Shown here piece by piece: positions 1 to 64,000 of a DNA stretch of 64,000 nucleotides (positions are counted from its first letter, which is position 1; each line of letters opens with the position of its first letter). Both the position numbers and the translations under genes were made by a program. The notes beneath the pieces were generated by a model, which was not told where the DNA came from, searched no databases, and was given only the letters and a program-made list of their open reading frames with translations. Origin of the DNA: Haladaptatus paucihalophilus DX253. GTDB taxonomy: Archaea; Halobacteriota; Halobacteria; Halobacteriales; Haladaptataceae. Where the stretch lies: assembly GCF_000376445.1 (NCBI RefSeq), contig NZ_AQXI01000001.1:1768962-1832961 (forward strand), read 5' to 3'.

Positions 1-50
1 TCGTCACCTCCTGTCTGGACTGCGGCGCGGAAACCGGCCGCTTCGACTGA
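1..50 (+). CDS. C-terminal end of a zinc-ribbon (probably cupin) protein, partial
   Basis: Only the last 15 codons and the stop lie in the window, read from base 3. The tail reads VTSCLDCGAETGRFD and matches the end of the next gene (EVYCLTCDTVTGTMD): both have CLxCxxxTG followed by an acidic last residue. I infer that this is the tail of a tandem paralogue of the cupin/zinc-ribbon protein that follows. The body of the gene is outside the window, so the family call rests on this short match. Confidence 0.6.
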   Translation, partial: VTSCLDCGAETGRFD

Positions 51-115
51 ACCGCTTCGACCGAGTGGGTCCCCGTTGGGAACACCGTTTTCCGACCGGC
101 CATCGGACGGGGAGT

Positions 116-583
116 ATGGAGAAAGTCACCATCGACGACGTTGACGGACGCATCAGTTCGGCGGACCTGACCCGACCGGTCGGCGACGCACTCGGCACCG
201 AAGACATGGCCATCAACTACTACGAACTCGCGCCCGGCGACACCTTCTCCCCCGGCCTCCACACCCACTTCGACCAAGAGGAGGTCTTTTACGTCCAATC
301 CGGCACCGCGACGTTCGAGACGAAAAACGGCAGCGTGGTGGTCGAGGCTGGCGAAATCGTCCTGTTCGCGCCGGGCGACTACCAGATGGGCAAAAACGAC
401 GGCGACGAGCGTGTCGTCGCCCTCGCACTCGGTGCACCGGGCGAGAGCGAGGACGGCGAACTCCTCAGGGACTGTCCCGAATGCGGCGCGCAGACCCAAC
501 ACTGGATGCGGATGACGGACGATGGGGACGAAGTGGAAGTGTACTGTCTCACCTGCGATACAGTCACCGGAACGATGGACTGA
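116..583 (+). CDS. Cupin-domain protein with C-terminal zinc ribbon
   Basis: 155 residues from the ATG at 116; an in-frame upstream extension to 65 has no haloarchaeal character and is rejected. A single cupin beta-barrel occupies about residues 30-108: H49 and H51 with E55/E56 fit the first metal-binding cupin motif (HTHxxxEE), while the second motif (GEIVLFAPGDYQ) lacks the usual His, so metal binding may be altered. A CxxC pair at C120/C123 and another at C144/C147 form a zinc ribbon fused to the barrel. Family knowledge: small cupins bind or isomerise small ligands; the substrate cannot be told. It sits 66 bases after the end of what looks like a paralogue. Confidence 0.85.
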   Translation: MEKVTIDDVDGRISSADLTRPVGDALGTEDMAINYYELAPGDTFSPGLHTHFDQEEVFYVQSGTATFETKNGSVVVEAGEIVLFAPGDYQMGKNDGDERVVALALGAPGESEDGELLRDCPECGAQTQHWMRMTDDGDEVEVYCLTCDTVTGTMD

Positions 584-655
584 GGGCGGTTGCGTGACCA
601 TCGTGACGGCCATCACGATTATCGACTCGGGGGTCGTTACTCGGTCCGAACTCCC

Positions 656-1246
656 ATGAGTCACGAAGACATCCCCGGCTACACCTACGGTGAGGAGTCC
701 GTTCCCGACTCACCCATCGACCGCGAGGATTTCGACCTGCTCAAGGAGACCGTGATGTTCACCGAGGAGGACGAAGAGCACCTTCGACTGGCGGGCGAGG
801 TCCTCGACGGACAAATCGACGACGTACTCGACACGTGGTACGGGTTCGTCGCCGACCACCCCCATCTGATGCAGTATTTCAGCACTCCCGGCGGCGAACC
901 CATCGAGGAGTATCTGGAGCGGGTGCGGGCCCGGTTCGGCCAGTGGATACGGGACACCTGCAACCCGCCCTACGACGACGATTGGCTCCGGTACCAACAG
1001 GAGATAGGCCTGCGTCACACCCGCCGAAAGAAGAACCAAACCGACGACGTGAATTCGGTCAACCACATTCCCTTCCGCTACATGTCGGCGTTCATCTACC
1101 CCATCACCGCGACGATGCGGCCGTTCCTCGAAAACGGCGACCACGACGAGGAAACCGTCGAAAAGATGCACGACGCGTGGTTCAAGGCGGTCGTCCTGCA
1201 GGTGACGCTGTGGAGCAACCCGTACGTCATCGCCGGGGACTACTGA
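656..1246 (+). CDS. Protoglobin, heme-binding globin-like protein
   Basis: 196 residues from the ATG at 656; an upstream in-frame start at 590 would add 22 non-acidic residues and is less likely. The whole length matches the archaeal protoglobin family: a helical globin fold with an N-terminal extension and the motif EIGLRHTRRKKN, in which H121 is the expected proximal heme ligand. Protoglobins bind O2, CO and NO and act in gas sensing or detoxification; no signalling domain is fused here. The downstream aldo-keto reductase is more than 450 bases away, so the gene is probably monocistronic. Confidence 0.9.
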   Translation: MSHEDIPGYTYGEESVPDSPIDREDFDLLKETVMFTEEDEEHLRLAGEVLDGQIDDVLDTWYGFVADHPHLMQYFSTPGGEPIEEYLERVRARFGQWIRDTCNPPYDDDWLRYQQEIGLRHTRRKKNQTDDVNSVNHIPFRYMSAFIYPITATMRPFLENGDHDEETVEKMHDAWFKAVVLQVTLWSNPYVIAGDY

Positions 1247-1711
1247 GCGACCACGGACCACCACGCCCGGGAACGGACCGCCCGAACGACCGCACCTACC
1301 GTCTCGAAGTTCCACAGGAAACGATGGCCACCGGCCGCTGACGCGCGTTTCCGCGCGAGACACAACCCCCTCGAAACCCCGGCATAACTTTTCCACCGGA
1401 AACGGAGGGGTTAGAGAAGGATTCACAAACCGCATCCAGGTGGTCGAACGCCGACCATCGAAAGGGGAACGTTCGGGATAGGGTGCCGAGCGACAGACAC
1501 ACGTCAGACGTGCGGGTTGGTGGCACATCGAGGACCCCACCGTTTCCAGTGGAAGCGTGGCGAGTTCGGGACGAAAGTCGGCGCGAAGAAAGTCGATATG
1601 ACCGGCCGCGAAAGCGGCGGGTGTGACGGTAACAACCCATCGCCGCCGCTCGAACGGGCCACCGCTTCCGCGATACGGACCTTTTTCGCCATCGCGTCCG
1701 TCCTCGACGCC
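1247..1711. other. Intergenic stretch, no gene recognised
   Basis: This 465-base gap lies between the protoglobin and the aldo-keto reductase. Open frames cross it on both strands, but their translations are Arg/Pro rich and lack the acidic composition of the neighbouring genes, so they look like noise. I see no tRNA-like, palindromic or zinc-finger microprotein signal. It may be decayed coding sequence. Confidence 0.5.
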
Positions 1712-2503
1712 ATGACGGAGATTCCATCGCCCGGCTTGGGAACGTCCGGCAACAAAGACCCCGAACAGTGTGCCGAGACGGTTCGGACCGCGCTCTCGCT
1801 CGGCTATCGACACATCGACACCGCGCAGATGTACGACAACGAATCGGGGGTGGGCGACGGAATCGCCGCCGCGGACGTTCCCCGCGAGGAGGTGTTCCTC
1901 GCCACGAAGGTCCTCCCGGACAACCTCGCACACGACGACGTGCTGGAGAGCACGGCGGAAAGCCTCGACAGACTCGGTACCGACTACATCGACCTGCTCT
2001 ACGTCCACTGGCCCATGAAGGCCTACGACGCGGAAGACACCCTTCCGGCCTTCGACACGTTGTACGACGACGGAACGGCACGGAACGTGGCGGTGAGCAA
2101 CTTCACGCCCGAACTGCTGGACGAGGCGCGCGACCTGCTCGATGCCCCCGTCGTCGCCAACCAAGTCGAGATGCACCCGCTGCTCCAGCAGGACGAACTC
2201 CACGAGTACGCCACGGAACACGACATCACGCTCGTCGCCTACGCACCGATACTGCGGGGCGACGCCGACGACGTGCCCGAACTCCGCGACATCGCGGCGA
2301 AGTACGACGCGACGCCGACCCAAATCAGCATCGCGTGGTTGCAGGGGCTAGAGAACGTCGTCCCCATCCCAAAAGCCACGGGAGAGAGTCATCTCCGAGA
2401 AAACCTCTCTGCCCCCGAACTGGCCGACGAGGACATGGAGGTAATCGCCGCCATCGACAACGAAGAGCGACTCATCGACCCGGACGGGGCCGCGTGGAAC
2501 TGA
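1712..2503 (+). CDS. Aldo/keto reductase
   Basis: 263 residues. The ATG at 1712 gives MTEIPSPGLGTSG, which matches the usual start of the family; an in-frame extension back to 1517 is not supported. The catalytic tetrad is complete: D36 and Y41 (DTAQMYDNE), K66 (ATKVLP) and H99 (VHWP). The C-terminal IPKATGESHLREN region is the NADP(H)-binding motif. It is a soluble TIM-barrel enzyme reducing aldehydes or ketones; like the 2,5-diketo-gluconate reductase group it is slightly short for the superfamily. The physiological substrate is not determinable. Confidence 0.93.
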   Translation: MTEIPSPGLGTSGNKDPEQCAETVRTALSLGYRHIDTAQMYDNESGVGDGIAAADVPREEVFLATKVLPDNLAHDDVLESTAESLDRLGTDYIDLLYVHWPMKAYDAEDTLPAFDTLYDDGTARNVAVSNFTPELLDEARDLLDAPVVANQVEMHPLLQQDELHEYATEHDITLVAYAPILRGDADDVPELRDIAAKYDATPTQISIAWLQGLENVVPIPKATGESHLRENLSAPELADEDMEVIAAIDNEERLIDPDGAAWN

Positions 2504-2504
2504 A

Positions 2505-3419
2505 CTACTGACTCCAGCGCGCCCACCACGACCCGTTACCGTCGCTGCCTTTCCACTCGACAGTTAAGTCGTCCACCGACGTATCGGCGGAGATTTCGTA
2601 GGCGAGCCAGCCGGTCAGGCTTTCACCGGACGCGACGGTTCGGTCGCCGAACCGGTTGACCTCGTACTTCCCGTCTTCCTTGGCGATGTCCGCCATCGAA
2701 ACCTTGTCGCCGCCGACTATCAGGTGAATCTGCTCGCCCTTCGGAAGGGTCTGTTTCATACGGAACTTGTTCTCGGCTTTGACGGTGACGAAGGCCCACT
2801 GTCGGCCGTCGCTCGCTTCCACGTTCTCGGACCCCCCACCGCTCGGTTCGTATCGGTAATGGTCGGTGAGCGTGATGTCCTGTATCGTCATGGCGACTTC
2901 AGTCGGACTACGGAACGTCTCGCCGAACGAGAGTTTCTCGCCGACGATATCGATGGTGAACGTCTCGTCCAACTTCTCGATTCGATAGTTGACCTTCGCC
3001 ACGTACGGGTACGTGAGCGTGGTGGACCACTTCGTCGTCTTTCCGGGGTCGATTTTGTCGGTCTGCATCTGCCCCGTCTGCTGTGCCCCCGGCGAGTTGC
3101 CGTCCACCTGAACCGAGGACTGGAACGCTTTCGGCTCGTCGCCGACGTTTTTGAGCGTGAGCGAGAGCGAGAACTGCTGTCCCATCGTGACCTGCTTCGG
3201 CACGTCGGTCGAAACGAGTTGGAAGCCATCGACGGTCGTTTTGCCACCGCCACCACCTCCGCTCGTGGTCGTCTCGTTCGACATCCCCGACCCGCTCGTT
3301 TCGTTCGTAGTCGAATCGTCCCCATTCCCGCCGTTCTTCGGTTCGGAACCGGTACACCCCGCCAGGGCCCCCCCGGCGAGTGTCGCTCCGGACGTCAGCA
3401 GAAATCTTCTACGGCGCAT
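2505..3419 (-). CDS. Secreted lipoprotein with DUF4352-like domain
   Basis: 304 residues. Chosen start gives MRRRRFLLTSG, a twin-arginine signal followed by a lipobox ending at C22 (ALAGC), so the protein is predicted to be Tat-exported and lipid-anchored. A Gly/Ser/Thr/Asn linker (about 25-62) is followed by a CARDB-like beta domain with NVGDEP (about 65-165) and then a DUF4352-like domain (about 170-300). Such proteins are usually of unknown function. It converges with the aldo-keto reductase, whose stop is one base away, so the two genes share almost no terminator space. Confidence 0.8.
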   Translation of the reverse strand: MRRRRFLLTSGATLAGGALAGCTGSEPKNGGNGDDSTTNETSGSGMSNETTTSGGGGGGKTTVDGFQLVSTDVPKQVTMGQQFSLSLTLKNVGDEPKAFQSSVQVDGNSPGAQQTGQMQTDKIDPGKTTKWSTTLTYPYVAKVNYRIEKLDETFTIDIVGEKLSFGETFRSPTEVAMTIQDITLTDHYRYEPSGGGSENVEASDGRQWAFVTVKAENKFRMKQTLPKGEQIHLIVGGDKVSMADIAKEDGKYEVNRFGDRTVASGESLTGWLAYEISADTSVDDLTVEWKGSDGNGSWWARWSQ

Positions 3420-3593
3420 GGGTAATTTACGTACGAGAGTGGAAATAAACACTCTGTCGTTGACTCGTTTTTACGTTCGAGTACGCGAGACCTTCGAACG
3501 GTTCACGGAAAACGTTTCGACGTAATCGACGGCAGGTTACGGTGTAGGAACCGCCTACCGGCGTGTTCGCCGAGCAGTCTCAATCGCCATCCT

Positions 3594-4046
3594 CTACAGT
3601 TGTTCGATGCCGTCGCCGACGTGAATCTCGCCGGATTCGACGATACTGGCGCGAAGGCCGCCCCGGTGAACCAGCGCGGAAAGCGTTCCCTTCTCGGTCA
3701 GCGACTCCAGATGCGAGCACGGTTCACAGAGTTCGACCCCCTCACAAACCGCTTCGCCGACGCGAAACCGTTCGCCGACGAGGTGGTTCAGCGCCGCGTT
3801 TCGCGTCGTCACGTTTCGGCGGTGGGCACCCGGTTCGAGCGCGATTCCCGCCTCCTCCTCGATAGCGTCGAGCGCCTCCGCTTCGATGAACGTGATGTCG
3901 TCGCCCGAAAACGTTCCGTCGTCGGTGAAATAGCGGTCGCCGCGCAGTCCGCGCCCTGCGACCGCCTCCACTTCCGCGACTCCTTCCGGTTCGGTTTCCG
4001 CCTCGTCGGCGACGTGAATCGCCTCGATTTCTCCCGTTCCGTTCAT
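3594..4046 (-). CDS. MOSC domain protein
   Basis: 150 residues forming a single MOSC domain, the sulfur-carrier fold found in molybdenum cofactor sulfurases and YiiM-like proteins. Visible marks are GLRGDRYF near the N-terminus, ITFIEAEAL, the RRNVTTRNAALNHLVG region and the conserved cysteine motif CEPCSHLE. The N-terminal aminotransferase domain of full Moco sulfurases is absent, as is usual for stand-alone MOSC proteins that act on molybdenum-enzyme substrates or bind pyridoxal-type adducts. A TATA-like element at 4071-4080 fits a nearly leaderless transcript. Confidence 0.9.
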   Translation of the reverse strand: MNGTGEIEAIHVADEAETEPEGVAEVEAVAGRGLRGDRYFTDDGTFSGDDITFIEAEALDAIEEEAGIALEPGAHRRNVTTRNAALNHLVGERFRVGEAVCEGVELCEPCSHLESLTEKGTLSALVHRGGLRASIVESGEIHVGDGIEQL

Positions 4047-4070
4047 GCACGTCGATTGCGTTCGGGTGGC

Positions 4071-4080
4071 ATAAAATCTG
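4071..4080 (-). promoter_or_regulatory. TATA element for the MOSC gene
   Basis: On the minus strand this reads AGATTTTATG. Its centre lies about 29 bases before the MOSC start codon at 4046, the spacing expected for a leaderless archaeal transcript. Confidence 0.55.
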
Positions 4081-4097
4081 GTAGACAGTGTGCGTCG

Positions 4098-5045
4098 TTA
4101 CCAGTCGTCACAGTCCTCCCGTATCGACTCGATGGTCCCGGAAACGAGTTCCCGGAAACGGCGCGCGGTTCGAGTTGCTTCCGCACCGGTTTGCTGACGT
4201 TGGAGGCGAAGCGACCGGAAGAAGGAGACGACGACTATCAATCGATACACGTCGCCCCGGCGGTCGAATCCCGGCGGGAGTTCCCGAACCGATTCGTAGC
4301 CCGCTCGGAACGCCTCGGCCACCGTCTCGTCCACGCCGCCCGGCCCGGCGCAAAGCGGAATCGCCGTGCGCCAGTAGTCGTACTCTCCCGGTCCGACGAG
4401 CGCGTGTTCGAAGTCGATGACGGTCGTCACATCACCCCCATCGCGTCCAACGTGGTCGGGGAGGTAGTTACCGTGACAGAGAACCGGTTCACCGACGTCG
4501 CGGAACAGGTCCGGGCACTCACGGACGAACGTCAGCGCGTCGGCCGCCGCCTTGGCGTCCGCGACGAACCCGCCGTCTCGCAAGAAATCGCGTCGGTCGG
4601 CGAGGAAGTCGCGGACGGTCCCGTGCCACGATTCCCGCGCGTCGAGGACCAGTTCGCCGTCCCGCGCTCCCAAGAAGCCGTACGACTCGAACGTCGTCTC
4701 GGCGTGCAAGGTCGCCAGTCCGGCACCCATCGTTCGCGCGCTCGCCTCGTCCACGCTCCCGTCCGCGGGAATCTCGTCGCACCACTCCGCGACGAAGTAG
4801 TCGTCTCCGAGCACGAGGACGTGCGGCACCGGAACCGACGTGTTCGTTTCGAGGTGCTGCATGACTCGGGCTTCCATCGCCGGGTCACCCTCGTCGCTCG
4901 TCGCACGTTTGCAGACCGCCCGCCTCCCGTCCAGTCGAACTTCGTGCGTGACGTGCGGCGGCACGTCGTGCAGTTTTCGTCCCACTTCGTAGTCGTTCGT
5001 ATGCGATTCGAGTCGCTCGCGTACCGCTCGTTCGTCTTCTTTCAT
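4098..5045 (-). CDS. Aminoglycoside-phosphotransferase-family protein with altered catalytic loop
   Basis: 315 residues with the APH/choline-kinase fold: N-lobe with VCKRATSDEGD and a hinge, then the C-lobe. The catalytic loop reads LCHGNYLPDHV instead of the usual HGDxxxxN, so the catalytic Asp is replaced by Asn; the DNA confirms the codon AAC. The later metal-binding motif is intact (VIDFEHAL). Family members phosphorylate small hydroxyl compounds; here activity is uncertain. Haloarchaea carry many such paralogues annotated only as phosphotransferase family. It runs in the same direction as the MOSC gene, 52 bases upstream of it. Confidence 0.85.
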   Translation of the reverse strand: MKEDERAVRERLESHTNDYEVGRKLHDVPPHVTHEVRLDGRRAVCKRATSDEGDPAMEARVMQHLETNTSVPVPHVLVLGDDYFVAEWCDEIPADGSVDEASARTMGAGLATLHAETTFESYGFLGARDGELVLDARESWHGTVRDFLADRRDFLRDGGFVADAKAAADALTFVRECPDLFRDVGEPVLCHGNYLPDHVGRDGGDVTTVIDFEHALVGPGEYDYWRTAIPLCAGPGGVDETVAEAFRAGYESVRELPPGFDRRGDVYRLIVVVSFFRSLRLQRQQTGAEATRTARRFRELVSGTIESIREDCDDW

Positions 5046-5157
5046 AGTTGCGTCGCGTCACGTGCGACGACCGGTCGGGACGAAGGACCGCTTCGAGCGC
5101 GGGCGCTGTCGCTCCGACCGAAAAGAGTGGACGACCTCAAGAGGGACACGGGTTGAC

Positions 5158-5164
5158 TTAATAC
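5158..5164 (+). promoter_or_regulatory. TATA element for the small membrane protein at 5187
   Basis: TTAATAC centred about 26 bases before the ATG at 5187, consistent with a leaderless transcript and supporting that start. Confidence 0.5.
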
Positions 5165-5186
5165 TTTTCCAACCATTGTCCGAACC

Positions 5187-5384
5187 ATGACCGAAATCAC
5201 GCTGACGGACTTGCGAATCATCTTCGGGACGGCCCTCGGCCTGACCGTTTTCGGGATACTCATGACCACTGGTGAAGGTCCTCAGAGCCTCATCACTACG
5301 ATGGGCGGGATTATCGCATTTCTCGTCGCACTCTTCCTCGTCGGTCTGCTGTTTCTCTACCTGCAACGACGGAGTGCATGGTGA
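5187..5384 (+). CDS. Small two-helix membrane protein, unknown
   Basis: 65 residues. Two hydrophobic helices are visible, about residues 10-27 and 36-59, joined by a short loop, with RRSAW at the C-terminus on the probable cytoplasmic side. No family was recognised. A TATA element at leaderless spacing supports expression from this ATG. It is divergent from the phosphotransferase-like gene. Confidence 0.7.
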   Translation: MTEITLTDLRIIFGTALGLTVFGILMTTGEGPQSLITTMGGIIAFLVALFLVGLLFLYLQRRSAW

Positions 5385-5480
5385 GAGGTGTGAGATTTCG
5401 ACAGATGAATTGGCCACCCACTCCGAGGACAAATGAAACATCGGAACTAGCATCCGCGCGAACGCAGCGAGCGCGGTTCA

Positions 5481-5620
5481 CCGTCAGCGAAGCAGCACTT
5501 CGCTGACGGCCTTTTTAGCGTAGATTTTTGCGAGCGGTTCGACGAGATGCGTGAAGCGCATCGAGGAGGACCCGAAGGAAAAAGGTACTACTCGAACGTT
5601 GCGGGAACAGAGTTCCCGCA
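5481..5620. repeat. Hairpin cluster A (three hairpins)
   Basis: Three perfect inverted repeats occur within 140 bases of a non-coding gap: 5481-5509 (12-bp stem CCGTCAGCGAAG, 5-base loop), 5546-5562 (6-bp stem GATGCG, 5-base loop) and 5600-5620 (9-bp stem TGCGGGAAC, 3-base loop AGA). The first is followed by CCTTTTTAG, so it could end transcription of the small membrane gene, but the other two have no such tail. The same arrangement recurs at 11078-11180 and 48914-49113. Confidence 0.75.
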
Positions 5621-5644
5621 GGCTCGACTTCGCTCCTTCGTCAC

Positions 5645-6808
5645 TCACTCGAAGGCGGCGATGCCAGTGAGATCCTGCCCCAGAACCAACGTGTGGATGT
5701 CGTGGGTTCCCTCGTAGGTGTACACCGTCTCCATGTTCGCCATGTGGCGCATCGGCGGGTAGTCCGTCGTGATGCCGTTGCCGCCGAGCATCTCGCGGGC
5801 GACGCGGGCTTGGTCGCGGGCCATCCGAACGTTGTTCCGCTTCGCCATCGAGACGTGCTGCGGGCGGAGGTCGCCGCGTTCTTTCAAGTCGGCGAGACGG
5901 TGGACGAGCAGTTGCGAGGTCGTAATCTGGGTCGCCATCTCGGCCAGTTTGTCCTGCTGGAGTTGGAACCGCGCGATGGGGCCGCCGAACTGGTCGCGTT
6001 CGGTGGCGTAGTCGCGGGCCGTCTCGAAGCAGTCGCGGGCCGCGCCGACCGCACCCCACGCGATGCCGTAGCGGGCCTGCGTGAGACAGGAGAGCGGTCC
6101 CTTCATCCCCTCGACGCCGGGCAGAACGGCGTCCTCCGGAACCGTGACGTTCTGGAGGCTGATTTCGCCCGTGATGGACGCGCGAAGCGAGAGTTTGTCG
6201 TGTATCTGGTTCGTCGTCACGCCGTCGCGGTCGGTCTCCACGAGGAAGCCGCGAACCGGCGAGTCCTCGGCGGAGCGGTCACGCGCCCAGACGACCGCCA
6301 CGTCCGAGATGGGGGAGTTCGTAATCCACGTCTTCGAGCCGTTGAGGACGTACTCGTCGCCCTCCTTTTCCGCGTAGGTTTCCATCCCCGACGGGTTCGA
6401 CCCGTGTTCGGGTTCCGTCAGGCCGAAACAACCGACCGCCTTGCCCTCGCCGAGGTCGGGAAGCCAGCGTTCTTTCTGCTCCTCGGACCCGTAGGCGTGG
6501 ATGGGATACATCACGAGCGCGCCCTGCACGCTCGCCATCGAGCGCAGGCCGGAGTCGCAGGCTTCGAGTTCCTGCATCAGCAGGCCGTAGGCCGTCTCGC
6601 TCAGGTTCGGCAGGCCGTAGCCGTCGAGGTTCGGCGCGTAGAACCCGAGTTCCCCCATCTCGGGGATGATTTCCTCCGGGAACGTCCCCGCTTCGTAGTG
6701 GTCTCCGATGTCGGGTTTGACGTGCTCTTCGACGAACTCGCGGGCGGTGTCCCGAACCATCCGCTCTTCCTGTCCGAGGTCTGCCTCCAAATCCACGTAA
6801 TCGAGCAT
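5645..6808 (-). CDS. Acyl-CoA dehydrogenase, glutaryl-CoA dehydrogenase type
   Basis: 387 residues, a full-length FAD acyl-CoA dehydrogenase with N-terminal helical, beta-barrel and C-terminal helical domains. The closest resemblance is to glutaryl-CoA dehydrogenase: the substrate-binding Arg is R89 in SGLRSMASVQG, and the catalytic base is E366 in TYEGTHDIHTLVLGQDLTG, both as in that subfamily. Other marks are CFGLTEPEHGSNP and WITNSPISD for flavin contact. It would oxidise glutaryl-CoA or a similar acyl-CoA in lysine, tryptophan or aromatic degradation; no pathway neighbours are present. A TATA element at 6831-6840 gives leaderless spacing. Confidence 0.92.
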   Translation of the reverse strand: MLDYVDLEADLGQEERMVRDTAREFVEEHVKPDIGDHYEAGTFPEEIIPEMGELGFYAPNLDGYGLPNLSETAYGLLMQELEACDSGLRSMASVQGALVMYPIHAYGSEEQKERWLPDLGEGKAVGCFGLTEPEHGSNPSGMETYAEKEGDEYVLNGSKTWITNSPISDVAVVWARDRSAEDSPVRGFLVETDRDGVTTNQIHDKLSLRASITGEISLQNVTVPEDAVLPGVEGMKGPLSCLTQARYGIAWGAVGAARDCFETARDYATERDQFGGPIARFQLQQDKLAEMATQITTSQLLVHRLADLKERGDLRPQHVSMAKRNNVRMARDQARVAREMLGGNGITTDYPPMRHMANMETVYTYEGTHDIHTLVLGQDLTGIAAFE

Positions 6809-6830
6809 GCAAAACTCTCCGGAGGGGATG

Positions 6831-6840
6831 TTAAAAAGCC
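6831..6840 (-). promoter_or_regulatory. TATA element for the acyl-CoA dehydrogenase gene
   Basis: Minus strand GCTTTTTAAC, about 27 bases before the ATG at 6808. Confidence 0.55.
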
Positions 6841-6956
6841 CTCCTACTGCGGAGAACGGGAGCGACGAAAGAGACGCTACGAGCGAGGAAACCGAGACGA
6901 GGATGTAGCACCGTACGCATCGCTACCGACTCTTCGGACTCGACCGCAAAATAGCG

Positions 6957-7379
6957 TTACTCGGAGGTCGGAACCGCATCGTCGCGCGCGATTGCGATGT
7001 CGAGATAGGCGTCGGCTTGGTCGGAATGGATGCCCGTATCGACGAGCCGTCTATCGTCGTCGTACTGGACGAGTCCGGCCATCGCCAGTTTCGGGAGTTG
7101 CGTGTGCTGGAGCGACATGAGGACGTTGCGGCGGTGTTCGTCGGACACGAGGTCGATGGATTTGTCCGTCTCCCACGCGGCAACGGTGTCAACGAGGGTT
7201 TCGAGCGTGACCGGCGTGTCTTCGGTCCGCAACTCGTGGAGGATGTATCGGCTTCGGCGGGACGAGAGGGCGTCGAAGAGCGCGTCCTGTGAAAGCGGGG
7301 GGACGTCGGCACTCGGCCCGGTCGGCGAAGCGGTGGCGCGTGACGAACCACCGTCGTCGTTTGTCGTCTGGTCTGCCAT
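6957..7379 (-). CDS. DUF7344-type winged-helix protein
   Basis: 140 residues. A disordered, Ser/Thr-rich N-terminus (about 1-28) precedes a winged-helix domain (about 30-115) with the pattern LFDALSSRRSRYILHEL, then RRNVLMSLQHTQLPKLAMAGLV and a beta wing. This is the pattern of haloarchaeal DUF7344 regulators that occur in many copies per genome. Targets are unknown; there is no obvious operon partner. An AT-rich element at about 7428-7440 (GATAAATAAC on the minus strand) is a likely promoter. Confidence 0.8.
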   Translation of the reverse strand: MADQTTNDDGGSSRATASPTGPSADVPPLSQDALFDALSSRRSRYILHELRTEDTPVTLETLVDTVAAWETDKSIDLVSDEHRRNVLMSLQHTQLPKLAMAGLVQYDDDRRLVDTGIHSDQADAYLDIAIARDDAVPTSE

Positions 7380-7459
7380 GGAGTGAAACCACTCGTCCTA
7401 CGGGGGTGACTCTGGTGGTTCAGTATTCAGGTTATTTATCACACTATCGGAATTTCGTG

Positions 7460-8152
7460 TCAGTCGGCAGCTGGATTCCGCACCGTTCGGACGTATTCGG
7501 TGAAGTTCTCGAACACGGCTTTCGCCTCGCACGCCGCCGCGTAGTTCTCCTCGTTGATGCCGTCCAAGACCTCCGTGAGACGCGCTTCCCCGAGGTCCTT
7601 GCCGCGGGTGACGGCCTCCGCCGTCCTCGTATCGTACTCGGGATGGAACTGGACGCCGAACACGTCCCCCTTGCGGAAGCCGTGGTTCGAATAGTCGTTT
7701 TCCGCGATGGGTTCCGCGCCGGGCGGGAGCTCCGCGACTTCATCCGAGTGGGTCGTGAACGCGGTAAACCGTCGGTCAACCCCTTCGAACAGCACGGAAT
7801 CGCCGGAGTGTTCGACCGTCCGGTAACCGATTTCGTACTCGCCCATGTCACGAACGTCGCCGCCGAGAACGTCCGCCAGCAGTTGATGGCCGTAGCAGAT
7901 ACCGAGCATGGGCATCCCGGTTTCGATGGCGTCCCCGACCCACGATTTGAGGGGTGGAATCCAACTTTCGTCCCAGTAGACGGACGACCGCGAGCCGGTG
8001 ATGACGGCCGCGTCGAAGTCGAAGTGTTCGGGGAGGTGGCGTTCGGTCGCGTCGAACTCCACGAGGTCCGCGTCGAGTTCGCGCCGGAAATTTCGCCGCG
8101 TGTTTTCGTCGCCGTGTGCGGCGTTCAAAAATGCGATTCTGAGCCGACTCAT
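7460..8152 (-). CDS. Class I glutamine amidotransferase
   Basis: 230 residues from MSRLRIAFLN; ten further in-frame upstream codons exist but do not match the family. The triad is complete: C86 in the nucleophile elbow GICYGHQ, and H170/E172 in GVQFHPEYD. It belongs to the stand-alone GATase1 group (GMP-synthase-subunit-like, also annotated YheB/PuuD-like), which removes ammonia or a gamma-glutamyl group for a partner. No synthetase partner is adjacent, so the substrate is open. Confidence 0.9.
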   Translation of the reverse strand: MSRLRIAFLNAAHGDENTRRNFRRELDADLVEFDATERHLPEHFDFDAAVITGSRSSVYWDESWIPPLKSWVGDAIETGMPMLGICYGHQLLADVLGGDVRDMGEYEIGYRTVEHSGDSVLFEGVDRRFTAFTTHSDEVAELPPGAEPIAENDYSNHGFRKGDVFGVQFHPEYDTRTAEAVTRGKDLGEARLTEVLDGINEENYAAACEAKAVFENFTEYVRTVRNPAAD

Positions 8153-8255
8153 TCGGGTGACACTAGCGACGCGAGTCATCAAATGAGTTTCGCTACAGGG
8201 GATTTAGCCGCCGATTCCGCGACGTCACGTGAGTTCCATCCGTCGTATTCATCGC

Positions 8256-9644
8256 TCACTCCCATGTCATGAACCGCTCGCGCAGTGCCGCCCGGTCGAG
8301 TTCGCCGGAGGGGCGTCGCGGAAGCGACGCGGCCGGTTCGATAGCCCGCGGCACCTCGTGCGGTTCGAGTCGTTCCTCCGCGAACTCGCGGAGTGCGCCC
8401 GGCGGCACGTCGCCGACGACCACCGCCTTCGGTGCCGTTCCGCCCGTCTCCGCGACGGCTTCGACGATGCCGACCTCCCGTACGTCCGGATGCGATTCGA
8501 GCACGGTTTCGACCGCTCGCGGATGGACCCGCTGACCGCCGGTTTCGGACGCATCGTCGTCGCCGTCACCGACGGGAACGAACCCACGCGAATCGGTCGC
8601 GTCGGGTCTAGCGGACGATTCGTGCCGGAACACGTCCCCCATCGACACCCACTCTTCGAACGCCTCTCCGTCGAGATAGCCCGTCGCGGTCGTCGGACCG
8701 CGAACGAGCAAGTCGCCCGACCCCTCGCCCTCGATTCGGACCCCACAGTTCGGAAACGGGTACGCGACCGCGCCCGACCCCGGCGTTTCGCGGAGCACAT
8801 TGACGCCGGTTTCCGCGCGGCCGTAGACGTGAACGGGCGGAATCGGAAGCCCCTCGCGCACCTCCGGCGGAACGCGGCCGCGAGCGGCGAGCCAATCGAG
8901 CGCCGGAGCGGACCCTTCGAACCCGGCGTCGGCCAGTTCGCGGAACTCGGTCGGAGCGGCGACGAGACAGGTCACGCCGCGTTCTTCGATTGCGGTCACG
9001 GCGTCGTCCGGGTCGAACGCGCGCCGCAGTACGACTCGACCGCCGACGGCGAGAAGCGGAAGCGCGAACCCGAGCAAGCAGTCCGGGCGCGACAGCGGCA
9101 ACAGGGCGATGGTGCAATCGTTCCTCCCGAGACCCCACCCGGCGGTTGCGGTTCGGCAGTTCCACTCGACGGCCCGCTTCGACAGTTCCACGACCCGTTC
9201 GCCGTCCTCGGTGTGGACGAGCAGCTGCGTGTCCGCGTCGGCGCGCTCGACGGCTGAGAAATCGGCGGGCGTGACGTGTTCGAACTCCTCGAACGAGCGG
9301 GCGTCGAACTGCCGAACGAGGTCCCGCTGTGCCGACTCGAATAGCACGAGGTCGGGGTCGATTTGCTCCATCGGCCGCGAGACGGTGGCGGGCGTCAGTC
9401 GATGCGAAACGGGTGCGAACACGCCGCCGACGCGCCAGACGGCGAGCATGGAGACCAGCACCTCGATGCGATTCCGCGAGACGAGAGCGACCGAATTTCC
9501 CTCGTCGATACCGAGCGTTGCGAGTCGCCCCGCCGCGGTCGTGATTCGGTCGTCGAGGTCGGCGTAGGAGAGGCGCTCGCCTCCGTCCACGATTGCCGTC
9601 CGGTCCCCCCAGCGGTCGGCGTGTCGCTCCGAGAAGAGTGACAT
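8256..9644 (-). CDS. Degenerate acyl-CoA-synthetase-like (ANL superfamily) protein
   Basis: 462 residues, shorter than the usual 500-550. The fold is recognisable: GERLSYADLDDR at the N-terminus, A5-type motif YGRAETG at 274-280, an A7-like segment SMGDVFRH, and A8-like GQRVHPRAVETVLESHPDV. However, the phosphate-binding loop (normally TSGTTGxPK) is replaced by LLVHTEDGERVVEL at about 141-154, and the catalytic Lys of the A10 motif is E448 (PSGELDR instead of xxGKIxR). These substitutions should prevent adenylation, so a binding or regulatory role is likelier than ligase activity. The reading frame is intact, so it is not an obvious pseudogene. Confidence 0.85.
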   Translation of the reverse strand: MSLFSERHADRWGDRTAIVDGGERLSYADLDDRITTAAGRLATLGIDEGNSVALVSRNRIEVLVSMLAVWRVGGVFAPVSHRLTPATVSRPMEQIDPDLVLFESAQRDLVRQFDARSFEEFEHVTPADFSAVERADADTQLLVHTEDGERVVELSKRAVEWNCRTATAGWGLGRNDCTIALLPLSRPDCLLGFALPLLAVGGRVVLRRAFDPDDAVTAIEERGVTCLVAAPTEFRELADAGFEGSAPALDWLAARGRVPPEVREGLPIPPVHVYGRAETGVNVLRETPGSGAVAYPFPNCGVRIEGEGSGDLLVRGPTTATGYLDGEAFEEWVSMGDVFRHESSARPDATDSRGFVPVGDGDDDASETGGQRVHPRAVETVLESHPDVREVGIVEAVAETGGTAPKAVVVGDVPPGALREFAEERLEPHEVPRAIEPAASLPRRPSGELDRAALRERFMTWE

Positions 9645-9738
9645 ACACCGTCTGCGACGCGAGAGCGGTTAGCAGTTCGGGGACGCGGTAGGGGGAACGC
9701 CGTGCGCCAATTGTCCTCCGTCCGTCATCCTATATCGA

Positions 9739-9748
9739 TATATAAAAT
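9739..9748 (+). promoter_or_regulatory. Strong TATA element before the zinc-finger microprotein
   Basis: TATATAAAAT is the most canonical archaeal TATA box I noticed here. It should start transcription near 9770, about 25 bases before the GTG at 9794. An ATG at 9755 in the same frame meets a stop at 9785 and cannot be the start. Confidence 0.6.
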
Positions 9749-9793
9749 AGTTTGATGTGCAAGCACCACAACGTCACAACAGGGTGACGCACA

Positions 9794-9910
9794 GTGACCG
9801 AGAACGAACCAGAGCCGGACGAAGTACTCGACGAGTGTAACCAGTGTGGACGAACGACGCTGAGCGTGTACCTCGAAAACGGCGTGTGCGTGAAGTGTCG
9901 AGACGGATAG
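9794..9910 (+). CDS. Zinc-finger microprotein of 38 residues
   Basis: GTG start, 38 residues. Two CxxC motifs are spaced for one zinc site: C15/C18 (CNQCG) and C32/C35 (CVKC), with an acidic N-terminus TENEPEPDE. This is the layout of the small one-domain zinc-finger proteins (mu-proteins) that haloarchaea encode in numbers. The strong TATA box upstream supports expression. It is divergent from the degenerate acyl-CoA-synthetase-like gene. Function unknown; regulation by protein contact is usual for the class. Confidence 0.75.
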   Translation: MTENEPEPDEVLDECNQCGRTTLSVYLENGVCVKCRDG

Positions 9911-10024
9911 TTCACGCGTCGCTTGCACAGCGGTCATTTCATAGCGGTCCTTTCGTGTCCGAGTTGCCGTGTGAAAAACGCGTTGCCGCTTCCTATTTTG
10001 AGGACTCAACCGAGCGTTCGGACG

Positions 10025-10816
10025 TCAGTCGAACGCGTTCTCCGCGTTCGCGGCGATGAAGTCGAGCAGTTCGTCGTTCACTTCCTTCGACCGCTCGACG
10101 TGCACGAGGTGGGGTGCGTCCTCGAACGTCCGTAACTCGCCGCGCGGCAGTCCGTTAGCGAGTTCCGTTCCGGCATCGACGGGAACCACGCGGTCGTCGG
10201 TGCCGTGGAGCACCAGCGCCGGGGTCGTGATTTCGTACAGGCTGTCGCTCACGTCGAACCCGTCCAGCGCCGCGAACTGGGCGCGTTGGGCCGGGAGTTC
10301 GGCGTCGTCGTCGAGCCGCCACTCCACCACGTCCTCCAATCCGGCGGCGAACGCCGCCTCGCTCACGACCGGGCGGAGCGACTCGTGGAGCGCGTCGGGG
10401 GTCTTCTCGGCGAGCAGTTCCTCCCGAACCGCCGGGTCGATTCGGGACCCGCTCGCCGCCGTCCCGATGAGCGTCAGCGTCTTCGCCCGCGAGAACTGCT
10501 TCGCGTAGTGGAGCGCGACCATCCCGCCCAGTCCGGCACCGACGAGATGGGCCTTCCTGACCCCGTAGTCGGCCAGCACCGCCTCCAGGTCGCCCGCCAT
10601 CGCCGCGACCGAATACGGACCTTCCGGCGCGTCCGAGCGCCCGGTTCCGCGGTTGTCCCACACCAGCGACTCGAACGGACCGGCCACCGCCGCGTGCTGC
10701 CAGCCCCACTGCCACGCGCCGAAGGCCGCGTCCCCGATGAACGTCACCGTGTCGTGGTTCGCCGAGCCGTCCGTTTCGTAGTATATCGAGAGTCCGTCGT
10801 TGTCAGCGAAAGGCAT
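10025..10816 (-). CDS. Alpha/beta-hydrolase-fold protein without the nucleophile serine
   Basis: 263 residues from MPFADNDGLSIYYE; a start seven codons upstream is less typical. The fold is clear: oxyanion-region IGDAAFG, WDNRGTGRSDAPEGPYS, acid D208 in HGTDDRVVP and H236 in FEDAPHLVHVE. The nucleophile elbow, normally GHSxGG, reads GAGLGG (93-98), so Ser is Gly95; the DNA reads GGT GCC GGA CTG GGC. Without the nucleophile a classical esterase/peroxidase mechanism is not possible, so the protein may be a non-hydrolytic member (binding, lyase or dioxygenase-like activity). Flanks give no pathway clue. Confidence 0.88.
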   Translation of the reverse strand: MPFADNDGLSIYYETDGSANHDTVTFIGDAAFGAWQWGWQHAAVAGPFESLVWDNRGTGRSDAPEGPYSVAAMAGDLEAVLADYGVRKAHLVGAGLGGMVALHYAKQFSRAKTLTLIGTAASGSRIDPAVREELLAEKTPDALHESLRPVVSEAAFAAGLEDVVEWRLDDDAELPAQRAQFAALDGFDVSDSLYEITTPALVLHGTDDRVVPVDAGTELANGLPRGELRTFEDAPHLVHVERSKEVNDELLDFIAANAENAFD

Positions 10817-11294
10817 CCTTGGCGAGGGGTAGGGCACGGGAGTGTTTCAAATCGTGCGTTTCGAACTCGACATGGGTCGGGATGGAACGACGTTGATAGT
10901 GGTGCCGTTGAAACTTCCAAGGTGTAGTTTTCGAAAGCCCCCGTCCACTCGTTGCGAGTTGTTGATATTTTTCCGTGACCTCAAATGCAGACGTCATTGA
11001 AACCGCAACCGCAAACCGCATCAGCCACACCCTCCCCAACCGATTGCGCTTCTCGCTTCGCTGTGATGCTCATCCACCGTCAGAGCAACGCTCTGACGAG
11101 CCATTCGCTCGTTCCGTTGTCACTCACGAAGACCTCGCACGCTACAGCACGACGACGCGGCCGAGAGTGGCCGCGTCGTCCCGCCAGCGCACGCCACAAC
11201 AGATATTCGAATGCGTGAAACCGACCGAGGAGATTCGAGATTTCCGTCGGAAATCTAGTCACTTTACCCCTCGCCGCCGAAAGACCCACACCTC
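10817..11294. other. Intergenic stretch with hairpin cluster B
   Basis: This 478-base gap separates two divergent genes. Its first part holds the promoter region of the hydrolase-fold gene. An open frame across 10985-11218 codes for a basic Ser/Arg/Thr-rich peptide unlike local proteins and is rejected. The recognisable structure is the hairpin pair at 11078-11180. Confidence 0.55.
11078..11180. repeat. Hairpin cluster B (two hairpins)
   Basis: Two perfect inverted repeats: 11078-11098 (9-bp stem CGTCAGAGC, loop AAC) and 11151-11180 (12-bp stem GACGACGCGGCC, loop GAGAGT). Between them is a CGCTCGTTCCGTTGTCACTC stretch resembling CGCTCCTTCGTCACTCACTC at the end of cluster A. No T-run follows either hairpin on the plus strand, so simple termination is unlikely. 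Confidence 0.7.
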
Positions 11295-12458
11295 ATGCAG
11301 GCCATCAAGGATAGCGTCCACGACTACGTGGAACTCCCGCCGGTCGCCGCCGAACTGCTGGACACGGCACCGGTTCAGCGGCTCCGACACATCAAGCAGT
11401 TGAGCACGGTTCGACTCGTCTACCCGTCGGCGAACCACACCCGCTTCGAACACAGCATCGGCGTCGCCCACCTCGCGGGACGGGCGCTCGACCGTCTCGG
11501 CATCGACGACCGGCGGGCGAAAGGAGTGCAGGCCGCCGCGCTCCTCCACGACGTGGGCCACGGTCCCTACGGCCACCAGACCGAGGGTATCATCGAGCGG
11601 CGACTGGGCCGACACCACGACGAGGTTGGGGACCTGCTCGACCGCGGCGAACTCGCGGCCACGCTCGAACGCCACGACCTCGAACCCGACGAAATCGCCG
11701 CGTTGGTCGCGGGAGAGGGCGAACTCGGGCAAATCGTCGCCGGAGAACTCGACGTGGACCGGATGGACTACCTCGTCCGGGACGCCCACCACACCGGCGT
11801 TCCGTACGGAACGGTCGATTACGGCCGCCTGCTCGCGGCGCTCCGGTTCACGGACGGAACACTCGTACTAGCCGAGGGGAACGTCCAGACGGCGGAAAGC
11901 CTGCTCGTCGCCCGCGCGCTGATGAACGCGACGGTGTATCGCCACCACGTCTCCAGAATCGCTGGCGCGATGTTGGAGCGGACGAGCGAGCGCCTCCTCG
12001 ATTCCAGCGACGTGAGCGCCGCGGAGTTCCAGCGATTCACCGACGCCGAACTGCTCGCCGCGCTTCGCAACCACGAGGAAACCCGACCGATGGCGAACCG
12101 AATCGCCGAGCGGAACCTGTTCAAGCGGGCGGTGTGGGCGGAGTGGGAGTCGGTACCCGGCGAAGTGGTCGCGGCTGACCACGCCGACGTCCGCGAGTTC
12201 GAACGAGACATCGCGGCGAAGGCGGGAGTAGAACCGGAACACGTCCTGCTCGACACACCCGGCGAACCGAGCATCCCCGAATCGTCCAGTCGCGTCGTCG
12301 TCAACGGAGAAATCAGGCGGTTGGCGGACCAATCGCCGCTGGTCCAGGGACTGCAAGCCTCTCAACGAACCCAGTGGCGGTTGGGCGTCTACGCACCCGA
12401 GGCGGTCACGGATGCGGTGGAGAAAGCGGCGACGTCGGTGCTCGGACTGGTTCACTGA
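11295..12458 (+). CDS. HD-domain phosphohydrolase
   Basis: 387 residues. The HD superfamily metal site is visible: H53 (RFEHSIGVAHLAG), H85-D86 (LLHDVGHGPYGH) and D153/D158 (ELDVDRMDYLVRD). This pattern is that of the dGTPase/SAMHD1-like group widespread in archaea, which hydrolyse deoxynucleoside triphosphates or related nucleotides. The C-terminal third (about 260-387) is a mixed alpha/beta extension of unknown role. No operon partner is obvious; the next gene starts about 290 bases downstream. Confidence 0.9.
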   Translation: MQAIKDSVHDYVELPPVAAELLDTAPVQRLRHIKQLSTVRLVYPSANHTRFEHSIGVAHLAGRALDRLGIDDRRAKGVQAAALLHDVGHGPYGHQTEGIIERRLGRHHDEVGDLLDRGELAATLERHDLEPDEIAALVAGEGELGQIVAGELDVDRMDYLVRDAHHTGVPYGTVDYGRLLAALRFTDGTLVLAEGNVQTAESLLVARALMNATVYRHHVSRIAGAMLERTSERLLDSSDVSAAEFQRFTDAELLAALRNHEETRPMANRIAERNLFKRAVWAEWESVPGEVVAADHADVREFERDIAAKAGVEPEHVLLDTPGEPSIPESSSRVVVNGEIRRLADQSPLVQGLQASQRTQWRLGVYAPEAVTDAVEKAATSVLGLVH

Positions 12459-12748
12459 ACGACGAACGCCCACAATATCGCTTCTACGGTAGGTTATCGG
12501 CCGTTTCGTTCGATTCTACGAAACGAAGAGTAGCTTCGCGTGAAGGAGACATAAATCAAATTCTGCGATATCAAATCGGTGATGAGGTTCTACAATTGGA
12601 GCGGAGGAACGGGAAGGGGAGCGGAAGACGCCCGTTTCCGTTACGTCTCTACTTTCCGAGAATTTTAACGGAAGAGCACGGCGCTCGACCCCGGATTTCG
12701 CTCGCAACGGGGCGGGAACGCTATTACTACGGAATACGAAGTGTCACC
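12459..12748. other. AT-richer intergenic stretch before the HxlR-type gene
   Basis: 290 bases with lower GC than the neighbours. An inverted repeat at about 12502-12525 (CGTTTCGT, 8-base spacer, ACGAAACG) is the only clear structure. The open frame running through it into the regulator gene is not acidic and looks non-coding. The promoter of the regulator should lie near CTATTACTAC, just before the ATG at 12749. Confidence 0.45.
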
Positions 12749-13171
12749 ATGAGCGGCGACGAGTTTCCCGACCCGGAGGCGGTAATCGAACGCGGACGGC
12801 GGTATCGGGACCGACTCGATGAGTATGGGGAAAACCAGCAAAAAGAGACGGTTACGGAACTATTCACGCTGCTCGGCCGGGCCTACGCCCTCCCCGTTCT
12901 CCACCTCTTTTCGATGAACGAGGGACCGCTCCGGTTCTCGGATATCGAAGACCGACTCGACGTATCGCCAACGACGCTCTCGAAACGTCTCTCCGAACTC
13001 ACCGAGGCGGGGTTGCTGACGCGACGGTCGTACGACGAGATACCTCCGCGAGTCGAGTACGAACCGACCGACGCGGCCAACGGTCTCGCACCCGTGTTCA
13101 TCCACCTGTATGAGTGGGCGTCAGTGTACGACCTCTATGGTGAGATCGGTGTACCGAACGAGAACGATTAA
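12749..13171 (+). CDS. HxlR-family winged-helix transcriptional regulator
   Basis: 140 residues from MSGDEFPDPE. An N-terminal helix (about 10-30) precedes the winged-helix domain: LFTLLGRAYALPVLHLF, then FSDIEDRLDVSPTTLSKRLSELTEAGLLTRRSYDEIPPRVEYEPT, the helix-turn-helix and wing of HxlR-type factors. These bind short palindromes and often control an adjacent transporter or oxidoreductase. Three palindromes lie between this gene and the ABC transporter that follows in the same direction, so that operon is the likely target. Confidence 0.85.
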   Translation: MSGDEFPDPEAVIERGRRYRDRLDEYGENQQKETVTELFTLLGRAYALPVLHLFSMNEGPLRFSDIEDRLDVSPTTLSKRLSELTEAGLLTRRSYDEIPPRVEYEPTDAANGLAPVFIHLYEWASVYDLYGEIGVPNEND

Positions 13172-13189
13172 ACACCAGACAACGCCACT

Positions 13190-13273
13190 ACTACAATTTC
13201 TGTAGTCGATACACGACTACTGACTTGATAGTATTTAGCTACAGAAGCGAAAGTAAGGGTGTGACTCACACCC
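13190..13273 (+). promoter_or_regulatory. Operator-like palindromes and promoter of the ABC exporter operon
   Basis: Three perfect inverted repeats: 13190-13206 (ACTACA, spacer ATTTC, TGTAGT), 13202-13220 (GTAGTCG, 5-base spacer, CGACTAC; overlapping the first) and 13257-13273 (GGGTGTGA, C, TCACACCC). An AT-rich GATAGTATTTAG near 13227-13238 between them can serve as TATA. The arrangement fits operator sites for the HxlR-type regulator encoded just upstream. The link is inference from position. Confidence 0.6.
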
Positions 13274-13310
13274 TCATATTCAAGTTCCGAGAGATGGCGG
13301 AGGGACAGCA

Positions 13311-14294
13311 ATGACCGACGCGATACGCGCCGACGACGTGCGCGTGGTCTATCCGGACGGCACCCGCGCCGTCAACGGGGTCGACCTCCGCGTGCCGGAG
13401 GGAGAATTCTTCGGCTTCCTCGGCCCGAACGGTGCCGGAAAGACCACGACCATCCGAACGCTCGTGACGCTGTTGCGGCCGACCGACGGGTCCGTCACGG
13501 TGAACGGCTACGACGTCGGCGACGACCCGGAGAGCGTGCGCCGCTCCGTCGGTTACATGGCACAGGAGACGAGCATCGACGAGGAGTTGACCGCGCGCGA
13601 GAACGTCGAATACATGGCGGCGGCGTACGGGATTCCGAAGTCGGAGCGCGCCGAGCGCGCCGACGAACTCCTCAACCTCGCGGACCTGCTCGACGTGGCC
13701 GACAAGTCGGCGAAGACGTTCTCCGGAGGGATGAAAAAGCGGCTCGATGCCGTCACCGCGCTGGTCCACCATCCCCCGGTCGTCTTCCTCGACGAACCGA
13801 CGACGGGACTCGACCCGAAGGCGCGAAACCGCCTCTGGGACTACTTCCGCGAGATAAACCGCGAGGGAACCACCGTGTTCCTGACGACGCAGTATCTGGA
13901 GGAGGCCGACCAGCTCTGTGACCGCATCTCGCTCATCAAGGACGGCGAAATCGCGCTGACCGGTTCCCCGGACGAACTCAAAAACGAGGTCGGCGGCGAC
14001 ATCCTCGAACTCGAAATCGCGCCGTCGGACGTCGACGTGGCGACGCGCCTCGCCGAATCGGGCGACGTGTTCCACGATGCCGTCGTGACCGAAACGGACA
14101 CCGGAATTTCGGTCGGTGCGACGACGATTCGAACGCACGGAGCGGACTACTTCGCCGAACTCCGCGACGCGGGCGTCGCGGTGGACGGCTTCGACGTGCG
14201 GTCGCCGACGCTCGACGACGTGTTCCTCGCGGTCACCGGAGAGGGCGTCGAAGACGACAAGGAAGCGGCGTCGGATACGGAGGTGGCCGCGTGA
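13311..14294 (+). CDS. ABC exporter ATP-binding protein, DrrA type
   Basis: 327 residues. Walker A GPNGAGKTT at 38-46, signature FSGGMKKRLDAV, Walker B VVFLDEPTTGLDPKARN and a switch His region TTQYLEEADQLCDRI. The DrrA-type C-terminal extension (about 225-310) with DVRSPTLDDVFLAVTGEG is typical of the daunorubicin-resistance/ABC-2 family. It energises the permease encoded directly downstream, whose GTG start overlaps its stop by 4 bases. Substrate unknown: drugs, lipids or polysaccharide-type compounds are possible. Confidence 0.93.
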   Translation: MTDAIRADDVRVVYPDGTRAVNGVDLRVPEGEFFGFLGPNGAGKTTTIRTLVTLLRPTDGSVTVNGYDVGDDPESVRRSVGYMAQETSIDEELTARENVEYMAAAYGIPKSERAERADELLNLADLLDVADKSAKTFSGGMKKRLDAVTALVHHPPVVFLDEPTTGLDPKARNRLWDYFREINREGTTVFLTTQYLEEADQLCDRISLIKDGEIALTGSPDELKNEVGGDILELEIAPSDVDVATRLAESGDVFHDAVVTETDTGISVGATTIRTHGADYFAELRDAGVAVDGFDVRSPTLDDVFLAVTGEGVEDDKEAASDTEVAA

Positions 14295-15124
14295 GCACCG
14301 ATTTGGGGGCGAGCGAGGACCGAACGCTCGCGCCGGGGAACGGCTTCCTCGGCGACACGTGGGTGAACATGCGCCGCTGGCTGCTCAAGTCGGTGCGAAA
14401 CCCGTTCATCGTCACCTCCTCCATCGTCCAACCGCTCATCTTCCTCGTCCTGTTCTCGCAGGTGTTCGGGCAGGTCACCGGCGGCGCTATCGGCGGTCCC
14501 GGGCAAAACGTCGAGTACATCAGTTTCCTCCTTCCCGCCATCATCATTCAGGTGTCGCTCGTCGCGGCGGCGAGTTCCGGCATCGGGTTGGTCAACGACA
14601 TCGAGACGGGGATGTTCGCCAAGGCGCTCGTCTCGCCGATGAACCGCGGCGCGGTGTTCCTCGGAAAGACACTCGCCGAGGTCGCACGCATCTGCGTCCA
14701 GATAATAATCGTCGTCGTGGTTGGCGTCCTCCTCGGTGCGAACATCGCCACCGGCTTCCTCGGCGTGCTCGCGCTGATGCTCATCGGCATCCTGTTTTCC
14801 ATCTGGTTCACGGCGCTCTCGAACGTCGTCGGCATCCAGACCGGCGACACGGAATCGACCATCATCGCGGTGAACTTCCTGCAACTCCCGCTGTTGTTCG
14901 TCTCCAGCGCGTTCCTCCCGGTGGACCGACTGCCGCAGTGGATTCAGTACATCAGCGCCGTCAACCCCATCACCTACGGGGTCGATGCTGCACGGGCGCT
15001 CGTCATCACCGGCTGGGAGTGGAACACGATTCTGCCGTCCATCGCCATCCTCGTCGCGCTCGACCTCGTGCTGACCGGCATCGCGTTGGTCGTCCTCAGA
15101 CGGGCGACCAGCGCCAGCGTGTGA
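14291..15124 (+). CDS. ABC-2 permease, DrrB type
   Basis: 277 residues, GTG start overlapping the ATPase stop. About six membrane helices: near 50-70, 86-110, 135-160, 165-190, 200-220 and 250-270. The SAVNPITYGVDAARALV segment before the last helix is the ABC-2 family signature. Together with DrrA it should form a dimeric-ATPase exporter in the cell membrane. The SCO1-like gene begins 88 bases downstream in the same direction and may be co-transcribed. Confidence 0.92.
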   Translation: MSTDLGASEDRTLAPGNGFLGDTWVNMRRWLLKSVRNPFIVTSSIVQPLIFLVLFSQVFGQVTGGAIGGPGQNVEYISFLLPAIIIQVSLVAAASSGIGLVNDIETGMFAKALVSPMNRGAVFLGKTLAEVARICVQIIIVVVVGVLLGANIATGFLGVLALMLIGILFSIWFTALSNVVGIQTGDTESTIIAVNFLQLPLLFVSSAFLPVDRLPQWIQYISAVNPITYGVDAARALVITGWEWNTILPSIAILVALDLVLTGIALVVLRRATSASV

Positions 15125-15211
15125 GGAACGGATAGCCGTTCGAACGACCCCATTCTCGCCTTCGAGGAATGAACCAGATTGCATTTGGCTCTTCCGTCGA
15201 AAATCACGGAC

Positions 15212-15880
15212 ATGCATCGACGGACGTACCTCCGCTCCGTTGCGGCGACGGGAGCGGCGGTCTCGGCGGCGGGCTGTCTGGGGTCGCTCGGCGACTCGAA
15301 CCCGAACGTGGCGCTAAGCGAACCCGACAGGAACGTCGAAAGTTCGGATCTCCCGTACCCGGCGTGGGGCGAGAAGATCCCCGACGTGACGATTCCCGCA
15401 CCGCTCGAAGACCGGACCGTCTCGTTTCGGGACGTCGAGACGCCGAGCATCGTCACGTTCTTCTACACCCACTGTATGACGATCTGTCCGGTGCTCATCT
15501 CGACGCTTCGCAACGTCCAGACGCACGCGACCAAGAACGGGTACGCGAAGGACGTGACATTTCTGCCGACGACGTTCGACCCCCAGCGGGACGACGCAGA
15601 GCAGTTGCGGGCGTACACGGACAAGATGAACGTGGACCAGTCCATCGACGACTGGAGCTTCCTCCGGCCGAAATCGGAAGAGCGGGCGAAACACGTCATC
15701 ACCGACACGTTCGGCGTCCAGTTCGAGAAGACGAAACAGAAATCGAAGGACGACTACATGTTCTCCCACTCGGCACTCATCCTGCTCGTCAACGAAAAGG
15801 GATACGTCGAACGGGCGTACCACGGCACGTCGCCGAAGCAACAGCAGATAATCGACGACCTCGAAACCGTCCGCGGATGA
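15212..15880 (+). CDS. SCO1/SenC-family copper chaperone lipoprotein
   Basis: 222 residues. MHRRTYLRSVAATGAAVSAAGC is a Tat-like lipoprotein signal ending at C22. The thioredoxin-fold body has the SCO copper site: C88 and C92 in HCMTIC (CxxxC) and H186 in FSHSALIL. SCO proteins deliver copper to the CuA centre of heme-copper oxidases or keep its thiols reduced. Its stop overlaps the next start by 4 bases, tying it to the TlpA-like and CcdA genes. I would call it a Sco homologue without assigning a precise partner oxidase. Confidence 0.93.
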   Translation: MHRRTYLRSVAATGAAVSAAGCLGSLGDSNPNVALSEPDRNVESSDLPYPAWGEKIPDVTIPAPLEDRTVSFRDVETPSIVTFFYTHCMTICPVLISTLRNVQTHATKNGYAKDVTFLPTTFDPQRDDAEQLRAYTDKMNVDQSIDDWSFLRPKSEERAKHVITDTFGVQFEKTKQKSKDDYMFSHSALILLVNEKGYVERAYHGTSPKQQQIIDDLETVRG

Positions 15881-16398
15881 ATCGACGTCGCCTCCTCACC
15901 GGACTCGCGGGACTCGGCATCACCGGCGGTAGCGCGTGGGTCGCGCTGAACGGCCTGTCGGACGACGGCGGACTGCCGAAACGCGTCGAGACGATGCGTG
16001 CGGAAGGTTCGACCGCCGGGACGGTGCAGGTTCCGACTCCCGAAACCGTCACCGTCATCGACCTCTTCGCCACGTGGTGTATGCCGTGTCAAGAGCAGAT
16101 GGAGGCGCTGACGAAACTGCACGACGAATACGGCGACGAGGTTCGATTCGTCTCCATCACGAACGAGCGCATCGGCGGCACGCTGACGAAAGACGACATC
16201 CGCTCGTGGTGGAACGAAAACGACGGGAAGTGGACGCTCGGTCTCGACCCGGATTCGTCGGTGATGGCCGCGCTGAACGCGGGCGGCCTCCCGTTCGTCG
16301 GCGTCGCGGCACCGGACGGAACGGTCACGTGGACGCACCACGGCGTGGCGGGCATCGACACGCTCCGCGAGCAGATTACGGCGGCCAAAAACGAATGA
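15877..16398 (+). CDS. TlpA/ResA-like thioredoxin-fold protein, exported
   Basis: 173 residues, ATG overlapping the SCO1 stop. MNRRRLLTGLAGLGI is a twin-arginine-like signal or anchor. The active site is WCMPC (W67, C68, C71) and the cis-Pro region is GLPFVGV. This is a membrane-associated thiol-disulfide oxidoreductase of the TlpA/ResA group, used to reduce cytochrome c heme-binding or CuA cysteines outside the cell. The following gene, CcdA, would supply electrons to it. Confidence 0.92.
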   Translation: MNRRRLLTGLAGLGITGGSAWVALNGLSDDGGLPKRVETMRAEGSTAGTVQVPTPETVTVIDLFATWCMPCQEQMEALTKLHDEYGDEVRFVSITNERIGGTLTKDDIRSWWNENDGKWTLGLDPDSSVMAALNAGGLPFVGVAAPDGTVTWTHHGVAGIDTLREQITAAKNE

Positions 16399-17060
16399 GC
16401 GCGTCAACCCTCCTGCCGACGGTCGCGTTCGCCGCGAGCGCGGGAATTGCCACGTTCTTTGCGCCGTGTGCGTTTCCGTTGCTTCCCGGGTACATCGGCT
16501 ACTACCTGCAACATCAGGACGACGAAACGGTTTCGTCTGCACTCTTACCCGCCGCCGGTGCCGCGGTCGGGGCGCTCGCCACTCTCGGTGCGGTCGGCGT
16601 CGCCGTCTTCGTGGCTGGACAGGAACTCGTTCGGTACCTCCAGTGGTTCGAACCGCTGGCGGGCGTCGTCCTGCTCGTCGTCGGACTGCTCGTCGTCGCG
16701 GGCAAACGACCGACGGTTCGCGTTCCGCTCCCGGAACGCCCCGCGTCGACCACCGGATTCGTCCTCTTCGGCGGCGGGTACGCGCTCGCCGCGGCGGGCT
16801 GTGTCGCACCGGTCTTCCTCGGCGTCGTCGCCCAGACGCTCACGCTCCCGCTCTCGGGCCGCATCCTCTCGTTCGGAAGCTACGCGCTGGGCGTCGTGAT
16901 TCCCTTGAGCGGCGTGACGCTACTGATGGCGGCGGGCGTCGATTGGTGGCGCGAACTGGGCAGGTATTCGTACGCCTTGGAACGCGTCGCGGGCGGGCTA
17001 ATGATACTGGCCGGTATCGGGCAGTTGTATCTCTCGTTCGTCGTTCTCGACGCGTTCTGA
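16395..17060 (+). CDS. CcdA/DsbD-family membrane thiol transporter
   Basis: 221 residues, ATG overlapping the TlpA-like stop. Six membrane helices with the two redox cysteines of the family: C25 in FFAPCAFPLLPGY and C136 in AAAGCVAPVFLG. CcdA-type proteins carry reducing equivalents from cytoplasmic thioredoxin across the membrane to exported thioredoxin-fold proteins. With the two preceding genes this is a compact cytochrome/CuA maturation module. Confidence 0.92.
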   Translation: MSASTLLPTVAFAASAGIATFFAPCAFPLLPGYIGYYLQHQDDETVSSALLPAAGAAVGALATLGAVGVAVFVAGQELVRYLQWFEPLAGVVLLVVGLLVVAGKRPTVRVPLPERPASTTGFVLFGGGYALAAAGCVAPVFLGVVAQTLTLPLSGRILSFGSYALGVVIPLSGVTLLMAAGVDWWRELGRYSYALERVAGGLMILAGIGQLYLSFVVLDAF

Positions 17061-17264
17061 CCGAACCGAGTTGGTCGTGAGAGCTACCACGGATTTTGCG
17101 GTGGGAAGTCAGCGCTCGCATCAGTATCGAAATCCTTGTTTCCGAACTCGACCGATTTCATATCGCAATATGCGATTTATTTTTGCTACGGTGACCGTTC
17201 TACCGTGACTACCGGAATTACGTGGGCCGTCGGTTTCGGCTACCGAACGGTTCCGGAGGCCCCG

Positions 17265-18050
17265 TTATTCGATTCGTTTTCGAATCCGCTCGACAGCGGC
17301 CACGAATTCCCGATCCGTTCGCTCACGCGGCCGTTCCATGTCCACGTCGATAGTCGTGACGACGTGTCCGGGATTGCGACCGAACACGACGATTCGGTCG
17401 GCGAGGGTGACGGCCTCTTCGATTTCGTGCGTAACGAACAGCACTGTCTTTCCGGTTCGTTGCCAGATGTCGAGCAATTCGTGCTGTAGCCGGTCCCGCG
17501 TCTGTGCGTCGATGCTTCCGAACGGCTCGTCCATGAGGAGAATTTCCGGATCCACGGCGAGCGCGCGGGCGACGGCGACGCGCTGTTTCATGCCCCCGGA
17601 CAAGTCCTTCGGGTGGGCGTCTTCGAAGCCGGTCAGTCCGACCAAATCGACGAGTTCCTCGACCCGCGACGTACAGTCCGAGCACTCACAGGCGGGGCGG
17701 TCCAGACCGAATCGAACGTTCCCCTCGACCGTCTTCCACGGGAAGAGATTGTACTCCTGAAAGACCATTCCCCGGTCGATTCCCGGACCGGTGACCCGAG
17801 CGCCGGACACGAAAATTTCGCCGTCGGTCGGGGATTCGAGTCCGGCGACGAGGCGGAAAAGCGTCGTCTTTCCGCACCCAGAGGGTCCGACGAGGCAGAC
17901 GAACTCCCCGTCCGCGACCGTCAGTGATACGTCTCGAAGCGCCTGGACGGTCGTACGAGCATCGTACCGTTTCGAAACACCATCGACCTCGATGACGGGT
18001 GCGTTCGTCTTCGACTCGTAGCCCTCGTTCAAGGACGCCACGCGAACCAC
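17265..18050 (-). CDS. ABC importer ATP-binding protein, sulfonate/nitrate type
   Basis: 261 residues. Walker [10 protein letters not shown] at 55-63, Q-loop FQEYNLFPW, signature [15 protein letters not shown], Walker [17 protein letters not shown], switch VTHEIEEAV; the FQxxxLFPW loop is typical of SsuB/TauB/NrtD. Odd feature: a cysteine cluster ACECSDC (C121, C123, C126) sits in the helical domain where relatives have a basic spacer; this could bind metal or respond to redox state. It overlaps the permease gene by 22 bases and is the last gene of the operon. Confidence 0.9.
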
Positions 18051-18871
18051 CTCGTTTCGACCATCGCGTACGCCGAGTCAACGCAAATGTAGACGGCACT
18101 GATCAGGAGCATGTAGGCCATGCTTCGCGCCATGTCGAGGTTGTTGGACGCGTTGATAATCTCGTAGCCGACGCCGGGCGCGCCGAACAGCTCCGCGCCG
18201 ACGACGATCATGAGACAGCGACCAATACTCGTTCGAAAGCCGTTGACCATCGACGGCGACGCGGCGGGGAGGACCACGTGACGGAGCATCCCCAAGTGCG
18301 TGCGAACGCCGAGGCTGGTTGCGACTTCCTTGTAGCCGTCGCGGACGCCGTGAACGCCCGAGTACGCGCCGTAATAGTTGATCCACAGCGCGCCGATTGC
18401 GACGATGAACGCCGCACCGGCGTGGCCGATGCCGAACCAGACGATAGCGAAGGCTATCCACGCGAGTTCGGGAATCGGACGAAGCACGCGGATGGCGGGG
18501 GTCACGGTCGCGTCGATGCGACGGGAGTAGCCGACTAACAGGCCGACCGCGTTTCCGACGAACGCACCGATAACCAAGCCGGGGACGAGATGGAGCGACG
18601 TCTGAGCGAGCCGCGTCAGTGCGCGCGGAAGCTCGACGGGGACGCCAACGACCGGGAGGACGAACGGCGCGCTAGTGGTGAACTCGGCTCCGAGTGCGGA
18701 CAGGACCGGAAGCGGCCCCGGGAGGAGATATTCCGGATGAACGAGCGTCGCCAGCGCGGACCAAACGCCGAGGAAACAGGCGATGCCCAGCGTACCCGCC
18801 ACGGTTCGATCGATATCCGTCGAGTCGGCGGTTCGGCCCGGAGTACGGGACAGTTTCGTTTCGAGGCTCAT
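18029..18871 (-). CDS. ABC importer permease, SsuC/TauC type
   Basis: 280 residues with an N-terminal cytoplasmic stretch and about six membrane helices. The EAA loop is visible as [35 protein letters not shown], split here by sense only, and [14 protein letters not shown] follows, as in sulfonate/nitrate/taurine permeases. It forms the channel dimer of the importer with the ATPase and lipoprotein on each side. Start ATG overlaps the stop of the binding-protein gene by 4 bases. Confidence 0.9.
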
Positions 18872-19872
18872 GCCACATCCTCGTACACCGAAACGTCGAA
18901 CAGTTCGTCCGCACTCATCTCCCCGCCGATGTTGCCGACTTCGGCGACAAATTTCGACATCGTTTCGGACTGTGACGCGATATCGTTCGGATTCGAGAGG
19001 AAATCCGACGCCTTCGAACCCATGGCACGCTCGGCGAGGTCTTCATCGAGGTCGAGAACGGTCGCGGCGTCCGCCGCCGCCCCCATCGGGTCGTCGTGAA
19101 CCGCGTTCGTTGCCCGAACGTGTCCGTCCACGAACTGCCGCTTCAACGAGTCCGAAATCGTGTTCGAAACGAACGCGACGGTGACGGGATGGTCCGGAAG
19201 AACGGTTCCGGACCACTCTATCTCCCGATACCCGTCGAGTTGCTCGACGAGAGTCGCGTACGGCTCTTGAACGGTCGTGCCAACGATGTCACCCGATTGC
19301 GCCGCCTGTGGAGCCTTCGCGGGCGGCACTTTCGGCTTGTTGATCACGTTTGCCGTCTCACCGGCTTCGAGGTGCTCTTCGAGCCAATATCGGGTGAGGA
19401 TATCGGGAACGGAACCGTCGGGTGCGGTCCCCCAGACCGGTTTCGAACCGCGGTCGTCCCTGTACGACTGGAAGGCTCCGTTCCCTTCCTCGTCGTAGCG
19501 GTCCGCGAAGTCGTCGGTTGCAACCATCTTGAATCCGTTCCGCGAGTTCGCCACGAGGATGTCCGCGTCCACACCCTTGTCGGTCAGGACCATCGCGGGC
19601 GTGATGCCGAAGAGACCGACGTCGATGTCGCCAGCGGCGAACGCCTTGACGGCGGCGGGGCCGGACGAAAACTTCGTCGTCGAGAGCTTCACGTCGAGTT
19701 CGTCGTAATACCCGCGTTCGCTCATCACGAAGTGTTGGATGTTCGAATAAATCGGAACCCACCCGACGTGGAGGGATTCCGTCTTACCGCTCCCTCCGAG
19801 GGTACAACCCGCGAGCCCCGCCATTCCCGCTCCCGTCGCTGCCAACAGTCCGCGTCGTGATATCGTGTCCAT
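18868..19872 (-). CDS. ABC importer substrate-binding lipoprotein, SsuA/TauA type
   Basis: 334 residues. Signal MDTISRRGLLAATG with a lipobox at C23 (GLAGC) gives a Tat-exported lipoprotein. The body has the NMT1/SsuA-like two-lobed fold: GWVPIYSNIQHFVMSE, AFAAGDIDVGLFGITPA, IVGTTVQEPYATLVEQL. This family captures sulfonates, nitrate, bicarbonate or pyrimidine precursors; the ligand here is not clear. First gene of a three-gene importer operon. An inverted repeat at 19891-19914 lies just upstream of the start. Confidence 0.88.
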   Translation of the reverse strand: MDTISRRGLLAATGAGMAGLAGCTLGGSGKTESLHVGWVPIYSNIQHFVMSERGYYDELDVKLSTTKFSSGPAAVKAFAAGDIDVGLFGITPAMVLTDKGVDADILVANSRNGFKMVATDDFADRYDEEGNGAFQSYRDDRGSKPVWGTAPDGSVPDILTRYWLEEHLEAGETANVINKPKVPPAKAPQAAQSGDIVGTTVQEPYATLVEQLDGYREIEWSGTVLPDHPVTVAFVSNTISDSLKRQFVDGHVRATNAVHDDPMGAAADAATVLDLDEDLAERAMGSKASDFLSNPNDIASQSETMSKFVAEVGNIGGEMSADELFDVSVYEDVA

Positions 19873-19890
19873 GCCGGTTTAACAATCTAG

Positions 19891-19914
19891 AACAACTAGT
19901 TAATAGGAGTTGTT
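19891..19914 (-). promoter_or_regulatory. Inverted repeat before the importer operon
   Basis: AACAACT, a 10-base spacer and AGTTGTT form a perfect 7-bp inverted repeat about 20-40 bases before the binding-protein start at 19872. Its location overlaps the expected core promoter, so a repressor binding here could block transcription. The regulator is unknown. Confidence 0.5.
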
Positions 19915-20047
19915 ATTCTATACTCTGCATTTATTAACCCGTTCGCGCTACCGGTACTCCGTGCTGTTGATGCGAGCAGACGAATATCGGAGATGTCGCT
20001 CCGGAGTTCGGAAAATGCAAAAACGAGGAGAGTTCAGAAGTCGAAAT

Positions 20048-22819
20048 TCAAGCGTTCTCGACTTGCTTGAGCACGTCGGGCGCGCTCTCCAACGCCTCGT
20101 CCAGTTTGTCGGCGTCGGGACCGCCGCCCTGGGCGAAGTCGGCGGGGCCGCCGCCGCCACCGCCGACGAAGGAGGCGAGTTCGCCGACGACCGACCCGGC
20201 GTTCACCGACGAGCCGTCCGGGATGGCGACGACGAACTGCGCGCCGTCGGCACCGCTGCCGATGACGGCGATTTTACCGTCCTCGGCCATGGCGTTGGCC
20301 GTGGCGCGGAGTTCCTCCATGTCGGTGTCGATGCGCTGGATGACGGCGGTCGTGTCGCCGACTTCGATTTCCTCGCCGCCGCCCGCACCGCTGGCGCGGG
20401 CCTCGGCGAGTTGCTCTTTGAGGTCCTCTATCTGCTTGCCGCGGGCCTTCCACTCTTCGAAGAAGCGGTCGGCCGTTTCCGGAACCTCCGACGGCGAAAC
20501 GTCGAGGGTGTCGGCGGCGGCACCGAGATAGTCCTCGGTCTCCTGTGTCGCCTCGATGGCGGCGTCACCGGCGGCGAAGGTGAGACGTTCCACGCCGTCC
20601 TGCACGCGCTCGGTGTTGAGGAGTTTGATACAGCCGACGTCACCGGTTCGGCGGACGTGAGTGCCACCGCAGGCCTGCACGTCCTCGGCGACGTGGATGA
20701 GTCGGATGTTCGTCCCGGCGGGAATCCCACCCTGATAGAGGTCGAAGCCGAACTCCTCCTCGGCCTCGTGGCGGTTGGGCCACTCCTGCTGGACCGTCGT
20801 GTTCTCCATGACGATTTCGTTGGCCAGCAGTTCGATTTGCTTCGCCGTCTCGCGGTCGATGCGCTCGTAGTGGCGCACGTCGATGCGCGAACTGTCGGTT
20901 CCCTTCTGGGCACCTGCCTGCCGAATGTGGTCGCCGAGAATCTGGCGCGCCGCGTGGACGACGATGTGGGTCGCCGTGTGGTGGCGCATCAGGCGACGGC
21001 GACGCTGAGCGTCTATCTGTCCGCGGACGATGGAGCCCTTATCGACGGGGTCGTCGGTGTGGTGGAGCACCACGCCGTCGTCGATTTGGGTGTCCGTGAC
21101 CTTCACCGTCTTCTCGTCGGTCGAGAGCGTTCCGTGGTCGCCGGGTTGGCCACCGCCCTCCGGGTAGAACATCGTCTGGTCGAGCACGACGTCGTAGCCC
21201 TCCTCGCGGTCGAACACGTCGAGGACGACGGCTTCGAAATCGGTCCGGTACTGGTCCTCGTAGTAGAGGCGTTCGGTCTTGGGGAGGTCGGTGAAACGGT
21301 CGTCCTCGGATTCCTCCTCCTCGAACGCCTGTCCGCCGTCGTGGCGCTCGGCGACGAGGCTGTAGAAGTCGTCCGGGACCGACACCGAGGCACCGAACTC
21401 GTCGGCGATTTCCTCGACCATATCGGGCTGTAGGCCGTGCGAGTCGTACAACTCGACGAGCGTCTCGGTCGGGATGGGTTTGCCTTCCTCGGCGTGTCGC
21501 TTGGCGAGGCGACGAACCCGGCGGCCGCCCTGTTCGAGCGTCTCGCGGTACTTTTCGACCTCCGTCCGAACGATGTCGCGGATGGTGTCGCGGTTCTCGT
21601 AGCCGAGGCGTTCGGCCTGCATGTCCACGAGTTCGTCCAGCGGCGCATCGACGCCGACGGTATCACAGAGGCGCTTCGTCCGGCGGAGCACCATGCGGGC
21701 GAGATAGCCGGTGGCGACGTTGCTCGGGACGATGCCGTCGCCGAACATGTAGGCGAGGGCCCTGCTGTGGTCGGCGATGGCGTAGATGGTTTCGAGCGGC
21801 TCCATCAGTTCGACGAGTTCCGTCGTCGAGACGCCGACCTTCTCCGCGATGTTGTCGCGGGCGGCGTCCATGTCCTCGGCCTCGTCGATGTCCATGTGAC
21901 CCGCGAGCTTCGCGGCGCGGTGGACGAGTTCCTCTTCCTCCTCGGAGAGATTTATGTCGGCGTTCTCCTTGAGGAAGGCGATCATGTCGGGATAGACGGC
22001 CTCGTAGACGGTCGGGGTTCCCTGACTCATCCACGTCCAGCGTTCCAGGCCGTACCCGGTGTCCACGATGTACGTGTCCATCGGGCTGTACCGGTTGCCG
22101 TCCTTCATCTCGTACTCGCCGTCGGGGTCCTGCTCCATCGACATGAAGACGAGGGTGGCGAGTTCCGCACCCTTGTAGATGACTTCGATAGCGGGGCCGG
22201 CGTTGCCGCCGCCGACCCACGGGTCCTCGATGTAGGTGATTTCGTCCAAGTCCGCGCCGACGGACTCGAACAGTTGGTCGCAGTAAGCCACGGTTTCGTC
22301 CTTCCAGTAGACTTCGCCGTCGTAGGCGTACTCCTCCTCGGCGTCCTCGCGGACGTTGAAGGCGTGATGGGCCATCATCTCGAAGGCCATCGTGTGCCGT
22401 CCCGTCTTGCCAACGTTGTCGATGTCCTGCATGCGGATGCAGGGTTGGCTGATGGTCAGCGGGTTGGCCGGTGGCGGCGTCTTCCCGCTGGTGACGAGGG
22501 GCTGGAAGTCGTAGATGGATGCCTGTGTCAGTAGCACGTCGTCACGCCAGCGATTCGCCGCGACCGGGTAGGGGTCGATTCGTTCGTGGTCGTGTTCCTC
22601 GAAGAACGAGAGGAACACCTCCCGCATCTCCGATAGGGAATACTCCTCCTCGAAGCCGGGGTCGTCGATGAACCCGTACTCCGCACACGGCGGTTCCCCG
22701 CACGTCTGTCGGTCGTGGTCGCGCGTCCAGAAGTGCGCTCCACACTCGGAGCACTCTTTTCGCACGAAGTCGTTTTCCTCGAAATAATCGAGGCGATACT
22801 CCTCCTCGAGTTCGCTCAT
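20048..22819 (-). CDS. alaS: Alanyl-tRNA synthetase
   Basis: 923 residues from [13 protein letters not shown]; a start 16 codons upstream is less likely because the TATA-like GTTTTACGC at 22845-22853 then lies at proper leaderless distance. Archaeal-type AlaRS: N-terminal zinc-binding insertion ([20 protein letters not shown]), class II aminoacylation core, then the editing domain with zinc ligands in [12 protein letters not shown] and [10 protein letters not shown], and a C-terminal domain with a Gly-rich [14 protein letters not shown] end. It charges tRNA-Ala in the cytoplasm. Full length for archaea. Confidence 0.97.
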
Positions 22820-22972
22820 TCTTGGTAGTTTGTCACCCATCGGTGCGTAAAACAGTTCCGCAAGCACGTTCAGGCCGGGCGAGACATCCGTCAGAAGCGG
22901 GGAACGCGTCCGTCGTCGCTCCGAACCCGCGAGGGAAGCGATGCCGGGGAACGGGCGAAAGAGTCGAACGGG

Positions 22973-24664
22973 TCAGAACAGTTCGCCGACGGACTCGAAG
23001 ACGGCGAAGCCCGAATCGTCGGCGTCGAGCGCGTACGATTCGAACCGTCGAACCGAGTAGCGGTAGGCGGCCGGAGGCGCGACGACGCCGAGGAGCACCG
23101 CGATGAGGCCGCCGATGAGGCGGACCGTGGGCGGCGAAATCGCCACGGCGTACCCGAGGAATCCCGTGATGAACTCGAACATGCTCGAAACGCCCGCCGC
23201 CGTGCCGGGCGTGATGGCGGTGACGGCACCGCCGTAGCCGAGGAGCACCACGAGCGAGTACGTCGCGAACGCCGTCTTGCTCGGGACGACGGCCGTCCGA
23301 CTCTTGGTGACGTTGACTTCGCCGAACCGCGGGAACATGGTCCCGATTCCGATGGCGACGACCGCCCCCGCGAGTCCGAGGAGGGCGCTCAGACCGGTCA
23401 AGGAAAGCCACCTCGTCAGTTCGAGGGGGCTCAAAAATCCGGTAATCGCGGTGGCGAGGACGACGATGGGAAGACCGACGACGGTCACGGCGAGAACGTG
23501 TCCCTTGACGAACTCCCTGCCGCGGATGGACGAGATGAGCGTTACCGGCAGCATCGAACCTTCGTCGCCGAGGGGGTTCAGCGTCGCGCCGCCCATGGCC
23601 CACGCGCCGTACAGCGAGACGACGACCGGTAACGATTCGGTGACGTGACCCGCCTGGACCGCCTCCTGAATCGGACCGGAGACGAGAAACACCGGGTACA
23701 CGACGTAGAGGAGTCGAATCGGCGAGCGTTTCGTTCGCCGCCAGACGTTGGCGACCACGGAGCGCGTCGGTTTGGACGCGATGGCCGCGAGGAAGTCGGC
23801 GTTCGACTCGCTGGAGTCGTACTGTTTGTTTTCGGGTTGCACCCGGTCGCCGTACCAGAGTCGCGTCGCCAACCGAACGTCGAGCGCGAACAGGACCGGC
23901 AGGCCGACGACGACGAGGGCGACCGCGCCGCCGAGCCGCGCGAGCGACGGCGACGTGCCGGGTATTCCGAGAACGAGCACGTCGCCGAGCCACGCGGTCG
24001 GGGCGTTCTGCAACACCTCGGCGAGCGAGGCCATGACCGTCCCGAGCGCGTTGCTCATGACCGCGGCCATGTAGATGCCGAACGCGAGCACCGCGAGGAC
24101 GGATTTGTACTGGGCGAGGAGTTCCGACCGTTCGAGCGCGATTTTGATGAGCAGGCCGAGAATGTGACCAGCGAGAAGGGCCGTCGTGACGAGTCCGAGC
24201 AGGGCGAGGACGACGGTAACGAGCGGGAGCGGCGTGCCGAGGGAGAGACTCAACGCCGCGGTTATCGACAGCAGCGGTATCGCCGCGATGGAGACCACGC
24301 GGGCGAGTTCCGCGCCGAGCAGTCCGCCAACCACGTCGCGGGCGGGAACGGTCGTCAACATGCCCGCTTCCTGGTCGATACGGCCTGTTTTGCCGATGAC
24401 GCGCGAGGCTATCATCACGGTGACCATGAGCCACGAGACGGCGATACCGCCGCGCGCACCCACCAACAGCGGGAGGTCCGTCGTGGCGAGTTCGCCGCCG
24501 AATTTGTACGCGAGGTACGAACCGGCGACGGTCGGAACGCCGATGAAGATGAGGGAGAACAGCCCGAAGGCGAGCATCTGAATCGGCTTCTTTCCGATGG
24601 CACGGACGCTCCGGCGGTACTCCATGCGGGCGATTCGAACGCTCCGCCCGGGGCTCCAGTTCAT
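22973..24664 (-). CDS. ABC-2 family permease, large
   Basis: 563 residues with about twelve hydrophobic helices, including FGLFSLIFIGVPTVAGSYLAY, IPLLSITAALSLSLGTPLP and VAISPPTVRLIGGLIAVLLGV. Basic N-terminus RSVRIARMEYRRSVRAIGKKP is cytoplasmic. It pairs with the ATPase gene upstream in the same operon; the start overlaps that gene's stop by 4 bases. Such haloarchaeal permeases are of unknown substrate. The length suggests an internally duplicated ABC-2 fold. Confidence 0.82.
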   Translation of the reverse strand: MNWSPGRSVRIARMEYRRSVRAIGKKPIQMLAFGLFSLIFIGVPTVAGSYLAYKFGGELATTDLPLLVGARGGIAVSWLMVTVMIASRVIGKTGRIDQEAGMLTTVPARDVVGGLLGAELARVVSIAAIPLLSITAALSLSLGTPLPLVTVVLALLGLVTTALLAGHILGLLIKIALERSELLAQYKSVLAVLAFGIYMAAVMSNALGTVMASLAEVLQNAPTAWLGDVLVLGIPGTSPSLARLGGAVALVVVGLPVLFALDVRLATRLWYGDRVQPENKQYDSSESNADFLAAIASKPTRSVVANVWRRTKRSPIRLLYVVYPVFLVSGPIQEAVQAGHVTESLPVVVSLYGAWAMGGATLNPLGDEGSMLPVTLISSIRGREFVKGHVLAVTVVGLPIVVLATAITGFLSPLELTRWLSLTGLSALLGLAGAVVAIGIGTMFPRFGEVNVTKSRTAVVPSKTAFATYSLVVLLGYGGAVTAITPGTAAGVSSMFEFITGFLGYAVAISPPTVRLIGGLIAVLLGVVAPPAAYRYSVRRFESYALDADDSGFAVFESVGELF

Positions 24665-25404
24665 CGTTCCACCGGTGCCGGAGCGGGTTCCTCGCTCGTC
24701 ACGTCGAGGAACACGTCTTCGAGCGTCTGTTCTTTCTCGGCGCGGTGGGTGAGTCGCTCCGGCGAGTCCTCGGCGACGAGCGACCCGTCGTACAGCACGC
24801 CGACGGTATCGGCGAGCTCTTCGACCACGGGGAGGATGTGCGTCGAGAGGAAGACGGTCATGCCGTCGGCGGTGAGTTCGGAGATGAGTTCGCGCACGGT
24901 GCGGGCGGCACGCGGGTCGAGACCCGACGTTGGCTCGTCGAGGAAGACGACGTCGGGTTCGTGAAGGACGGTCTGAATCAGCGCCGTCTTCTGTTTCATC
25001 CCCTTCGAGTAGGTGCCGACGCGCTCGTCCGCGTCGTCGAGGAGGTCGAAGCGACGGAGGAGTGTCTCGATTCGGTCGTCGGCCTCAACGTTACGAAGCC
25101 CGGCGATGTACTGCAACTGCTCGCGGGCCGTGAGTTCGTCGTACAGCGGCGGTTCCTCGGGCATGTAGCCGATGTGCGGAACGACGGCGTCCCGGTCGGC
25201 GATGGAGTGGCCCGCGACGCGTGCGGTGCCGCTCGTCGGCGGCGTCAGCGTCGTCAGCATCCGCATCGTCGTCGTCTTCCCCGCACCGTTCGGGCCGAGG
25301 AAGCCGTAGACGGATTCGGACGGAACGGTCAGTTCGAGGTTCGAAACGACCGTCGTGTCGTCGAATCGCTTCGTCAGTCCGTCCGTCTCGATGGCGGGCC
25401 TCAT
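24661..25404 (-). CDS. ABC transporter ATP-binding protein (ABC-2 exporter)
   Basis: 247 residues from MRPAIETDGLTKRF; a much longer frame upstream crosses the RFC gene antisense space and is spurious. Walker A GPNGAGKTTT, signature YSKGMKQKTALIQ (a natural variant with SKG rather than SGG), Walker B VVFLDEPTSGLDPRAAR, switch STHILPVVEELA. Ends with a DrrA-like EQTLEDVFLDVT tail. It powers the large permease encoded next. Confidence 0.92.
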   Translation of the reverse strand: MRPAIETDGLTKRFDDTTVVSNLELTVPSESVYGFLGPNGAGKTTTMRMLTTLTPPTSGTARVAGHSIADRDAVVPHIGYMPEEPPLYDELTAREQLQYIAGLRNVEADDRIETLLRRFDLLDDADERVGTYSKGMKQKTALIQTVLHEPDVVFLDEPTSGLDPRAARTVRELISELTADGMTVFLSTHILPVVEELADTVGVLYDGSLVAEDSPERLTHRAEKEQTLEDVFLDVTSEEPAPAPVER

Positions 25405-25558
25405 CGACTGCCCTCCGGCCGTTCGAGTTCGAATTGGAGAGCAACGCTCGTGGGGACTGTGCGAACCATACTCCGTGGAGTGTACCGAGACGTAAAAAAT
25501 CCGACTGAAAGGGTCAGCTAGTTTTGTAATAGAAAGGTGACAAGATGGCGACGAGGAA

Positions 25559-26536
25559 TCAGTTATCGAGCGCCAGCGACGCCAGCATCGCTTCGAGTTG
25601 CACGCGCTCGTTCGCACCTTCCGTGATGCGGAAGTCGGCTTCGCCGACGCGTTCGAGGACGCGCACCGCGTCGTCGTCGTCCAAGTCGAACTCCCAAATC
25701 GAGCGGTGGAGTTGGTCGATGATGTCGCCACCGGCCATGCCGCGCTCGGTGAGCAGTTCGTCGAGGATGGAACGGGAACGGGTGAAATCGCCGTCGATGG
25801 CGTGTCGAACCATCTCCTTGATGTCCTCGGGTCGGGCGGTGCTGGTGATGACGAAGACGCTCTCCTCGTCCACCTGCTCGCCCATGACGGCGGCGGCTTG
25901 CAGGGCGTTGATGGCTTTGCGCATGTCGCCGTCGGCGGCGTAGACGAGCGCCTCGATACCGTCGTCGGTGGTTTCGATACCCTCCTCGTCGGCGACGTAC
26001 TGGACGTACCCGGCGACCGCATCGTCGGGAATCGGGCCGAAGCGGAACACCGCACACCGGGACTGGATGGGGTCGATGATTTTCGAGGAGTAGTTGCACG
26101 ACATGATAAAGCGCGTCTTGTCCGAGAACTGCTCCATCGTGCGGCGGAGGGCGGCCTGCGCGTCGCTCGTCAGGGAGTCCGCCTCGTCCAGGAAGATGAT
26201 CTGGAAATCGACCGCTCCGGGGTCGTGGCGGGCGAAGTTCTTGATCTGGTCGCGCACCACGTCGATACCGCGCTCGTCGGAGGCGTTCAGTTCGAGGAAG
26301 TGGCTCTGCCAGCTATCGCCGTACAGTTCCTTGGCGATGGCGACCGCACAGGTCGTCTTCCCGATGCCCGCCTGCCCGGAGAACAGCAGGTTAGGCAGGT
26401 CGTTCCGCTCGATATAGCTTTTCAGTCGAGCCGTGATGTCGTCGTGGCCCGCCACGTCGTCGAGGGTTTGGGGCCGGTACTTCTCGACCCAGATAGTTCC
26501 ACGTCCGGGGACGGTTTCCGCGTCGGCCTCGCTCAT
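25559..26536 (-). CDS. rfcS: Replication factor C small subunit
   Basis: 325 residues, clamp-loader AAA+ ATPase. Marks: [15 protein letters not shown] (RFC box), Walker [12 protein letters not shown], Walker B IIFLDEAD, arginine-finger region [15 protein letters not shown] (SRC motif), and the C-terminal collar helices. It loads the PCNA sliding clamp on DNA together with the large subunit encoded elsewhere. A TATA-like element CTTTAAG near 26561-26569 lies about 27 bases before the ATG, supporting a leaderless transcript. Confidence 0.97.
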
Positions 26537-26705
26537 GGTCCAGCAGAGGCACCTATCGTTCTTAAAGTCCCCGAGACTCCGCGCCCGCGCTTCACGATTT
26601 CCCGTCGGGAGAACGGCCGGTTAGGCCAGCGATTCCGGCGAACAACGCACGATTCTCCGCGACAACGACTCAATTACTATCCTGTCGGACGCCGACAACC
26701 GGCCC

Positions 26706-27788
26706 ATGCGTGCACACGTGAGTATCCTCGTCGTGGTGCTACTGCTCGCCATCATGCCCGCGACGGCGGCGGCAGAACAGACACGAACCGGCGGAACGGT
26801 CGTCGTCGAACAGGGCGAAACCGTCCGCGACGGTCTCACCGCCACCGGCGGAACCGTCGTGATTCGCGGGACGGTCGATGGCGACCTGAGCGCCTTCTCC
26901 GGAAACGTCCTCGTCGCCCAAAGCGGCCGGGTCAACGGCGACGTGTCGGCGGTCGCCGGGAACGTCCGAATCGAGGGGACGGTCACCGGAACCGTCGACG
27001 CACAGACCGGCAACCTCGCCATCGCCCAGTCGGCCACCGTCGGGTCCCTCGAAGGCGCGGCGGGCTACACCCTGATCGCGGGCACCGTCGAAGGGAACGC
27101 GCGGGTTGCGAGCGAGACGCTCACGCTCGCCAACACGGCGAACGTCGGCGGCAACCTCGTCTACGACACGGAAACGTTCAACCGCCAACAGGGGGCGACC
27201 GTCAGCGGGACGGTCCGACAGGACGAATCGCTGGGTGACGCGGGTCCCGCACCCGTGCCGCAAGTGCCCAACTGGGTCGGCGCAGTGTACGGCTTCTTCG
27301 TCAATCTCCTCTTGGGTATCGTGCTGTTGGCGGCGTTCCCCGGCTTCTCCGAGGGCGTCGCCGACCGGGGGCGAGCCGACCCGGTGCTTTCGGTCGGAGT
27401 CGGCCTCCTCCTGCTCGTCCTCATCCCCATCGTGCTCCTCGTCTTCGCCGTGACCCTCATCGGCATCCCCATCTCGATTCTCGGCGCAATCATCTTCGCC
27501 ATCTTCCTCTGGATCGCCACGGTGTACGGGTCGTTCACCGTCGGCGTCTGGCTGCTCTCGCTGGCGGACGAGGGAAGTCGGTGGATCGGCTTGGTGCTCG
27601 GCCTGTTCGTCATCGCCGTCCTCGACCGGATACCCATCGTCGGCGGCATCGTCCAGTTCGTCGTCCTCCTGCTGGGACTCGGCGCGCTGGCGATGGCGCT
27701 CCGGGCGCACTACCGCGGACGGCGGAGCACGCCGGAGTACGTCGAAACGACGCGCAGGGGAACCGACGAGGAGACGCCAGCCGACTGA
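26706..27788 (+). CDS. Bactofilin-like repeat protein with C-terminal membrane domain
   Basis: 360 residues. A Sec-type signal peptide (1-23, ending ATAAAEQ) is followed by a beta-helical polymer-forming region (about 24-165) made of repeated blocks such as GTVVIRGTVDGDLSAFSGN, GDVSAVAGNVRIEGTV. Then about four to five membrane helices (195-340) with IPISILGAIIFAIFLW, and a hydrophilic tail. The beta-helix would be outside the cell, unlike cytosolic bactofilins. A scaffold or cell-surface role is inferred. Confidence 0.82.
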   Translation: MRAHVSILVVVLLLAIMPATAAAEQTRTGGTVVVEQGETVRDGLTATGGTVVIRGTVDGDLSAFSGNVLVAQSGRVNGDVSAVAGNVRIEGTVTGTVDAQTGNLAIAQSATVGSLEGAAGYTLIAGTVEGNARVASETLTLANTANVGGNLVYDTETFNRQQGATVSGTVRQDESLGDAGPAPVPQVPNWVGAVYGFFVNLLLGIVLLAAFPGFSEGVADRGRADPVLSVGVGLLLLVLIPIVLLVFAVTLIGIPISILGAIIFAIFLWIATVYGSFTVGVWLLSLADEGSRWIGLVLGLFVIAVLDRIPIVGGIVQFVVLLLGLGALAMALRAHYRGRRSTPEYVETTRRGTDEETPAD

Positions 27789-28086
27789 CCAATCTATTGT
27801 TCGAGAGCCGACGCGGTGCTACTCATCGAAATCGAAACGAACGACACCGGCGCACGCTGGCAGGACGACGGCAACGCCGTGAGCACGCGGTGCGGTGCGG
27901 TGCGGTGCTGTGCGGTGGCGGTTTCAGTGACGTCTGTCGTTGCAGTCATAGAAAAACTAACGACACCCCACCGCGAGCGGGCGGGGGCTTTCGAAGTCCT
28001 CATCGAGGTCGTCACGGTTTCGGCGAAACCAACTCGAAGTCGTCGTCTTCGACACGCTCAAGGGCCGAGAACGGTAAGACACGGCA
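27789..28086. other. Intergenic stretch with a short tandem repeat
   Basis: 298 bases between the bactofilin-like gene and SAMP2. Long open frames here have non-acidic composition and are rejected. The one visible structure is the 5-base tandem repeat at 27886-27915. The promoter for SAMP2 should be in the last 60 bases but no strong TATA box is visible. Confidence 0.5.
27886..27915 (+). repeat. Pentanucleotide tandem repeat (TGCGG type)
   Basis: Six consecutive 5-base units: CGCGG, three TGCGG, TGCTG, TGCGG. Non-coding. Probably slippage-prone and variable between strains. Confidence 0.75.
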
Positions 28087-28284
28087 ATGAACGTGACCGT
28101 CGAGGTGGTCGGCGAGGGGAGCCACGAGTTCGACGTGGACGACGAAACCTACGCCGACTTGGTGTCGAAAGTGGACCTGAGCCCACACGAGGTGTCCGTG
28201 ATGGTGGACGGGCGGCCGGTTCCGGAGGACCAACCGGTCGAAGCGGAACACGTGAAAATCCTCCGGCTCATCAAGGGCGGATGA
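28087..28284 (+). CDS. samp2: Ubiquitin-like modifier SAMP2
   Basis: 65 residues with a beta-grasp fold and C-terminal diglycine (LIKGG). The sequence runs closely parallel to the Haloferax SAMP2 as I remember it: MNVTVEVVGE at the start, then YADLV, DLSPHEV, VDGRPVPEDQ and the LRLIKGG tail. SAMP2 is activated by the E1-like UbaA and is attached to lysines of target proteins and also supplies sulfur for tRNA thiolation. Its stop codon overlaps the start of the GNAT gene, so the pair is translated together. Confidence 0.95.
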   Translation: MNVTVEVVGEGSHEFDVDDETYADLVSKVDLSPHEVSVMVDGRPVPEDQPVEAEHVKILRLIKGG

Positions 28285-28706
28285 CCGTCCGGGCCGCGAC
28301 CGGGGACGACCACCTCGACGTGTTGCGAATCGTGAACGGCGCGATGCTCGAAATCGACGCCGCGGCAGTCGAGCAGAAAATCGAGTCCGGGGACGTGCTG
28401 GTAGCGGAAGACGAAGGGCGACTCCTCGGCGCGGCGGTGCTCGACGCCGCGGCGGACCGACCGACCCACATCGGGGCAATCGCGGTGCGACGAGCGCGTC
28501 GGGGGCAGGGAATCGGCGGCGAACTGATAGCGGCCGCCGTCGAACGCGAGGGAGCGCTGACGGCCGATTTCGCGCCGAAGGTGCGGCCGTTCTACGAGTC
28601 GTTGGGGTTCGAAATCGAGGAGATGGCGGAGCGAAACGAGGACAAGCCAGACGGGGGACCCGAAGGGGACGGACGGTTGTGGGGACGGTTCGAAAGCGAA
28701 GACTGA
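28281..28706 (+). CDS. GNAT-family N-acetyltransferase
   Basis: 141 residues, ATG overlapping the SAMP2 stop by 4 bases. The acetyl-CoA-binding motif A is IGAIAVRRARRGQGIGGELI (V then RxxGxGG), followed by FYESLGFEIEEM as motif B. Acceptor unknown. The translational coupling to SAMP2 suggests a connection with SAMP conjugation or with ribosomal/tRNA modification, but this is context only. Confidence 0.88.
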   Translation: MTVRAATGDDHLDVLRIVNGAMLEIDAAAVEQKIESGDVLVAEDEGRLLGAAVLDAAADRPTHIGAIAVRRARRGQGIGGELIAAAVEREGALTADFAPKVRPFYESLGFEIEEMAERNEDKPDGGPEGDGRLWGRFESED

Positions 28707-28731
28707 TACCGCGAGTTCGCCAACGACGACC

Positions 28732-28923
28732 ATGGACGAGACGAAACGCCGCCGTCTCTCGCTCATCTGGATGGCGTTCGCGCTGGCGATGGGGTACTAT
28801 GCGCTCGCTGACGGGTTCGACGCCGCGACCGGCGAGTTATTGAGCCTTCTTGTCGCCCTGTTCGGCGTCGGACTGGCCGCGCTCTACTACTTCAATCCCG
28901 GCGACGTGCTGTCGTTCAACTGA
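28732..28923 (+). CDS. Small two-helix membrane protein, unknown
   Basis: 63 residues: basic N-terminus MDETKRRRLS, two helices at about 9-25 and 32-53, ending NPGDVLSFN. It follows the GNAT gene by 25 bases and may be part of the same transcript. No family recognised. Confidence 0.7.
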   Translation: MDETKRRRLSLIWMAFALAMGYYALADGFDAATGELLSLLVALFGVGLAALYYFNPGDVLSFN

Positions 28924-29017
28924 ACGGGAGCGGCGGAGGTCGGTGGGAGGTTGCGATGTCGGCGTCCTCCCGAATCCCAAGTGAGACAATTGTTACAAAA
29001 ATGTAGTTTCGGGAGCG

Positions 29018-29025
29018 CTTTACTG
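29018..29025 (+). promoter_or_regulatory. TATA element for the ATP-grasp gene
   Basis: CTTTACTG, about 27 bases before the ATG at 29049, fits a leaderless transcript. Confidence 0.45.
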
Positions 29026-29048
29026 TGTTCGTTCGGTAGTTCGACGTA

Positions 29049-30029
29049 ATGGTCAGACAGGAGTCACGCTCCCTCGGCATCGTCACGGGAGAGCGGGCAC
29101 CGGAACTGTCGGAAAACGGACGTTCCGTGCAGGCCGAGTTACGCGACCGTGGCTGGGCGGCGGAACCCGTCATCTGGATGGACGAGGATATCGATTGGTC
29201 GCGCTTCGACGTCGCGCTCGTCCGCTCGTGCTGGAACTATCACATCCGACCGGACGCCTTCCGCGAGTGGACGGAAATAGTCGAGGAGGCGGGGGTGACG
29301 CTACTCAATCCGGGGGAGGTCGTTCGCTGGAACATGCACAAGTTCTACCTCCGCGAACTCGCCGCGGAGGGCGTCGATATCCTTCCGACGGCGTGGGTGG
29401 AGCGGGGGAGCGACGGAAACCTTCGGACGGTGCTTCGGGAAAACGGCTGGCAGGAAGCCGTGGTGAAACCGGCCATCGGGACGAGTTCGGCGAACGCGTG
29501 GCGCACGTCGGTTGACGAGGCGGCAGACCGGCAAGAGGAGTTCGAGACGCTCGTGGCCGACCGAGGCGTGCTCGTCCAGCAGTTCGCGCCGGAAATCGCT
29601 GACGGGGAGCGGTCGCTCGTCTTCTTCGGCGGCGAGTTCAGCCACGCGCGGCGGCGCTATCCCGCCGACGGGGACTTCCGCGCCCACAACAGGTACGGCG
29701 GGACGGGAGAGGCCTACGACCCGCCGCGAAAACCCGTCGAGCAGGCGCGAGACGTGCTCGAAACTGCGTGCGAAATTCTGGACATCGACCCCGTTTCCCT
29801 CCCGTACGCTCGCGTGGACGGTCTCGAACGGGGCGGTGACGACGGGGAGGGCGGTGACAACAGGGTCGGAGGTGACAACAGGGACGGCGGTGACGACGAG
29901 CAGACCGGCGAGTTCCACCTGATGGAACTCGAACTCATCGAGCCGTATCTGAGCCTCGATACGCGCGAGGGGGCGGTGACGACGTTCGCCGACGCCATCG
30001 AGTCGGCGCTTCGCGTCGTCCGAAAGTAA
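29049..30029 (+). CDS. ATP-grasp domain protein
   Basis: 326 residues. ATP-grasp fold of the RimK/cycloserine-ligase-like group: pre-ATP-grasp segment with VRSCWNYHIRPDAF, then AVVKPAIGTSS (nucleotide-binding Lys), VLVQQFAPEIADGERSLVFF, HARRR and the metal-binding end YARVDG...LMELELIEPYL. Such enzymes join a carboxylate to an amine with ATP. Odd: between YARVDG and LMELELIEP an 18-base unit is repeated four times (bases 29832-29903), encoding GGDDGE, GGDNRV, GGDNRD, GGDDEQ at residues 262-285. The insertion lies in a loop between active-site strands. Confidence 0.87.
   Translation: MVRQESRSLGIVTGERAPELSENGRSVQAELRDRGWAAEPVIWMDEDIDWSRFDVALVRSCWNYHIRPDAFREWTEIVEEAGVTLLNPGEVVRWNMHKFYLRELAAEGVDILPTAWVERGSDGNLRTVLRENGWQEAVVKPAIGTSSANAWRTSVDEAADRQEEFETLVADRGVLVQQFAPEIADGERSLVFFGGEFSHARRRYPADGDFRAHNRYGGTGEAYDPPRKPVEQARDVLETACEILDIDPVSLPYARVDGLERGGDDGEGGDNRVGGDNRDGGDDEQTGEFHLMELELIEPYLSLDTREGAVTTFADAIESALRVVRK
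29832..29903 (+). repeat. Four tandem 18-base units inside the ATP-grasp gene
   Basis: Each unit starts GG[CA]GGTGAC and keeps the reading frame, encoding GGD[DN]xx. Units 2 and 3 are nearly identical. In-frame expansion within a surface loop. Confidence 0.85.
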
Positions 30030-30041
30030 GTCGATGAAGGC

Positions 30042-31424
30042 CTAAATCAGCGGTTCGACCAGTTCCGTCCCGGCGTCGAGGAGGTCACGAACGCGGTCGT
30101 CGCTCTCTCCCTCGGCGTAAATTCGCATCGCAGGTTCCGTTCCACTCGGGCGGACGAGGAGCCACGACCCGTCGTCGAGGAGGATTTTGAAGCCGTCCTT
30201 CGTCACCACGTCGGCCACGTCGTGACCCGCAACCTCGTCGGGGAGTTCGGCTTCGAGGTCGGCGAGGACGCGCTCCTTTTCGTCGTCCGGACAGTCGAGG
30301 CTGATTTTGTTCTGGTGTATCTCGCCGAACTCGGCGAGCAGGTCGTCCACGCGGTCGTCGAAGGGGCGTTCGGCCGCGATTGCCGCGGCGAGGAGCGCCA
30401 TGAGCACGCCGTCCTTCTCGCGGATGTGGCCGCGAATCGTGAACCCGCCGCTCTCCTCGCCGCCGACGAGCGCGTCGTGGTCCGCGATGGCCTGTGCGAC
30501 CCACTTGAACCCGACCGGCGTCTCGTGGACCTCCTCGCCGTGTTTCTCGGCGATGCGGTCGATGAGGAACGTGGTCGAGACTGTGCGAATCGCCGACCCC
30601 GAGTCGGCTTCGAGGAGGTACTCGTACAGCGCGGCGAAAAAGAGGTTCTCGTCCAAGAAGCCGCGTTCGGGCGTGACGACGGCGATGCGGTCGGCGTCGC
30701 CGTCGTTCGCTATTCCGAGGTCGGCGTCGCCGTCCTCGACCGCTGCGACGAGTTCTTGAAGATTCTCCTCGCTCGGTTCCGGCGACGACCCGCCGAATTC
30801 CGGGTCCCGTTCACAGCGGAGGCATTCGACGCTCGCACCCGCTTCTTCGAGGAGTTCGTCGGTGACGCCGCGGCCGCTCCCGTGCATGGCGTCGTAGACG
30901 ACCGAGAGATCCTCGAAGTCGGCGTCCACGAGGTCGAAGGCGTGGTCGGCGTACGGGGCAACCAAGTCCTCCTCGCTGACCCGGCCGTGTTCGGACTCCG
31001 GCAACGGGTCGGGTTCGGCGAGTCGGGCCATTATCTCGTCGGTCACTTCGGGGAGGGCGGGCGCGCCGTCGGACGGGATGAACTTCACGCCGTTGTACTC
31101 CGGCGGGTTGTGCGAGGCGGTTATCATCAGTCCGCCCGCGAGGTCGCGGTCCACGAGCGTCCACGCGAGAATCGGCGTCGGGGTGTCCCGCTCGGGGATG
31201 AGCACGTCGAACCCGTTCGCGGCGAGGACGCGACAGAGGTCCTCCGCGAATCCGCGCGACGTTTCGCGTGCGTCGTAGCTCACGGCGACCGTCTCGCCCG
31301 CACGGTCCTCGACTTCGCGGAGGTAGTCGGCGACCGCTTGGCCTACGATTTGCACTCGTGGCGACGTGAACTCGTCGAGCGTCGCCCGCCAGCCGTCGGT
31401 TCCGAACGAAATCGGCGTATCCAT
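30042..31424 (-). CDS. Phosphoglucomutase/phosphomannomutase family protein
   Basis: 460 residues from MDTPISFGTDGWR, the usual family start; an upstream in-frame start at 31550 adds a Gly/Ser/Pro stretch not seen in relatives. All four domains are present: the active-site phosphoserine loop TASHNPPEYNGVK, metal loop DGDADRI, sugar loop GGEESGG and phosphate-binding loop RPSGTEPAMR. It interconverts hexose 1- and 6-phosphates, feeding glycosylation or sugar metabolism. It is convergent with the ATP-grasp gene, stops 12 bases apart. Confidence 0.95.
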   Translation of the reverse strand: MDTPISFGTDGWRATLDEFTSPRVQIVGQAVADYLREVEDRAGETVAVSYDARETSRGFAEDLCRVLAANGFDVLIPERDTPTPILAWTLVDRDLAGGLMITASHNPPEYNGVKFIPSDGAPALPEVTDEIMARLAEPDPLPESEHGRVSEEDLVAPYADHAFDLVDADFEDLSVVYDAMHGSGRGVTDELLEEAGASVECLRCERDPEFGGSSPEPSEENLQELVAAVEDGDADLGIANDGDADRIAVVTPERGFLDENLFFAALYEYLLEADSGSAIRTVSTTFLIDRIAEKHGEEVHETPVGFKWVAQAIADHDALVGGEESGGFTIRGHIREKDGVLMALLAAAIAAERPFDDRVDDLLAEFGEIHQNKISLDCPDDEKERVLADLEAELPDEVAGHDVADVVTKDGFKILLDDGSWLLVRPSGTEPAMRIYAEGESDDRVRDLLDAGTELVEPLI

Positions 31425-31673
31425 ACATCGTTCGTCACCGCCGGGGTCGAAAAAACCACCGTGTGGCGTGGTCCCAGAGAAGTATAGAACACCCAACCAA
31501 AGCGCGCTTTCGGGAACCGTTTTGTGAACTCGACGTGAATTCCCGCTCATGAGACGAAGACGAGCGGTATCCGCATCGACGTGCTACTGGAATACGGGAC
31601 AGTTCAAACGATACCAACGACGGCCAGGACGGAACAAGCCCGTTAAACGTTCGCGGCACCAACGAGGTGAATA

Positions 31674-32267
31674 ATGCAACCCAAACCGACAGTCGTCGCG
31701 GTATGCGGCAGCATGCGCGACGGAAGTCACACGCGGACAGCCCTGAAACACGTCCTCGACGCCGCCGCGGAAGCAGGGGCCGAGACGGAACTCATCGACG
31801 TTCGGGAGTACGACCTCCCGATATTCGACCCCGACGAGGAGATGCCGGAGGATGCGGAGGAGATAACGCGGAAGATTCGAGAAGCGGATTCCGTCGTGCT
31901 CGGCAGTCCGGTGTACCACGGGTCGTACACTTCCGCCTTCCGCAACGTCCACGACTACTGTAGCTTCGACGAGTTCGAGGATACCACCGTCGGTCTGCTC
32001 GCGGTGGCCGGTGGTGGCTCCTACGGCAGCACGCTGGACCACATGCGAATCACCGTTCGCGGCGTCCACGGGTGGGTGCTCCCACACCAAGTCGGGATTC
32101 GGAAGGCCTACGACCAGTTCGAGAACGGCGAGTTCAAGGACGAGGATTTGGAAGAGCGAACGCGAAAACTCGGCGAACAGGCCGCGAAATACGCCTTCAT
32201 CACGCCCGACGTCACCTCGGCGGAAGCCGACGAGACGGAGGCGGGGGAAGCGGCGGCGGACGACTGA
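31674..32267 (+). CDS. NADPH-dependent FMN reductase family protein
   Basis: 197 residues, flavodoxin-like fold: CGSMRDGSHTRTAL is the FMN phosphate loop, SPVYHGSYTSAFRNVHDY the middle loop, and VAGGGSYGSTLDHMRI the later flavin contact. The last 25 residues are a hydrophilic, Glu/Ala-rich tail. It would reduce FMN, quinones or chromate-like acceptors with NAD(P)H. A GTTAAAC element near 31643-31649 is a plausible TATA. Confidence 0.92.
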   Translation: MQPKPTVVAVCGSMRDGSHTRTALKHVLDAAAEAGAETELIDVREYDLPIFDPDEEMPEDAEEITRKIREADSVVLGSPVYHGSYTSAFRNVHDYCSFDEFEDTTVGLLAVAGGGSYGSTLDHMRITVRGVHGWVLPHQVGIRKAYDQFENGEFKDEDLEERTRKLGEQAAKYAFITPDVTSAEADETEAGEAAADD

Positions 32268-32283
32268 AACCGGTTTCGAAAAA

Positions 32284-32317
32284 CTCTCAGTCGATAAGAC
32301 CTCTCAGTCGATAAGAC
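32284..32317. repeat. Perfect 17-bp tandem duplication at a gene end
   Basis: CTCTCAGTCGATAAGAC occurs twice back to back (32284-32300 and 32301-32317). The second copy contains the last codons and stop of the GIY-YIG gene. Two identical copies imply a recent event. Confidence 0.9.
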
Positions 32318-32546
32318 GTTCCTTTTCCGCGCGGCGCAGCTGTTTTATCTCGTATTCGCGGGACATCGCGGCGGATTTCGACTCGAATCGCTCGGTGTGG
32401 CGCAACGTAACGGGCGTCCTGCCGCGGGTGTATTTCGCCCCGTTTCCGGCGTCGTGTTCCGCCACCCGGCGGTCGACGTCGGTCGTGTAGCCGGTGTAAA
32501 AAGTGCCGTCACTGCATTCGACGACGTAAACCCAGTGGTCGGTCAC
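32304..32546 (-). CDS. GIY-YIG nuclease superfamily protein (UPF0213 type)
   Basis: 80 residues, the minimal single-domain form. [16 protein letters not shown] supplies the GIY-YIG motif (VYV and YTG), followed by the conserved Arg in [20 protein letters not shown] and the Glu in [16 protein letters not shown]. Members of the UPF0213/YhbQ group are proposed to process DNA or RNA; here the function is untested. A 17-base duplication at 32284-32317 has repeated the very end of the gene. Confidence 0.92.
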
Positions 32547-32611
32547 ACCTGACAGGCTTCGCGTGGTTCGTCTTTGTCCTGTCGGTTCCGCCCCCGTTCA
32601 GCCACAGCGGG

Positions 32612-32761
32612 CTATACTTTTTGCGCACGCTCTCGTGCCACCTCGGCGATACCTGCGTTCGCCGAGCAAGCAGGGCAAGCGCGGATGTAACCGGATTCGT
32701 CAGCGAAGACGCGCGCAAATCGTTCCGAGACGTGCGCGCCACAGTGGTCACAGTTTGGCAT
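32612..32761 (-). CDS. Small zinc-finger protein, DUF7563-like, 49 residues
   Basis: 49 residues, ATG at 32761. Zinc-binding cysteines C4 and C7 (CDHCG) and C29 and C32 (CPAC); between them a VSERFARVFADESGYIRA segment; the C-terminus is a short basic helix (VARERAQKV). It matches a very common haloarchaeal small zinc-finger family. The gene sits 65 bases upstream of the GIY-YIG gene on the same strand. A minus-strand TATA-like CATATTTATG lies at about 32814-32823. Confidence 0.82.
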   Translation of the reverse strand: MPNCDHCGAHVSERFARVFADESGYIRACPACSANAGIAEVARERAQKV

Positions 32762-33005
32762 GCTGTCAGCCGACGATTACCTCGTCGGCAACTGAACCTT
32801 CTCGGTGAGCGCATAAATATGCTTTCCAAAATCAGACCCAAATTCGTCGATGGCAAAGATTTGTTCACCGATTTCACAACAATATGCTCAAACAACACTG
32901 TTCGATTGCGTGTGAACAGATTCGTTTTGTGAATCGGAAAACGCGGTTCGGCGACCCCCCTCATTTCCGGTGGAGAACGTCGGTTCTCAGGTCGTCGTGC
33001 TACGC

Positions 33006-33566
33006 TCAGTGGTCGTCCCACGTCTTTTCGCCCGCGGGAATCAGCAGGTCCAACCAGTTCTCCTCGGGCGGGAGCGGACACGAGAACGTCTCGCTGTAGG
33101 CACAGAAGGGGGAGTACGCGAGGTTGAAGTCCACGACGATCTCGTCTCCGTCGGCCGGTTCGCGGTCGGGGTACAGTTCGAGATAGCGCCCGTTCTCGTA
33201 GCTCTGTTGCCCCGTCGTCTTGTCTCGAAACGGAACGAACAGCGAGTCCTGCCCCTCCTGCTGGTACACCGCGAGCGAGGCCTCCTCGCCGTCCACGTCG
33301 AGGTGGAGCGTCATGGTCCGCAGGTAGCGCTGTGACGGCCCGGCGGTCGTTTCGAGGTCGAGGGGTTCGGGGTCGTCGTGTCGCTCGACCGTCGCCGTCA
33401 CGCGATAGTCGGCATCCGGGTCGAAGTACGACAGGCCGTCGAAATCGTCTCGTTCCCCCGGCGGAATCGGTGACTGCGGGTGACTCCCGAAGAAGTCGTC
33501 TTTCTCTGCCCGGGTGGAGAGCAGTTCCTCGCGCCAGTCGGTCTCCGTGGTCTCGAACTCGGTCAT
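33006..33566 (-). CDS. DUF1684 family protein
   Basis: 186 residues from MTEFETTETDWREEL; a longer start at 33662 adds non-acidic sequence. DUF1684 marks are visible: WREELLSTRAEKDDFFGSHPQSPIP at the start, GLSYFDPDADYRV, FVPFRDKTTGQQSYENGRYLEL and the C-terminal DFNLAYSPFCAYSETFSCPLPPEENWL. It is a conserved cytoplasmic protein of unknown function in bacteria and haloarchaea. Confidence 0.9.
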   Translation of the reverse strand: MTEFETTETDWREELLSTRAEKDDFFGSHPQSPIPPGERDDFDGLSYFDPDADYRVTATVERHDDPEPLDLETTAGPSQRYLRTMTLHLDVDGEEASLAVYQQEGQDSLFVPFRDKTTGQQSYENGRYLELYPDREPADGDEIVVDFNLAYSPFCAYSETFSCPLPPEENWLDLLIPAGEKTWDDH

Positions 33567-33696
33567 ACCGTGGCGTACTCGTTCGCGGCGGGTAAACGCT
33601 CCGTCCTTCGCCAGTCGCGCCGGGAGCGGGAGATCGAGGGGAAAAACATCAATTCTCCACAAAGAATTTACCCGAGAACGCGAACCGGGAGGACGT

Positions 33697-33906
33697 ATGG
33701 GAAATCCACTTGGACTCTTTATCGCCCTCCTCGGTATCGCACAGGCCGCAAAACCGTACGGATTTGCGCGATTTCAGGAACAGATGGACGCCATCGGAAG
33801 CAAACGACGCTCATCGGAAGTCGAACCGGCGGAATGGAAAGTACTGTGGACGCGGGTGATGGGCGTCATCCTCACCGTCATCGGTCTCGGCCTACTTCTC
33901 GGCTAA
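33697..33906 (+). CDS. Small membrane protein, possibly DUF6199
   Basis: 69 residues with hydrophobic helices at about 4-20 and 52-68 and a polar centre containing AEWKVLWTRVMG. The pattern resembles small DUF6199-type membrane proteins, but the call is tentative. It is divergent from the DUF1684 gene and followed by the helicase gene after 135 bases. Confidence 0.65.
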   Translation: MGNPLGLFIALLGIAQAAKPYGFARFQEQMDAIGSKRRSSEVEPAEWKVLWTRVMGVILTVIGLGLLLG

Positions 33907-34041
33907 GGTCGTCGCGTCGCTACCTATGCACACCAATTCGTCCCTTTTTCCCCTATCACTTCCGCCGCGTGCTTAGGTTTAAATACCGAGACGGGACCAC
34001 CTCAGGTCAACAGCCCTAAGCAGGGGGGAAACAGAAACAGA

Positions 34042-36375
34042 ATGATGCCGGACTGGCGGACGATATTCGGACACGACGCGCCCTACGACGAGCAGCGGGA
34101 CGGTATCGAGACGGCCATCGAAACCGCCCGCGACGACGGCTTCACCGTCATCGAAGGTGCCTGCGGGACTGGCAAGACTATGCTGGCGCTGACGGCCGGT
34201 CTCGACCTCGTACGTGACCCGGACAGTCAGTACGAACGCGTGTTCGTCCTCACGAGCGTCAAACAGCAACTCCGCCAGTTCGAAACCGACCTGAAGACCA
34301 TCAACGCGAACCTCCCCGACGATTGGAAACCCATCTCCGCGATGACGCTCGTCGGGAAGGCGGACGTCTGCCCCTACAGCCGCGAGAACGCGGGGGACAT
34401 CGACGATGAGACGGTGTACGACCGCTGTGAGGGACTTCGGGAGCGCACCCGGGACCTGACCGGCGAGGGCGGCGCGGTGACGGCCCAGAACCTCGCGTCC
34501 CAAGCCCGAAGCCAGCAGACGGGGTTGGCAGATTCAGGAAAACGGAGAAGCGGCGCGTCGTTCCTCGAAACGGCGGGCGAGCCGACGCCGTACCCACCCG
34601 AGATGCCCGAGTACAACGACGTGGAGTACTGCCCGTTCTACGCGCAGTTTTTGGACGACATGCCGGAGGACGGCGACCCGATAGAGGCCGTTCCGTTCGA
34701 TTTCGACGACATGGGACTCATCGAACCCGCCGATCTCGTCGCCAATTCGGTCCAGTGGGGCACCTGCCCGCACTCGATGATGGGGGCGCTCCTCGGCCAT
34801 GTGGAGGTCGTCGTCGGTAATTACTACCACGCCTTCGACCCGGTGACGACGGCGACGTTCACGGGCGCGCTGGTGGACGACTCCACCTTCCTCGTCTGTG
34901 ACGAAGCCCACATGCTGGAACCGCGCGTCCGCGACCTCGTGAGCCAGTCGGTCGGCGATTCGACGCTCCGCGACGCCGAATCGGAACTCACGCGCGTCAT
35001 CCAACCCGTCAAATTCGATGACCGGGACGCGAAACACACCACCGCCGACGCGGAGTTGGTTCGGACGGAACTGGAGGACGCGAACGTCACGCTCCGCGAA
35101 CTGGAGGACACCCGCGATTTTATCCGCGATTTACGCGACGAACTCGACCGGCGCGTGACGGCCCATCTGGAGCGCGAACACCGCGGGTGGAAGACGAATC
35201 TCACCGACCTGCCGGACGAGGAGATACCGCTCCGCGACCCGACCGTCCCGCAACCCGACGAGATTTCCGAATGGGCGGCGGACGCAGGCTACGACGGCGG
35301 GACGTGGGCTCGCGCGGAGGCGGTCGGCGCGATTGTGGCGCGAATCCTCAACGAAGCGGAGGACGAGGACAGAGAGCGCGCCGCGCTCCCCGCCGGGCGC
35401 GTGCTCGGCGAGTGGTACCGCAACGACCACGAGGAGTACTTCCGCGAAATCGTCCTCGAACGAACGTGGAACGACCGCGAACCCGACGATTCGTGGCGAC
35501 GAGCGTACAACGCGCAACTCGCCATGCAGAACTGCGTGCCGAGCGGTGCCATCGGCGAACAACTCGGGGAGTTCGGCGGCGGGATTTTGATGAGCGCGAC
35601 GCTCGAACCGCTCGAAATCTTCGAGGAGGTGTCCGGACTCGGCCATCTCGAAGCCGACGGTAGGCCCGTCGTGGAGCGGACCTTCGGCCTGAACTTCCCC
35701 GAGTCGAACCGCGAGAGCTTCGCGGTGGACGCCCCGAAGTTCACCTACGACAACCGGGGCGCACCGGGCGAGGAAACCCCGGAACGGCAGGTGTACGCGG
35801 ACGCGATTCGGGACGTGGCGCGCTCGCCGGGCAACGTCCTCGTCGGCATGCCGAACTACGCGGAGGCGACGTGGGCCGCAGAGCACCTTCGGGGCGTCGT
35901 GGACAAACCGGTGCTGTTGGACGAGAGCAGCGCGGACGAGGCGACGGAGGATTTGAAGGACGAGTTCTTCGGCGGCGAGTCGAAGGTGCTCGTGACGAGC
36001 CTTCGCGGAACGCTGACGGAGGGGGTCGATTATCGCGGGGACCGACTCCGCGCGGCAGTCGTCTGCGGGGTTCCCATCATCAACACCGCCAGTCCGCGGA
36101 CGCGTGCGGTGCGAACCGCCTACGAGCGGAAGTTCGGCGACGGCTTCACCTACGCGCTGACCGTCCCGGCGGTCAGGAAGGCGCGACAGGCGCTCGGCAG
36201 AGTCATCCGCGGATCGGACGAACGGGGGATTCGCGTGCTGGTGGACAGCCGCTACGCCCGCGAGTCGTGGGACAGCGTTCGGGAGTTCTTCCCGGAAACG
36301 GAGCGCGAGGAGTTCCAGCCGGTCAGTCCGGACATGCTCTCGTTCGGCTTGGAGCGGTTCTGGGACAGGAATTGA
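34042..36375 (+). CDS. ATP-dependent helicase with Fe-S cluster, XPD/DinG type
   Basis: 777 residues, superfamily 2. Walker A EGACGTGKTM (about 38-47), then four cysteines C110, C129, C197 and C242 placed as in the XPD/Rad3/DinG Fe-S domain, with DEAH box at 287-290 (VCDEAHML). C-terminal motifs: SLRGTLTEGVDYRGDRL and QALGRVIRGSDERGIRVLVD (motifs V and VI). It unwinds DNA 5' to 3' in repair. ATGATG allows two adjacent starts; 34042 is used here. A GTTTAAATACC element near 33976-33986 is the likely TATA. Confidence 0.93.
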   Translation: MMPDWRTIFGHDAPYDEQRDGIETAIETARDDGFTVIEGACGTGKTMLALTAGLDLVRDPDSQYERVFVLTSVKQQLRQFETDLKTINANLPDDWKPISAMTLVGKADVCPYSRENAGDIDDETVYDRCEGLRERTRDLTGEGGAVTAQNLASQARSQQTGLADSGKRRSGASFLETAGEPTPYPPEMPEYNDVEYCPFYAQFLDDMPEDGDPIEAVPFDFDDMGLIEPADLVANSVQWGTCPHSMMGALLGHVEVVVGNYYHAFDPVTTATFTGALVDDSTFLVCDEAHMLEPRVRDLVSQSVGDSTLRDAESELTRVIQPVKFDDRDAKHTTADAELVRTELEDANVTLRELEDTRDFIRDLRDELDRRVTAHLEREHRGWKTNLTDLPDEEIPLRDPTVPQPDEISEWAADAGYDGGTWARAEAVGAIVARILNEAEDEDRERAALPAGRVLGEWYRNDHEEYFREIVLERTWNDREPDDSWRRAYNAQLAMQNCVPSGAIGEQLGEFGGGILMSATLEPLEIFEEVSGLGHLEADGRPVVERTFGLNFPESNRESFAVDAPKFTYDNRGAPGEETPERQVYADAIRDVARSPGNVLVGMPNYAEATWAAEHLRGVVDKPVLLDESSADEATEDLKDEFFGGESKVLVTSLRGTLTEGVDYRGDRLRAAVVCGVPIINTASPRTRAVRTAYERKFGDGFTYALTVPAVRKARQALGRVIRGSDERGIRVLVDSRYARESWDSVREFFPETEREEFQPVSPDMLSFGLERFWDRN

Positions 36376-36475
36376 GGAGAATAACGACCGTTTCGAGGAG
36401 ATAAGTTCGAGTTGTAGGTTCGAACGGTGTGCGCGCTTTTTGCGTCGAGGCGGTGTCCCTCGTTCGGAGAGACAT

Positions 36476-37216
36476 ATGACAGGGACACCCAAATCACAAC
36501 GCCGGACGCTCCTGAAAACGGCGGGTGCGCTGACGGGACTCGGCGTTCTCGGACGACTGACGACCGCACAGGACACCACCGATTCGGGAACGACGACCAC
36601 GAACGGGACGTCGAATACGACGAGCACGACGAACCAGTCGGATGGCAACGGGGGACAGGAGTCCCGTCGAACCATCATCCTCGGGGCACGGGTCGGTCAC
36701 TGGCTCGGATTGGCACCGAAGGTCATCGAAGGACGGCGCAACCCGACGCTGGGGTTCATTCCGACCGAGCGATACAAAGTCATCTGGATCAACCTCGACG
36801 GAAAGCGACACGAGTTCCAGATACTCGGCCAGAAAAACGGCGATTTCGGCCAAGTAATCTACCGAACGGACTCGTCGTCGAAACGAGGGGAAACGCGGAC
36901 GTTGACGTTCGAGCCGACAGATCGGATTCGGCGGTACCGCTGCCGGTACCATCCCGACAGCATGCGCGGGGACATCGATAGGTCGGGGCGGTTCGGCGGT
37001 GGCGGCGGGACGTTCACCACTGGAACGACCGGGACGGAGACGACAGAAGGGACCTTCGACACGGAAACAACCGGTGGGACGTTCACCACGGAGACGACCG
37101 ACGGGACGTTTACGACGGATGGCAGATTCACGACCGATACGACCGATGGGACGTTTACGAGCGACACCACCGACGGCACGTTCACCACCGATACCACCGA
37201 AACGACGAGTCGATAA
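36476..37216 (+). CDS. Tat-exported cupredoxin-like protein with Thr-rich repeat tail
   Basis: 246 residues. QRRTLLKTAGALTGLG is a twin-arginine signal. A Thr/Asn-rich linker precedes a cupredoxin domain (about 65-170) with a complete type 1 copper ligand set: H112 (KRHEFQ), C156, H159 and M163 (RCRYHPDSM). The tail (about 185-246) is a 9-residue repeat, T[ED]TTxGTF[TD], six full or partial copies plus one short unit. The frame stops at 37216, but codons just downstream in another frame encode a PKD-like segment (see next feature), so the gene may be frameshifted within the repeat. A halocyanin-like electron carrier role is inferred. Confidence 0.8.
   Translation: MTGTPKSQRRTLLKTAGALTGLGVLGRLTTAQDTTDSGTTTTNGTSNTTSTTNQSDGNGGQESRRTIILGARVGHWLGLAPKVIEGRRNPTLGFIPTERYKVIWINLDGKRHEFQILGQKNGDFGQVIYRTDSSSKRGETRTLTFEPTDRIRRYRCRYHPDSMRGDIDRSGRFGGGGGTFTTGTTGTETTEGTFDTETTGGTFTTETTDGTFTTDGRFTTDTTDGTFTSDTTDGTFTTDTTETTSR
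37054..37213 (+). repeat. 27-base tandem repeats coding T[ED]TTxGTF[TD]
   Basis: Repeated coding units of about 27 bases (9 residues) at the 3' end of the cupredoxin gene, such as ACGACCGACGGGACGTTTAC. One unit is shortened to 6 residues (TDGRFT), evidence of past slippage in this array. Confidence 0.8.
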
Positions 37217-37313
37217 CGCCGCGAACTCGACCGACCCGGACGGCCAGGTCGTGTCCTACGAATGGGACCTCGACGGCGACGGGACGCTCGAAAACCGGGG
37301 ACAATCCTCGTAC
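37205..37313 (+). pseudogene. Remnant of a PKD domain
   Basis: Frame starting at about 37206 reads NAANSTDPDGQVVSYEWD then LDGDGTLENRG, the diagnostic start of a PKD repeat (S/TDPDG, YEWDxDGDG). There is no start codon of its own; the frame differs by one from the cupredoxin gene and after about 40 codons it runs into the end of the opposite ThiQ gene without any second PKD half. I infer a truncated remnant once fused to the cupredoxin repeat tail. Confidence 0.7.
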
Positions 37314-37331
37314 GGGACGACCGTCGTGTGG

Positions 37332-38387
37332 CTATCGCTGCTCTACGATGTCCGCCGTCCCGCCGTCGATGACGTGCACGTCGTCGGGGTCGAAGCCGAC
37401 GCGAACGCCCTCGTCGTCCGGAGCCTCGGGCACGCGAAGCGTGATCGGTTTCCCGTCCCAATCGAGGTGGACGCGGAACGCCTCGCCGAGGAACTCGACG
37501 GTTTCGACGGTCGCCGAAAAGGCGTTCTCGCCGCCGCCCAGACGGAGCGCCTCGGGGCGAACGCAGAACGTCACCGAGTCGGCGGTCGAACCGGGGACGA
37601 GGAACTCGTGGCCGCGGACGGCGACCAGCGACCCCCTCGTTTCGTGTGCGCGGGTCTCGCCCGAGAAGAGGTTGTTCTCGCCGACGAACTCCGCGACGAA
37701 GCGGGATTCCGGACGGCGGTACACGTCCTCGGGGCGGCCGACCTGCTCGATTCGCCCGTCGTTCATCACGGCCACGCGGTCGCTGATGGCGAGCGCCTCC
37801 TCTTGGTCGTGCGTGACGTACACCGTCGTGATTCCGAGGTCGGATTGGATGCGGGAGACTTGCGTGCGGAGGTCGTCGCGGAGGCGGGCGTCCAGCGCGC
37901 TCATCGGTTCGTCCAGCAGGAGCAGGTCGGGACCGGGAGCGAGTGCGCGGGCGAGGGCGACGCGCTGTTGCTGGCCGCCGGATAGCTCGTCCGGGTCGCG
38001 GCCCTCGAACCCGTCCAAGTCGACCAGTTCGAGCAGGTCGAGGACGCGCTCCTCGTCCGTCATCGCACCCGGCGGGTCGCGGAAGCGGAGGCCGTAGCCG
38101 ACGTTTTCCGCGACGGTCATGTGCGGAAACAGGGCGTAGTTCTGGAACACCAAACCGACGCCGCGCTCTTCGGGCGGCACGCCAGCCATCTCGCGGTCGC
38201 CGAACCGAACCGTTCCGGCGGTGAGGTCCTCGAAGCCAGCGATGGCACGAAGCGTCGTCGTCTTGCCGCATCCGGACGGGCCGACGAGGGTGAAGAACTC
38301 GCCGTCGGCGACGCGAAGCGACACGTCGTTCAGGGCGGTCACGCCGTCGTACTCCTTGCGGACGCCGGAGAGGCGGAGTTCAACCAC
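37332..38387 (-). CDS. ABC importer ATP-binding protein, thiamine/ferric type
   Basis: 351 residues from a GTG that overlaps the permease stop by 8 bases. Walker [11 protein letters not shown]-loop FQNYALFPHMTVAENV, signature LSGGQQQRVALARAL, Walker B LLLLDEPMSALDARLR, switch VTHDQEEAL. A C-terminal TOBE-like beta domain (about 240-350) is present. The TIGR-type neighbours (two-EAA permease and ThiB-like lipoprotein) make thiamine the best guess; ferric iron or another ligand is possible. Last gene of the operon. Confidence 0.9.
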   Translation of the reverse strand: MVELRLSGVRKEYDGVTALNDVSLRVADGEFFTLVGPSGCGKTTTLRAIAGFEDLTAGTVRFGDREMAGVPPEERGVGLVFQNYALFPHMTVAENVGYGLRFRDPPGAMTDEERVLDLLELVDLDGFEGRDPDELSGGQQQRVALARALAPGPDLLLLDEPMSALDARLRDDLRTQVSRIQSDLGITTVYVTHDQEEALAISDRVAVMNDGRIEQVGRPEDVYRRPESRFVAEFVGENNLFSGETRAHETRGSLVAVRGHEFLVPGSTADSVTFCVRPEALRLGGGENAFSATVETVEFLGEAFRVHLDWDGKPITLRVPEAPDDEGVRVGFDPDDVHVIDGGTADIVEQR

Positions 38388-40053
38388 CTTCCCACCTCCC
38401 GCCGAGGCGGTCGATGATGACGAAACTGACGGCGGTGACGACGAGCAGGACGGTGCCCATGGCCGTGGCTGGCCCGAGGGTCTGCTTGCCGAGGAAGCGT
38501 TCGACTGCGACCGGCATCGTGTAACTGCTACTCCCCGTAGCAAGAATAACTGTCGAGTCGAACTCGCCGATGCTGATGGCGAACGCGAAGGCTGCTCCGG
38601 CGGCGAGACCGACCGCCACGAGCGGCAGTTCGATATCGACCAGCGTGCGGACGCGGGTCGCGCCGAGCGCCCGCGCCGATTCGACGGTTCGCCGGTCGAT
38701 TCCGGCGAGCATGGGCGAGACGTTGCGCGTGACGAAGGGATAGGCCGCGACGGCGTGGGCCGCGACGATCGCCACCGCGCCGCCGACCCGTATCCGCGTT
38801 CCGGCGATGGGAATCCCGAAGACGAGGCCGCGGAGCATGCCCAATCCGACCATGACGCCGCTCACGGCGAGGGGGGCCATCGCCACGGCTTCCACGATGC
38901 GGCTCTTCCGTGCCCGCGTCAGGACGGCGATGACGACGCCCATCGGGAGCGCGACGAGGAGCGTTCCGACGCCGAAAAGCAAGGAGTTCTGGACCGCGAC
39001 GCCGGGTTTCGTCTGGAACGACGCGCCGGACACCTGCCGCGTCACGAGGAACTCGTAGTATCGCAGGGTGAACCCGGACGGCCCGGTGAAACTTTCGAGG
39101 ACGGTGCTCACGAGCGGGCCGAGAAAGAGGACGAGGACGACGAACAGGTACACCGCGACGCCCGCCCGTTCGAGGGTCTCGGCGAGACCGCCGTCGCCCG
39201 AAAAGAGGCGTTTCCGCGGGAGGGGTCTACTGGCCCGAGAGACGGCGCTCTGGCGGGCCTCGTACCGGAGGTAGCCGTAGGTCAGCGCGAGCGAGAGAGT
39301 GGTTTCGAGGACGGCGAGGACCGCCGCCTCGGAGTAATCGAGGCGCTGGACGAGCGCGTACACCCAGACCTCGACGGTCTGGTACTGGAATCCGCCCAGC
39401 GCGAGAACGATGGGGAACGACATGAACGTGAAGATGAACGTGAGGAGCGCGCCGGTGAGAATCGCGGGGAGCAGTTGGGGGACGAGCACGTCTCGGAAGG
39501 CGCGAAACCGTCCGGCACCGAGGCTTCGCGCGGTTTCGACCTCGCGGGCGTCCACGCTCTCCCACGCCGCGTTCGTCACGCGAGCGACGAGCGGCGCGTT
39601 GTAGAAGGCGTGGGCCGCGACGATGGCGGGGAGATTGTACAGCAGCGAGTACGGGCCGAGGCCGATAACGCCAACCACGTCGTTGAACAGGCCGTTCTGC
39701 CCGAACATCGCCACGAATCCGATGGCGACGAGGATGGACGGCATGACGAACGGGAGGATGGTCAGCGAACGAATGGTGCGACGGCCCGGAAACTCGTAGC
39801 GCGCGAGGATGTACGCGCCTGGGAGACCGAGGGCGACGCTGGCGAGCGTGGAGAGGAGGGCCTGATACGCCGTGAAGCCGAAGATGTCGAAGAGGTAGAA
39901 TCGGTCGGTCAGCACGTCGAGAAAGGCGTCGAGTCCCCCCGCGTCAGCGAAGACGATGGCGACGGGGTAGTAGAACAAGACGACGAGCACGGCGCTGGTG
40001 ACGATGCCGAGGAGGGAGAGTGTGTGTCGTTCGAGCCAGCGCCCGGGGTTCAT
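38380..40053 (-). CDS. ABC importer permease with two fused halves, ThiP type
   Basis: 557 residues with about twelve membrane helices in two homologous halves. EAA loops: EVETARSLGAGRFRAFRDVLVP in the first half and TVESARALGATRVRTLVDIELP in the second, each with a following gly-rich region. The C-terminal GEFDSTVILATGSSSYTMPVAVE segment is typical of thiamine/iron permeases. The binding-protein gene ends at 40054, one base upstream, so the three genes form a single operon in the order ThiB-ThiP-ThiQ. Confidence 0.9.
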   Translation of the reverse strand: MNPGRWLERHTLSLLGIVTSAVLVVLFYYPVAIVFADAGGLDAFLDVLTDRFYLFDIFGFTAYQALLSTLASVALGLPGAYILARYEFPGRRTIRSLTILPFVMPSILVAIGFVAMFGQNGLFNDVVGVIGLGPYSLLYNLPAIVAAHAFYNAPLVARVTNAAWESVDAREVETARSLGAGRFRAFRDVLVPQLLPAILTGALLTFIFTFMSFPIVLALGGFQYQTVEVWVYALVQRLDYSEAAVLAVLETTLSLALTYGYLRYEARQSAVSRASRPLPRKRLFSGDGGLAETLERAGVAVYLFVVLVLFLGPLVSTVLESFTGPSGFTLRYYEFLVTRQVSGASFQTKPGVAVQNSLLFGVGTLLVALPMGVVIAVLTRARKSRIVEAVAMAPLAVSGVMVGLGMLRGLVFGIPIAGTRIRVGGAVAIVAAHAVAAYPFVTRNVSPMLAGIDRRTVESARALGATRVRTLVDIELPLVAVGLAAGAAFAFAISIGEFDSTVILATGSSSYTMPVAVERFLGKQTLGPATAMGTVLLVVTAVSFVIIDRLGGRWEGG

Positions 40054-41172
40054 CTACTTGCTCGCAATCTGGCGCGCCCACTCATCAACCCATCCTTCCA
40101 CGTTGCCCTTTAGTTGGTCGTAGGAGTAGGTGACGGGTTTTTCCGGGGCTTTGGCGTACTTCTCGAACTCCGCGCCCGGTTCGGCCCAGTCGGTCGCCGG
40201 GAACGAGACGTTGAGCGTCGGAATCTTCGACTGGGCTTTCTTCGAGAGCATGAAGTCGAGGAAGGCGTCGGCGAGTTTCGAGTTGTCCGTGTCAGCGAAC
40301 TTCGCCATCCCCTCGGGGTTGGCGTAGCCCTGTCCGTTTAGGAAGCCGATTTGGTGTTTCTTCAGGTTCGCACCGTCGCGGTGGGCGTACACCTGGTCGG
40401 TGGAGTAAGAGACCACGATGGGTCGTTCGCCGTTCGAGAAGGCGGTGTAGGCCGCGTCCCACGAGCCGAGAATCTGCACGTCGTTGTTCGAGAGTCGCTT
40501 CCAGTAGTCGAGGTAGTTATCCTCGCCCATCTGGTGAATCGTCCAGAGGAGGAAGGCCCGCCCGGTCGCGGCTTGCTGGGCGTTCTCGGTCAACAGCGTC
40601 CCCTCGAACTTCGGTTTCGTGAGCGCGTCGAACGTTCCGGGGCCGTCGACCTTCGTCTCGTCGTAGACGAGGCTGACGTAGCCCGTGTCGTACGGGACGG
40701 CCCGGTTTTTCGGGTCGAACGTCAATCCCTCTTTGACGTGGCCGTAGTTAGAGAGGGAGTCGGCGATGGGGGTGAACAGCTGTTTCCCGCCGAGTTTGTC
40801 GTCGATGGTGATGAGTTGGTCCACGTTTAGGCCGACGTACACGTCCGCGTCGATGCCGACGCCCTGTGCCTTCCGCTGGATGAAGTAGTTGACCTCGTTT
40901 TCCGGGGTCTGCCACTGGAGGGTGGCTTTCGGGTACTCCTTCTCGAACTCCTTTTTCAACCACGCGCCGGGCGACGAACTGGGTGCGTCCACGAGCGCGC
41001 TGTACGTTGCGACGTTCAGCGTGCCGCTCAGTTCGGTCTGTGCCGTGGTCGTCGCGGTCGGGTCGCCGGTCGAACCCGCACCGCCGGAACCAGCATCGTC
41101 GGAGTTCCCGAGGCAGCCAGCGAGTCCGGCGAGTCCCGTCGCGCTCGCCGTAAGGAAGGTTCGTCGTTTCAT
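40054..41172 (-). CDS. Thiamine-type ABC substrate-binding lipoprotein
   Basis: 372 residues from MKRRTFLTASATGLAGLAGC: a Tat-like lipoprotein signal with C20 as the lipid anchor. The body matches the ThiB/iron family: LNVATYSALVDAPSSSPGAWLKKEFEKEYP, YDTGYVSLVYDE, ILGSWDAAYTAF, and a late NVSFPATDWAEPGAEF. In ThiB proteins the VATYSSF...PG...F pattern opens the mature domain, close to what is seen here. It binds the ligand outside the cell for the fused permease. No TPP riboswitch is visible upstream. Confidence 0.85.
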   Translation of the reverse strand: MKRRTFLTASATGLAGLAGCLGNSDDAGSGGAGSTGDPTATTTAQTELSGTLNVATYSALVDAPSSSPGAWLKKEFEKEYPKATLQWQTPENEVNYFIQRKAQGVGIDADVYVGLNVDQLITIDDKLGGKQLFTPIADSLSNYGHVKEGLTFDPKNRAVPYDTGYVSLVYDETKVDGPGTFDALTKPKFEGTLLTENAQQAATGRAFLLWTIHQMGEDNYLDYWKRLSNNDVQILGSWDAAYTAFSNGERPIVVSYSTDQVYAHRDGANLKKHQIGFLNGQGYANPEGMAKFADTDNSKLADAFLDFMLSKKAQSKIPTLNVSFPATDWAEPGAEFEKYAKAPEKPVTYSYDQLKGNVEGWVDEWARQIASK

Positions 41173-41248
41173 TACTCGGTGGTTGTAGTCGGTGGTACTT
41201 AACGGACGTGATGTCGGGAAGAGCGCATCATCCATCCGGACAGGGAAC

Positions 41249-41265
41249 GCGGGTGAAACCCGCGG
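41249..41265 (-). repeat. Small perfect hairpin upstream of the ThiB gene
   Basis: CGCGGGT, loop GAA, ACCCGCG: 7-bp stem, 3-base loop. It lies between the stop at 41344 and the start at 41172, so it may terminate the upstream gene's transcript or lie in the leader. No T-run follows. Confidence 0.5.
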
Positions 41266-41343
41266 ATGAATCAAATGGTGCTATATGAAATCCGATACGG
41301 CCCCTCAACCATCGCGTTCCGAAGTACGCCAAGAAGTGTCCTC

Positions 41344-41736
41344 TCACTCTACCCTCGTCACGGACACTTCGAGGAGGTCCAAATTGGCGCTGAAGTACGT
41401 GGCGTCGTCCGCGAATCGAAATCGGCCTCCCGTCGGAAGGTAGCGACGGGAGAACAGAAAGACGAAGACGGGCGTCTCGTAGAACTCGTAGGTGATGACG
41501 TAGCCGTTGTACTCGTCCGGTTGCGAGATTACCTGCACATCGTCGGGCGGTTCGTCGAGGATGGACACCGTGATGAACGCGGGCAGTTGGGAGACGATTC
41601 GGAACGGGACGTTCGGATAGAAATCGCGGGTGAACACCAGCACGCTCCCGGATGGCTGGGCGGACGGTCGAACGAGGGCACTGAAATCGGCTGAGCGGTC
41701 CGTCGACGGCGGCTCGGTATCGAATTCGTCTCTCAT
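41344..41736 (-). CDS. Unrecognised protein, cytoplasmic paralogue of the next gene
   Basis: 130 residues from MRDEFDTEPPSTD. No signal peptide. After a polar leader (1-25) it reads SVLVFTRDFYPNVPFRIVSQ, then ISQPDEYNGYVITYEF and FVFLFSRRYLPTGGRFRFADDATYF. The same blocks occur, with the same spacing, in the gene at 41859-42320, so the two are diverged tandem duplicates. No known family identified. It seems to be a small all-beta domain. The matching Tat signal is missing here. Confidence 0.78.
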   Translation of the reverse strand: MRDEFDTEPPSTDRSADFSALVRPSAQPSGSVLVFTRDFYPNVPFRIVSQLPAFITVSILDEPPDDVQVISQPDEYNGYVITYEFYETPVFVFLFSRRYLPTGGRFRFADDATYFSANLDLLEVSVTRVE

Positions 41737-41858
41737 GTGTGCTCCGAGGTATCGAAATCTGTCGTGTTGTCCGTAACAGTACCGTCGGCTCCGACGGACG
41801 GCCAAAAAATGGGTACGGAACCGCGTCGTTGTTACCCCCCAATGCGACGTCGAATCGA

Positions 41859-42320
41859 TTAGCTGCTTCGGAGGCTGGTGCTGAGCAGGTTGAGCGTGCT
41901 GCTGAAGATCGACGCGTCACCGCTGAACTGACGCGTGTCACCCTGACTCAGCGAGAGGTTGCGGCCGAAGACGAACGTGGTGATCTGACCTCGACCGTCA
42001 CCGCCACCGCCACCGAGCAGGTAGCGGATGATGTAGCCGTCGTAGTCGTCCGGCTGGCTGATCTCCGGCACGTTGCCGCCGCCAGGGCGCTGGAGCAGGC
42101 GAACCGTAGTGGCTTGCTCCAACGAGTTGACGACCCGGAACTCCACTTGCGGGTGGTAGTCGTAGGTGTACACCAGCACGTTTCGGCCCTGCGCCGAGGC
42201 GCTCCCGGCGCTACCTAAGCCCAACGCGAGTGCGCCCGTTGCGAGCGCACCTTTCTTCATAAACGAGCGACGTTCTTCTGATTCGACGTTTTCTGCGTCT
42301 TGTTGTTCTCTCACAGTCAT
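41859..42320 (-). CDS. Unrecognised Tat-exported protein, paralogue of the previous gene
   Basis: 153 residues. RRSFMKKGALATGALALGLG with a processing site near ASAQG gives a Tat-exported soluble protein. The mature part reads VLVYTYDYHPQVEFRVVNS, then EISQPDDYDGYIIRY, a Gly-rich loop, and TTFVFGRNLSLSQGDTRQFSGDASIF. It aligns over about 100 residues with the cytoplasmic-looking protein at 41344-41736, sharing the central ISQPD[ED]Y[ND]GY motif. Function unknown; surface or cell-envelope role inferred from the signal. Confidence 0.8.
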   Translation of the reverse strand: MTVREQQDAENVESEERRSFMKKGALATGALALGLGSAGSASAQGRNVLVYTYDYHPQVEFRVVNSLEQATTVRLLQRPGGGNVPEISQPDDYDGYIIRYLLGGGGGDGRGQITTFVFGRNLSLSQGDTRQFSGDASIFSSTLNLLSTSLRSS

Positions 42321-42620
42321 CCCTTTTCCCCCCTCCCGGGGCGACAGGCTATAGGCCGGAACCGAAGATAAATGGCCGCGACTGTTTCAGTGACCAATGG
42401 AAAACTATCGTCGTTAGGGTCAGACGGGCAATCACGGCTCACCACGAGGGCGTACACGATACCGTTCGGTATTGGCGGTTACGGGGGATTCCATGCCCGT
42501 TACCGCGGTGGAAACTGAACCGGGCTTCGTTCGTCGCGGACCGTTTTCTGACTGGCAAATAGACAAAACGAGCGAAAAAGAGAACGGGGAAGCGCCATCG
42601 CGTTCCCACTTGGACCGCTC
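42321..42620. other. Intergenic stretch, no gene recognised
   Basis: 300 bases between two minus-strand genes. Open frames on both strands have basic composition and are rejected. A near-palindrome ATACCGTTCGGTAT lies at about 42460-42473, with no other feature. The Tat-exported gene's promoter should lie in the AT-richer part near 42370-42380. Confidence 0.45.
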
Positions 42621-43400
42621 TCACTCGCGTTCGAGTTCGCCGTCGGCCGCGGTCCAGTCGGTGAGACTCCCCTCGTAAAATCCGAGGTCGTCGTAGCCGA
42701 GCGAAGAGAGGACGACGTAGGTGTGGCTAATCCGCCGGGCGGTGTTGCAGTAGAGGATGACGCGTTTTTCGGGGATGACACCGTTGGATTCGAGGATTTC
42801 ACGAAGTTCGTCGGGGGATTTCAGACCGCGGCTCTCGTCGTCAACGAGGTCGAGCCAGTCCACGTTGACGGCACCCGGGAGGTGACCGTCGGCGAACTCC
42901 GCCGGGTCGCGGGTGTCCACCAGCACGGCGTCAAGGTCGTCGATGGCGGCTTCGACCGCCTCGCGTCCGACGAGCGTGGTGCCCTCGGAGTCACGGGCCG
43001 AGTAGGAAACGGGGTCGGGCGACGGCGCGTTGGTCGTCGTCTCGTGGTCGCGTTGCCACGAACTGAAGTCGCCGTCGAGCAGGTGGAGTCGGTCGTGACC
43101 GTACAGTTCGGCGGTGACGAGGAACCGCGCCGCGAACACGCCGTGCATGTCGTCGTAGGCGACGATGGTGTCGTCTTCGTCGATACCGGCGCTTCCGAGG
43201 AGGTCCTCCCACGCCTCGACACCGGGGAGCATTCCGGCGTCGTCCGCGTCGGACGAGCGGAAGGCGTCGAACGGGATGTTGACCGCGCCGGGGAGGTGGC
43301 CGATTCCGTCGTACTCCCACGCGTCGCGGACGTCAACGACTCGTACCTCGTCAAGTCGGTCGGCGAGCCATTCCGCCGAGACGACGACGTTCTCGTGCAT
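42621..43400 (-). CDS. Two-domain sulfurtransferase (rhodanese)
   Basis: 259 residues. Tandem rhodanese domains: N-terminal about 8-120, catalytically silent (Asp83 where the active Cys would be, AYDDMHG), and C-terminal about 145-255 with active C218 in LYCNTARR. Typical thiosulfate/3-mercaptopyruvate sulfurtransferase layout (TssA/TssB group). It is divergent from a second two-domain rhodanese at 43643, the two sharing a 242-base promoter gap. Confidence 0.92.
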   Translation of the reverse strand: MHENVVVSAEWLADRLDEVRVVDVRDAWEYDGIGHLPGAVNIPFDAFRSSDADDAGMLPGVEAWEDLLGSAGIDEDDTIVAYDDMHGVFAARFLVTAELYGHDRLHLLDGDFSSWQRDHETTTNAPSPDPVSYSARDSEGTTLVGREAVEAAIDDLDAVLVDTRDPAEFADGHLPGAVNVDWLDLVDDESRGLKSPDELREILESNGVIPEKRVILYCNTARRISHTYVVLSSLGYDDLGFYEGSLTDWTAADGELERE

Positions 43401-43610
43401 CGGTCCTCGGTACCGAGTCCAGCGTCTTAGCCCTCCGGGTACCGTCGAATCCGGCTTCTGACTGCAGATACCGGCTGATATTGCCGATAGTTGGTCGTCG
43501 CGTCCGGTTCACCACCCACCGGGGACCGGGTAGTCGGGAATCCGCTCCGAACTTGCGGAGATTTTTGCCGGGAAGCTCGACAGAAGGCGGAACCTTCCGG
43601 CAGTAACAAG

Positions 43611-43620
43611 AATATAACCG
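43611..43620 (+). promoter_or_regulatory. TATA element for the second sulfurtransferase gene
   Basis: AATATAACCG about 27 bases before the ATG at 43643. Confidence 0.5.
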
Positions 43621-43642
43621 GAGCACGGGAAGAAGGGGACGC

Positions 43643-44503
43643 ATGAGCGACAGCGACTACGCCAAGGACGTTCTCGTCAGCGCCGAGTGGGTGGAAGACC
43701 ACCTCGACGAGTTCCAAAGTGACGAACCGAACTATCGACTCGTAGAGGTCGACGTCGACACCGAAGCCTACGACGCCGCCCACGCGCCGGGTGCAATCGG
43801 AATCAACTGGGAAACGCAACTGCAGGACCAGACCACGCGCGACATCCTCGAAAAGGACGACTTCGAGGACCTGCTCGGCGGACACGGAATCGCCGAGGAC
43901 ACCACGGTCGTCCTGTACGGCGACAACTCCAACTGGTTCGCCGCCTACGCCTACTGGCAGTTCACGTACTACGGCCACCGCGACGTGCGCCTCCTCGACG
44001 GCGGGCGCGACTACTGGCTCGAAAACGGCTTCCCGACGACGGACGAGGTACCGTCGTACCCCGAAGTCGACTACGACGCCCGCGGTCCCTTCGAGGGAAT
44101 CCGCGCGTACCGCGACGACGTGGAGAAAGCCATCGACCGCGGCGTCCCCCTCGTGGACGTTCGGTCGCCCGAGGAGTTCAGCGGCGAAATCCTCGCGCCC
44201 CCGGGACTGCAGGAGACGGCCCAGCGCGGTGGCCACGTCCCCGGTGCATCGAACATCTCGTGGGCGGCCACCGTGAACGACGACGGGACGTTCAAGTCCG
44301 CCGAAGAACTCCGCGACCTGTACGAGAGTGAAGGCGTCACCAACGACCAGCAGGTCGTTGCCTACTGCCGTATCGGTGAGCGCTCGTCCATCGCGTGGTT
44401 CGCACTCTCGGAACTGCTCGGTTACGACAACGTCGCCAACTACGACGGGTCGTGGACCGAGTGGGGCAACCTCGTGGACGCGCCCATCGAAACCGGAAAC
44501 TGA
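43643..44503 (+). CDS. Two-domain sulfurtransferase (rhodanese)
   Basis: 286 residues, tandem rhodanese domains (about 8-130 silent, with LYGDNSNWFAAYAYW; and about 150-280 active). The active-site loop is YCRIGERSS with C242. The long linker GEILAPPGLQETAQRGGHVPG before the active site is the thiosulfate-sulfurtransferase type. With the divergent paralogue upstream it gives two sulfur carriers that could act with SAMP-linked or tRNA thiolation. Confidence 0.93.
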   Translation: MSDSDYAKDVLVSAEWVEDHLDEFQSDEPNYRLVEVDVDTEAYDAAHAPGAIGINWETQLQDQTTRDILEKDDFEDLLGGHGIAEDTTVVLYGDNSNWFAAYAYWQFTYYGHRDVRLLDGGRDYWLENGFPTTDEVPSYPEVDYDARGPFEGIRAYRDDVEKAIDRGVPLVDVRSPEEFSGEILAPPGLQETAQRGGHVPGASNISWAATVNDDGTFKSAEELRDLYESEGVTNDQQVVAYCRIGERSSIAWFALSELLGYDNVANYDGSWTEWGNLVDAPIETGN

Positions 44504-44573
44504 CCACAACGACCGAAACGACCGACCCGTTTTTCTTCGAGCCGATACACCCCATGGCAGTAACATCCCAAGC

Positions 44574-44636
44574 GGCCGATAGCCCAGACACCGATAACCC
44601 AGACGGTCAATAGCACAGACGGCCGATAACCCACAC
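44574..44636 (+). repeat. Degenerate tandem repeat of about 16 bases
   Basis: Four units resembling GGCCGATAACCCAGAC, of length 16, 15, 16 and 16. Non-coding. Confidence 0.7.
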
Positions 44637-44750
44637 GATCGATAGATACCGACCGCTATCGAGGGCTATGGAGAACAACTAGCAGGGATTATTGAGAGCG
44701 GGGCGAATCTCAATAGTACGGCGTCGTCGGGACGCCCCCACGAGGACACC

Positions 44751-44966
44751 ATGACCGGACATTTCCATACCGTCGACAAGCCGTCCGAACCGGAACAGAA
44801 CGTCGCCGCCCCGCAGTCCTTCGAGTTGTCCTCCGTCGTGGTCGAGTACGACGGCAAACCGAACCGGTGTACAATTTACCCGACGGAAGCCACCCGCCTC
44901 GAACGCATGGCGAGCTGGATAACCGCGGACGCGGATGTTTTCGTCGAGTTGGACGACATGCGGTAG
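44751..44966 (+). CDS. DUF7511-like small haloarchaeal protein
   Basis: 71 residues. The domain reads LSSVVVEYDGKPNRCTIYPTEATRLERMASWITADADVFVELDDMR, the pattern of the DUF7511 family that is widespread in haloarchaea. Function unknown. It precedes the rubrerythrin-like gene by 55 bases, so the two may be co-transcribed. Confidence 0.78.
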   Translation: MTGHFHTVDKPSEPEQNVAAPQSFELSSVVVEYDGKPNRCTIYPTEATRLERMASWITADADVFVELDDMR

Positions 44967-45021
44967 ACCAAGCGTTTCCGACGTCGGTGATTACAAGCCG
45001 AACGGCTTCGTACCGTGGCGC

Positions 45022-45648
45022 ATGAACTCGGAGGAATTTCTCGAAGTCGTCCGCAAGGAAAACGAAACCGCCCTCTCGCGCCTCGGCTCCTCGAAGTCGC
45101 TGTACGCCGCGACGAACGGAGAGATGGACGCCGACGAAGTGTTCCGCGCCGCCGCCGACTCCGAACACGCGGCCGCCCGAACGTTCGAAGGGTGGGCAGA
45201 CGACGAGGACGACACCGACGCGAGCGAACTGTTCGCGGGTATCGCGGACGTAGAGAACGACCACTACGAGCGTGTGTCCGGGAAGGTGGACGACCACGAC
45301 GTCGGAGACGTGCCCGCGCTCCACGAGTACCTCCGCGGACTGGACGACACCACCGCGCGCCTCGGCGGATTTGTCGGGCGGACGCTGGCGAGCGAGAAAT
45401 CGAAAAAGCAGATGACGGGCTTTTTCACGGGACAGGCCGACCCGATGACGGCTCAGTTGTTCCGCGACCTGAAAGGCGACCTCGGCGACCAGTTGGACGA
45501 CACGCTCGCGCTCCTCGGCGAGCGTTGTGACTCGGACGAGGACTGGGAGACAGCAAAAGAGGCCGCCGAGGGCGCGATTACCGCCGCCTACGAGGAGTAC
45601 ACCGACTCGCTGGAGTCGATGGGCGTCAATCCGAAACCGGTCTGCTGA
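45022..45648 (+). CDS. Rubrerythrin/ferritin-like haloarchaeal protein
   Basis: 208 residues from MNSEEFLEVV; a start 29 codons upstream crosses non-acidic sequence. A four-helix ferritin-like core is suggested by acidic helices with metal-like motifs: DSEHAAARTF (E48, H49) and VENDHYERV (E78, H81), each fitting ExxH-like diiron positions, with a third candidate in ENETALSRL. The C-terminal half has further helices. Diiron oxidase or reactive oxygen defence is inferred and not shown. Confidence 0.6.
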   Translation: MNSEEFLEVVRKENETALSRLGSSKSLYAATNGEMDADEVFRAAADSEHAAARTFEGWADDEDDTDASELFAGIADVENDHYERVSGKVDDHDVGDVPALHEYLRGLDDTTARLGGFVGRTLASEKSKKQMTGFFTGQADPMTAQLFRDLKGDLGDQLDDTLALLGERCDSDEDWETAKEAAEGAITAAYEEYTDSLESMGVNPKPVC

Positions 45649-45659
45649 GCGAGAGAGTT

Positions 45660-45929
45660 TTAAACGCCGCTGACGGTTTCGCGGTGGGCCTTCACGTGGT
45701 CGTAGGCGCTGTCGATACGTTTCGCGGTTTCTTCGTCCACGTCGCTTTCGAGTTCCGAGAGGGCGTGCATGATGCGGTCGAGTCGGCCGTGGTCCGGGCC
45801 GTGGTCGGCCTCGGCGAGCGAGTGGAGGGAGTCAGCCTGCGATTCGAGACGTTCTTTGACCTCGCCGGTGGTATCGGCGCTGGCCTGTTTCAGTTCCTCC
45901 GCCGCGTGTACCAGTTGTTCGCGTGTCAT
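45660..45929 (-). CDS. Small helical haloarchaeal protein (DUF7553-like)
   Basis: 89 residues, entirely predicted helical, coiled-coil-like heptads, containing TREQLVHAAEELKQAS and ERLESQADSLHSLAEAD. It belongs to a small all-helix haloarchaeal family, probably DUF7553. Function unknown. It is convergent with the previous gene, stops 12 bases apart. Confidence 0.75.
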   Translation of the reverse strand: MTREQLVHAAEELKQASADTTGEVKERLESQADSLHSLAEADHGPDHGRLDRIMHALSELESDVDEETAKRIDSAYDHVKAHRETVSGV

Positions 45930-46040
45930 GGCCGGGGCTACGACAGCGAGCGAAATAGTGCTATGGGCGGTGCAGAAAACGACGGTTACCGACGCGCGAA
46001 CGGACGACGAGTTTTAGCGGTTCAACGGCGTTCTAGCCCC

Positions 46041-46196
46041 ATGGCTCGAAAACGACATCACCGGTGCAACCTCTGTGGGCGCGACTTCGAACAGGGCGAG
46101 GAGTTGCGAGAACACGTGGAGCGGCGACATCCCAAAGCCGACTACCACTGGTGGGTAGTCGTCGAGGAGCCCGGAACCCTCCCGTTCGAGGATTGA
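46041..46196 (+). CDS. C2H2 zinc-finger protein, 51 residues
   Basis: 51 residues from the ATG at 46041. One classical C2H2 finger: C9 and C12 (CNLCGRDF), H25 and H30 (LREHVERRH). The tail KADYHWWVVVEEPGTLPFED is hydrophobic/acidic. Small C2H2 proteins in haloarchaea act as regulators of biofilm, lipid or stress responses in some cases. It is divergent from the helical DUF7553-like gene. Confidence 0.85.
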   Translation: MARKRHHRCNLCGRDFEQGEELREHVERRHPKADYHWWVVVEEPGTLPFED

Positions 46197-46310
46197 ATCG
46201 GGCGAAAGGCTACAAGAGGAACCGAACCCCATCCTCCCGAATGTGGGGAACCACATCCGAATGGACGTAACGAGGAAGCGGGCCTGTAGCTGTCGGTTCG
46301 AACGTCCAGT

Positions 46311-46320
46311 TTATTTATCG
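46311..46320 (+). promoter_or_regulatory. TATA element for rpiA
   Basis: TTATTTATCG; transcription should start near 46340, leaving about 40 bases of leader before the ATG at 46380. Confidence 0.45.
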
Positions 46321-46379
46321 GGGGAAGTTTCGCGGACGCGCTAGCAACCTTTTTCCGGGCCGCACCGATTTCCACGAAC

Positions 46380-47066
46380 ATGAAAACGACGGGTGGAAGC
46401 GACGAGGCGAAGCGAAACGCGGGCGAAAGCGCGGCGGAGGCGGTCGAAGACGGCATGGTAGTCGGACTTGGAACGGGGAGTACGACGGCTCACGCGATTC
46501 GAGCACTCGGTCGGATGGTCGATTCGGGCCTCGACGTACGCGGGGTGCCGACGTCGTTCCAATCGCGGCAACTGGCACAGCAGGAGGGGATTCCACTCAC
46601 CGACCTCGATACCGTGTCGAGAATCGACGTGGCCATCGACGGCGCGGACCAGTTCGCCGGGGGCGACCTCATCAAGGGCGGCGGAGCGGCGCACGCTCGG
46701 GAGAAAATCGTGGACGGAGCGGCGGACCGGTTTCTCGTCGTCGTGGACCCGAGCAAAGCGGCAGAACGGCTGCACCATCCGGTTCCGGTCGAGGTGCTAC
46801 CCGCCGCGCGGACGACGGTGGCCGACGACGTTCGCCGTCTCGGCGGGAACCCGACGTTGCGCGACGCGGAGCGAAAGGACGGGCCGGTCGTGACCGACAA
46901 CGGAAACCTCGTCCTCGACTGTGAGTTCGGAGAAATCGACTCGCCCGGGGACCTCGCGGCCGACTTCTCGGCGATTCCGGGCGTGGTGGAACACGGACTG
47001 TTCGTCGGGATGGCCGACGAGATACACGCCGGGAACGACGACGGTGTAGACGTGAGACGAGTGTAA
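46380..47066 (+). CDS. rpiA: Ribose-5-phosphate isomerase A
   Basis: 228 residues. GLGTGSTTAHAI is the phosphate-binding loop, DVAIDGADQF and LIKGGGAAHAREKIV hold the catalytic residues (Asp, Lys and Glu), and VPVEVLP and PGVVEHGLFVGMADEI follow. It interconverts ribose 5-phosphate and ribulose 5-phosphate for nucleotide synthesis. Complete, usual length. Confidence 0.96.
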   Translation: MKTTGGSDEAKRNAGESAAEAVEDGMVVGLGTGSTTAHAIRALGRMVDSGLDVRGVPTSFQSRQLAQQEGIPLTDLDTVSRIDVAIDGADQFAGGDLIKGGGAAHAREKIVDGAADRFLVVVDPSKAAERLHHPVPVEVLPAARTTVADDVRRLGGNPTLRDAERKDGPVVTDNGNLVLDCEFGEIDSPGDLAADFSAIPGVVEHGLFVGMADEIHAGNDDGVDVRRV

Positions 47067-47198
47067 CGAAGAGCGTCGGAACGCGCCCGAGAAAGCTGGA
47101 AAACGCCGTTGGGGGGTCGTCAGACCCGCCGAGACGACCGCTGGTGCGTCGAACGCTGTCGCTGGACGGCGAAAAAATAAATGAAGGGAGTTCCGTTT

Positions 47199-47366
47199 TT
47201 ACAGGTCGCGCGGCTGGACCGTCTTTCGGTCGTTCTCTTCTGCGCGTCGTGCAGCGTCCTCGAGGAGTTCCTCGACTTCAACGTCGAGTGCGTCGTAGAA
47301 GTCCGAGGCAACGTTTTTGTCGTCGAGCGCTTCTTTCACAGCCGCTTTGACAATAAGGTCTGCCAT
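47199..47366 (-). CDS. DUF1931 histone-fold protein, 55 residues
   Basis: 55 residues from MADLIVKAAVKEAL. The pattern NVASDFYDALDVEVEELLEDAARRAEENDRKTVQPRDL is a histone-like fold: helix-loop-helix with RRAEENDRKTVQPRDL like the L2/alpha3 end of archaeal histones. DUF1931 proteins in haloarchaea are of this size and unknown role. The TATA element at 47391-47400 gives exact leaderless spacing, fixing the start. Confidence 0.9.
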   Translation of the reverse strand: MADLIVKAAVKEALDDKNVASDFYDALDVEVEELLEDAARRAEENDRKTVQPRDL

Positions 47367-47390
47367 ACAGGATTGACGTTCCGTAGCGCG

Positions 47391-47400
47391 CTTAATAAAG
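47391..47400 (-). promoter_or_regulatory. TATA element for the DUF1931 gene
   Basis: Minus strand CTTTATTAAG, about 29 bases upstream of the ATG at 47366. Confidence 0.6.
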
Positions 47401-47538
47401 CTTCCCAAATTATGCGGTGAACAGCCACGAGTCGAAGAATGTGACCTACTCTGTCGATGCCGCCAAAAGCTTTAAGTGAAGTAAAGTAGATTGACCGCGG
47501 ACGACAGACAGGAGTAGGAGGGCCACAGAGTGGCGAAT

Positions 47539-48321
47539 ATGCGCGAACTACTCGAATCGGTGGCGAACGGGGAAACCAGCGTCGCCGAAGCGGAGGCGAT
47601 GTTATCTGGATACGCGACGAACGGGGCCGGACGGTTCGATGCGGCCCGCGAGCGGCGTCGCGGCGTCCCGGAGGCGATACTCGCCGACGGAAAGACGCCG
47701 AGCGAAGTCGCGGAACTCGCAACCACGGCCGTCGAAACCGCGGGCAGAGCGATAGTCACGCGGGTGGACGACGACCACGCGGGGGCGGTCCAGCGGAGGC
47801 TCGACGCCGACCACCCGGACGCGGACGTTCGGGTTCGAACGCGAGCGAACGTCCTCGTCGCCCACGCGCCGACCTTCGAACCGCCCGAGGTGAACGCGAC
47901 GGTCGGCATCGTCAGCGCGGGCACGAGCGACGCGATTCCCGCCGGGGAAGCCGCGGTCATCGCGTCGGAGATGGGCGCGACCGTCGAGGAGATTCACGAC
48001 GTGGGCGTCGCCTCCCTGGTCCGCGTGCTGGACGAGGTGGACGCCCTCCGCGCGGCGGACGCCCTCGTCGTCGCCGCGGGGCGCGAGGGCGCGCTCCCCA
48101 CGGTCATCGCCGGACTCGTGGACACCCCCGTTATCGGCCTACCGGTGTCGAACGGCTACGGCCACGCGAGCGACGGCGAGGCGGCGCTCTCGGGGATGTT
48201 GCAGTCGTGTACGGTGCTCTCCACCGTGAACATCGACGCGGGCTTCGTGGCGGGCGGACAGGCCGGTCTCATCGCGCGTGCCGTCGGCGCGGCGCGGGAA
48301 CGCGACGGCGAAAGGGAATGA
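47539..48321 (+). CDS. larB: Nickel pincer cofactor biosynthesis protein LarB
   Basis: 260 residues from MRELLESVANGETSVAEAE, the usual LarB start; a GTG three codons earlier is possible. The C-terminal half is an AIRC-like (PurE-related) domain with IVSAGTSDAIPAGEAAVIA and GLPVSNGYG. LarB carboxylates and hydrolyses nicotinic acid adenine dinucleotide, the first step towards the nickel-pincer cofactor of lactate racemase-type enzymes. LarC, LarE and a racemase are not next to it. A CTTTAAGTG element near 47469-47477 is a possible TATA. Confidence 0.93.
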   Translation: MRELLESVANGETSVAEAEAMLSGYATNGAGRFDAARERRRGVPEAILADGKTPSEVAELATTAVETAGRAIVTRVDDDHAGAVQRRLDADHPDADVRVRTRANVLVAHAPTFEPPEVNATVGIVSAGTSDAIPAGEAAVIASEMGATVEEIHDVGVASLVRVLDEVDALRAADALVVAAGREGALPTVIAGLVDTPVIGLPVSNGYGHASDGEAALSGMLQSCTVLSTVNIDAGFVAGGQAGLIARAVGAARERDGERE

Positions 48322-48372
48322 CGGGAAGCGGAAACACCGTGTCGCTATCGTGGGACGGTGAAAGAGCAGTAT

Positions 48373-48475
48373 AATTCAGTAGAATTCAGTAGAATTTCAT
48401 TCGAAATAGTACTTTGAGGGAGGATATAGGAACAATCGATAGGAAGCAGTAGCCAAGTGATAGGAAACAGTAGCC
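48373..48475. repeat. Short direct repeats in an AT-rich gap
   Basis: ATTCAGTAGA is repeated twice within 48373-48395 and a 17-base unit, GATAGGAAGCAGTAGCC, recurs with one mismatch at 48438-48454 and 48459-48475. Non-coding. Confidence 0.7.
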
Positions 48476-48491
48476 GGTCGGAGTCGTTGCG

Positions 48492-48758
48492 TCAGGCGGA
48501 CTGTGTGCTGTTGCTCCCCCACTGACGATGGAGGAGAACGGCCGAAAGCGAGAGAACGACCACGAGGAGGACCGCCAATCCGATGGTGGCGAACTCCAGT
48601 TCGAAGAACTCGGTGACGGCGAGGTATGCCCAGAACAGCGCGTATGCGGCCCACGTGATGAGGGCGATTGGCGGTTTGTCTCGGAGATACCAAACGTAGA
48701 GCGTGACGACGTGCGAGACGAAACTGAACACCGCCACGCCGACGAGGAGGGGGTTCAT
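48492..48758 (-). CDS. Small three-helix membrane protein, unknown
   Basis: 88 residues from MNPLLVGVAVF; a GTG three codons earlier is possible. Three membrane helices at about 5-24, 33-50 and 56-78, ending in a polar tail. Similar small proteins are common in haloarchaea. No family assigned. Confidence 0.65.
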   Translation of the reverse strand: MNPLLVGVAVFSFVSHVVTLYVWYLRDKPPIALITWAAYALFWAYLAVTEFFELEFATIGLAVLLVVVLSLSAVLLHRQWGSNSTQSA

Positions 48759-49195
48759 CGCTCGCACAATCGGATTCGCTTCGGATAGTTGTTAGGGTTC
48801 CAATCGTTTGAAGAAGAATGAAAGTCGGTTGTCGTCAGGATTCAGCGTTCTTCGGGGAGAGATTCGAGGGTTGTTGGAACGGATATCGGGACGACAGTTG
48901 CTGGGGAAAACGACCGCACCGCGTGCGGACGGGCGGCCGGAACCGCACGACCGCCACTGCTCACGGTTTCGCCGGACTTGTCCGGCTGACTGCCGAGCAA
49001 CGCTCGGCAATTTCACCGTTCGCTTTCGAGGTTGCTCCGCAACCTCGCCCGCCCTCGGAGTCCCCATACCTCCCCGGGCGCTCGGTCGATTCGCACGAGC
49101 GGTGCGAATCGACTGACCTGCGCGTCCTGCCGGTTGGTCGGCCTGCTGACTGTCGGGAAAATCGACGAGCAAAACAGAAATCGAGAACGGAAAGC
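48759..49195. other. Intergenic stretch with hairpin cluster C
   Basis: 437 bases before the Fe-S oxidoreductase gene's end. Open frames are not acidic and are rejected. The recognisable structure is the set of hairpins at 48914-49113. Confidence 0.55.
48914..49113. repeat. Hairpin cluster C (five hairpins)
   Basis: Five perfect inverted repeats: 48914-48928 (6 bp, loop CGC), 48971-48986 (7 bp, loop TT), 48991-49009 (8-bp stem TGCCGAGC, loop AAC), 49027-49047 (9-bp stem CGAGGTTGC, loop TCC) and 49085-49113 (12-bp stem GTCGATTCGCAC, loop GAGCG). The 12-bp stem with a 5-base loop and the 8-9-bp stems with 3-base loops are the same types as in clusters A and B. Confidence 0.75.
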
Positions 49196-51322
49196 TCAGT
49201 TCGAGACTTTGATCTTCTCTTCAGCGCCGAGGGCTTCGACGACGAGTTCGGCCACGTCCACGATTTCGATGTCGTCCTCGTAGCCGCCGGTTTTCCGGCC
49301 GTCCTCGTACATCGTCATGCACATCGGGCAGGCGACGACGAACTTCTCGACGCCGGACCCGGCGTCGGTGTCTTCGAGCGCCTCGCGGATGCGCTCCTCG
49401 CTGGGTTTCGAGTCCTCCTCGAAGTCCATCCAGAGGCCGCCGCCGCCGCCGCCACAGCAGAAGGAGTTGGCGCGGTTGCGCGGCATCTCGTCCAGCGTAC
49501 AGCCGGTTCCTTTCACGATTTCGCGGGGTGCTTCGTACTCGTCGTTGTAGCGCCCGAGGTGGCACGGGTCGTGGTAGGTGACCGTGTAGTCGAGTTCGGT
49601 ACCCGAGAGGCCCATACGACCGGACTGGAACAGTTCCTCGACGACCTGCGTGTAGTGGTACACCGGAGAGTCGAAGTCCTCGTCCATCTCCGGGTACTCG
49701 TTTTTGAACGTGTTGTAGCTGTGCGGGTCGGTGCAGACGATTTTGTCGTAGTCGCACTCCTCGAAGGCGGCCACGTTGTCCTCGACCAGCATCTCGTACA
49801 GCCCTTCCTCGCCGACGCGACGCACGTCGTTGCCGTCGTTCTGTTCGTCCTCGTAGAGGATGCCGTACGAGACGCCCGTCTCGTGGAAGATGGTCGCCAA
49901 GGAGCGGGCGACGCGGCGGTTGCGCTCGTCGTAGGACGGGTAGTCGCCGACGTACCAGAGGAACTCCACGTCCTCGTCGCGGGCGTCGGGAATTTCGAAG
50001 TCGAGTTCCTCGGTCCACTCGGGACGGCGGCGCTCGGGGTCGCCGAACGCGTTGCCGTTCTGGAAGACGTTCATCATCGCGTCCTGCACGTTGACGTCCA
50101 TCTGGCCGGATTCGGTAAGCCGACGGTTCATCTCCGTGAACGAGGAGAGGTGTTCGATTTCGACCGGGCAGGCGTCCATGCAGGCCATACAGGCCATGCA
50201 GGACTCCATCGTGCTGCTGTCGATGACGCTGGAACCGCCGTCGGCGATGATGGGCTTTTCGTCGCCGCCCATGTCGAGGTTCTCGCGGTACTGTTTCAGG
50301 TCGAGAATCACGTCGCGCGGGTCGAGCGGGCGGCCGGACGCCTTTGCGGGACAGACCGACGAACAGCGGCCGCACTTCGTACAAGCGTCCTGGTCGAGCA
50401 GCTGTTTCCACGAGAAGTCGTCGATGGAGCTCGCGCCGATTTCGTCGGGGCTGGCGTCCGAGGGGACGCCGGGCAGTCGCTTGCCCGCCTTCTCGTCGCG
50501 GGTGACGACGTTGGCGTACGACGACAGCATGTGGAACGGTTTGGCGTACGGAATCGCCGCGACGAAGACGAGCGCGATGAGCGCGTGCGCCCACCACGTG
50601 ACGGGGTACCACGTCATCGCCATCTCGGGGGTGACGCCCGCCGCCGAGAGCAGGTCCTTGACGAACCAGCCGACGAAGCTGACCGTCTCGAAATCGACGT
50701 TTCGGACCGCGCTGGTGCCGAGGATCCGAACGCCTTCGGTGAGGTAGCCGCCGACGCCGAGCAGGAACAGCGTCCAGATGAACAGGTCGTCCTCGCGGCC
50801 GGTGTGTTTGCCCCAGAGCCGTTCGTTACGGACCCAGTAGCGCCGGTAGAGCGCCATCGAGATGCCGACGACGAACAGCAGTCCCATCGCGTCCATCACG
50901 AGCGAGTACGCGAGGTAGAAACTCCCGACGAAGAAGGATTTCTCGCCGCCGAGGAAGTAGTGGGTGAACTTTCGATAGCCGTCCATGTCGATTGCGAGGA
51001 TGGTCGTCCCGATGAGCAAGGTCAAAAAGCCCCACAGGATGAACGAATGCATCAACCCGCCGTACAGGTCGCGGTTGAACTGCTTCTCGTTCGTGATGAC
51101 GGTTTTCGCCGCACGAGTCATCCGTCCCGGTAGGTCGTCCAACCGGTCGAACCAGTCCTCCTCGCCGTCGGTGTACCGCGCGAAGCGGTTGTAGACGCCG
51201 TAGACGAAAAAGAGGACGGTCACGGCGGCGAGGTAATAGAATATCGCCTCGCCCGTCAGACCGATTCTCCAGAACGTCGGGCGCGTCGTACCCGCCGCCT
51301 CCGCGAGCGCGAAGATTGCCAT
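49196..51322 (-). CDS. Membrane-bound heterodisulfide-reductase-like Fe-S oxidoreductase
   Basis: 708 residues. N-terminal part (about 20-275) has about five or six membrane helices with candidate heme-b histidines (GGLMHSFILW, HALIALVF), resembling NarI/HdrE-like cytochrome. Then two [4Fe-4S] motifs: CTKCGRCSSVCPAKASG and CMACMACMDACPVEIE. The C-terminal part contains two CCG-type (DUF3400-like) domains: YHDPCHLGRYNDEY with FCCGGGGGG, and a late VACPMCMTMYEDG. Such fused proteins (FadF-like) likely pass electrons from electron-transfer flavoprotein or a thiol couple to the quinone pool. A TATA-like ATTTAAGC near 51346-51353 precedes the start. Confidence 0.9.
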   Translation of the reverse strand: MAIFALAEAAGTTRPTFWRIGLTGEAIFYYLAAVTVLFFVYGVYNRFARYTDGEEDWFDRLDDLPGRMTRAAKTVITNEKQFNRDLYGGLMHSFILWGFLTLLIGTTILAIDMDGYRKFTHYFLGGEKSFFVGSFYLAYSLVMDAMGLLFVVGISMALYRRYWVRNERLWGKHTGREDDLFIWTLFLLGVGGYLTEGVRILGTSAVRNVDFETVSFVGWFVKDLLSAAGVTPEMAMTWYPVTWWAHALIALVFVAAIPYAKPFHMLSSYANVVTRDEKAGKRLPGVPSDASPDEIGASSIDDFSWKQLLDQDACTKCGRCSSVCPAKASGRPLDPRDVILDLKQYRENLDMGGDEKPIIADGGSSVIDSSTMESCMACMACMDACPVEIEHLSSFTEMNRRLTESGQMDVNVQDAMMNVFQNGNAFGDPERRRPEWTEELDFEIPDARDEDVEFLWYVGDYPSYDERNRRVARSLATIFHETGVSYGILYEDEQNDGNDVRRVGEEGLYEMLVEDNVAAFEECDYDKIVCTDPHSYNTFKNEYPEMDEDFDSPVYHYTQVVEELFQSGRMGLSGTELDYTVTYHDPCHLGRYNDEYEAPREIVKGTGCTLDEMPRNRANSFCCGGGGGGLWMDFEEDSKPSEERIREALEDTDAGSGVEKFVVACPMCMTMYEDGRKTGGYEDDIEIVDVAELVVEALGAEEKIKVSN

Positions 51323-51409
51323 GTTTTATCAGGAGGAGACGAATTGCTTAAATCTTGCCACCCACCCGTCCCGCCGCCGTCGTGCGAGAATAAAAAATCT
51401 GTTTGTAGT

Positions 51410-52117
51410 TTAAATGACCCCCCAGACGAGGAGCGCCGCGGTCAGAAACATGGCGGGCACGTCCGCGGACGAAACCGCAAGACGGGGAAGCGTCGGGTTC
51501 CACGCGAAACAGCGAGCGCGGAGGGCAAGCGAGAACGTATCGGCGCGGGAGAACGCCCGCGACAGCCCCGCCGCGCCGACGAGTTCCATCCGGTCGGTCA
51601 GCGAACGCTCGTCGCCGAGTCGGGCGGCCATCGCGTCCCGAATCGACCGCAAATCCGCCTGTAGAACCGGAAAAAAGCGAAAGACGAAGGCGACGCCCAT
51701 CCCGAGAAACTGGCCGACGCGACCGGGAACGAGCCACTGAATCGCCGCGCGCGACTCGCGGACAGGCGTCGTCCGAACGTAGGCCGCGCTGACACAGAGG
51801 ACGAGGAGCACGCGATAGCTCGCAAGCGCGGGCGCGACGGCATCCCCTGGCACCACCCACGGCGGGCCGAGCGTGAGCGCGGCGAACGCGGGGCCACCGA
51901 CGAGGAACGGGAACAGGTAGCGGAACTCGCGGAGCACCCACACGGGAGACGTGGCCGCCCCGAAGAACACCGCTGCGACCACCAGCGTCAGAGTTGCGAG
52001 TCCGACGGGGGTCGTGTGCGCGAGCGCGACGGCCGCGAAGACCGCTTGAAACAGGAGTTTCACGCGGGGGTCGAGTCGTTCCGCGAACGCCCCCGTCGAA
52101 CGGTAGGCGAGCGTCAT
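51410..52117 (-). CDS. ECF transporter T component
   Basis: 235 residues with about six membrane helices. EcfT features: RVKLLFQAVFAAVA, and a pair of coupling helices with Ala-Arg motifs, DAMAARLGD and LALRARCF, which contact the ATPase. The second motif is ARC rather than the typical ARG. Operon neighbours are the ATPase (start overlaps by 4 bases) and the BioY-like gene. It forms the translocating module of a vitamin importer. Confidence 0.88.
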   Translation of the reverse strand: MTLAYRSTGAFAERLDPRVKLLFQAVFAAVALAHTTPVGLATLTLVVAAVFFGAATSPVWVLREFRYLFPFLVGGPAFAALTLGPPWVVPGDAVAPALASYRVLLVLCVSAAYVRTTPVRESRAAIQWLVPGRVGQFLGMGVAFVFRFFPVLQADLRSIRDAMAARLGDERSLTDRMELVGAAGLSRAFSRADTFSLALRARCFAWNPTLPRLAVSSADVPAMFLTAALLVWGVI

Positions 52118-52812
52118 GGCGTCCGGATGCCGATGCGTGCGAGTTCGGATGCCGTCTCCTCGGGCGACCCATCGACCGCGATTTTCCCGTCACGAAGCGC
52201 GACCGCGCGGTCCGCGAGCGACCAGACGTCCCGCAAGTCGTGAGTGACGACGATGATGCCCGTCCCCGACGTCGAGAGCGTTTCGAGGTGGGACACCACG
52301 GATTCGCGGGCCGGGCCGTCCAGTCCGGTGAACGGTTCGTCCAGCACGAGATGGGCGGGTTCCATCGCCAGCGCGCCCGCGATGGCGACGCGCTGGCACT
52401 CGCCACCCGAGAGCGTGTCGATGCGCGCGTCCCTGCGGTCGGCCATTCCGACCGCGGACAGGGACGTTTCGACGCGACGGTCGATTTCCTCGCGCGGGAG
52501 GCCGAGGTTCTCCGGACCGAACGCCACGTCAGCGCCGACGGTCGCGGAGACGAAGGTGTCTCGCGGGTGTTGGAACACCATGCCGACGCGAGTTCGGGCG
52601 GCCACGAGGTTCTCCTCGACCGGCGTCTCGTCCACCAAAACGGTCCCCTCGTCGGCCGAGAGGAGGCCGTTGAAGTGCCGGACGAGCGTCGTCTTACCGC
52701 TCCCGTTCGGGCCGGAAATCACGACGAACTCCCCGTCGGGAATCGTGAGCGAGACGCCGGAGAGCGCCACTGCGTCGCCGAAGCGGTGGACGATATTTTG
52801 CGTCGTTATCAT
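52114..52812 (-). CDS. ECF transporter ATP-binding protein
   Basis: 232 residues. Walker A ISGPNGSGKTT, Q-loop VFQHPRDTFVSATVGADVAFG, signature LSGGECQRVAIAGAL, Walker B HLVLDEPFTGLDGPARE and switch VTHDLRDVW. QHPRDTF is typical of EcfA/CbiO-type ATPases. Only one ATPase is present in the operon, so a homodimer is likely. 18 bases after the BioY-like gene. Confidence 0.92.
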   Translation of the reverse strand: MITTQNIVHRFGDAVALSGVSLTIPDGEFVVISGPNGSGKTTLVRHFNGLLSADEGTVLVDETPVEENLVAARTRVGMVFQHPRDTFVSATVGADVAFGPENLGLPREEIDRRVETSLSAVGMADRRDARIDTLSGGECQRVAIAGALAMEPAHLVLDEPFTGLDGPARESVVSHLETLSTSGTGIIVVTHDLRDVWSLADRAVALRDGKIAVDGSPEETASELARIGIRTP

Positions 52813-52830
52813 TCGGTCAGTGTTCGAGTT

Positions 52831-53418
52831 TCATTCGGCCGTAACGCGGTCGCTCCGAACGATGCCGACCGCGGCGGCGATTTTGAACGCCTCGAATGGG
52901 ATGAAAGCGACCGCCGAGAGCATGAACGCCTCGGTGAGTCCGTAGTTGCCGAAGTAGGAGAATCCGACGGTCCCGAAGGCGTAGATGATGACGGTACCGA
53001 CGACCATTCCGCCGACGAGACGAACGAGACCCGCGCGCTTCGGGTCACGGAGCGTCAGTCCGTCGTGGACGATTGCGCCGATGGCGAACGCGGCGAAGGG
53101 ATACGAGAGCAGGTAGCCGCTCGTCAATCGGCCGAAAATATCGACCAGTCCGGCGGATCCACCGGCGAAGACGGGCGCGCCGACCGCACCGGCGACGAGG
53201 TAGAGAACGAGCGACGCGGACCCCCAGAGCGGTCCGAGGAAGATTCCAGCGAGAAAGACGCCGAGCACTTGGAGCGTGACGGGGATGGCGGGAGCGAGCG
53301 GATTCGGAAACGAGACTTGCGCGAACGCGCCGACGATGGCGGCGAACAGCGCGGTTCGTGCGATGTTTCCGACGGTTTGCTCGCCAACCAGTTCGACGGA
53401 GCCGGTTTCGGTGGACAT
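52831..53418 (-). CDS. bioY: BioY-family biotin-specific ECF substrate component
   Basis: 195 residues from MSTETGSVELVG; an alternative start nine codons upstream (53445) is possible. About six helices; family marks are PLAPAIPVTLQVLGVFLAGIFLGPLWGSASLVLYLVAGAVGAPVFAGGSAG, split here as PVTLQVLGVFLAG and AVGAPVFAGGSAGL. BioY binds biotin and works with the T component and ATPase encoded next. This is a complete three-gene biotin importer. Confidence 0.9.
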   Translation of the reverse strand: MSTETGSVELVGEQTVGNIARTALFAAIVGAFAQVSFPNPLAPAIPVTLQVLGVFLAGIFLGPLWGSASLVLYLVAGAVGAPVFAGGSAGLVDIFGRLTSGYLLSYPFAAFAIGAIVHDGLTLRDPKRAGLVRLVGGMVVGTVIIYAFGTVGFSYFGNYGLTEAFMLSAVAFIPFEAFKIAAAVGIVRSDRVTAE

Positions 53419-53512
53419 GGAACAGGGTCGCTCGTCAACCACCATGATGACTTCGGTTGACGGCGGGGCTTGTTTCAATCGTCGGAACGAAATTTCACCC
53501 ACCGCCCAACAG

Positions 53513-53522
53513 GTTTTTATAG
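53513..53522 (+). promoter_or_regulatory. TATA element for the conditioned-medium-induced gene
   Basis: GTTTTTATAG, about 28 bases before the ATG at 53546, supporting that start. Confidence 0.55.
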
Positions 53523-53545
53523 ACTCCCGGCATGAGGTACGCGCT

Positions 53546-54148
53546 ATGAATAAGAAGACCGAAGAACTCCGTGACATGTTCCTCGATATGACCGACGAGG
53601 AGACAGTCACGGAAAAACAGGAAGAGACGCACGGCTCGCTCGGAACGGAAGAAAGAGTCGAGGAGCAGTTGCTCGCCGTCGTGGCGGAGATGCGCGAGCG
53701 ATACGACTTCGATACCCCGCTCACCGACGAGGAGCTACGGACGGTCGTTCGACGATTTTACGCCGGGGACGGCGACGACGGAATCGCCGACGAACTCGGG
53801 GACGAATCGCTCAAAGAAGACGTCGCCAGCGCCCGAATCGACCTCCATCTTTTTCGACCATCGGACACCGACGCACCGTTCGAAATCGAGACGCTTCGGA
53901 CGCTCGTCCGGGACGGCGCGACGACCGCCGACTGCGCGGCGGAACTCGATACCGACGAATCGACCGTTCGGCGCTACCGTCGCGTTATCGAGGCGAAAGA
54001 CGAGGCGCGAACAGTGAACCAACAGTATATCAACGAGTTCGAGAACATTCTACAAGACAGAGAGATATCCGATAGAATGACAAGTGACATCCAACAGGAC
54101 GGGTTGGACGACGCGACGGACGGGATGGAAACGAACGTCTCGTTTTGA
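53546..54148 (+). CDS. Conditioned medium-induced protein 4 homologue
   Basis: 200 residues from MNKKTEELRDMFLDMTDEETVTEKQEETHGSL, a start typical of the haloarchaeal family annotated conditioned medium-induced protein 4. A predicted helix-turn-helix lies near 135-160 (TTADCAAELDTDESTVRRYRRVIE), preceded by an acidic alpha-helical domain (about 45-120). It likely acts in gene regulation at high cell density, but this rests on family naming. Divergent from the BioY operon. Confidence 0.8.
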   Translation: MNKKTEELRDMFLDMTDEETVTEKQEETHGSLGTEERVEEQLLAVVAEMRERYDFDTPLTDEELRTVVRRFYAGDGDDGIADELGDESLKEDVASARIDLHLFRPSDTDAPFEIETLRTLVRDGATTADCAAELDTDESTVRRYRRVIEAKDEARTVNQQYINEFENILQDREISDRMTSDIQQDGLDDATDGMETNVSF

Positions 54149-54254
54149 CTATCCTGTTAGACTGTTGACTGTCGTTCGAGAGTCCGCGCGCCGATTTTTC
54201 GCACCAACCGAAACGCACGGTGTTTCGTACCGACCGAAAACGGAACAGCGACCG

Positions 54255-55646
54255 CTATTCCGCGCCGGATTCGACGCCTTCCTCTATCGTGTTCGGCTCG
54301 ACCTCCTCGTCCAACCGCGTGATTCGAGCCTTCATGATGCGGGTATTTTCGACCTGTTCGACGTGAAGGCGGACGCCCTCGTAGTCGATGTCCTCGCCCT
54401 CCTCCACGAGTCTGCCCGCACGGTTGAAGATGAACCCGGCGATGGTTTCGAACTCTTCGCCCTCGGGGAGCTCGATTTTCATGGCTTCGTTCACTTCGTC
54501 GATGTTGACTTCGCCGCGAACGATAACGGTGTCCTCGTCGACGCGCTCTATCGGTTCCTCTTCCTCGCCGTCGAGGATTTCACCGACGATTTCCTCGACC
54601 ATATCCTCCATCGTCACTAACCCTTCCGTCGTTCCGAACTCGTCGATGACGATGACCATCTGCATCCGGTTTTCGCGCATCTCGGTCAGCAGTTCGTCCA
54701 CGTTCTTGCTCTCGGGGACGTGAAGCGTCGGCTGAATCAGGTTGCTCAGTTTCAGGCCGTCGGTCTTCGTCTCGCCGTAGTTCTTCTCGCGCACGAGGTC
54801 GCGCACCGTGACGATACCGATGACGTTGTCCAGACTTCCCTCGTAGACGGGGACGCGCTCGTGACCCGACTGAACGAGCGTCTCGATGGCCTCGTCGATG
54901 CTCGCGTCCTGCGGAACGGCGGTCATGTCGAGGCGCGGCGTCATGACCTCCTTGGCGATGGTATTGTTGAACCGGAAGATGCGCTGGAGCATCTCGCGTT
55001 CGTCCTCCTCGATGACGCCCTCGCGCTCGCCGGTCTGGATCATGTCCTGAATCTCGTCGCGCGTGACGTACGAGGTTTCGATGGCGGAGCGACCACCCGT
55101 GACGCGGTTGACCGCCCGCGTCAGGTAGTCGAAGGTGACGACCAGCGGCAGGAGAAGATACTCGGAGTATTTGAGCGGCTTTGCGATTTTGAGTGCCCAC
55201 GATTCCGTGTTCTCGACGGCGTAGGATTTCGGCGCGCTCTCGCCGAACAGCAAGACGAGCGAGGTGATGCCGAACGTCGAGATGAGGACGGTCGCGCCGG
55301 GGTTGTCGAAGTAGATGCCAACGAGCGCCGTCGTGAGCGAGGACATCGCGATGTTGACGATGTTGTTACCGACGAGAATCGTCACGAGCAGGCGGTGCGG
55401 GTCGCTCTTGAGCGAATCGACTGTCTTCGCGCCGTCGACGCCCTCGTCCACGAGCGCTTCCACGCGGTGTTTGGCGAGCGAGAACATCGCGATTTCGGAG
55501 GAGGAGAAGAACGCGGAGAGTACGAGAAGGAGGAGAACGGAGGCGATCCCACCCCACAGGGTCAACTGTCCGGAGGGGTTGATGCTGAACAGACTATTCA
55601 GCGGCGCAGTTTGTGAAAGTGCGATGAGTGTCGGGGAGAGTGTCAT
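54255..55646 (-). CDS. CNNM/CorC-family membrane protein with CBS domains
   Basis: 463 residues. N-terminal DUF21 membrane domain (about 30-200) with four helices, including FFSSSEIAMFSLAKHRVEAL, then two CBS domains (about 220-345) with VPVYEGSLDNVIGIVTVRDL and MQMVIVIDEFGTTEGLVTMEDMVEEIVGEI, then the CorC_HlyC domain (about 360-445) with GEVNIDEVNEAM. Members carry magnesium/cobalt or are efflux-related. Complete length. Confidence 0.94.
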   Translation of the reverse strand: MTLSPTLIALSQTAPLNSLFSINPSGQLTLWGGIASVLLLLVLSAFFSSSEIAMFSLAKHRVEALVDEGVDGAKTVDSLKSDPHRLLVTILVGNNIVNIAMSSLTTALVGIYFDNPGATVLISTFGITSLVLLFGESAPKSYAVENTESWALKIAKPLKYSEYLLLPLVVTFDYLTRAVNRVTGGRSAIETSYVTRDEIQDMIQTGEREGVIEEDEREMLQRIFRFNNTIAKEVMTPRLDMTAVPQDASIDEAIETLVQSGHERVPVYEGSLDNVIGIVTVRDLVREKNYGETKTDGLKLSNLIQPTLHVPESKNVDELLTEMRENRMQMVIVIDEFGTTEGLVTMEDMVEEIVGEILDGEEEEPIERVDEDTVIVRGEVNIDEVNEAMKIELPEGEEFETIAGFIFNRAGRLVEEGEDIDYEGVRLHVEQVENTRIMKARITRLDEEVEPNTIEEGVESGAE

Positions 55647-55763
55647 TCAATAACCCACCTTGAGCGTCAGCGGGATTAACTCTTTATTCTTGTGCTGTTC
55701 CAAATTTTGAGCGAAACTGCCGAGAACGAAGACCTTACGAACGTTTCGTCCCAATCGAGGAAT

Positions 55764-56033
55764 ATGAGCACCGAGACGACAGAACCGGACCTCACGCTGT
55801 ACCGATTGCAGGCGTGTCCGTTCTGTGAGCGCGTCGTCCGCAAACTCCAAGACCACGACATCACCTACCAGTCGCGATTCGTCGAACCCATGCACTCGGA
55901 CCGCAACGTCGTCAAGCGCATCAGCGGCAAGCGGACCGTCCCGGCCATCGTCGACGAAAACACGGGCGTCACGATGAGCGAGAGCGCGAACATCGTCCAG
56001 TACATCGAGAACACCTACGGAGGGGACGAATAA
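55764..56033 (+). CDS. Glutaredoxin-like protein (thioredoxin fold, CPFC)
   Basis: 89 residues from MSTETTEPDL. Active site CPFC (C18, C21) in LQACPFCERVV, followed by HSDRNVVKRISGKRTVPAI with the cis-Pro and a GST-N-like end MSESANIVQYIE. It would reduce disulfides or mixed thiols in the cytoplasm. Its stop TAA overlaps the ATG of the peroxiredoxin-like gene by one base, so the two products are made together. Confidence 0.9.
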   Translation: MSTETTEPDLTLYRLQACPFCERVVRKLQDHDITYQSRFVEPMHSDRNVVKRISGKRTVPAIVDENTGVTMSESANIVQYIENTYGGDE

Positions 56034-56551
56034 TGGTCGATTTCGAGGTCGTGGAACTGCCACCGTCGGACCATCCCGAGGTGGGCGAAACGGCACCGGA
56101 CTTCACGCGTCCGCTCGTGGATGCCGAACTCTGGGAGGACGTCTCTCTGTCCGACATCACGGACGACGGACGGACGCTGCTCGTCTTTCACGGTATGGAC
56201 GGCGCGTTCCCGGCGACCTACGTGTGGAACGAACTGCGAGACCGCGCGTGGGACGACGAGTACGACGTGCAAATCGTCGGCGTCTCGATTTCGACGCCGT
56301 ACGAGCACAAGACGTTCATCGAGGAGCGCGAGATGGAGTACCGACTGTTCAGCGACCCGGCGAACGACGTCGGAAAATCGTACGGCATCGAACACGAGTT
56401 GGACGGAATGGAAGGCATCAGCGAACCGCGACCGGCGATGTTCCTGCTGGACGAAGACCGGACGGTCGAGTACGCGTGGGTCGCCGCGGAGTGGCCCGAC
56501 TTCCCGGACTACGACGAAGTGAAGCAGGCGCTAGCGGACTGGAGCGAGTAA
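56033..56551 (+). CDS. Cysteine-free peroxiredoxin-like protein
   Basis: 172 residues with the AhpC/TSA-Redoxin fold: HPEVGETAPDFTRPLVDAELWEDVSLSDIT at the start, and later VGVSISTPYEHKTFIEE, FRL-like segment MEYRLFSDPANDVGKSYGI and PAMFLLDEDRTVEYAWVA. The region where peroxiredoxins have PxxxTxxC reads FPATYVW, so the peroxidatic Cys is replaced by Trp; no cysteine occurs anywhere in the protein. It cannot work by the standard thiol mechanism. Coupled to the glutaredoxin-like gene, it may act as a non-catalytic partner or chaperone; that is inference. Confidence 0.88.
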   Translation: MVDFEVVELPPSDHPEVGETAPDFTRPLVDAELWEDVSLSDITDDGRTLLVFHGMDGAFPATYVWNELRDRAWDDEYDVQIVGVSISTPYEHKTFIEEREMEYRLFSDPANDVGKSYGIEHELDGMEGISEPRPAMFLLDEDRTVEYAWVAAEWPDFPDYDEVKQALADWSE

Positions 56552-56599
56552 TCGAGGACGACGCGACGCTTTTTTCGCGTGGAGCCACAACACCCGGTT

Positions 56600-57214
56600 A
56601 TGGAAGACGCGAGCGATGGAAACGGCGTGAGCGAAGACGAACTCGAACGCGCGGCAACGGCGATGCGGGACGGTCACCTCGTCGTCTATCCGACCGAGAC
56701 GGTGTACGGTCTCGGTGCCGACGCGCTCGACCCGACGGCGATAGAGCGGGTGTTCGACGCGAAGGGAAGAGCGCGCGATAAGCCGATATCGCTCGCGGTT
56801 CCCGACGTCGAAACCGCGCGGAACTACGTTCGTCCGACCGAGCGGGAACTGGCATTCATGGAGGCGTTTCTCCCTGGGCCGGTCACCGTGCTCTGTGAGA
56901 AACGCGACATCGTTCCCGACGTACTCACCGGAGGACGGTCGCGCGTCGGCGTTCGAATTCCCGACCAACCGGTCGCGCTGTCCCTTCTCCGGCACGTTGC
57001 GCCCATCACCAGCACGAGCGCCAACGTGAGCGGCCGAGGGAGCGTGACGTGCATCGACGACCTCGACGACGAGATACGGGACGCCGCCGAATGCGTCATC
57101 GACGGCGGCGAAACCGGCGGAACCGGAAGCACCGTGGTGAACGTAAAGCAGGGTGAAATCCTCCGGCGCGGGGAGAACGCGGACGAAATCGAAGCGTGGC
57201 TAGCCGCCGAGTAG
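56600..57214 (+). CDS. Threonylcarbamoyl-AMP synthase (Sua5/YrdC/YciO)
   Basis: 204 residues from MEDASDGNGVSE; a GTG at 56579 is possible. YrdC core: VVYPTETVYGLGADALDPTAIERVFDAKGR holds the substrate Lys/Arg positions, KPISLAVP and LPGPVTVLCEK follow, and STSANVSG near the end is the nucleotide contact. The C-terminal Sua5 extension is absent, so it is the short form. It starts threonylcarbamoyladenosine (t6A37) formation on tRNA. Its 3' end overlaps the opposite Cas4-like gene by 15 bases. Confidence 0.94.
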   Translation: MEDASDGNGVSEDELERAATAMRDGHLVVYPTETVYGLGADALDPTAIERVFDAKGRARDKPISLAVPDVETARNYVRPTERELAFMEAFLPGPVTVLCEKRDIVPDVLTGGRSRVGVRIPDQPVALSLLRHVAPITSTSANVSGRGSVTCIDDLDDEIRDAAECVIDGGETGGTGSTVVNVKQGEILRRGENADEIEAWLAAE

Positions 57215-57859
57215 CGAGCGAAGCGTTCGGGTTTTCACGCCGCACTCGGCGCGGTACTCGCAGGCGTCGCATTTCGACCGGTTGGTCAACCGCGGCGGCG
57301 GCCCGTCGAGCGCGCGAGCGGTTCGGAGGGCGCGTCGATACGTCGCCTTCCGTCGCGTCGAGAGGCGAAGCTTCCGAACGACGCCGCACGCCGGATACTC
57401 CACAAAGGCGTGTTCGATAGGTTGCTCGTGTTCCCACGAGAGCGCCTTCGCGGCTGCGACCGCGCGGACGCTTTGGGATTCCCAGACGCCGGTCTCTGGT
57501 GGGGTTCCGGTGAACACCATCGACGGAATCGGCGGGTCACGGTCGAGGATTTTGTGGACGATGCCGCGACAGTCCTTCCCTTCGACCAGTCTGTCGCGTG
57601 TCTCGGGCGAGCGGAGGTGGTCCCACGCATCGAACTCGGTGGCGCGTTCGAGATTCGCGCGAAATCGGGCGGGTGGGACTTCCAATGGACGGTCGGCGAG
57701 TTCCGAATCGGGGGCATCGAGGAGGCGGTCGTATTCGAACGCGAGTCGTCGCCGTTCGGTAACGAGGTCCGGGATTTCGATGTCGTCCTGTCGCCGGTAG
57801 TAGCCCTTCCGTGGGCAGTACGCCACGGTTTCGAGTTCGGTGAACGGTATCTTCGACAC
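57200..57859 (-). CDS. Cas4-like Fe-S protein without the nuclease signature
   Basis: 219 residues. Fe-S cluster cysteines of Cas4/Dna2-like proteins are kept: C15 (VAYCPRKGYYRR) and C197, C200, C206 (KCDACEYRAECG). The middle resembles Cas4 after the active centre (GVWESQSVRAVAAAKALSWEHE...HAFVEYP), but the usual GxxD and ExK nuclease residues are missing: the region reads GIVHKILD and SMVFTGTPPETG. No cas genes or CRISPR arrays are in the window. I infer a solitary, probably non-cleaving Cas4-like protein. A TATA-like GTATATATAT at 57881-57890 fits its promoter. Confidence 0.82.
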   Translation of the reverse strand: MSKIPFTELETVAYCPRKGYYRRQDDIEIPDLVTERRRLAFEYDRLLDAPDSELADRPLEVPPARFRANLERATEFDAWDHLRSPETRDRLVEGKDCRGIVHKILDRDPPIPSMVFTGTPPETGVWESQSVRAVAAAKALSWEHEQPIEHAFVEYPACGVVRKLRLSTRRKATYRRALRTARALDGPPPRLTNRSKCDACEYRAECGVKTRTLRSLLGG

Positions 57860-57880
57860 GGTGGTTCTGGCCGCGATTTG

Positions 57881-57890
57881 GTATATATAT
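57881..57890 (-). promoter_or_regulatory. TATA element in the Cas4-like / zinc-ribbon divergent gap
   Basis: GTATATATAT lies 22-31 bases before the Cas4-like start at 57859 and about 56 bases before the opposite ATG at 57946, so it mainly fits the Cas4-like gene. Confidence 0.55.
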
Positions 57891-57945
57891 CTCGGGGCGA
57901 AAGACGAGGGAAAGGGGCAAGAGTCTGGACGGTCTCTGTCCGTTC

Positions 57946-58638
57946 ATGAGCGATTTCGATAAGGAAGCGGAGCGGGAAAAGCTCCGCCAGCAGTACGAGA
58001 ACGAAAAGGAGGAGCGAAAATCGACCCAGCGGATGAGCGAACTGCTGTTGCAGGGCGCGACGATGACGGGGAAACACTGCGACACCTGCGGCGACCCTAT
58101 TTTCCGAATGAACGGGACGGAGTTCTGCCCGACCTGCCAAGGTGCCGGGAACGAAGCGTCGAAGGCAGAAACCACGGAGGCGGAAACGCCGGAGACGGTC
58201 GAGAGCGACGCGAGTGCTGAAACCGAAACCGCCGGAGAGCCCAGCGAGATTTCGGTCGAATCGCCCGGACACGGCGAGGAGGACGCACAGACGGAATCGA
58301 CAGGGATGGGTCAGTCGCGGGAACCGAACCGCGCACAGTCGCCGACGCCACCGCAAAGCGTTCCGCGTCAGTCTCGGCGTGTACCCCCGAGCCAGACGGG
58401 AGGGGAAAATCGAAGCGAACGGGCACGACAACCCGAGACGCGAGCGGCGGGAACGCGGACGGCCGCGGAGTCGGGAACGGATGACCTTTCGGCGGCGCGG
58501 GAGGCGTTGGTGCGGAAACTGACGGCCCTTGCGCGGGAGGCGGAAGGGACGAACGACGTCGGCTATTCGCGGGAACTGCTGGCCGCGACGCGTGAGGCGG
58601 CGGAGGCGCTCGCCGCGCTCGACCGGGCGAATCGTTAA
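57946..58638 (+). CDS. Zinc-ribbon protein of the Sjogren's/scleroderma autoantigen 1 family
   Basis: 230 residues from MSDFDKEAEREKLRQQYENEKEE. An N-terminal helix and a zinc ribbon C45/C48 and C61/C64 (HCDTCGDPIFRMNGTEFCPTCQ) define the p27/SSSCA1 domain. A long disordered Glu/Thr/Pro/Ser segment (about 70-165) follows, then a helical C-terminus (LSAAREALVRKLTALAREAEG). Archaeal members are of unknown function. The UspA gene starts 26 bases downstream. Confidence 0.85.
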   Translation: MSDFDKEAEREKLRQQYENEKEERKSTQRMSELLLQGATMTGKHCDTCGDPIFRMNGTEFCPTCQGAGNEASKAETTEAETPETVESDASAETETAGEPSEISVESPGHGEEDAQTESTGMGQSREPNRAQSPTPPQSVPRQSRRVPPSQTGGENRSERARQPETRAAGTRTAAESGTDDLSAAREALVRKLTALAREAEGTNDVGYSRELLAATREAAEALAALDRANR

Positions 58639-58663
58639 GCCGAAACCGGCCGACAGTCACCCC

Positions 58664-59056
58664 ATGGACGTACTGGTTCCTATCGACGGCTCCGACGGGA
58701 GTTTTCGCGCGCTCGTGTTCGCCGCGGAGTTCGTTCGGAAGTTCGACGCCACGCTCCACGTCGTGCACTTCTCCGACGAGGCGACATCCGCAACCGACGA
58801 GATACTCTCACGTGCTCGTGACGTCCTCGAGTCGGCGGACATCGAGTCGGAGCCGAAACTCTCGACCGATATGCGACTGGAGTTCCGACCGGCAGAGCGA
58901 GTCGGCGAGAACGTCCTCGAACTGGTGACGGAGAACGGTTACGAGCACGTCATCATGAGCCATCACGGGTCGGGAACCGTCGACCGGGCAATTCTCGGTA
59001 GCGCCGCCGAAAAGATAGTTCGCTCCGAGGCGGTGCCGGTGACTATCGTTCCGTAA
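58664..59056 (+). CDS. Universal stress protein (UspA family)
   Basis: 130 residues from MDVLVPIDGSDGSFRALV. Usp fold with MDVLVPIDGSDGS at the start and the ATP-loop-like VIMSHHGSGTVDRAILGSAAEKIVRSEAVPVTIVP end (GxxGxxxxxxxGS). It probably binds ATP and acts in stress adaptation. It converges with and overlaps the next gene by 14 bases. Confidence 0.92.
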   Translation: MDVLVPIDGSDGSFRALVFAAEFVRKFDATLHVVHFSDEATSATDEILSRARDVLESADIESEPKLSTDMRLEFRPAERVGENVLELVTENGYEHVIMSHHGSGTVDRAILGSAAEKIVRSEAVPVTIVP

Positions 59057-59276
59057 GCAACTGGCGTTCGACGTCGGCGTCCAACTCCTCGGAGAGGTCG
59101 AACCAGTTTAACGTGTATCCGAGGTCCAAGTCGAAATCCGACGGGGAGCCTCCGTCTGCTACGTCGTGCTGCGGGTCACCGTACAGTTCCTGTTCGCTGG
59201 TCGAAGGGGCCATCTCGTGCTGTGGCTTTCCGTACCACTGTTCGACTGTCCGCTCCTCATCGTCATCCTGCCCCAT
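59043..59276 (-). CDS. Hypothetical protein with a repeated YGxPQH motif
   Basis: 77 residues from MGQDDDEERTVEQWYGKPQ; a further ATG five codons upstream is possible. Acidic throughout. A 10-residue motif occurs twice: WYGKPQHEMA (14-23) and LYGDPQHDVA (31-40). The C-terminus GYTLNWFDLSEELDADVERQLLTER is helical. No family recognised. Overlaps the UspA gene end. Confidence 0.65.
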   Translation of the reverse strand: MGQDDDEERTVEQWYGKPQHEMAPSTSEQELYGDPQHDVADGGSPSDFDLDLGYTLNWFDLSEELDADVERQLLTER

Positions 59277-59466
59277 GAGGCGAGGTAACATAGTTTACTC
59301 TCATCCGGGTAAACGGCAGGGAGGGTTTAACGTGTCCCGACCGTTCACCCCGTTTATCCGCCGTCATCGTCACCGTACGAGCGTCGAAAGAGCGGATTTA
59401 GGCCGTGATGACCGACAGTGTGCCATTAGGTATCAAACACCACTCCTGTCCTGCGGTAAGCCAGCC

Positions 59467-61887
59467 TTACGGATCGTACTCGTTCGAAACGACCTCGCGG
59501 ATTCTGTCGGCGGTTATCTCGCCGACCCCCTCGGTCTCCATAAGGTCGTCTTTCGAGGCGGTCATGACGGCTTGAACCGTCTCGAACTCGGAGAGCAACG
59601 CCCGAGCGGTCACCGGCCCGATGTCCGCGATAGAGGCCACGACGTACTCCTGTTGCTCCGCGAGCGTCTTCGCGTGCTTGTCACCGTGCACGGAGACCTC
59701 GCGCTGTGCGACCTCCTGTTCGCGGGTGGCGATGACTTCGAGCAGGTCCGTCGTGTCCGCCTCGTCCTCGGTTCGGAGGACGCTCGCACCGAAATCGACG
59801 GCGAGGGACGAAACCGCACCCCGAATCGCGTTCGGGTGGACGTTTCGCTCCTCGTAGAGTCCGTCGCCCTCGATGATGACGACCGGGCGGGCGTAGTGGC
59901 GGTTCATGTCCCCCACCTGCTCGAACATCGAGCGGTCGCTTCCGACGAGCGTATCGAGGAAGTCGCTCACCGACTTTCGCTCGACGGCAACTCGGTCGCT
60001 CAGAACGTAGTCGCCGACCGCGAGCGTTTCGAGGCGGACATCGACGCCTTCGCGCGCGGAGAGGTCGCGGGCGATGTTCGCGTCGAGTTCGCGCTGGTCG
60101 GCGACGATTTCGACGGCATCGGAGTTATCGCGTTTGCGCGCCGTCGCAACGACGCCATCCGGTTCCGACCCCCCGTCGCCCGCACCGTCCTCGGCATCGT
60201 CCGTGTCGCCCGCCGCCCCCGTCTCGAACTCCTGTAAGCCGTGGCCCACCTCGCTCGTCTTTCCGCCGCCGTCACCGTCGCCGCCGAACGACCCGAGCGT
60301 CTGTTGTGAGTCGTCCAGTTCCTCCTCGACTTCCTTGGCGACGCCTTTGAGCTTCCGTAGCTCTTCTTCCATCTCGTCCTCCCGACGCTTCGAAATCCAG
60401 AAGTACGCCTCGTCGCGGGTATCCTCGGCGAGAAGGACGACGACTTGCCCCTGTGCCTGTCGGCCGGTCCGTCCTTTCCGCTGAATCGACCGCACCGCCG
60501 TCGGAACGGGTTCGTAGAAGAGTACCAAATCGACTTCGGGAACGTCCAACCCCTCCTCGGCGACGGAGGTGGAGACGAGCACCTCGAACTCGCCCGCCCG
60601 GAACTTGTCGAGCGTTTCCTGCTGTTCCTTCTGGGTCATTCCGTCGCTGCCGTCCTTGTCGCCCTGCCCGACGAACCGCCGGGCGGTCAACTGGCTTCCG
60701 AGTTCGTCGTTGAAGAAGTCCGTCAGCGTCTCCGCCGTGTCGCGTGATTCGGTGAAGACGATGATACGCTCCCCGTCGTTCAGTCCCAGCGTTTCGGCGA
60801 CGTAGGTCCTGACCTTCTGAAACTTCGGATGCCGACCCTCGTACTGGACCGCCTTGCGCATCGCTTCCTGCACTTTCGGCTCGGAAACCATGCGCTGGCT
60901 CGCCTTCGACGCGCCCGACGAGCGGGCGGAGTTGCGCTGGCGTTCGAAATACCGACGGAGAGATTCGACGCTCTGGGTTTCCGCGAGTTCGACCGCCCGG
61001 CGGAGTTTCATCACCTCGGCGTGCGCGGACATGCCCTGGTACCCCTCCGACTGGTCGTTGTCGATGAGTTTCTGCAACTGACCCCGGACCTTGTTCAGGT
61101 CCTTCTGGGAGACGTCGGGGCGCGTCGTGTTGATGACGCCGAGGTCCTTCAGGCGCTCCAGTCTGTCGGAGATGACCTCGTTCAGGGCGTCCCGAATCTC
61201 GATGATTTCGTCGGGGAGTTGCACGCGAACCCACTCGACTTCGGTGTCGTGGGTGTACGTCGAGACGTCGCTGTCCTCCTCCGTCATCACTTCGACTTCG
61301 TGCAGTCCGAGATTCTCACAGACCTCCAGAATCGACTCCTTGTCGCCACCCGGCGACGCGCTCATTCCGGTAACGAGCGGGTCGTCCGCGTCCGCGTGGT
61401 AGCGCTCCGCGATGTAGTTGTACGCGTAGTCGCCGGTCGCGCGGTGACACTCGTCGAAGGTGACGTGCGTCACCGGTCCGAGGTCGATGCGCCCGCCCAC
61501 GATGTCGTTTTCAACGACTTGCGGCGTGGCGATGATGACTTTCGACGATTTCCAAAGCTCCGAGCGTTCGTCGGGGCGGACCTCGCCGGTGAACACCACG
61601 ATGTCCTCGTCCGGAATCGAGAGGGCTTCCCGATAGAAGTCGGCGTGCTGGTTCACCAGCGGTTTCGTCGGCGCGAGAAGGAGCGATTTCCCGCCCACGT
61701 CGTCGAATCGTTCGGCCGTCACGAGCAGGCTGACCGTCGTCTTTCCCAGTCCGGTCGGGAGGCAGACGAGCGTGTGGTCGTTCCGCGCGGTCCCGGCCAG
61801 TTGAATCTGATAGAGTCGCCGCTCGATGAACGAGGGCGAGAGATAGGGGTGTTCCACGTAGTTCGTTGCAGCGTCCGTGGTCGCCAT
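59467..61887 (-). CDS. hef: Hef: helicase-nuclease for branched DNA
   Basis: 806 residues. Superfamily 2 helicase core: LPTGLGKTT (43-51), DECH-type TFDECHRATGDYAYNYIAERY, and later STSVAEEGLDVPEVDLVLFYEP with QRKGRTGR (motif VI). A linker rich in Gly/Asp follows, then an ERCC4/XPF-type nuclease domain (about 600-740) with ADQRELDANIARDL, VGDYVLSDRVAVERKSVSDF, and a tandem helix-hairpin-helix end (about 745-800, GPVTARALLSEF and GVGEITADRIREVV). It processes stalled replication forks. Full length for haloarchaeal Hef. Divergent from the small gene at 61991. Confidence 0.96.
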   Translation of the reverse strand: MATTDAATNYVEHPYLSPSFIERRLYQIQLAGTARNDHTLVCLPTGLGKTTVSLLVTAERFDDVGGKSLLLAPTKPLVNQHADFYREALSIPDEDIVVFTGEVRPDERSELWKSSKVIIATPQVVENDIVGGRIDLGPVTHVTFDECHRATGDYAYNYIAERYHADADDPLVTGMSASPGGDKESILEVCENLGLHEVEVMTEEDSDVSTYTHDTEVEWVRVQLPDEIIEIRDALNEVISDRLERLKDLGVINTTRPDVSQKDLNKVRGQLQKLIDNDQSEGYQGMSAHAEVMKLRRAVELAETQSVESLRRYFERQRNSARSSGASKASQRMVSEPKVQEAMRKAVQYEGRHPKFQKVRTYVAETLGLNDGERIIVFTESRDTAETLTDFFNDELGSQLTARRFVGQGDKDGSDGMTQKEQQETLDKFRAGEFEVLVSTSVAEEGLDVPEVDLVLFYEPVPTAVRSIQRKGRTGRQAQGQVVVLLAEDTRDEAYFWISKRREDEMEEELRKLKGVAKEVEEELDDSQQTLGSFGGDGDGGGKTSEVGHGLQEFETGAAGDTDDAEDGAGDGGSEPDGVVATARKRDNSDAVEIVADQRELDANIARDLSAREGVDVRLETLAVGDYVLSDRVAVERKSVSDFLDTLVGSDRSMFEQVGDMNRHYARPVVIIEGDGLYEERNVHPNAIRGAVSSLAVDFGASVLRTEDEADTTDLLEVIATREQEVAQREVSVHGDKHAKTLAEQQEYVVASIADIGPVTARALLSEFETVQAVMTASKDDLMETEGVGEITADRIREVVSNEYDP

Positions 61888-61910
61888 TCGTCGTGAGTTT
61901 GGTCGTCATT

Positions 61911-61920
61911 CGGTTAAAGG
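61911..61920 (-). promoter_or_regulatory. TATA element for hef
   Basis: Minus strand CCTTTAACCG, about 27 bases before the ATG at 61887. Confidence 0.5.
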
Positions 61921-61953
61921 ATTCGTGTGGCGGAGTGAAAGTGGTCGGCGAAG

Positions 61954-61963
61954 GTTTATAAGA
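61954..61963 (+). promoter_or_regulatory. TATA element for the small gene at 61991
   Basis: GTTTATAAGA, centred about 32 bases before the ATG at 61991. Confidence 0.5.
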
Positions 61964-61990
61964 CAAAACGGGACCAAACCCGCCAATCGA

Positions 61991-62167
61991 ATGGTAAAGC
62001 ACCTCCGCTACGTCGTTCGGATGCTGTTCCTCTGTCTGAGAGCGATCGTTCGACGGAAGTGTTCGACAGTTCGTCGTCTCCAAACCGGTCAGAGTATCGA
62101 ACTCGCCAAGGGAGAGAATGGTCAGGTGCAGCGCGATGGCGATCTCCCGAAGTACGGCTACGGATGA
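61991..62167 (+). CDS. Small basic protein, 58 residues, unknown
   Basis: 58 residues from MVKHLRYVVRMLF; hydrophobic-basic N-terminal helix with Cys at LFLCLR and RRKCS, then RRLQTGQSIELAKGENGQVQRDGDLPKYGYG. Its basic character is unusual for this organism. The TATA element at good distance, the ATG and the clean end (stop 1 base from the next stop) support it, but it could be non-coding. Confidence 0.55.
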   Translation: MVKHLRYVVRMLFLCLRAIVRRKCSTVRRLQTGQSIELAKGENGQVQRDGDLPKYGYG

Positions 62168-62743
62168 TCAAACGAGTATCGGCAGATACCGCAACCCGAC
62201 GAAGATAGCCACGGCGGCACCGATGGGAATCGTGAGATTGTCGTCGATGACGTAGCCCGCGATGACGGGTTTCACGCCGTCGGCGAGCGTCGCAGCGACG
62301 GCACCGAACACGGCGGCGGGAAGCGGGAGGCCGAAGGCGGATGCGATGAGAAGACAGACCGCGAAAGTCACCAGCAAAGTGTGGGCCGCCTTGATGCCGA
62401 GTTCGCCCGACCCGATGAGGCCGCTGATGGGGTCGGCGATGGTCAGCATGAGCATCGCGGGAACGGCGATTCGCGGTTCGAACACCCACGCCGTCGCGGT
62501 CATGCCGAAGAAGTAGAGGGCGTAACCCGCGAGGTTGTCCTGTTCGTAACTCCGCGTGAGTTCGTCGTATATCTTCCAGTCGAGGCCGACGAACAGACGG
62601 ATGATTTCGAGTGCGAGCGCGACCGCGGAACCGAGGAGAAGAAGGCAGCGCAACTGCTCCCACGTCAGCAACCCCAGTAGGTACAGCGCCGGAAATCCGG
62701 TTCCGCTGACGTGTACCAGCCTGCGCTTGACTTCACCCGCCAC
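62168..62743 (-). CDS. Dolichol-kinase-like integral membrane protein
   Basis: 191 residues with about six helices. N-terminus MAGEVKRRLVHVSGTGFPALY, then later DPISGLIGSGELGIKAAHTLL and FGAVAATLADGVKP, the SEC59/DGK1/VTE5/phosphatidate-cytidylyltransferase-like pattern with the DG..AHT and ADG marks. These enzymes use a nucleotide to phosphorylate a polyprenol or similar lipid alcohol. In haloarchaea a dolichol-phosphate role in glycosylation is likely. Ends next to GlyRS: the stop of glyS is three bases away. Confidence 0.85.
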   Translation of the reverse strand: MAGEVKRRLVHVSGTGFPALYLLGLLTWEQLRCLLLLGSAVALALEIIRLFVGLDWKIYDELTRSYEQDNLAGYALYFFGMTATAWVFEPRIAVPAMLMLTIADPISGLIGSGELGIKAAHTLLVTFAVCLLIASAFGLPLPAAVFGAVAATLADGVKPVIAGYVIDDNLTIPIGAAVAIFVGLRYLPILV

Positions 62744-62745
62744 GG

Positions 62746-64000
62746 TTAGAGTTCGGAGAAGGCGCGCTCGCCGCTCCGAAGGTCGGCGATGAGGTTCGGG
62801 AGGTCGTCGACGGCGACGCGAACTTGTTCGGTTGAGTCTCGCTCGCGGAGCGTCACCGTGTCGTCTTCGAGACCCTCGTAATCGACGGTGACGCAGAACG
62901 GCGTGCCGACTTCATCCTGTCGCCGGTATCGACGGCCGATGTTCCCGGAGTCGTCGTAGACCACATCGAGGCCGTGGCTTCGGAGTTCGGCCGCGATGTC
63001 TCTGGCCGTCTCGCCCATGTCGTCCTTGTCCATGAGCGGGAAGACGCCGACCGTCGTCGGCGCGATTTCGGGGTCGAGCGACAGCCGGGTTCGCGTTTCG
63101 CCCTCGATTTCGTCCGTGTCGTAGGCGTGGTCGAGGACGGTGTAAAGAACGCGGCCGATACCGATGGACGGTTCGACGACGTGCGGAACGATGTGTTCGC
63201 CCGACTCCTTGACTTCCTCGACGCTGAAACCGGTCTTCTCGACCGGAATCGCGTAGGTGTCGCCGTCGGCTTCCACGGTCACCACGTCGCCGTCGAAGGC
63301 GGTGCGGTCGCGCTCCGCGAGCGTCTGGAGCGCCTCGGCGATGTCGGCGGCCGCGCCGCCGAACTCCGGACCGAGATAGCTCATGTCGGGGTCGACCGTC
63401 GCCCGTTCGACCACTTTCGGTTCGTCGTACTGCCGGAAGATGGTGAAATCCTCGTCGGAGTATTTGTCGTGCTTCGAGAGGTCGTAGTCGCTCCGGTAGG
63501 CGTAGCCGGTAATCTCTATCCAGTCGCCGTCGATTTCGGCTTCGGCGTCCCAACAGTCGCTCGCGTAGTGGGCGCGCTCGCCCGCGAGGTGCTGTCGGAA
63601 GCGGAAACGGTCCATGTCCACGCCGATTCGTTCGTACCACTCCTGACCGACGCCGAGGTAGTAGGCAACCCAGTCGCTGGCGATGATGCCCTCCTCGACC
63701 GCCTCACCGATGGTCGTTCGGAGGTAGTCGCCGTCATCGTCGTTCTGTTCGACGGCGGAGTACAGCGTCACTTCGACGTCCTCGACGCGGTGAAGCGGCG
63801 GTTCGTCGGTTTCGGGGTCGATGAAGTGTTCGAGTTCCGCCTGCGTGAACTCGCGGACGCGGATGATGGATTTCCGCGGGCTGATCTCGTTCCGGTAGGC
63901 CGTGCCGATTTGGGTGATACCGAACGGGAGTTGATTGCGGGCGTACTCCTTGAGTCGCGGGAACTCGACGAAGATGCCCTGTGCCGTCTCAGGGCGGAGA
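62746..64000 (-). CDS. glyS: Glycyl-tRNA synthetase, 5' end outside the window
   Basis: Partial: the window holds 417 codons, ending in the stop at 62746; the start lies beyond base 64000. Class II core with LRPETAQGIFVEF, QIGTAYRNEISP and REFTQAELEHFIDP, then IIASDWVAYYLGVGQEWYERIG, VPHVVEPSIGIGRVLYTVLDHAY (motif 3 region) and a C-terminal anticodon-binding domain (VGVFPLMDKDDMGETARDIAAELRS...RRYRRQDEVGTPFCVTVD). It charges tRNA-Gly; the archaeal/eukaryal alpha2 form. Confidence 0.97.
   Translation of the reverse strand, partial: LRPETAQGIFVEFPRLKEYARNQLPFGITQIGTAYRNEISPRKSIIRVREFTQAELEHFIDPETDEPPLHRVEDVEVTLYSAVEQNDDDGDYLRTTIGEAVEEGIIASDWVAYYLGVGQEWYERIGVDMDRFRFRQHLAGERAHYASDCWDAEAEIDGDWIEITGYAYRSDYDLSKHDKYSDEDFTIFRQYDEPKVVERATVDPDMSYLGPEFGGAAADIAEALQTLAERDRTAFDGDVVTVEADGDTYAIPVEKTGFSVEEVKESGEHIVPHVVEPSIGIGRVLYTVLDHAYDTDEIEGETRTRLSLDPEIAPTTVGVFPLMDKDDMGETARDIAAELRSHGLDVVYDDSGNIGRRYRRQDEVGTPFCVTVDYEGLEDDTVTLRERDSTEQVRVAVDDLPNLIADLRSGERAFSEL

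Follow-up and report, generated by a model that had tools for sequence, protein, structure and literature searches.

REP, BIME and REPIN elements, which are linked to RAYT transposases, are short, intergenic, non-autonomous hairpin repeats that number in the tens to hundreds and frequently form inverted pairs. REP hairpins retain their sequence. Families A and B, two element families of Haladaptatus described here, share that general form, but in them the hairpins are the variable part, and several genomes are without a Y1-type enzyme. Integron attC sites are recognized through the folded structure of one strand while their sequence varies; A and B may work likewise through one folded strand, although they have many more conserved linker bases. 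Tandem GA/GA pairs between Watson-Crick pairs liken A to tandem sheared G-A motifs and kink-turns, but no kink-turn bulge was noted in A, whose G-A units repeat along the helix with a period of four bases.

PATEs of Haloquadratum walsbyi are transposase-free, palindrome-bearing, dispersed elements that are homogeneous, being more than 90% identical to one another (PMC3119063). A and B are also dispersed, palindromic and too short to code. They differ from PATEs in their fixed linkers, in helices that vary and exchange between copies, in their tandem G-A helices and in having no IS605-like end at the three tnpB loci examined in the same genome. SMR-A are small repeats inserted within the palindromes of PATEs in Haloquadratum (PMC3119063). 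They have prominent terminal inverted repeats and measure about 110 bp. Module M, described below, resembles them in being nested in the palindromes of other elements and in being missing from the orthologous palindrome of the congener G400; its matches span 44-99 bp, with internal hairpins and approximate ends. A literature search whose coverage mostly left out subscription papers found the PATE and SMR work and no description of the A and B elements.

Three element families in one window

The window is the whole 64,000-nucleotide stretch analysed, taken from Haladaptatus paucihalophilus DX253; copies elsewhere in that genome (G000) were studied in fetched stretches. The original prediction held that three intergenic gaps share a single family of hairpin clusters, and all seven stems and loops that it named lie exactly where it placed them (Table 1). 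The window contains 30 perfect stems of at least 8 bp and 4 of at least 10 bp; 20 dinucleotide shuffles gave 7-20 and 0-3, respectively. A 12-bp stem never arose in 2000 shuffles of each gap, and the observed count of 8-bp stems was matched in 2, 0 and 0 of 2000. More than one such stem occurs in only 3 of the 37 window gaps of at least 100 bp, and these are the same three. The clusters far exceed chance, and the clustering is real.

The gaps are members of three non-coding structured element families of Haladaptatus: C in gap 1, A in gap 2 and B in gap 3. A single common family was rejected on blastn searches of the DX253 genome, which gave 31 matches for gap 2, 9 for gap 3 and only itself for gap 1; the expectation of a repeated element is thus correct for A and B and fails for C. 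The common geometry of a 12-bp stem beside 8- or 9-bp stems is a coincidence, since stem length is free to vary among copies. Conservation among the copies lies in the linkers and helix P1, and in A also in the tandem G-A pairs.

Plain terminators had been judged inadequate, which holds for two of the three gaps. The 12-bp stem of gap 1 is directly followed by TTTTT and does look like a terminator; this combination of GC hairpin and T-run is absent from the window stems of A and B.

Table 1. Positions of the structured elements and their parts in the window.
Feature	Gap	Position	Strand	Evidence or remark
Element C	1	5453-5590	+	Ortholog in G396; predicted fold; single copy by blastn
C, GA helix	1	5454-5476	+	
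C, hairpin, 12-bp stem, loop CAGCA, then TTTTT	1	5481-5509	+	
C, long-range stem, CCTTTTT with AAAAAGG	1	5510-5516 with 5579-5585	+	Fold
C, hairpin	1	5546-5562	+	
Hairpin outside C, 9-bp stem, loop AGA	1	5600-5620	.	3' end of acyl-CoA dehydrogenase gene; read by eye
Flank, GACGTCATTGAAACCGCACCGC on +	2	10940-11024	-	Recurs beside many A copies of the DX253 genome
Family A core	2	11025-11197	-	31 blastn matches in own genome; R1 match, E 3.8e-8; family covariation
A, layout: GTGGCGTGCGCTGG - helix b - GCGTGCGAGG (two-hairpin module) GGATGAGC - helix a - GCAATCGGTTGGGGAGGGTGTGG	2		-	
A, conserved G-rich linker AATCGGTTGGGGAGGGTGTGG	2	11025-11045	-	
A, helix a (P3), GAU/AUC closing	2	11046-11069	-	Window copy without the usual GA/GA beside the closing pairs
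A, optional two-hairpin module, interrupts GCGAGG/GATG	2	11076-11133	-	Found in several genera
A, hairpin, 9-bp stem, loop AAC	2	11078-11098		One of the two in the optional module
A, helix b (P2), 12-bp stem, loop GAGAGT on +	2	11151-11180	-	Stem scan; family covariation
Family B element	3	48913-49127	-	R2 matches 49127-49015 (E 1e-8) and 49009-48913; genome copies; alignment
B, layout: GGACGCGC - hp2 - GCCCGGGGAGGTATGGGGACTCCGAGGGC - hp1 (module nested) - CCGCACGCGGTGCGGT	3		-	
B, nested module M within hp1	3	48952-49047	-	Ends approximate; contains the next two hairpins; missing from G400 ortholog
Hairpin, 8-bp stem, loop AAC	3	48991-49009		
Hairpin, 9-bp stem, loop TCC	3	49027-49047		
B, conserved G-rich junction GCCCGGGGAGGTATGGGGACTCCGAGGG	3	49052-49079	-	
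B, hairpin hp2, 12-bp stem, loop GAGCG	3	49085-49113	-	Wholly different hairpin in orthologous G400 copy

Structure of family A

Family A consists of variable helices set between fixed linkers. On the strand opposite CCCTCCCC, its consensus reads GTGGCGCGCGCTG - helix b - GYGCGAGGGATGA - helix a - AATCGGTTGGGGAGGGYGTGG, and the short linkers GGCGCGCGCTG, GYGCGAGGGATGA and AATCGGTTGGGGAGGG are near-invariant. Seed copies were picked by an exact 16-mer linker, so the conservation of that linker is partly built in; the helix counts are independent of the seeding. Helix a begins with GAU/AUC and continues with tandem G-A pairs that alternate with two Watson-Crick pairs. The helices of A are mixed in this way, and in both A and B the helices are interchangeable between linkers. 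The G-rich linker at 11025-11045 could possibly form a G-quadruplex. A separate 8-bp hairpin, AGATTTCC gtc GGAAATCT (11238-11256), lies outside the element, between it and an HD-domain gene.

Compensatory changes are abundant in the alignments of A and B, and the predicted structured character of the elements is borne out by covarying helices in both. Across 33 aligned copies of A, P1 is paired in 98.5% and helix b has both-side changes at 10 of 10 pairs. The A alignment contains 133 double-change cells, compared with 37.6 ± 5.8 after shuffling, a level reached in none of 500 shuffles; its structure was derived from the aligned sequences themselves, which favours it over slid controls.

The two strands of A are not equivalent. 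Folding of 109 copies gave a mean energy of -59.0 kcal/mol, compared with -46.2 for the opposite strand, and 170 GA/GA internal loops, compared with 19 in shuffles. Among the cells at fixed pairs in alignment A2, 56 hold G-U and 10 hold A-C. These figures concern A only; in B and C, one-strand G-A pairs were seen by eye. A double-stranded cruciform would be symmetric, unlike A, and a chromosome-organising double-stranded site, once suggested for these gaps, is unlikely for a family in which one strand folds so much better. On the best reading of the sequences, A would act through one folded strand, either as RNA or as single-stranded DNA.

Distribution and genomic setting of family A

Copies of A were counted with the covariance model R1. 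The DX253 genome has 41 matches (E<=0.01), all but one on its largest contig, and eight congeners have 1, 7, 15, 44, 56, 71, 93 and 103. Across the phylum, A is present in 48 of 393 genomes, all of them Halobacteriales and spread over 22 genera; it is found in 18 of 37 Halobacteriales, at 1 to 95 copies each. Among the matches listed for the exact 16-base linker are Haladaptatus, Natrinema, Haloterrigena, Natronococcus, Halosimplex, Halorussus, Halogranum and others, together with a few single bacterial matches that are without the remainder of the element. The A pattern had no match in IMG/VR, and one A copy had none among plasmids, a weak test given that only short linkers are conserved.

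Elements of A are intergenic in 152 of 153 cases, judged by gene calls from a simple codon model. They prefer convergent gaps (41 convergent and 26 divergent, compared with 51 and 92 among background gaps longer than 150 bp), and their orientation relative to neighbouring genes is unbiased. In 65 of the 148 classified copies, the folding strand lies outside read-through from the neighbours. No conserved promoter was found upstream of A copies. Rfam (4227 families), searched at gathering and permissive thresholds, gave nothing above chance; its best match, mir-981 at 21.6 bits (gathering 51), lies outside the element. Elsewhere in the DX253 genome, the tnpB copies L038 and L039 (C2:286342 and C2:416036) end near GGCGGGGAGGATGTCA, which has GGGGAGG in common with the A and B linkers.

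Family B, module M and element C

Family B has the consensus GGACGCGCG - hp2 - CCCGGGGAGGNNNGGGGACNCCGAGGGCGG - hp1 (seven copies aligned), with the near-invariant linker CCCGGGGAGGNNNGGGGAC. Both hairpins covary, with 21 double-change cells compared with 7.6 after shuffling (0 of 500 shuffles). The model R2 finds 2-7 copies in 8 of 9 Haladaptatus genomes and none in 234 other Halobacteriales, in a search whose model was built on Haladaptatus only and which distant relatives may escape. A weak R2 match at 47810-47939 on the minus strand (E 0.022) overlaps a predicted gene and is probably due to chance.

At the window's B locus, the sequence of G400, a sister species, is almost the same around the junction; G400 lacks the nested module M of about 94 bp and carries a different hp2, and B is absent from the orthologous locus in five other congeners. 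Module M was found eight times in the fetched DX253 stretches, each time in or beside an A or B element.

Element C is kept in one relative, G396, with matching flanking sequence. At the 3' end of the acyl-CoA dehydrogenase gene, the G396 ortholog lacks the stretch 5595-5650 with its 9-bp hairpin.

Hairpin replacement at orthologous sites

Hairpins of A and B are replaced or nested while the linkers and the site persist. For 18 of the 30 parsed A elements of DX253, an orthologous locus was found among the G400 stretches, with linkers about 92% identical and flanks at a median of 91%. Exchange was judged by ranking each ortholog among the G400 copies. For helix a, the ortholog's rank is that of a random copy (mean fractional rank 0.52; first in 1 of 15 same-subtype pairs), and for helix b a partial signal is retained (0.35; first in 3 of 15). 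A better match to a paralog than to the ortholog was dropped as a sign of exchange within a genome, since the top match among non-orthologous copies of the other genome was equally good.

In the orthologous pair L027/L277, helix b is 95% identical and the helix-a region measures 126 and 11 nt; in L017/L265, one helix is conserved and the other is replaced. Several other sites differ in both helices. At the window's own A locus, G399 carries a minimal A whose hairpins differ, and A is absent from G394 and G398.

Rearrangements of paired copies were also observed. A convergent A pair, L033 (G000:C1:2289450-2289900), is inverted wholesale relative to its flanks when compared with G400 L266, and one of its helix b loops is also inverted relative to its own element. 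The A pair of L306 (G394:C1:380172) is missing from G396 C3, where a piece of the recurring 3' flank (CATTGGAGT...CTAGC) is left. This G396 site, which retains that piece of the flank, is the sole near-empty A site, and no clean empty site with a target duplication was found.

Mechanism and alternative explanations

The best explanation for gaps 2 and 3 is that they hold non-autonomous, dispersed intergenic repeats of haloarchaea that function or spread through single-strand folding and whose hairpins are exchanged, a reading whose chances are about evenly balanced. That hairpins joined by fixed linkers are swapped wholesale between copies of A suggests a mobile or recombining element of a kind not yet recognised. 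The folded strand would be exposed as single-stranded DNA during replication, repair or transfer, and the linkers may be recognized on that exposed strand. Hairpins could then be traded among copies by strand invasion, by template switching or by a recombinase that acts on hairpins, along the lines of REP, IS200/IS605 or attC systems. A Y1 transposase was rejected as the driver. Four of nine genomes (G000, G393, G394 and G399), including the richest in A, lack this enzyme (PF01797), which leaves a Y1-type mechanism without a present agent there, and the presence of the enzyme is uncorrelated with the copy number of A. No candidate enzyme for the exchange was identified in the genomes examined. 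A more far-reaching proposal is a haloarchaeal system of structure-guided recombination, in which linkers on one strand serve as the scaffold and hairpin cassettes, nested ones included, are actively exchanged among dozens of sites and between A and B; we regard it as rather unlikely.

The main rival is a structured non-coding RNA family, in which the GA strand would be transcribed into a functional RNA with freely variable helices. Strong covariation, G-U pairs tolerated chiefly on one strand, tandem G-A pairs and optional modules common to several genera all suit an RNA, and other RNAs also have hypervariable stems. However, promoter-like conservation is absent upstream of A, random orientation to the neighbours leaves many classified copies without read-through on the folding strand, copy number runs from 1 to 103 within one genus, helix a is unrelated between orthologous sites and Rfam gives no match above chance. 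With this evidence, the RNA reading is possible but somewhat unlikely.

The differences between orthologs, here ascribed to hairpin exchange, might instead reflect repeated independent insertion of whole elements at hot spots. Some of the apparent swapping could result from replacement of whole elements at a site: all copies have the framework in common, which would make a new insert look conserved, and both helices differ at several sites. Such insertion does not fit L027/L277 and L017/L265, which keep one helix while the other is replaced, or B, which retains the hp1 arms and junction with hp2 swapped, and it is unlikely as the explanation.

An origin as decayed IS200/IS605 or PATE ends, or as remnants of TnpB guide RNAs, is quite improbable. 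Transposase-free palindromic PATEs are invaded by SMR-A inside their palindromes, much as A and B are by M (PMC3119063), and tnpB ends in the DX253 genome bear GGGGAGGATGT. Set against this origin, the copies have no full-length homology, unlike the homogeneous PATEs (>90% identical, PMC3119063), and the genome richest in A has no Y1 transposase. The tnpB or omega-RNA ends were rejected as a source because no A or B motif is present at three tnpB loci of DX253. Double-stranded palindromes, whether nucleoid-protein sites, cruciforms or bidirectional terminators, are the least probable source, for although the elements are intergenic and enriched between convergent genes, G-A helices and wobble tolerance are possible on one strand only, most stems are without a T-run and stem sequence is unconstrained.

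Significance

Family A, spread over many genera within a single archaeal order, appears undescribed in the literature searched. Covariance models are supplied for annotating haloarchaeal intergenic regions. With these elements, two questions become testable: by what route perfect hairpins change when the linkers between them do not, and whether, beyond the known Y1 transposases, archaea possess an enzyme for folded single strands.
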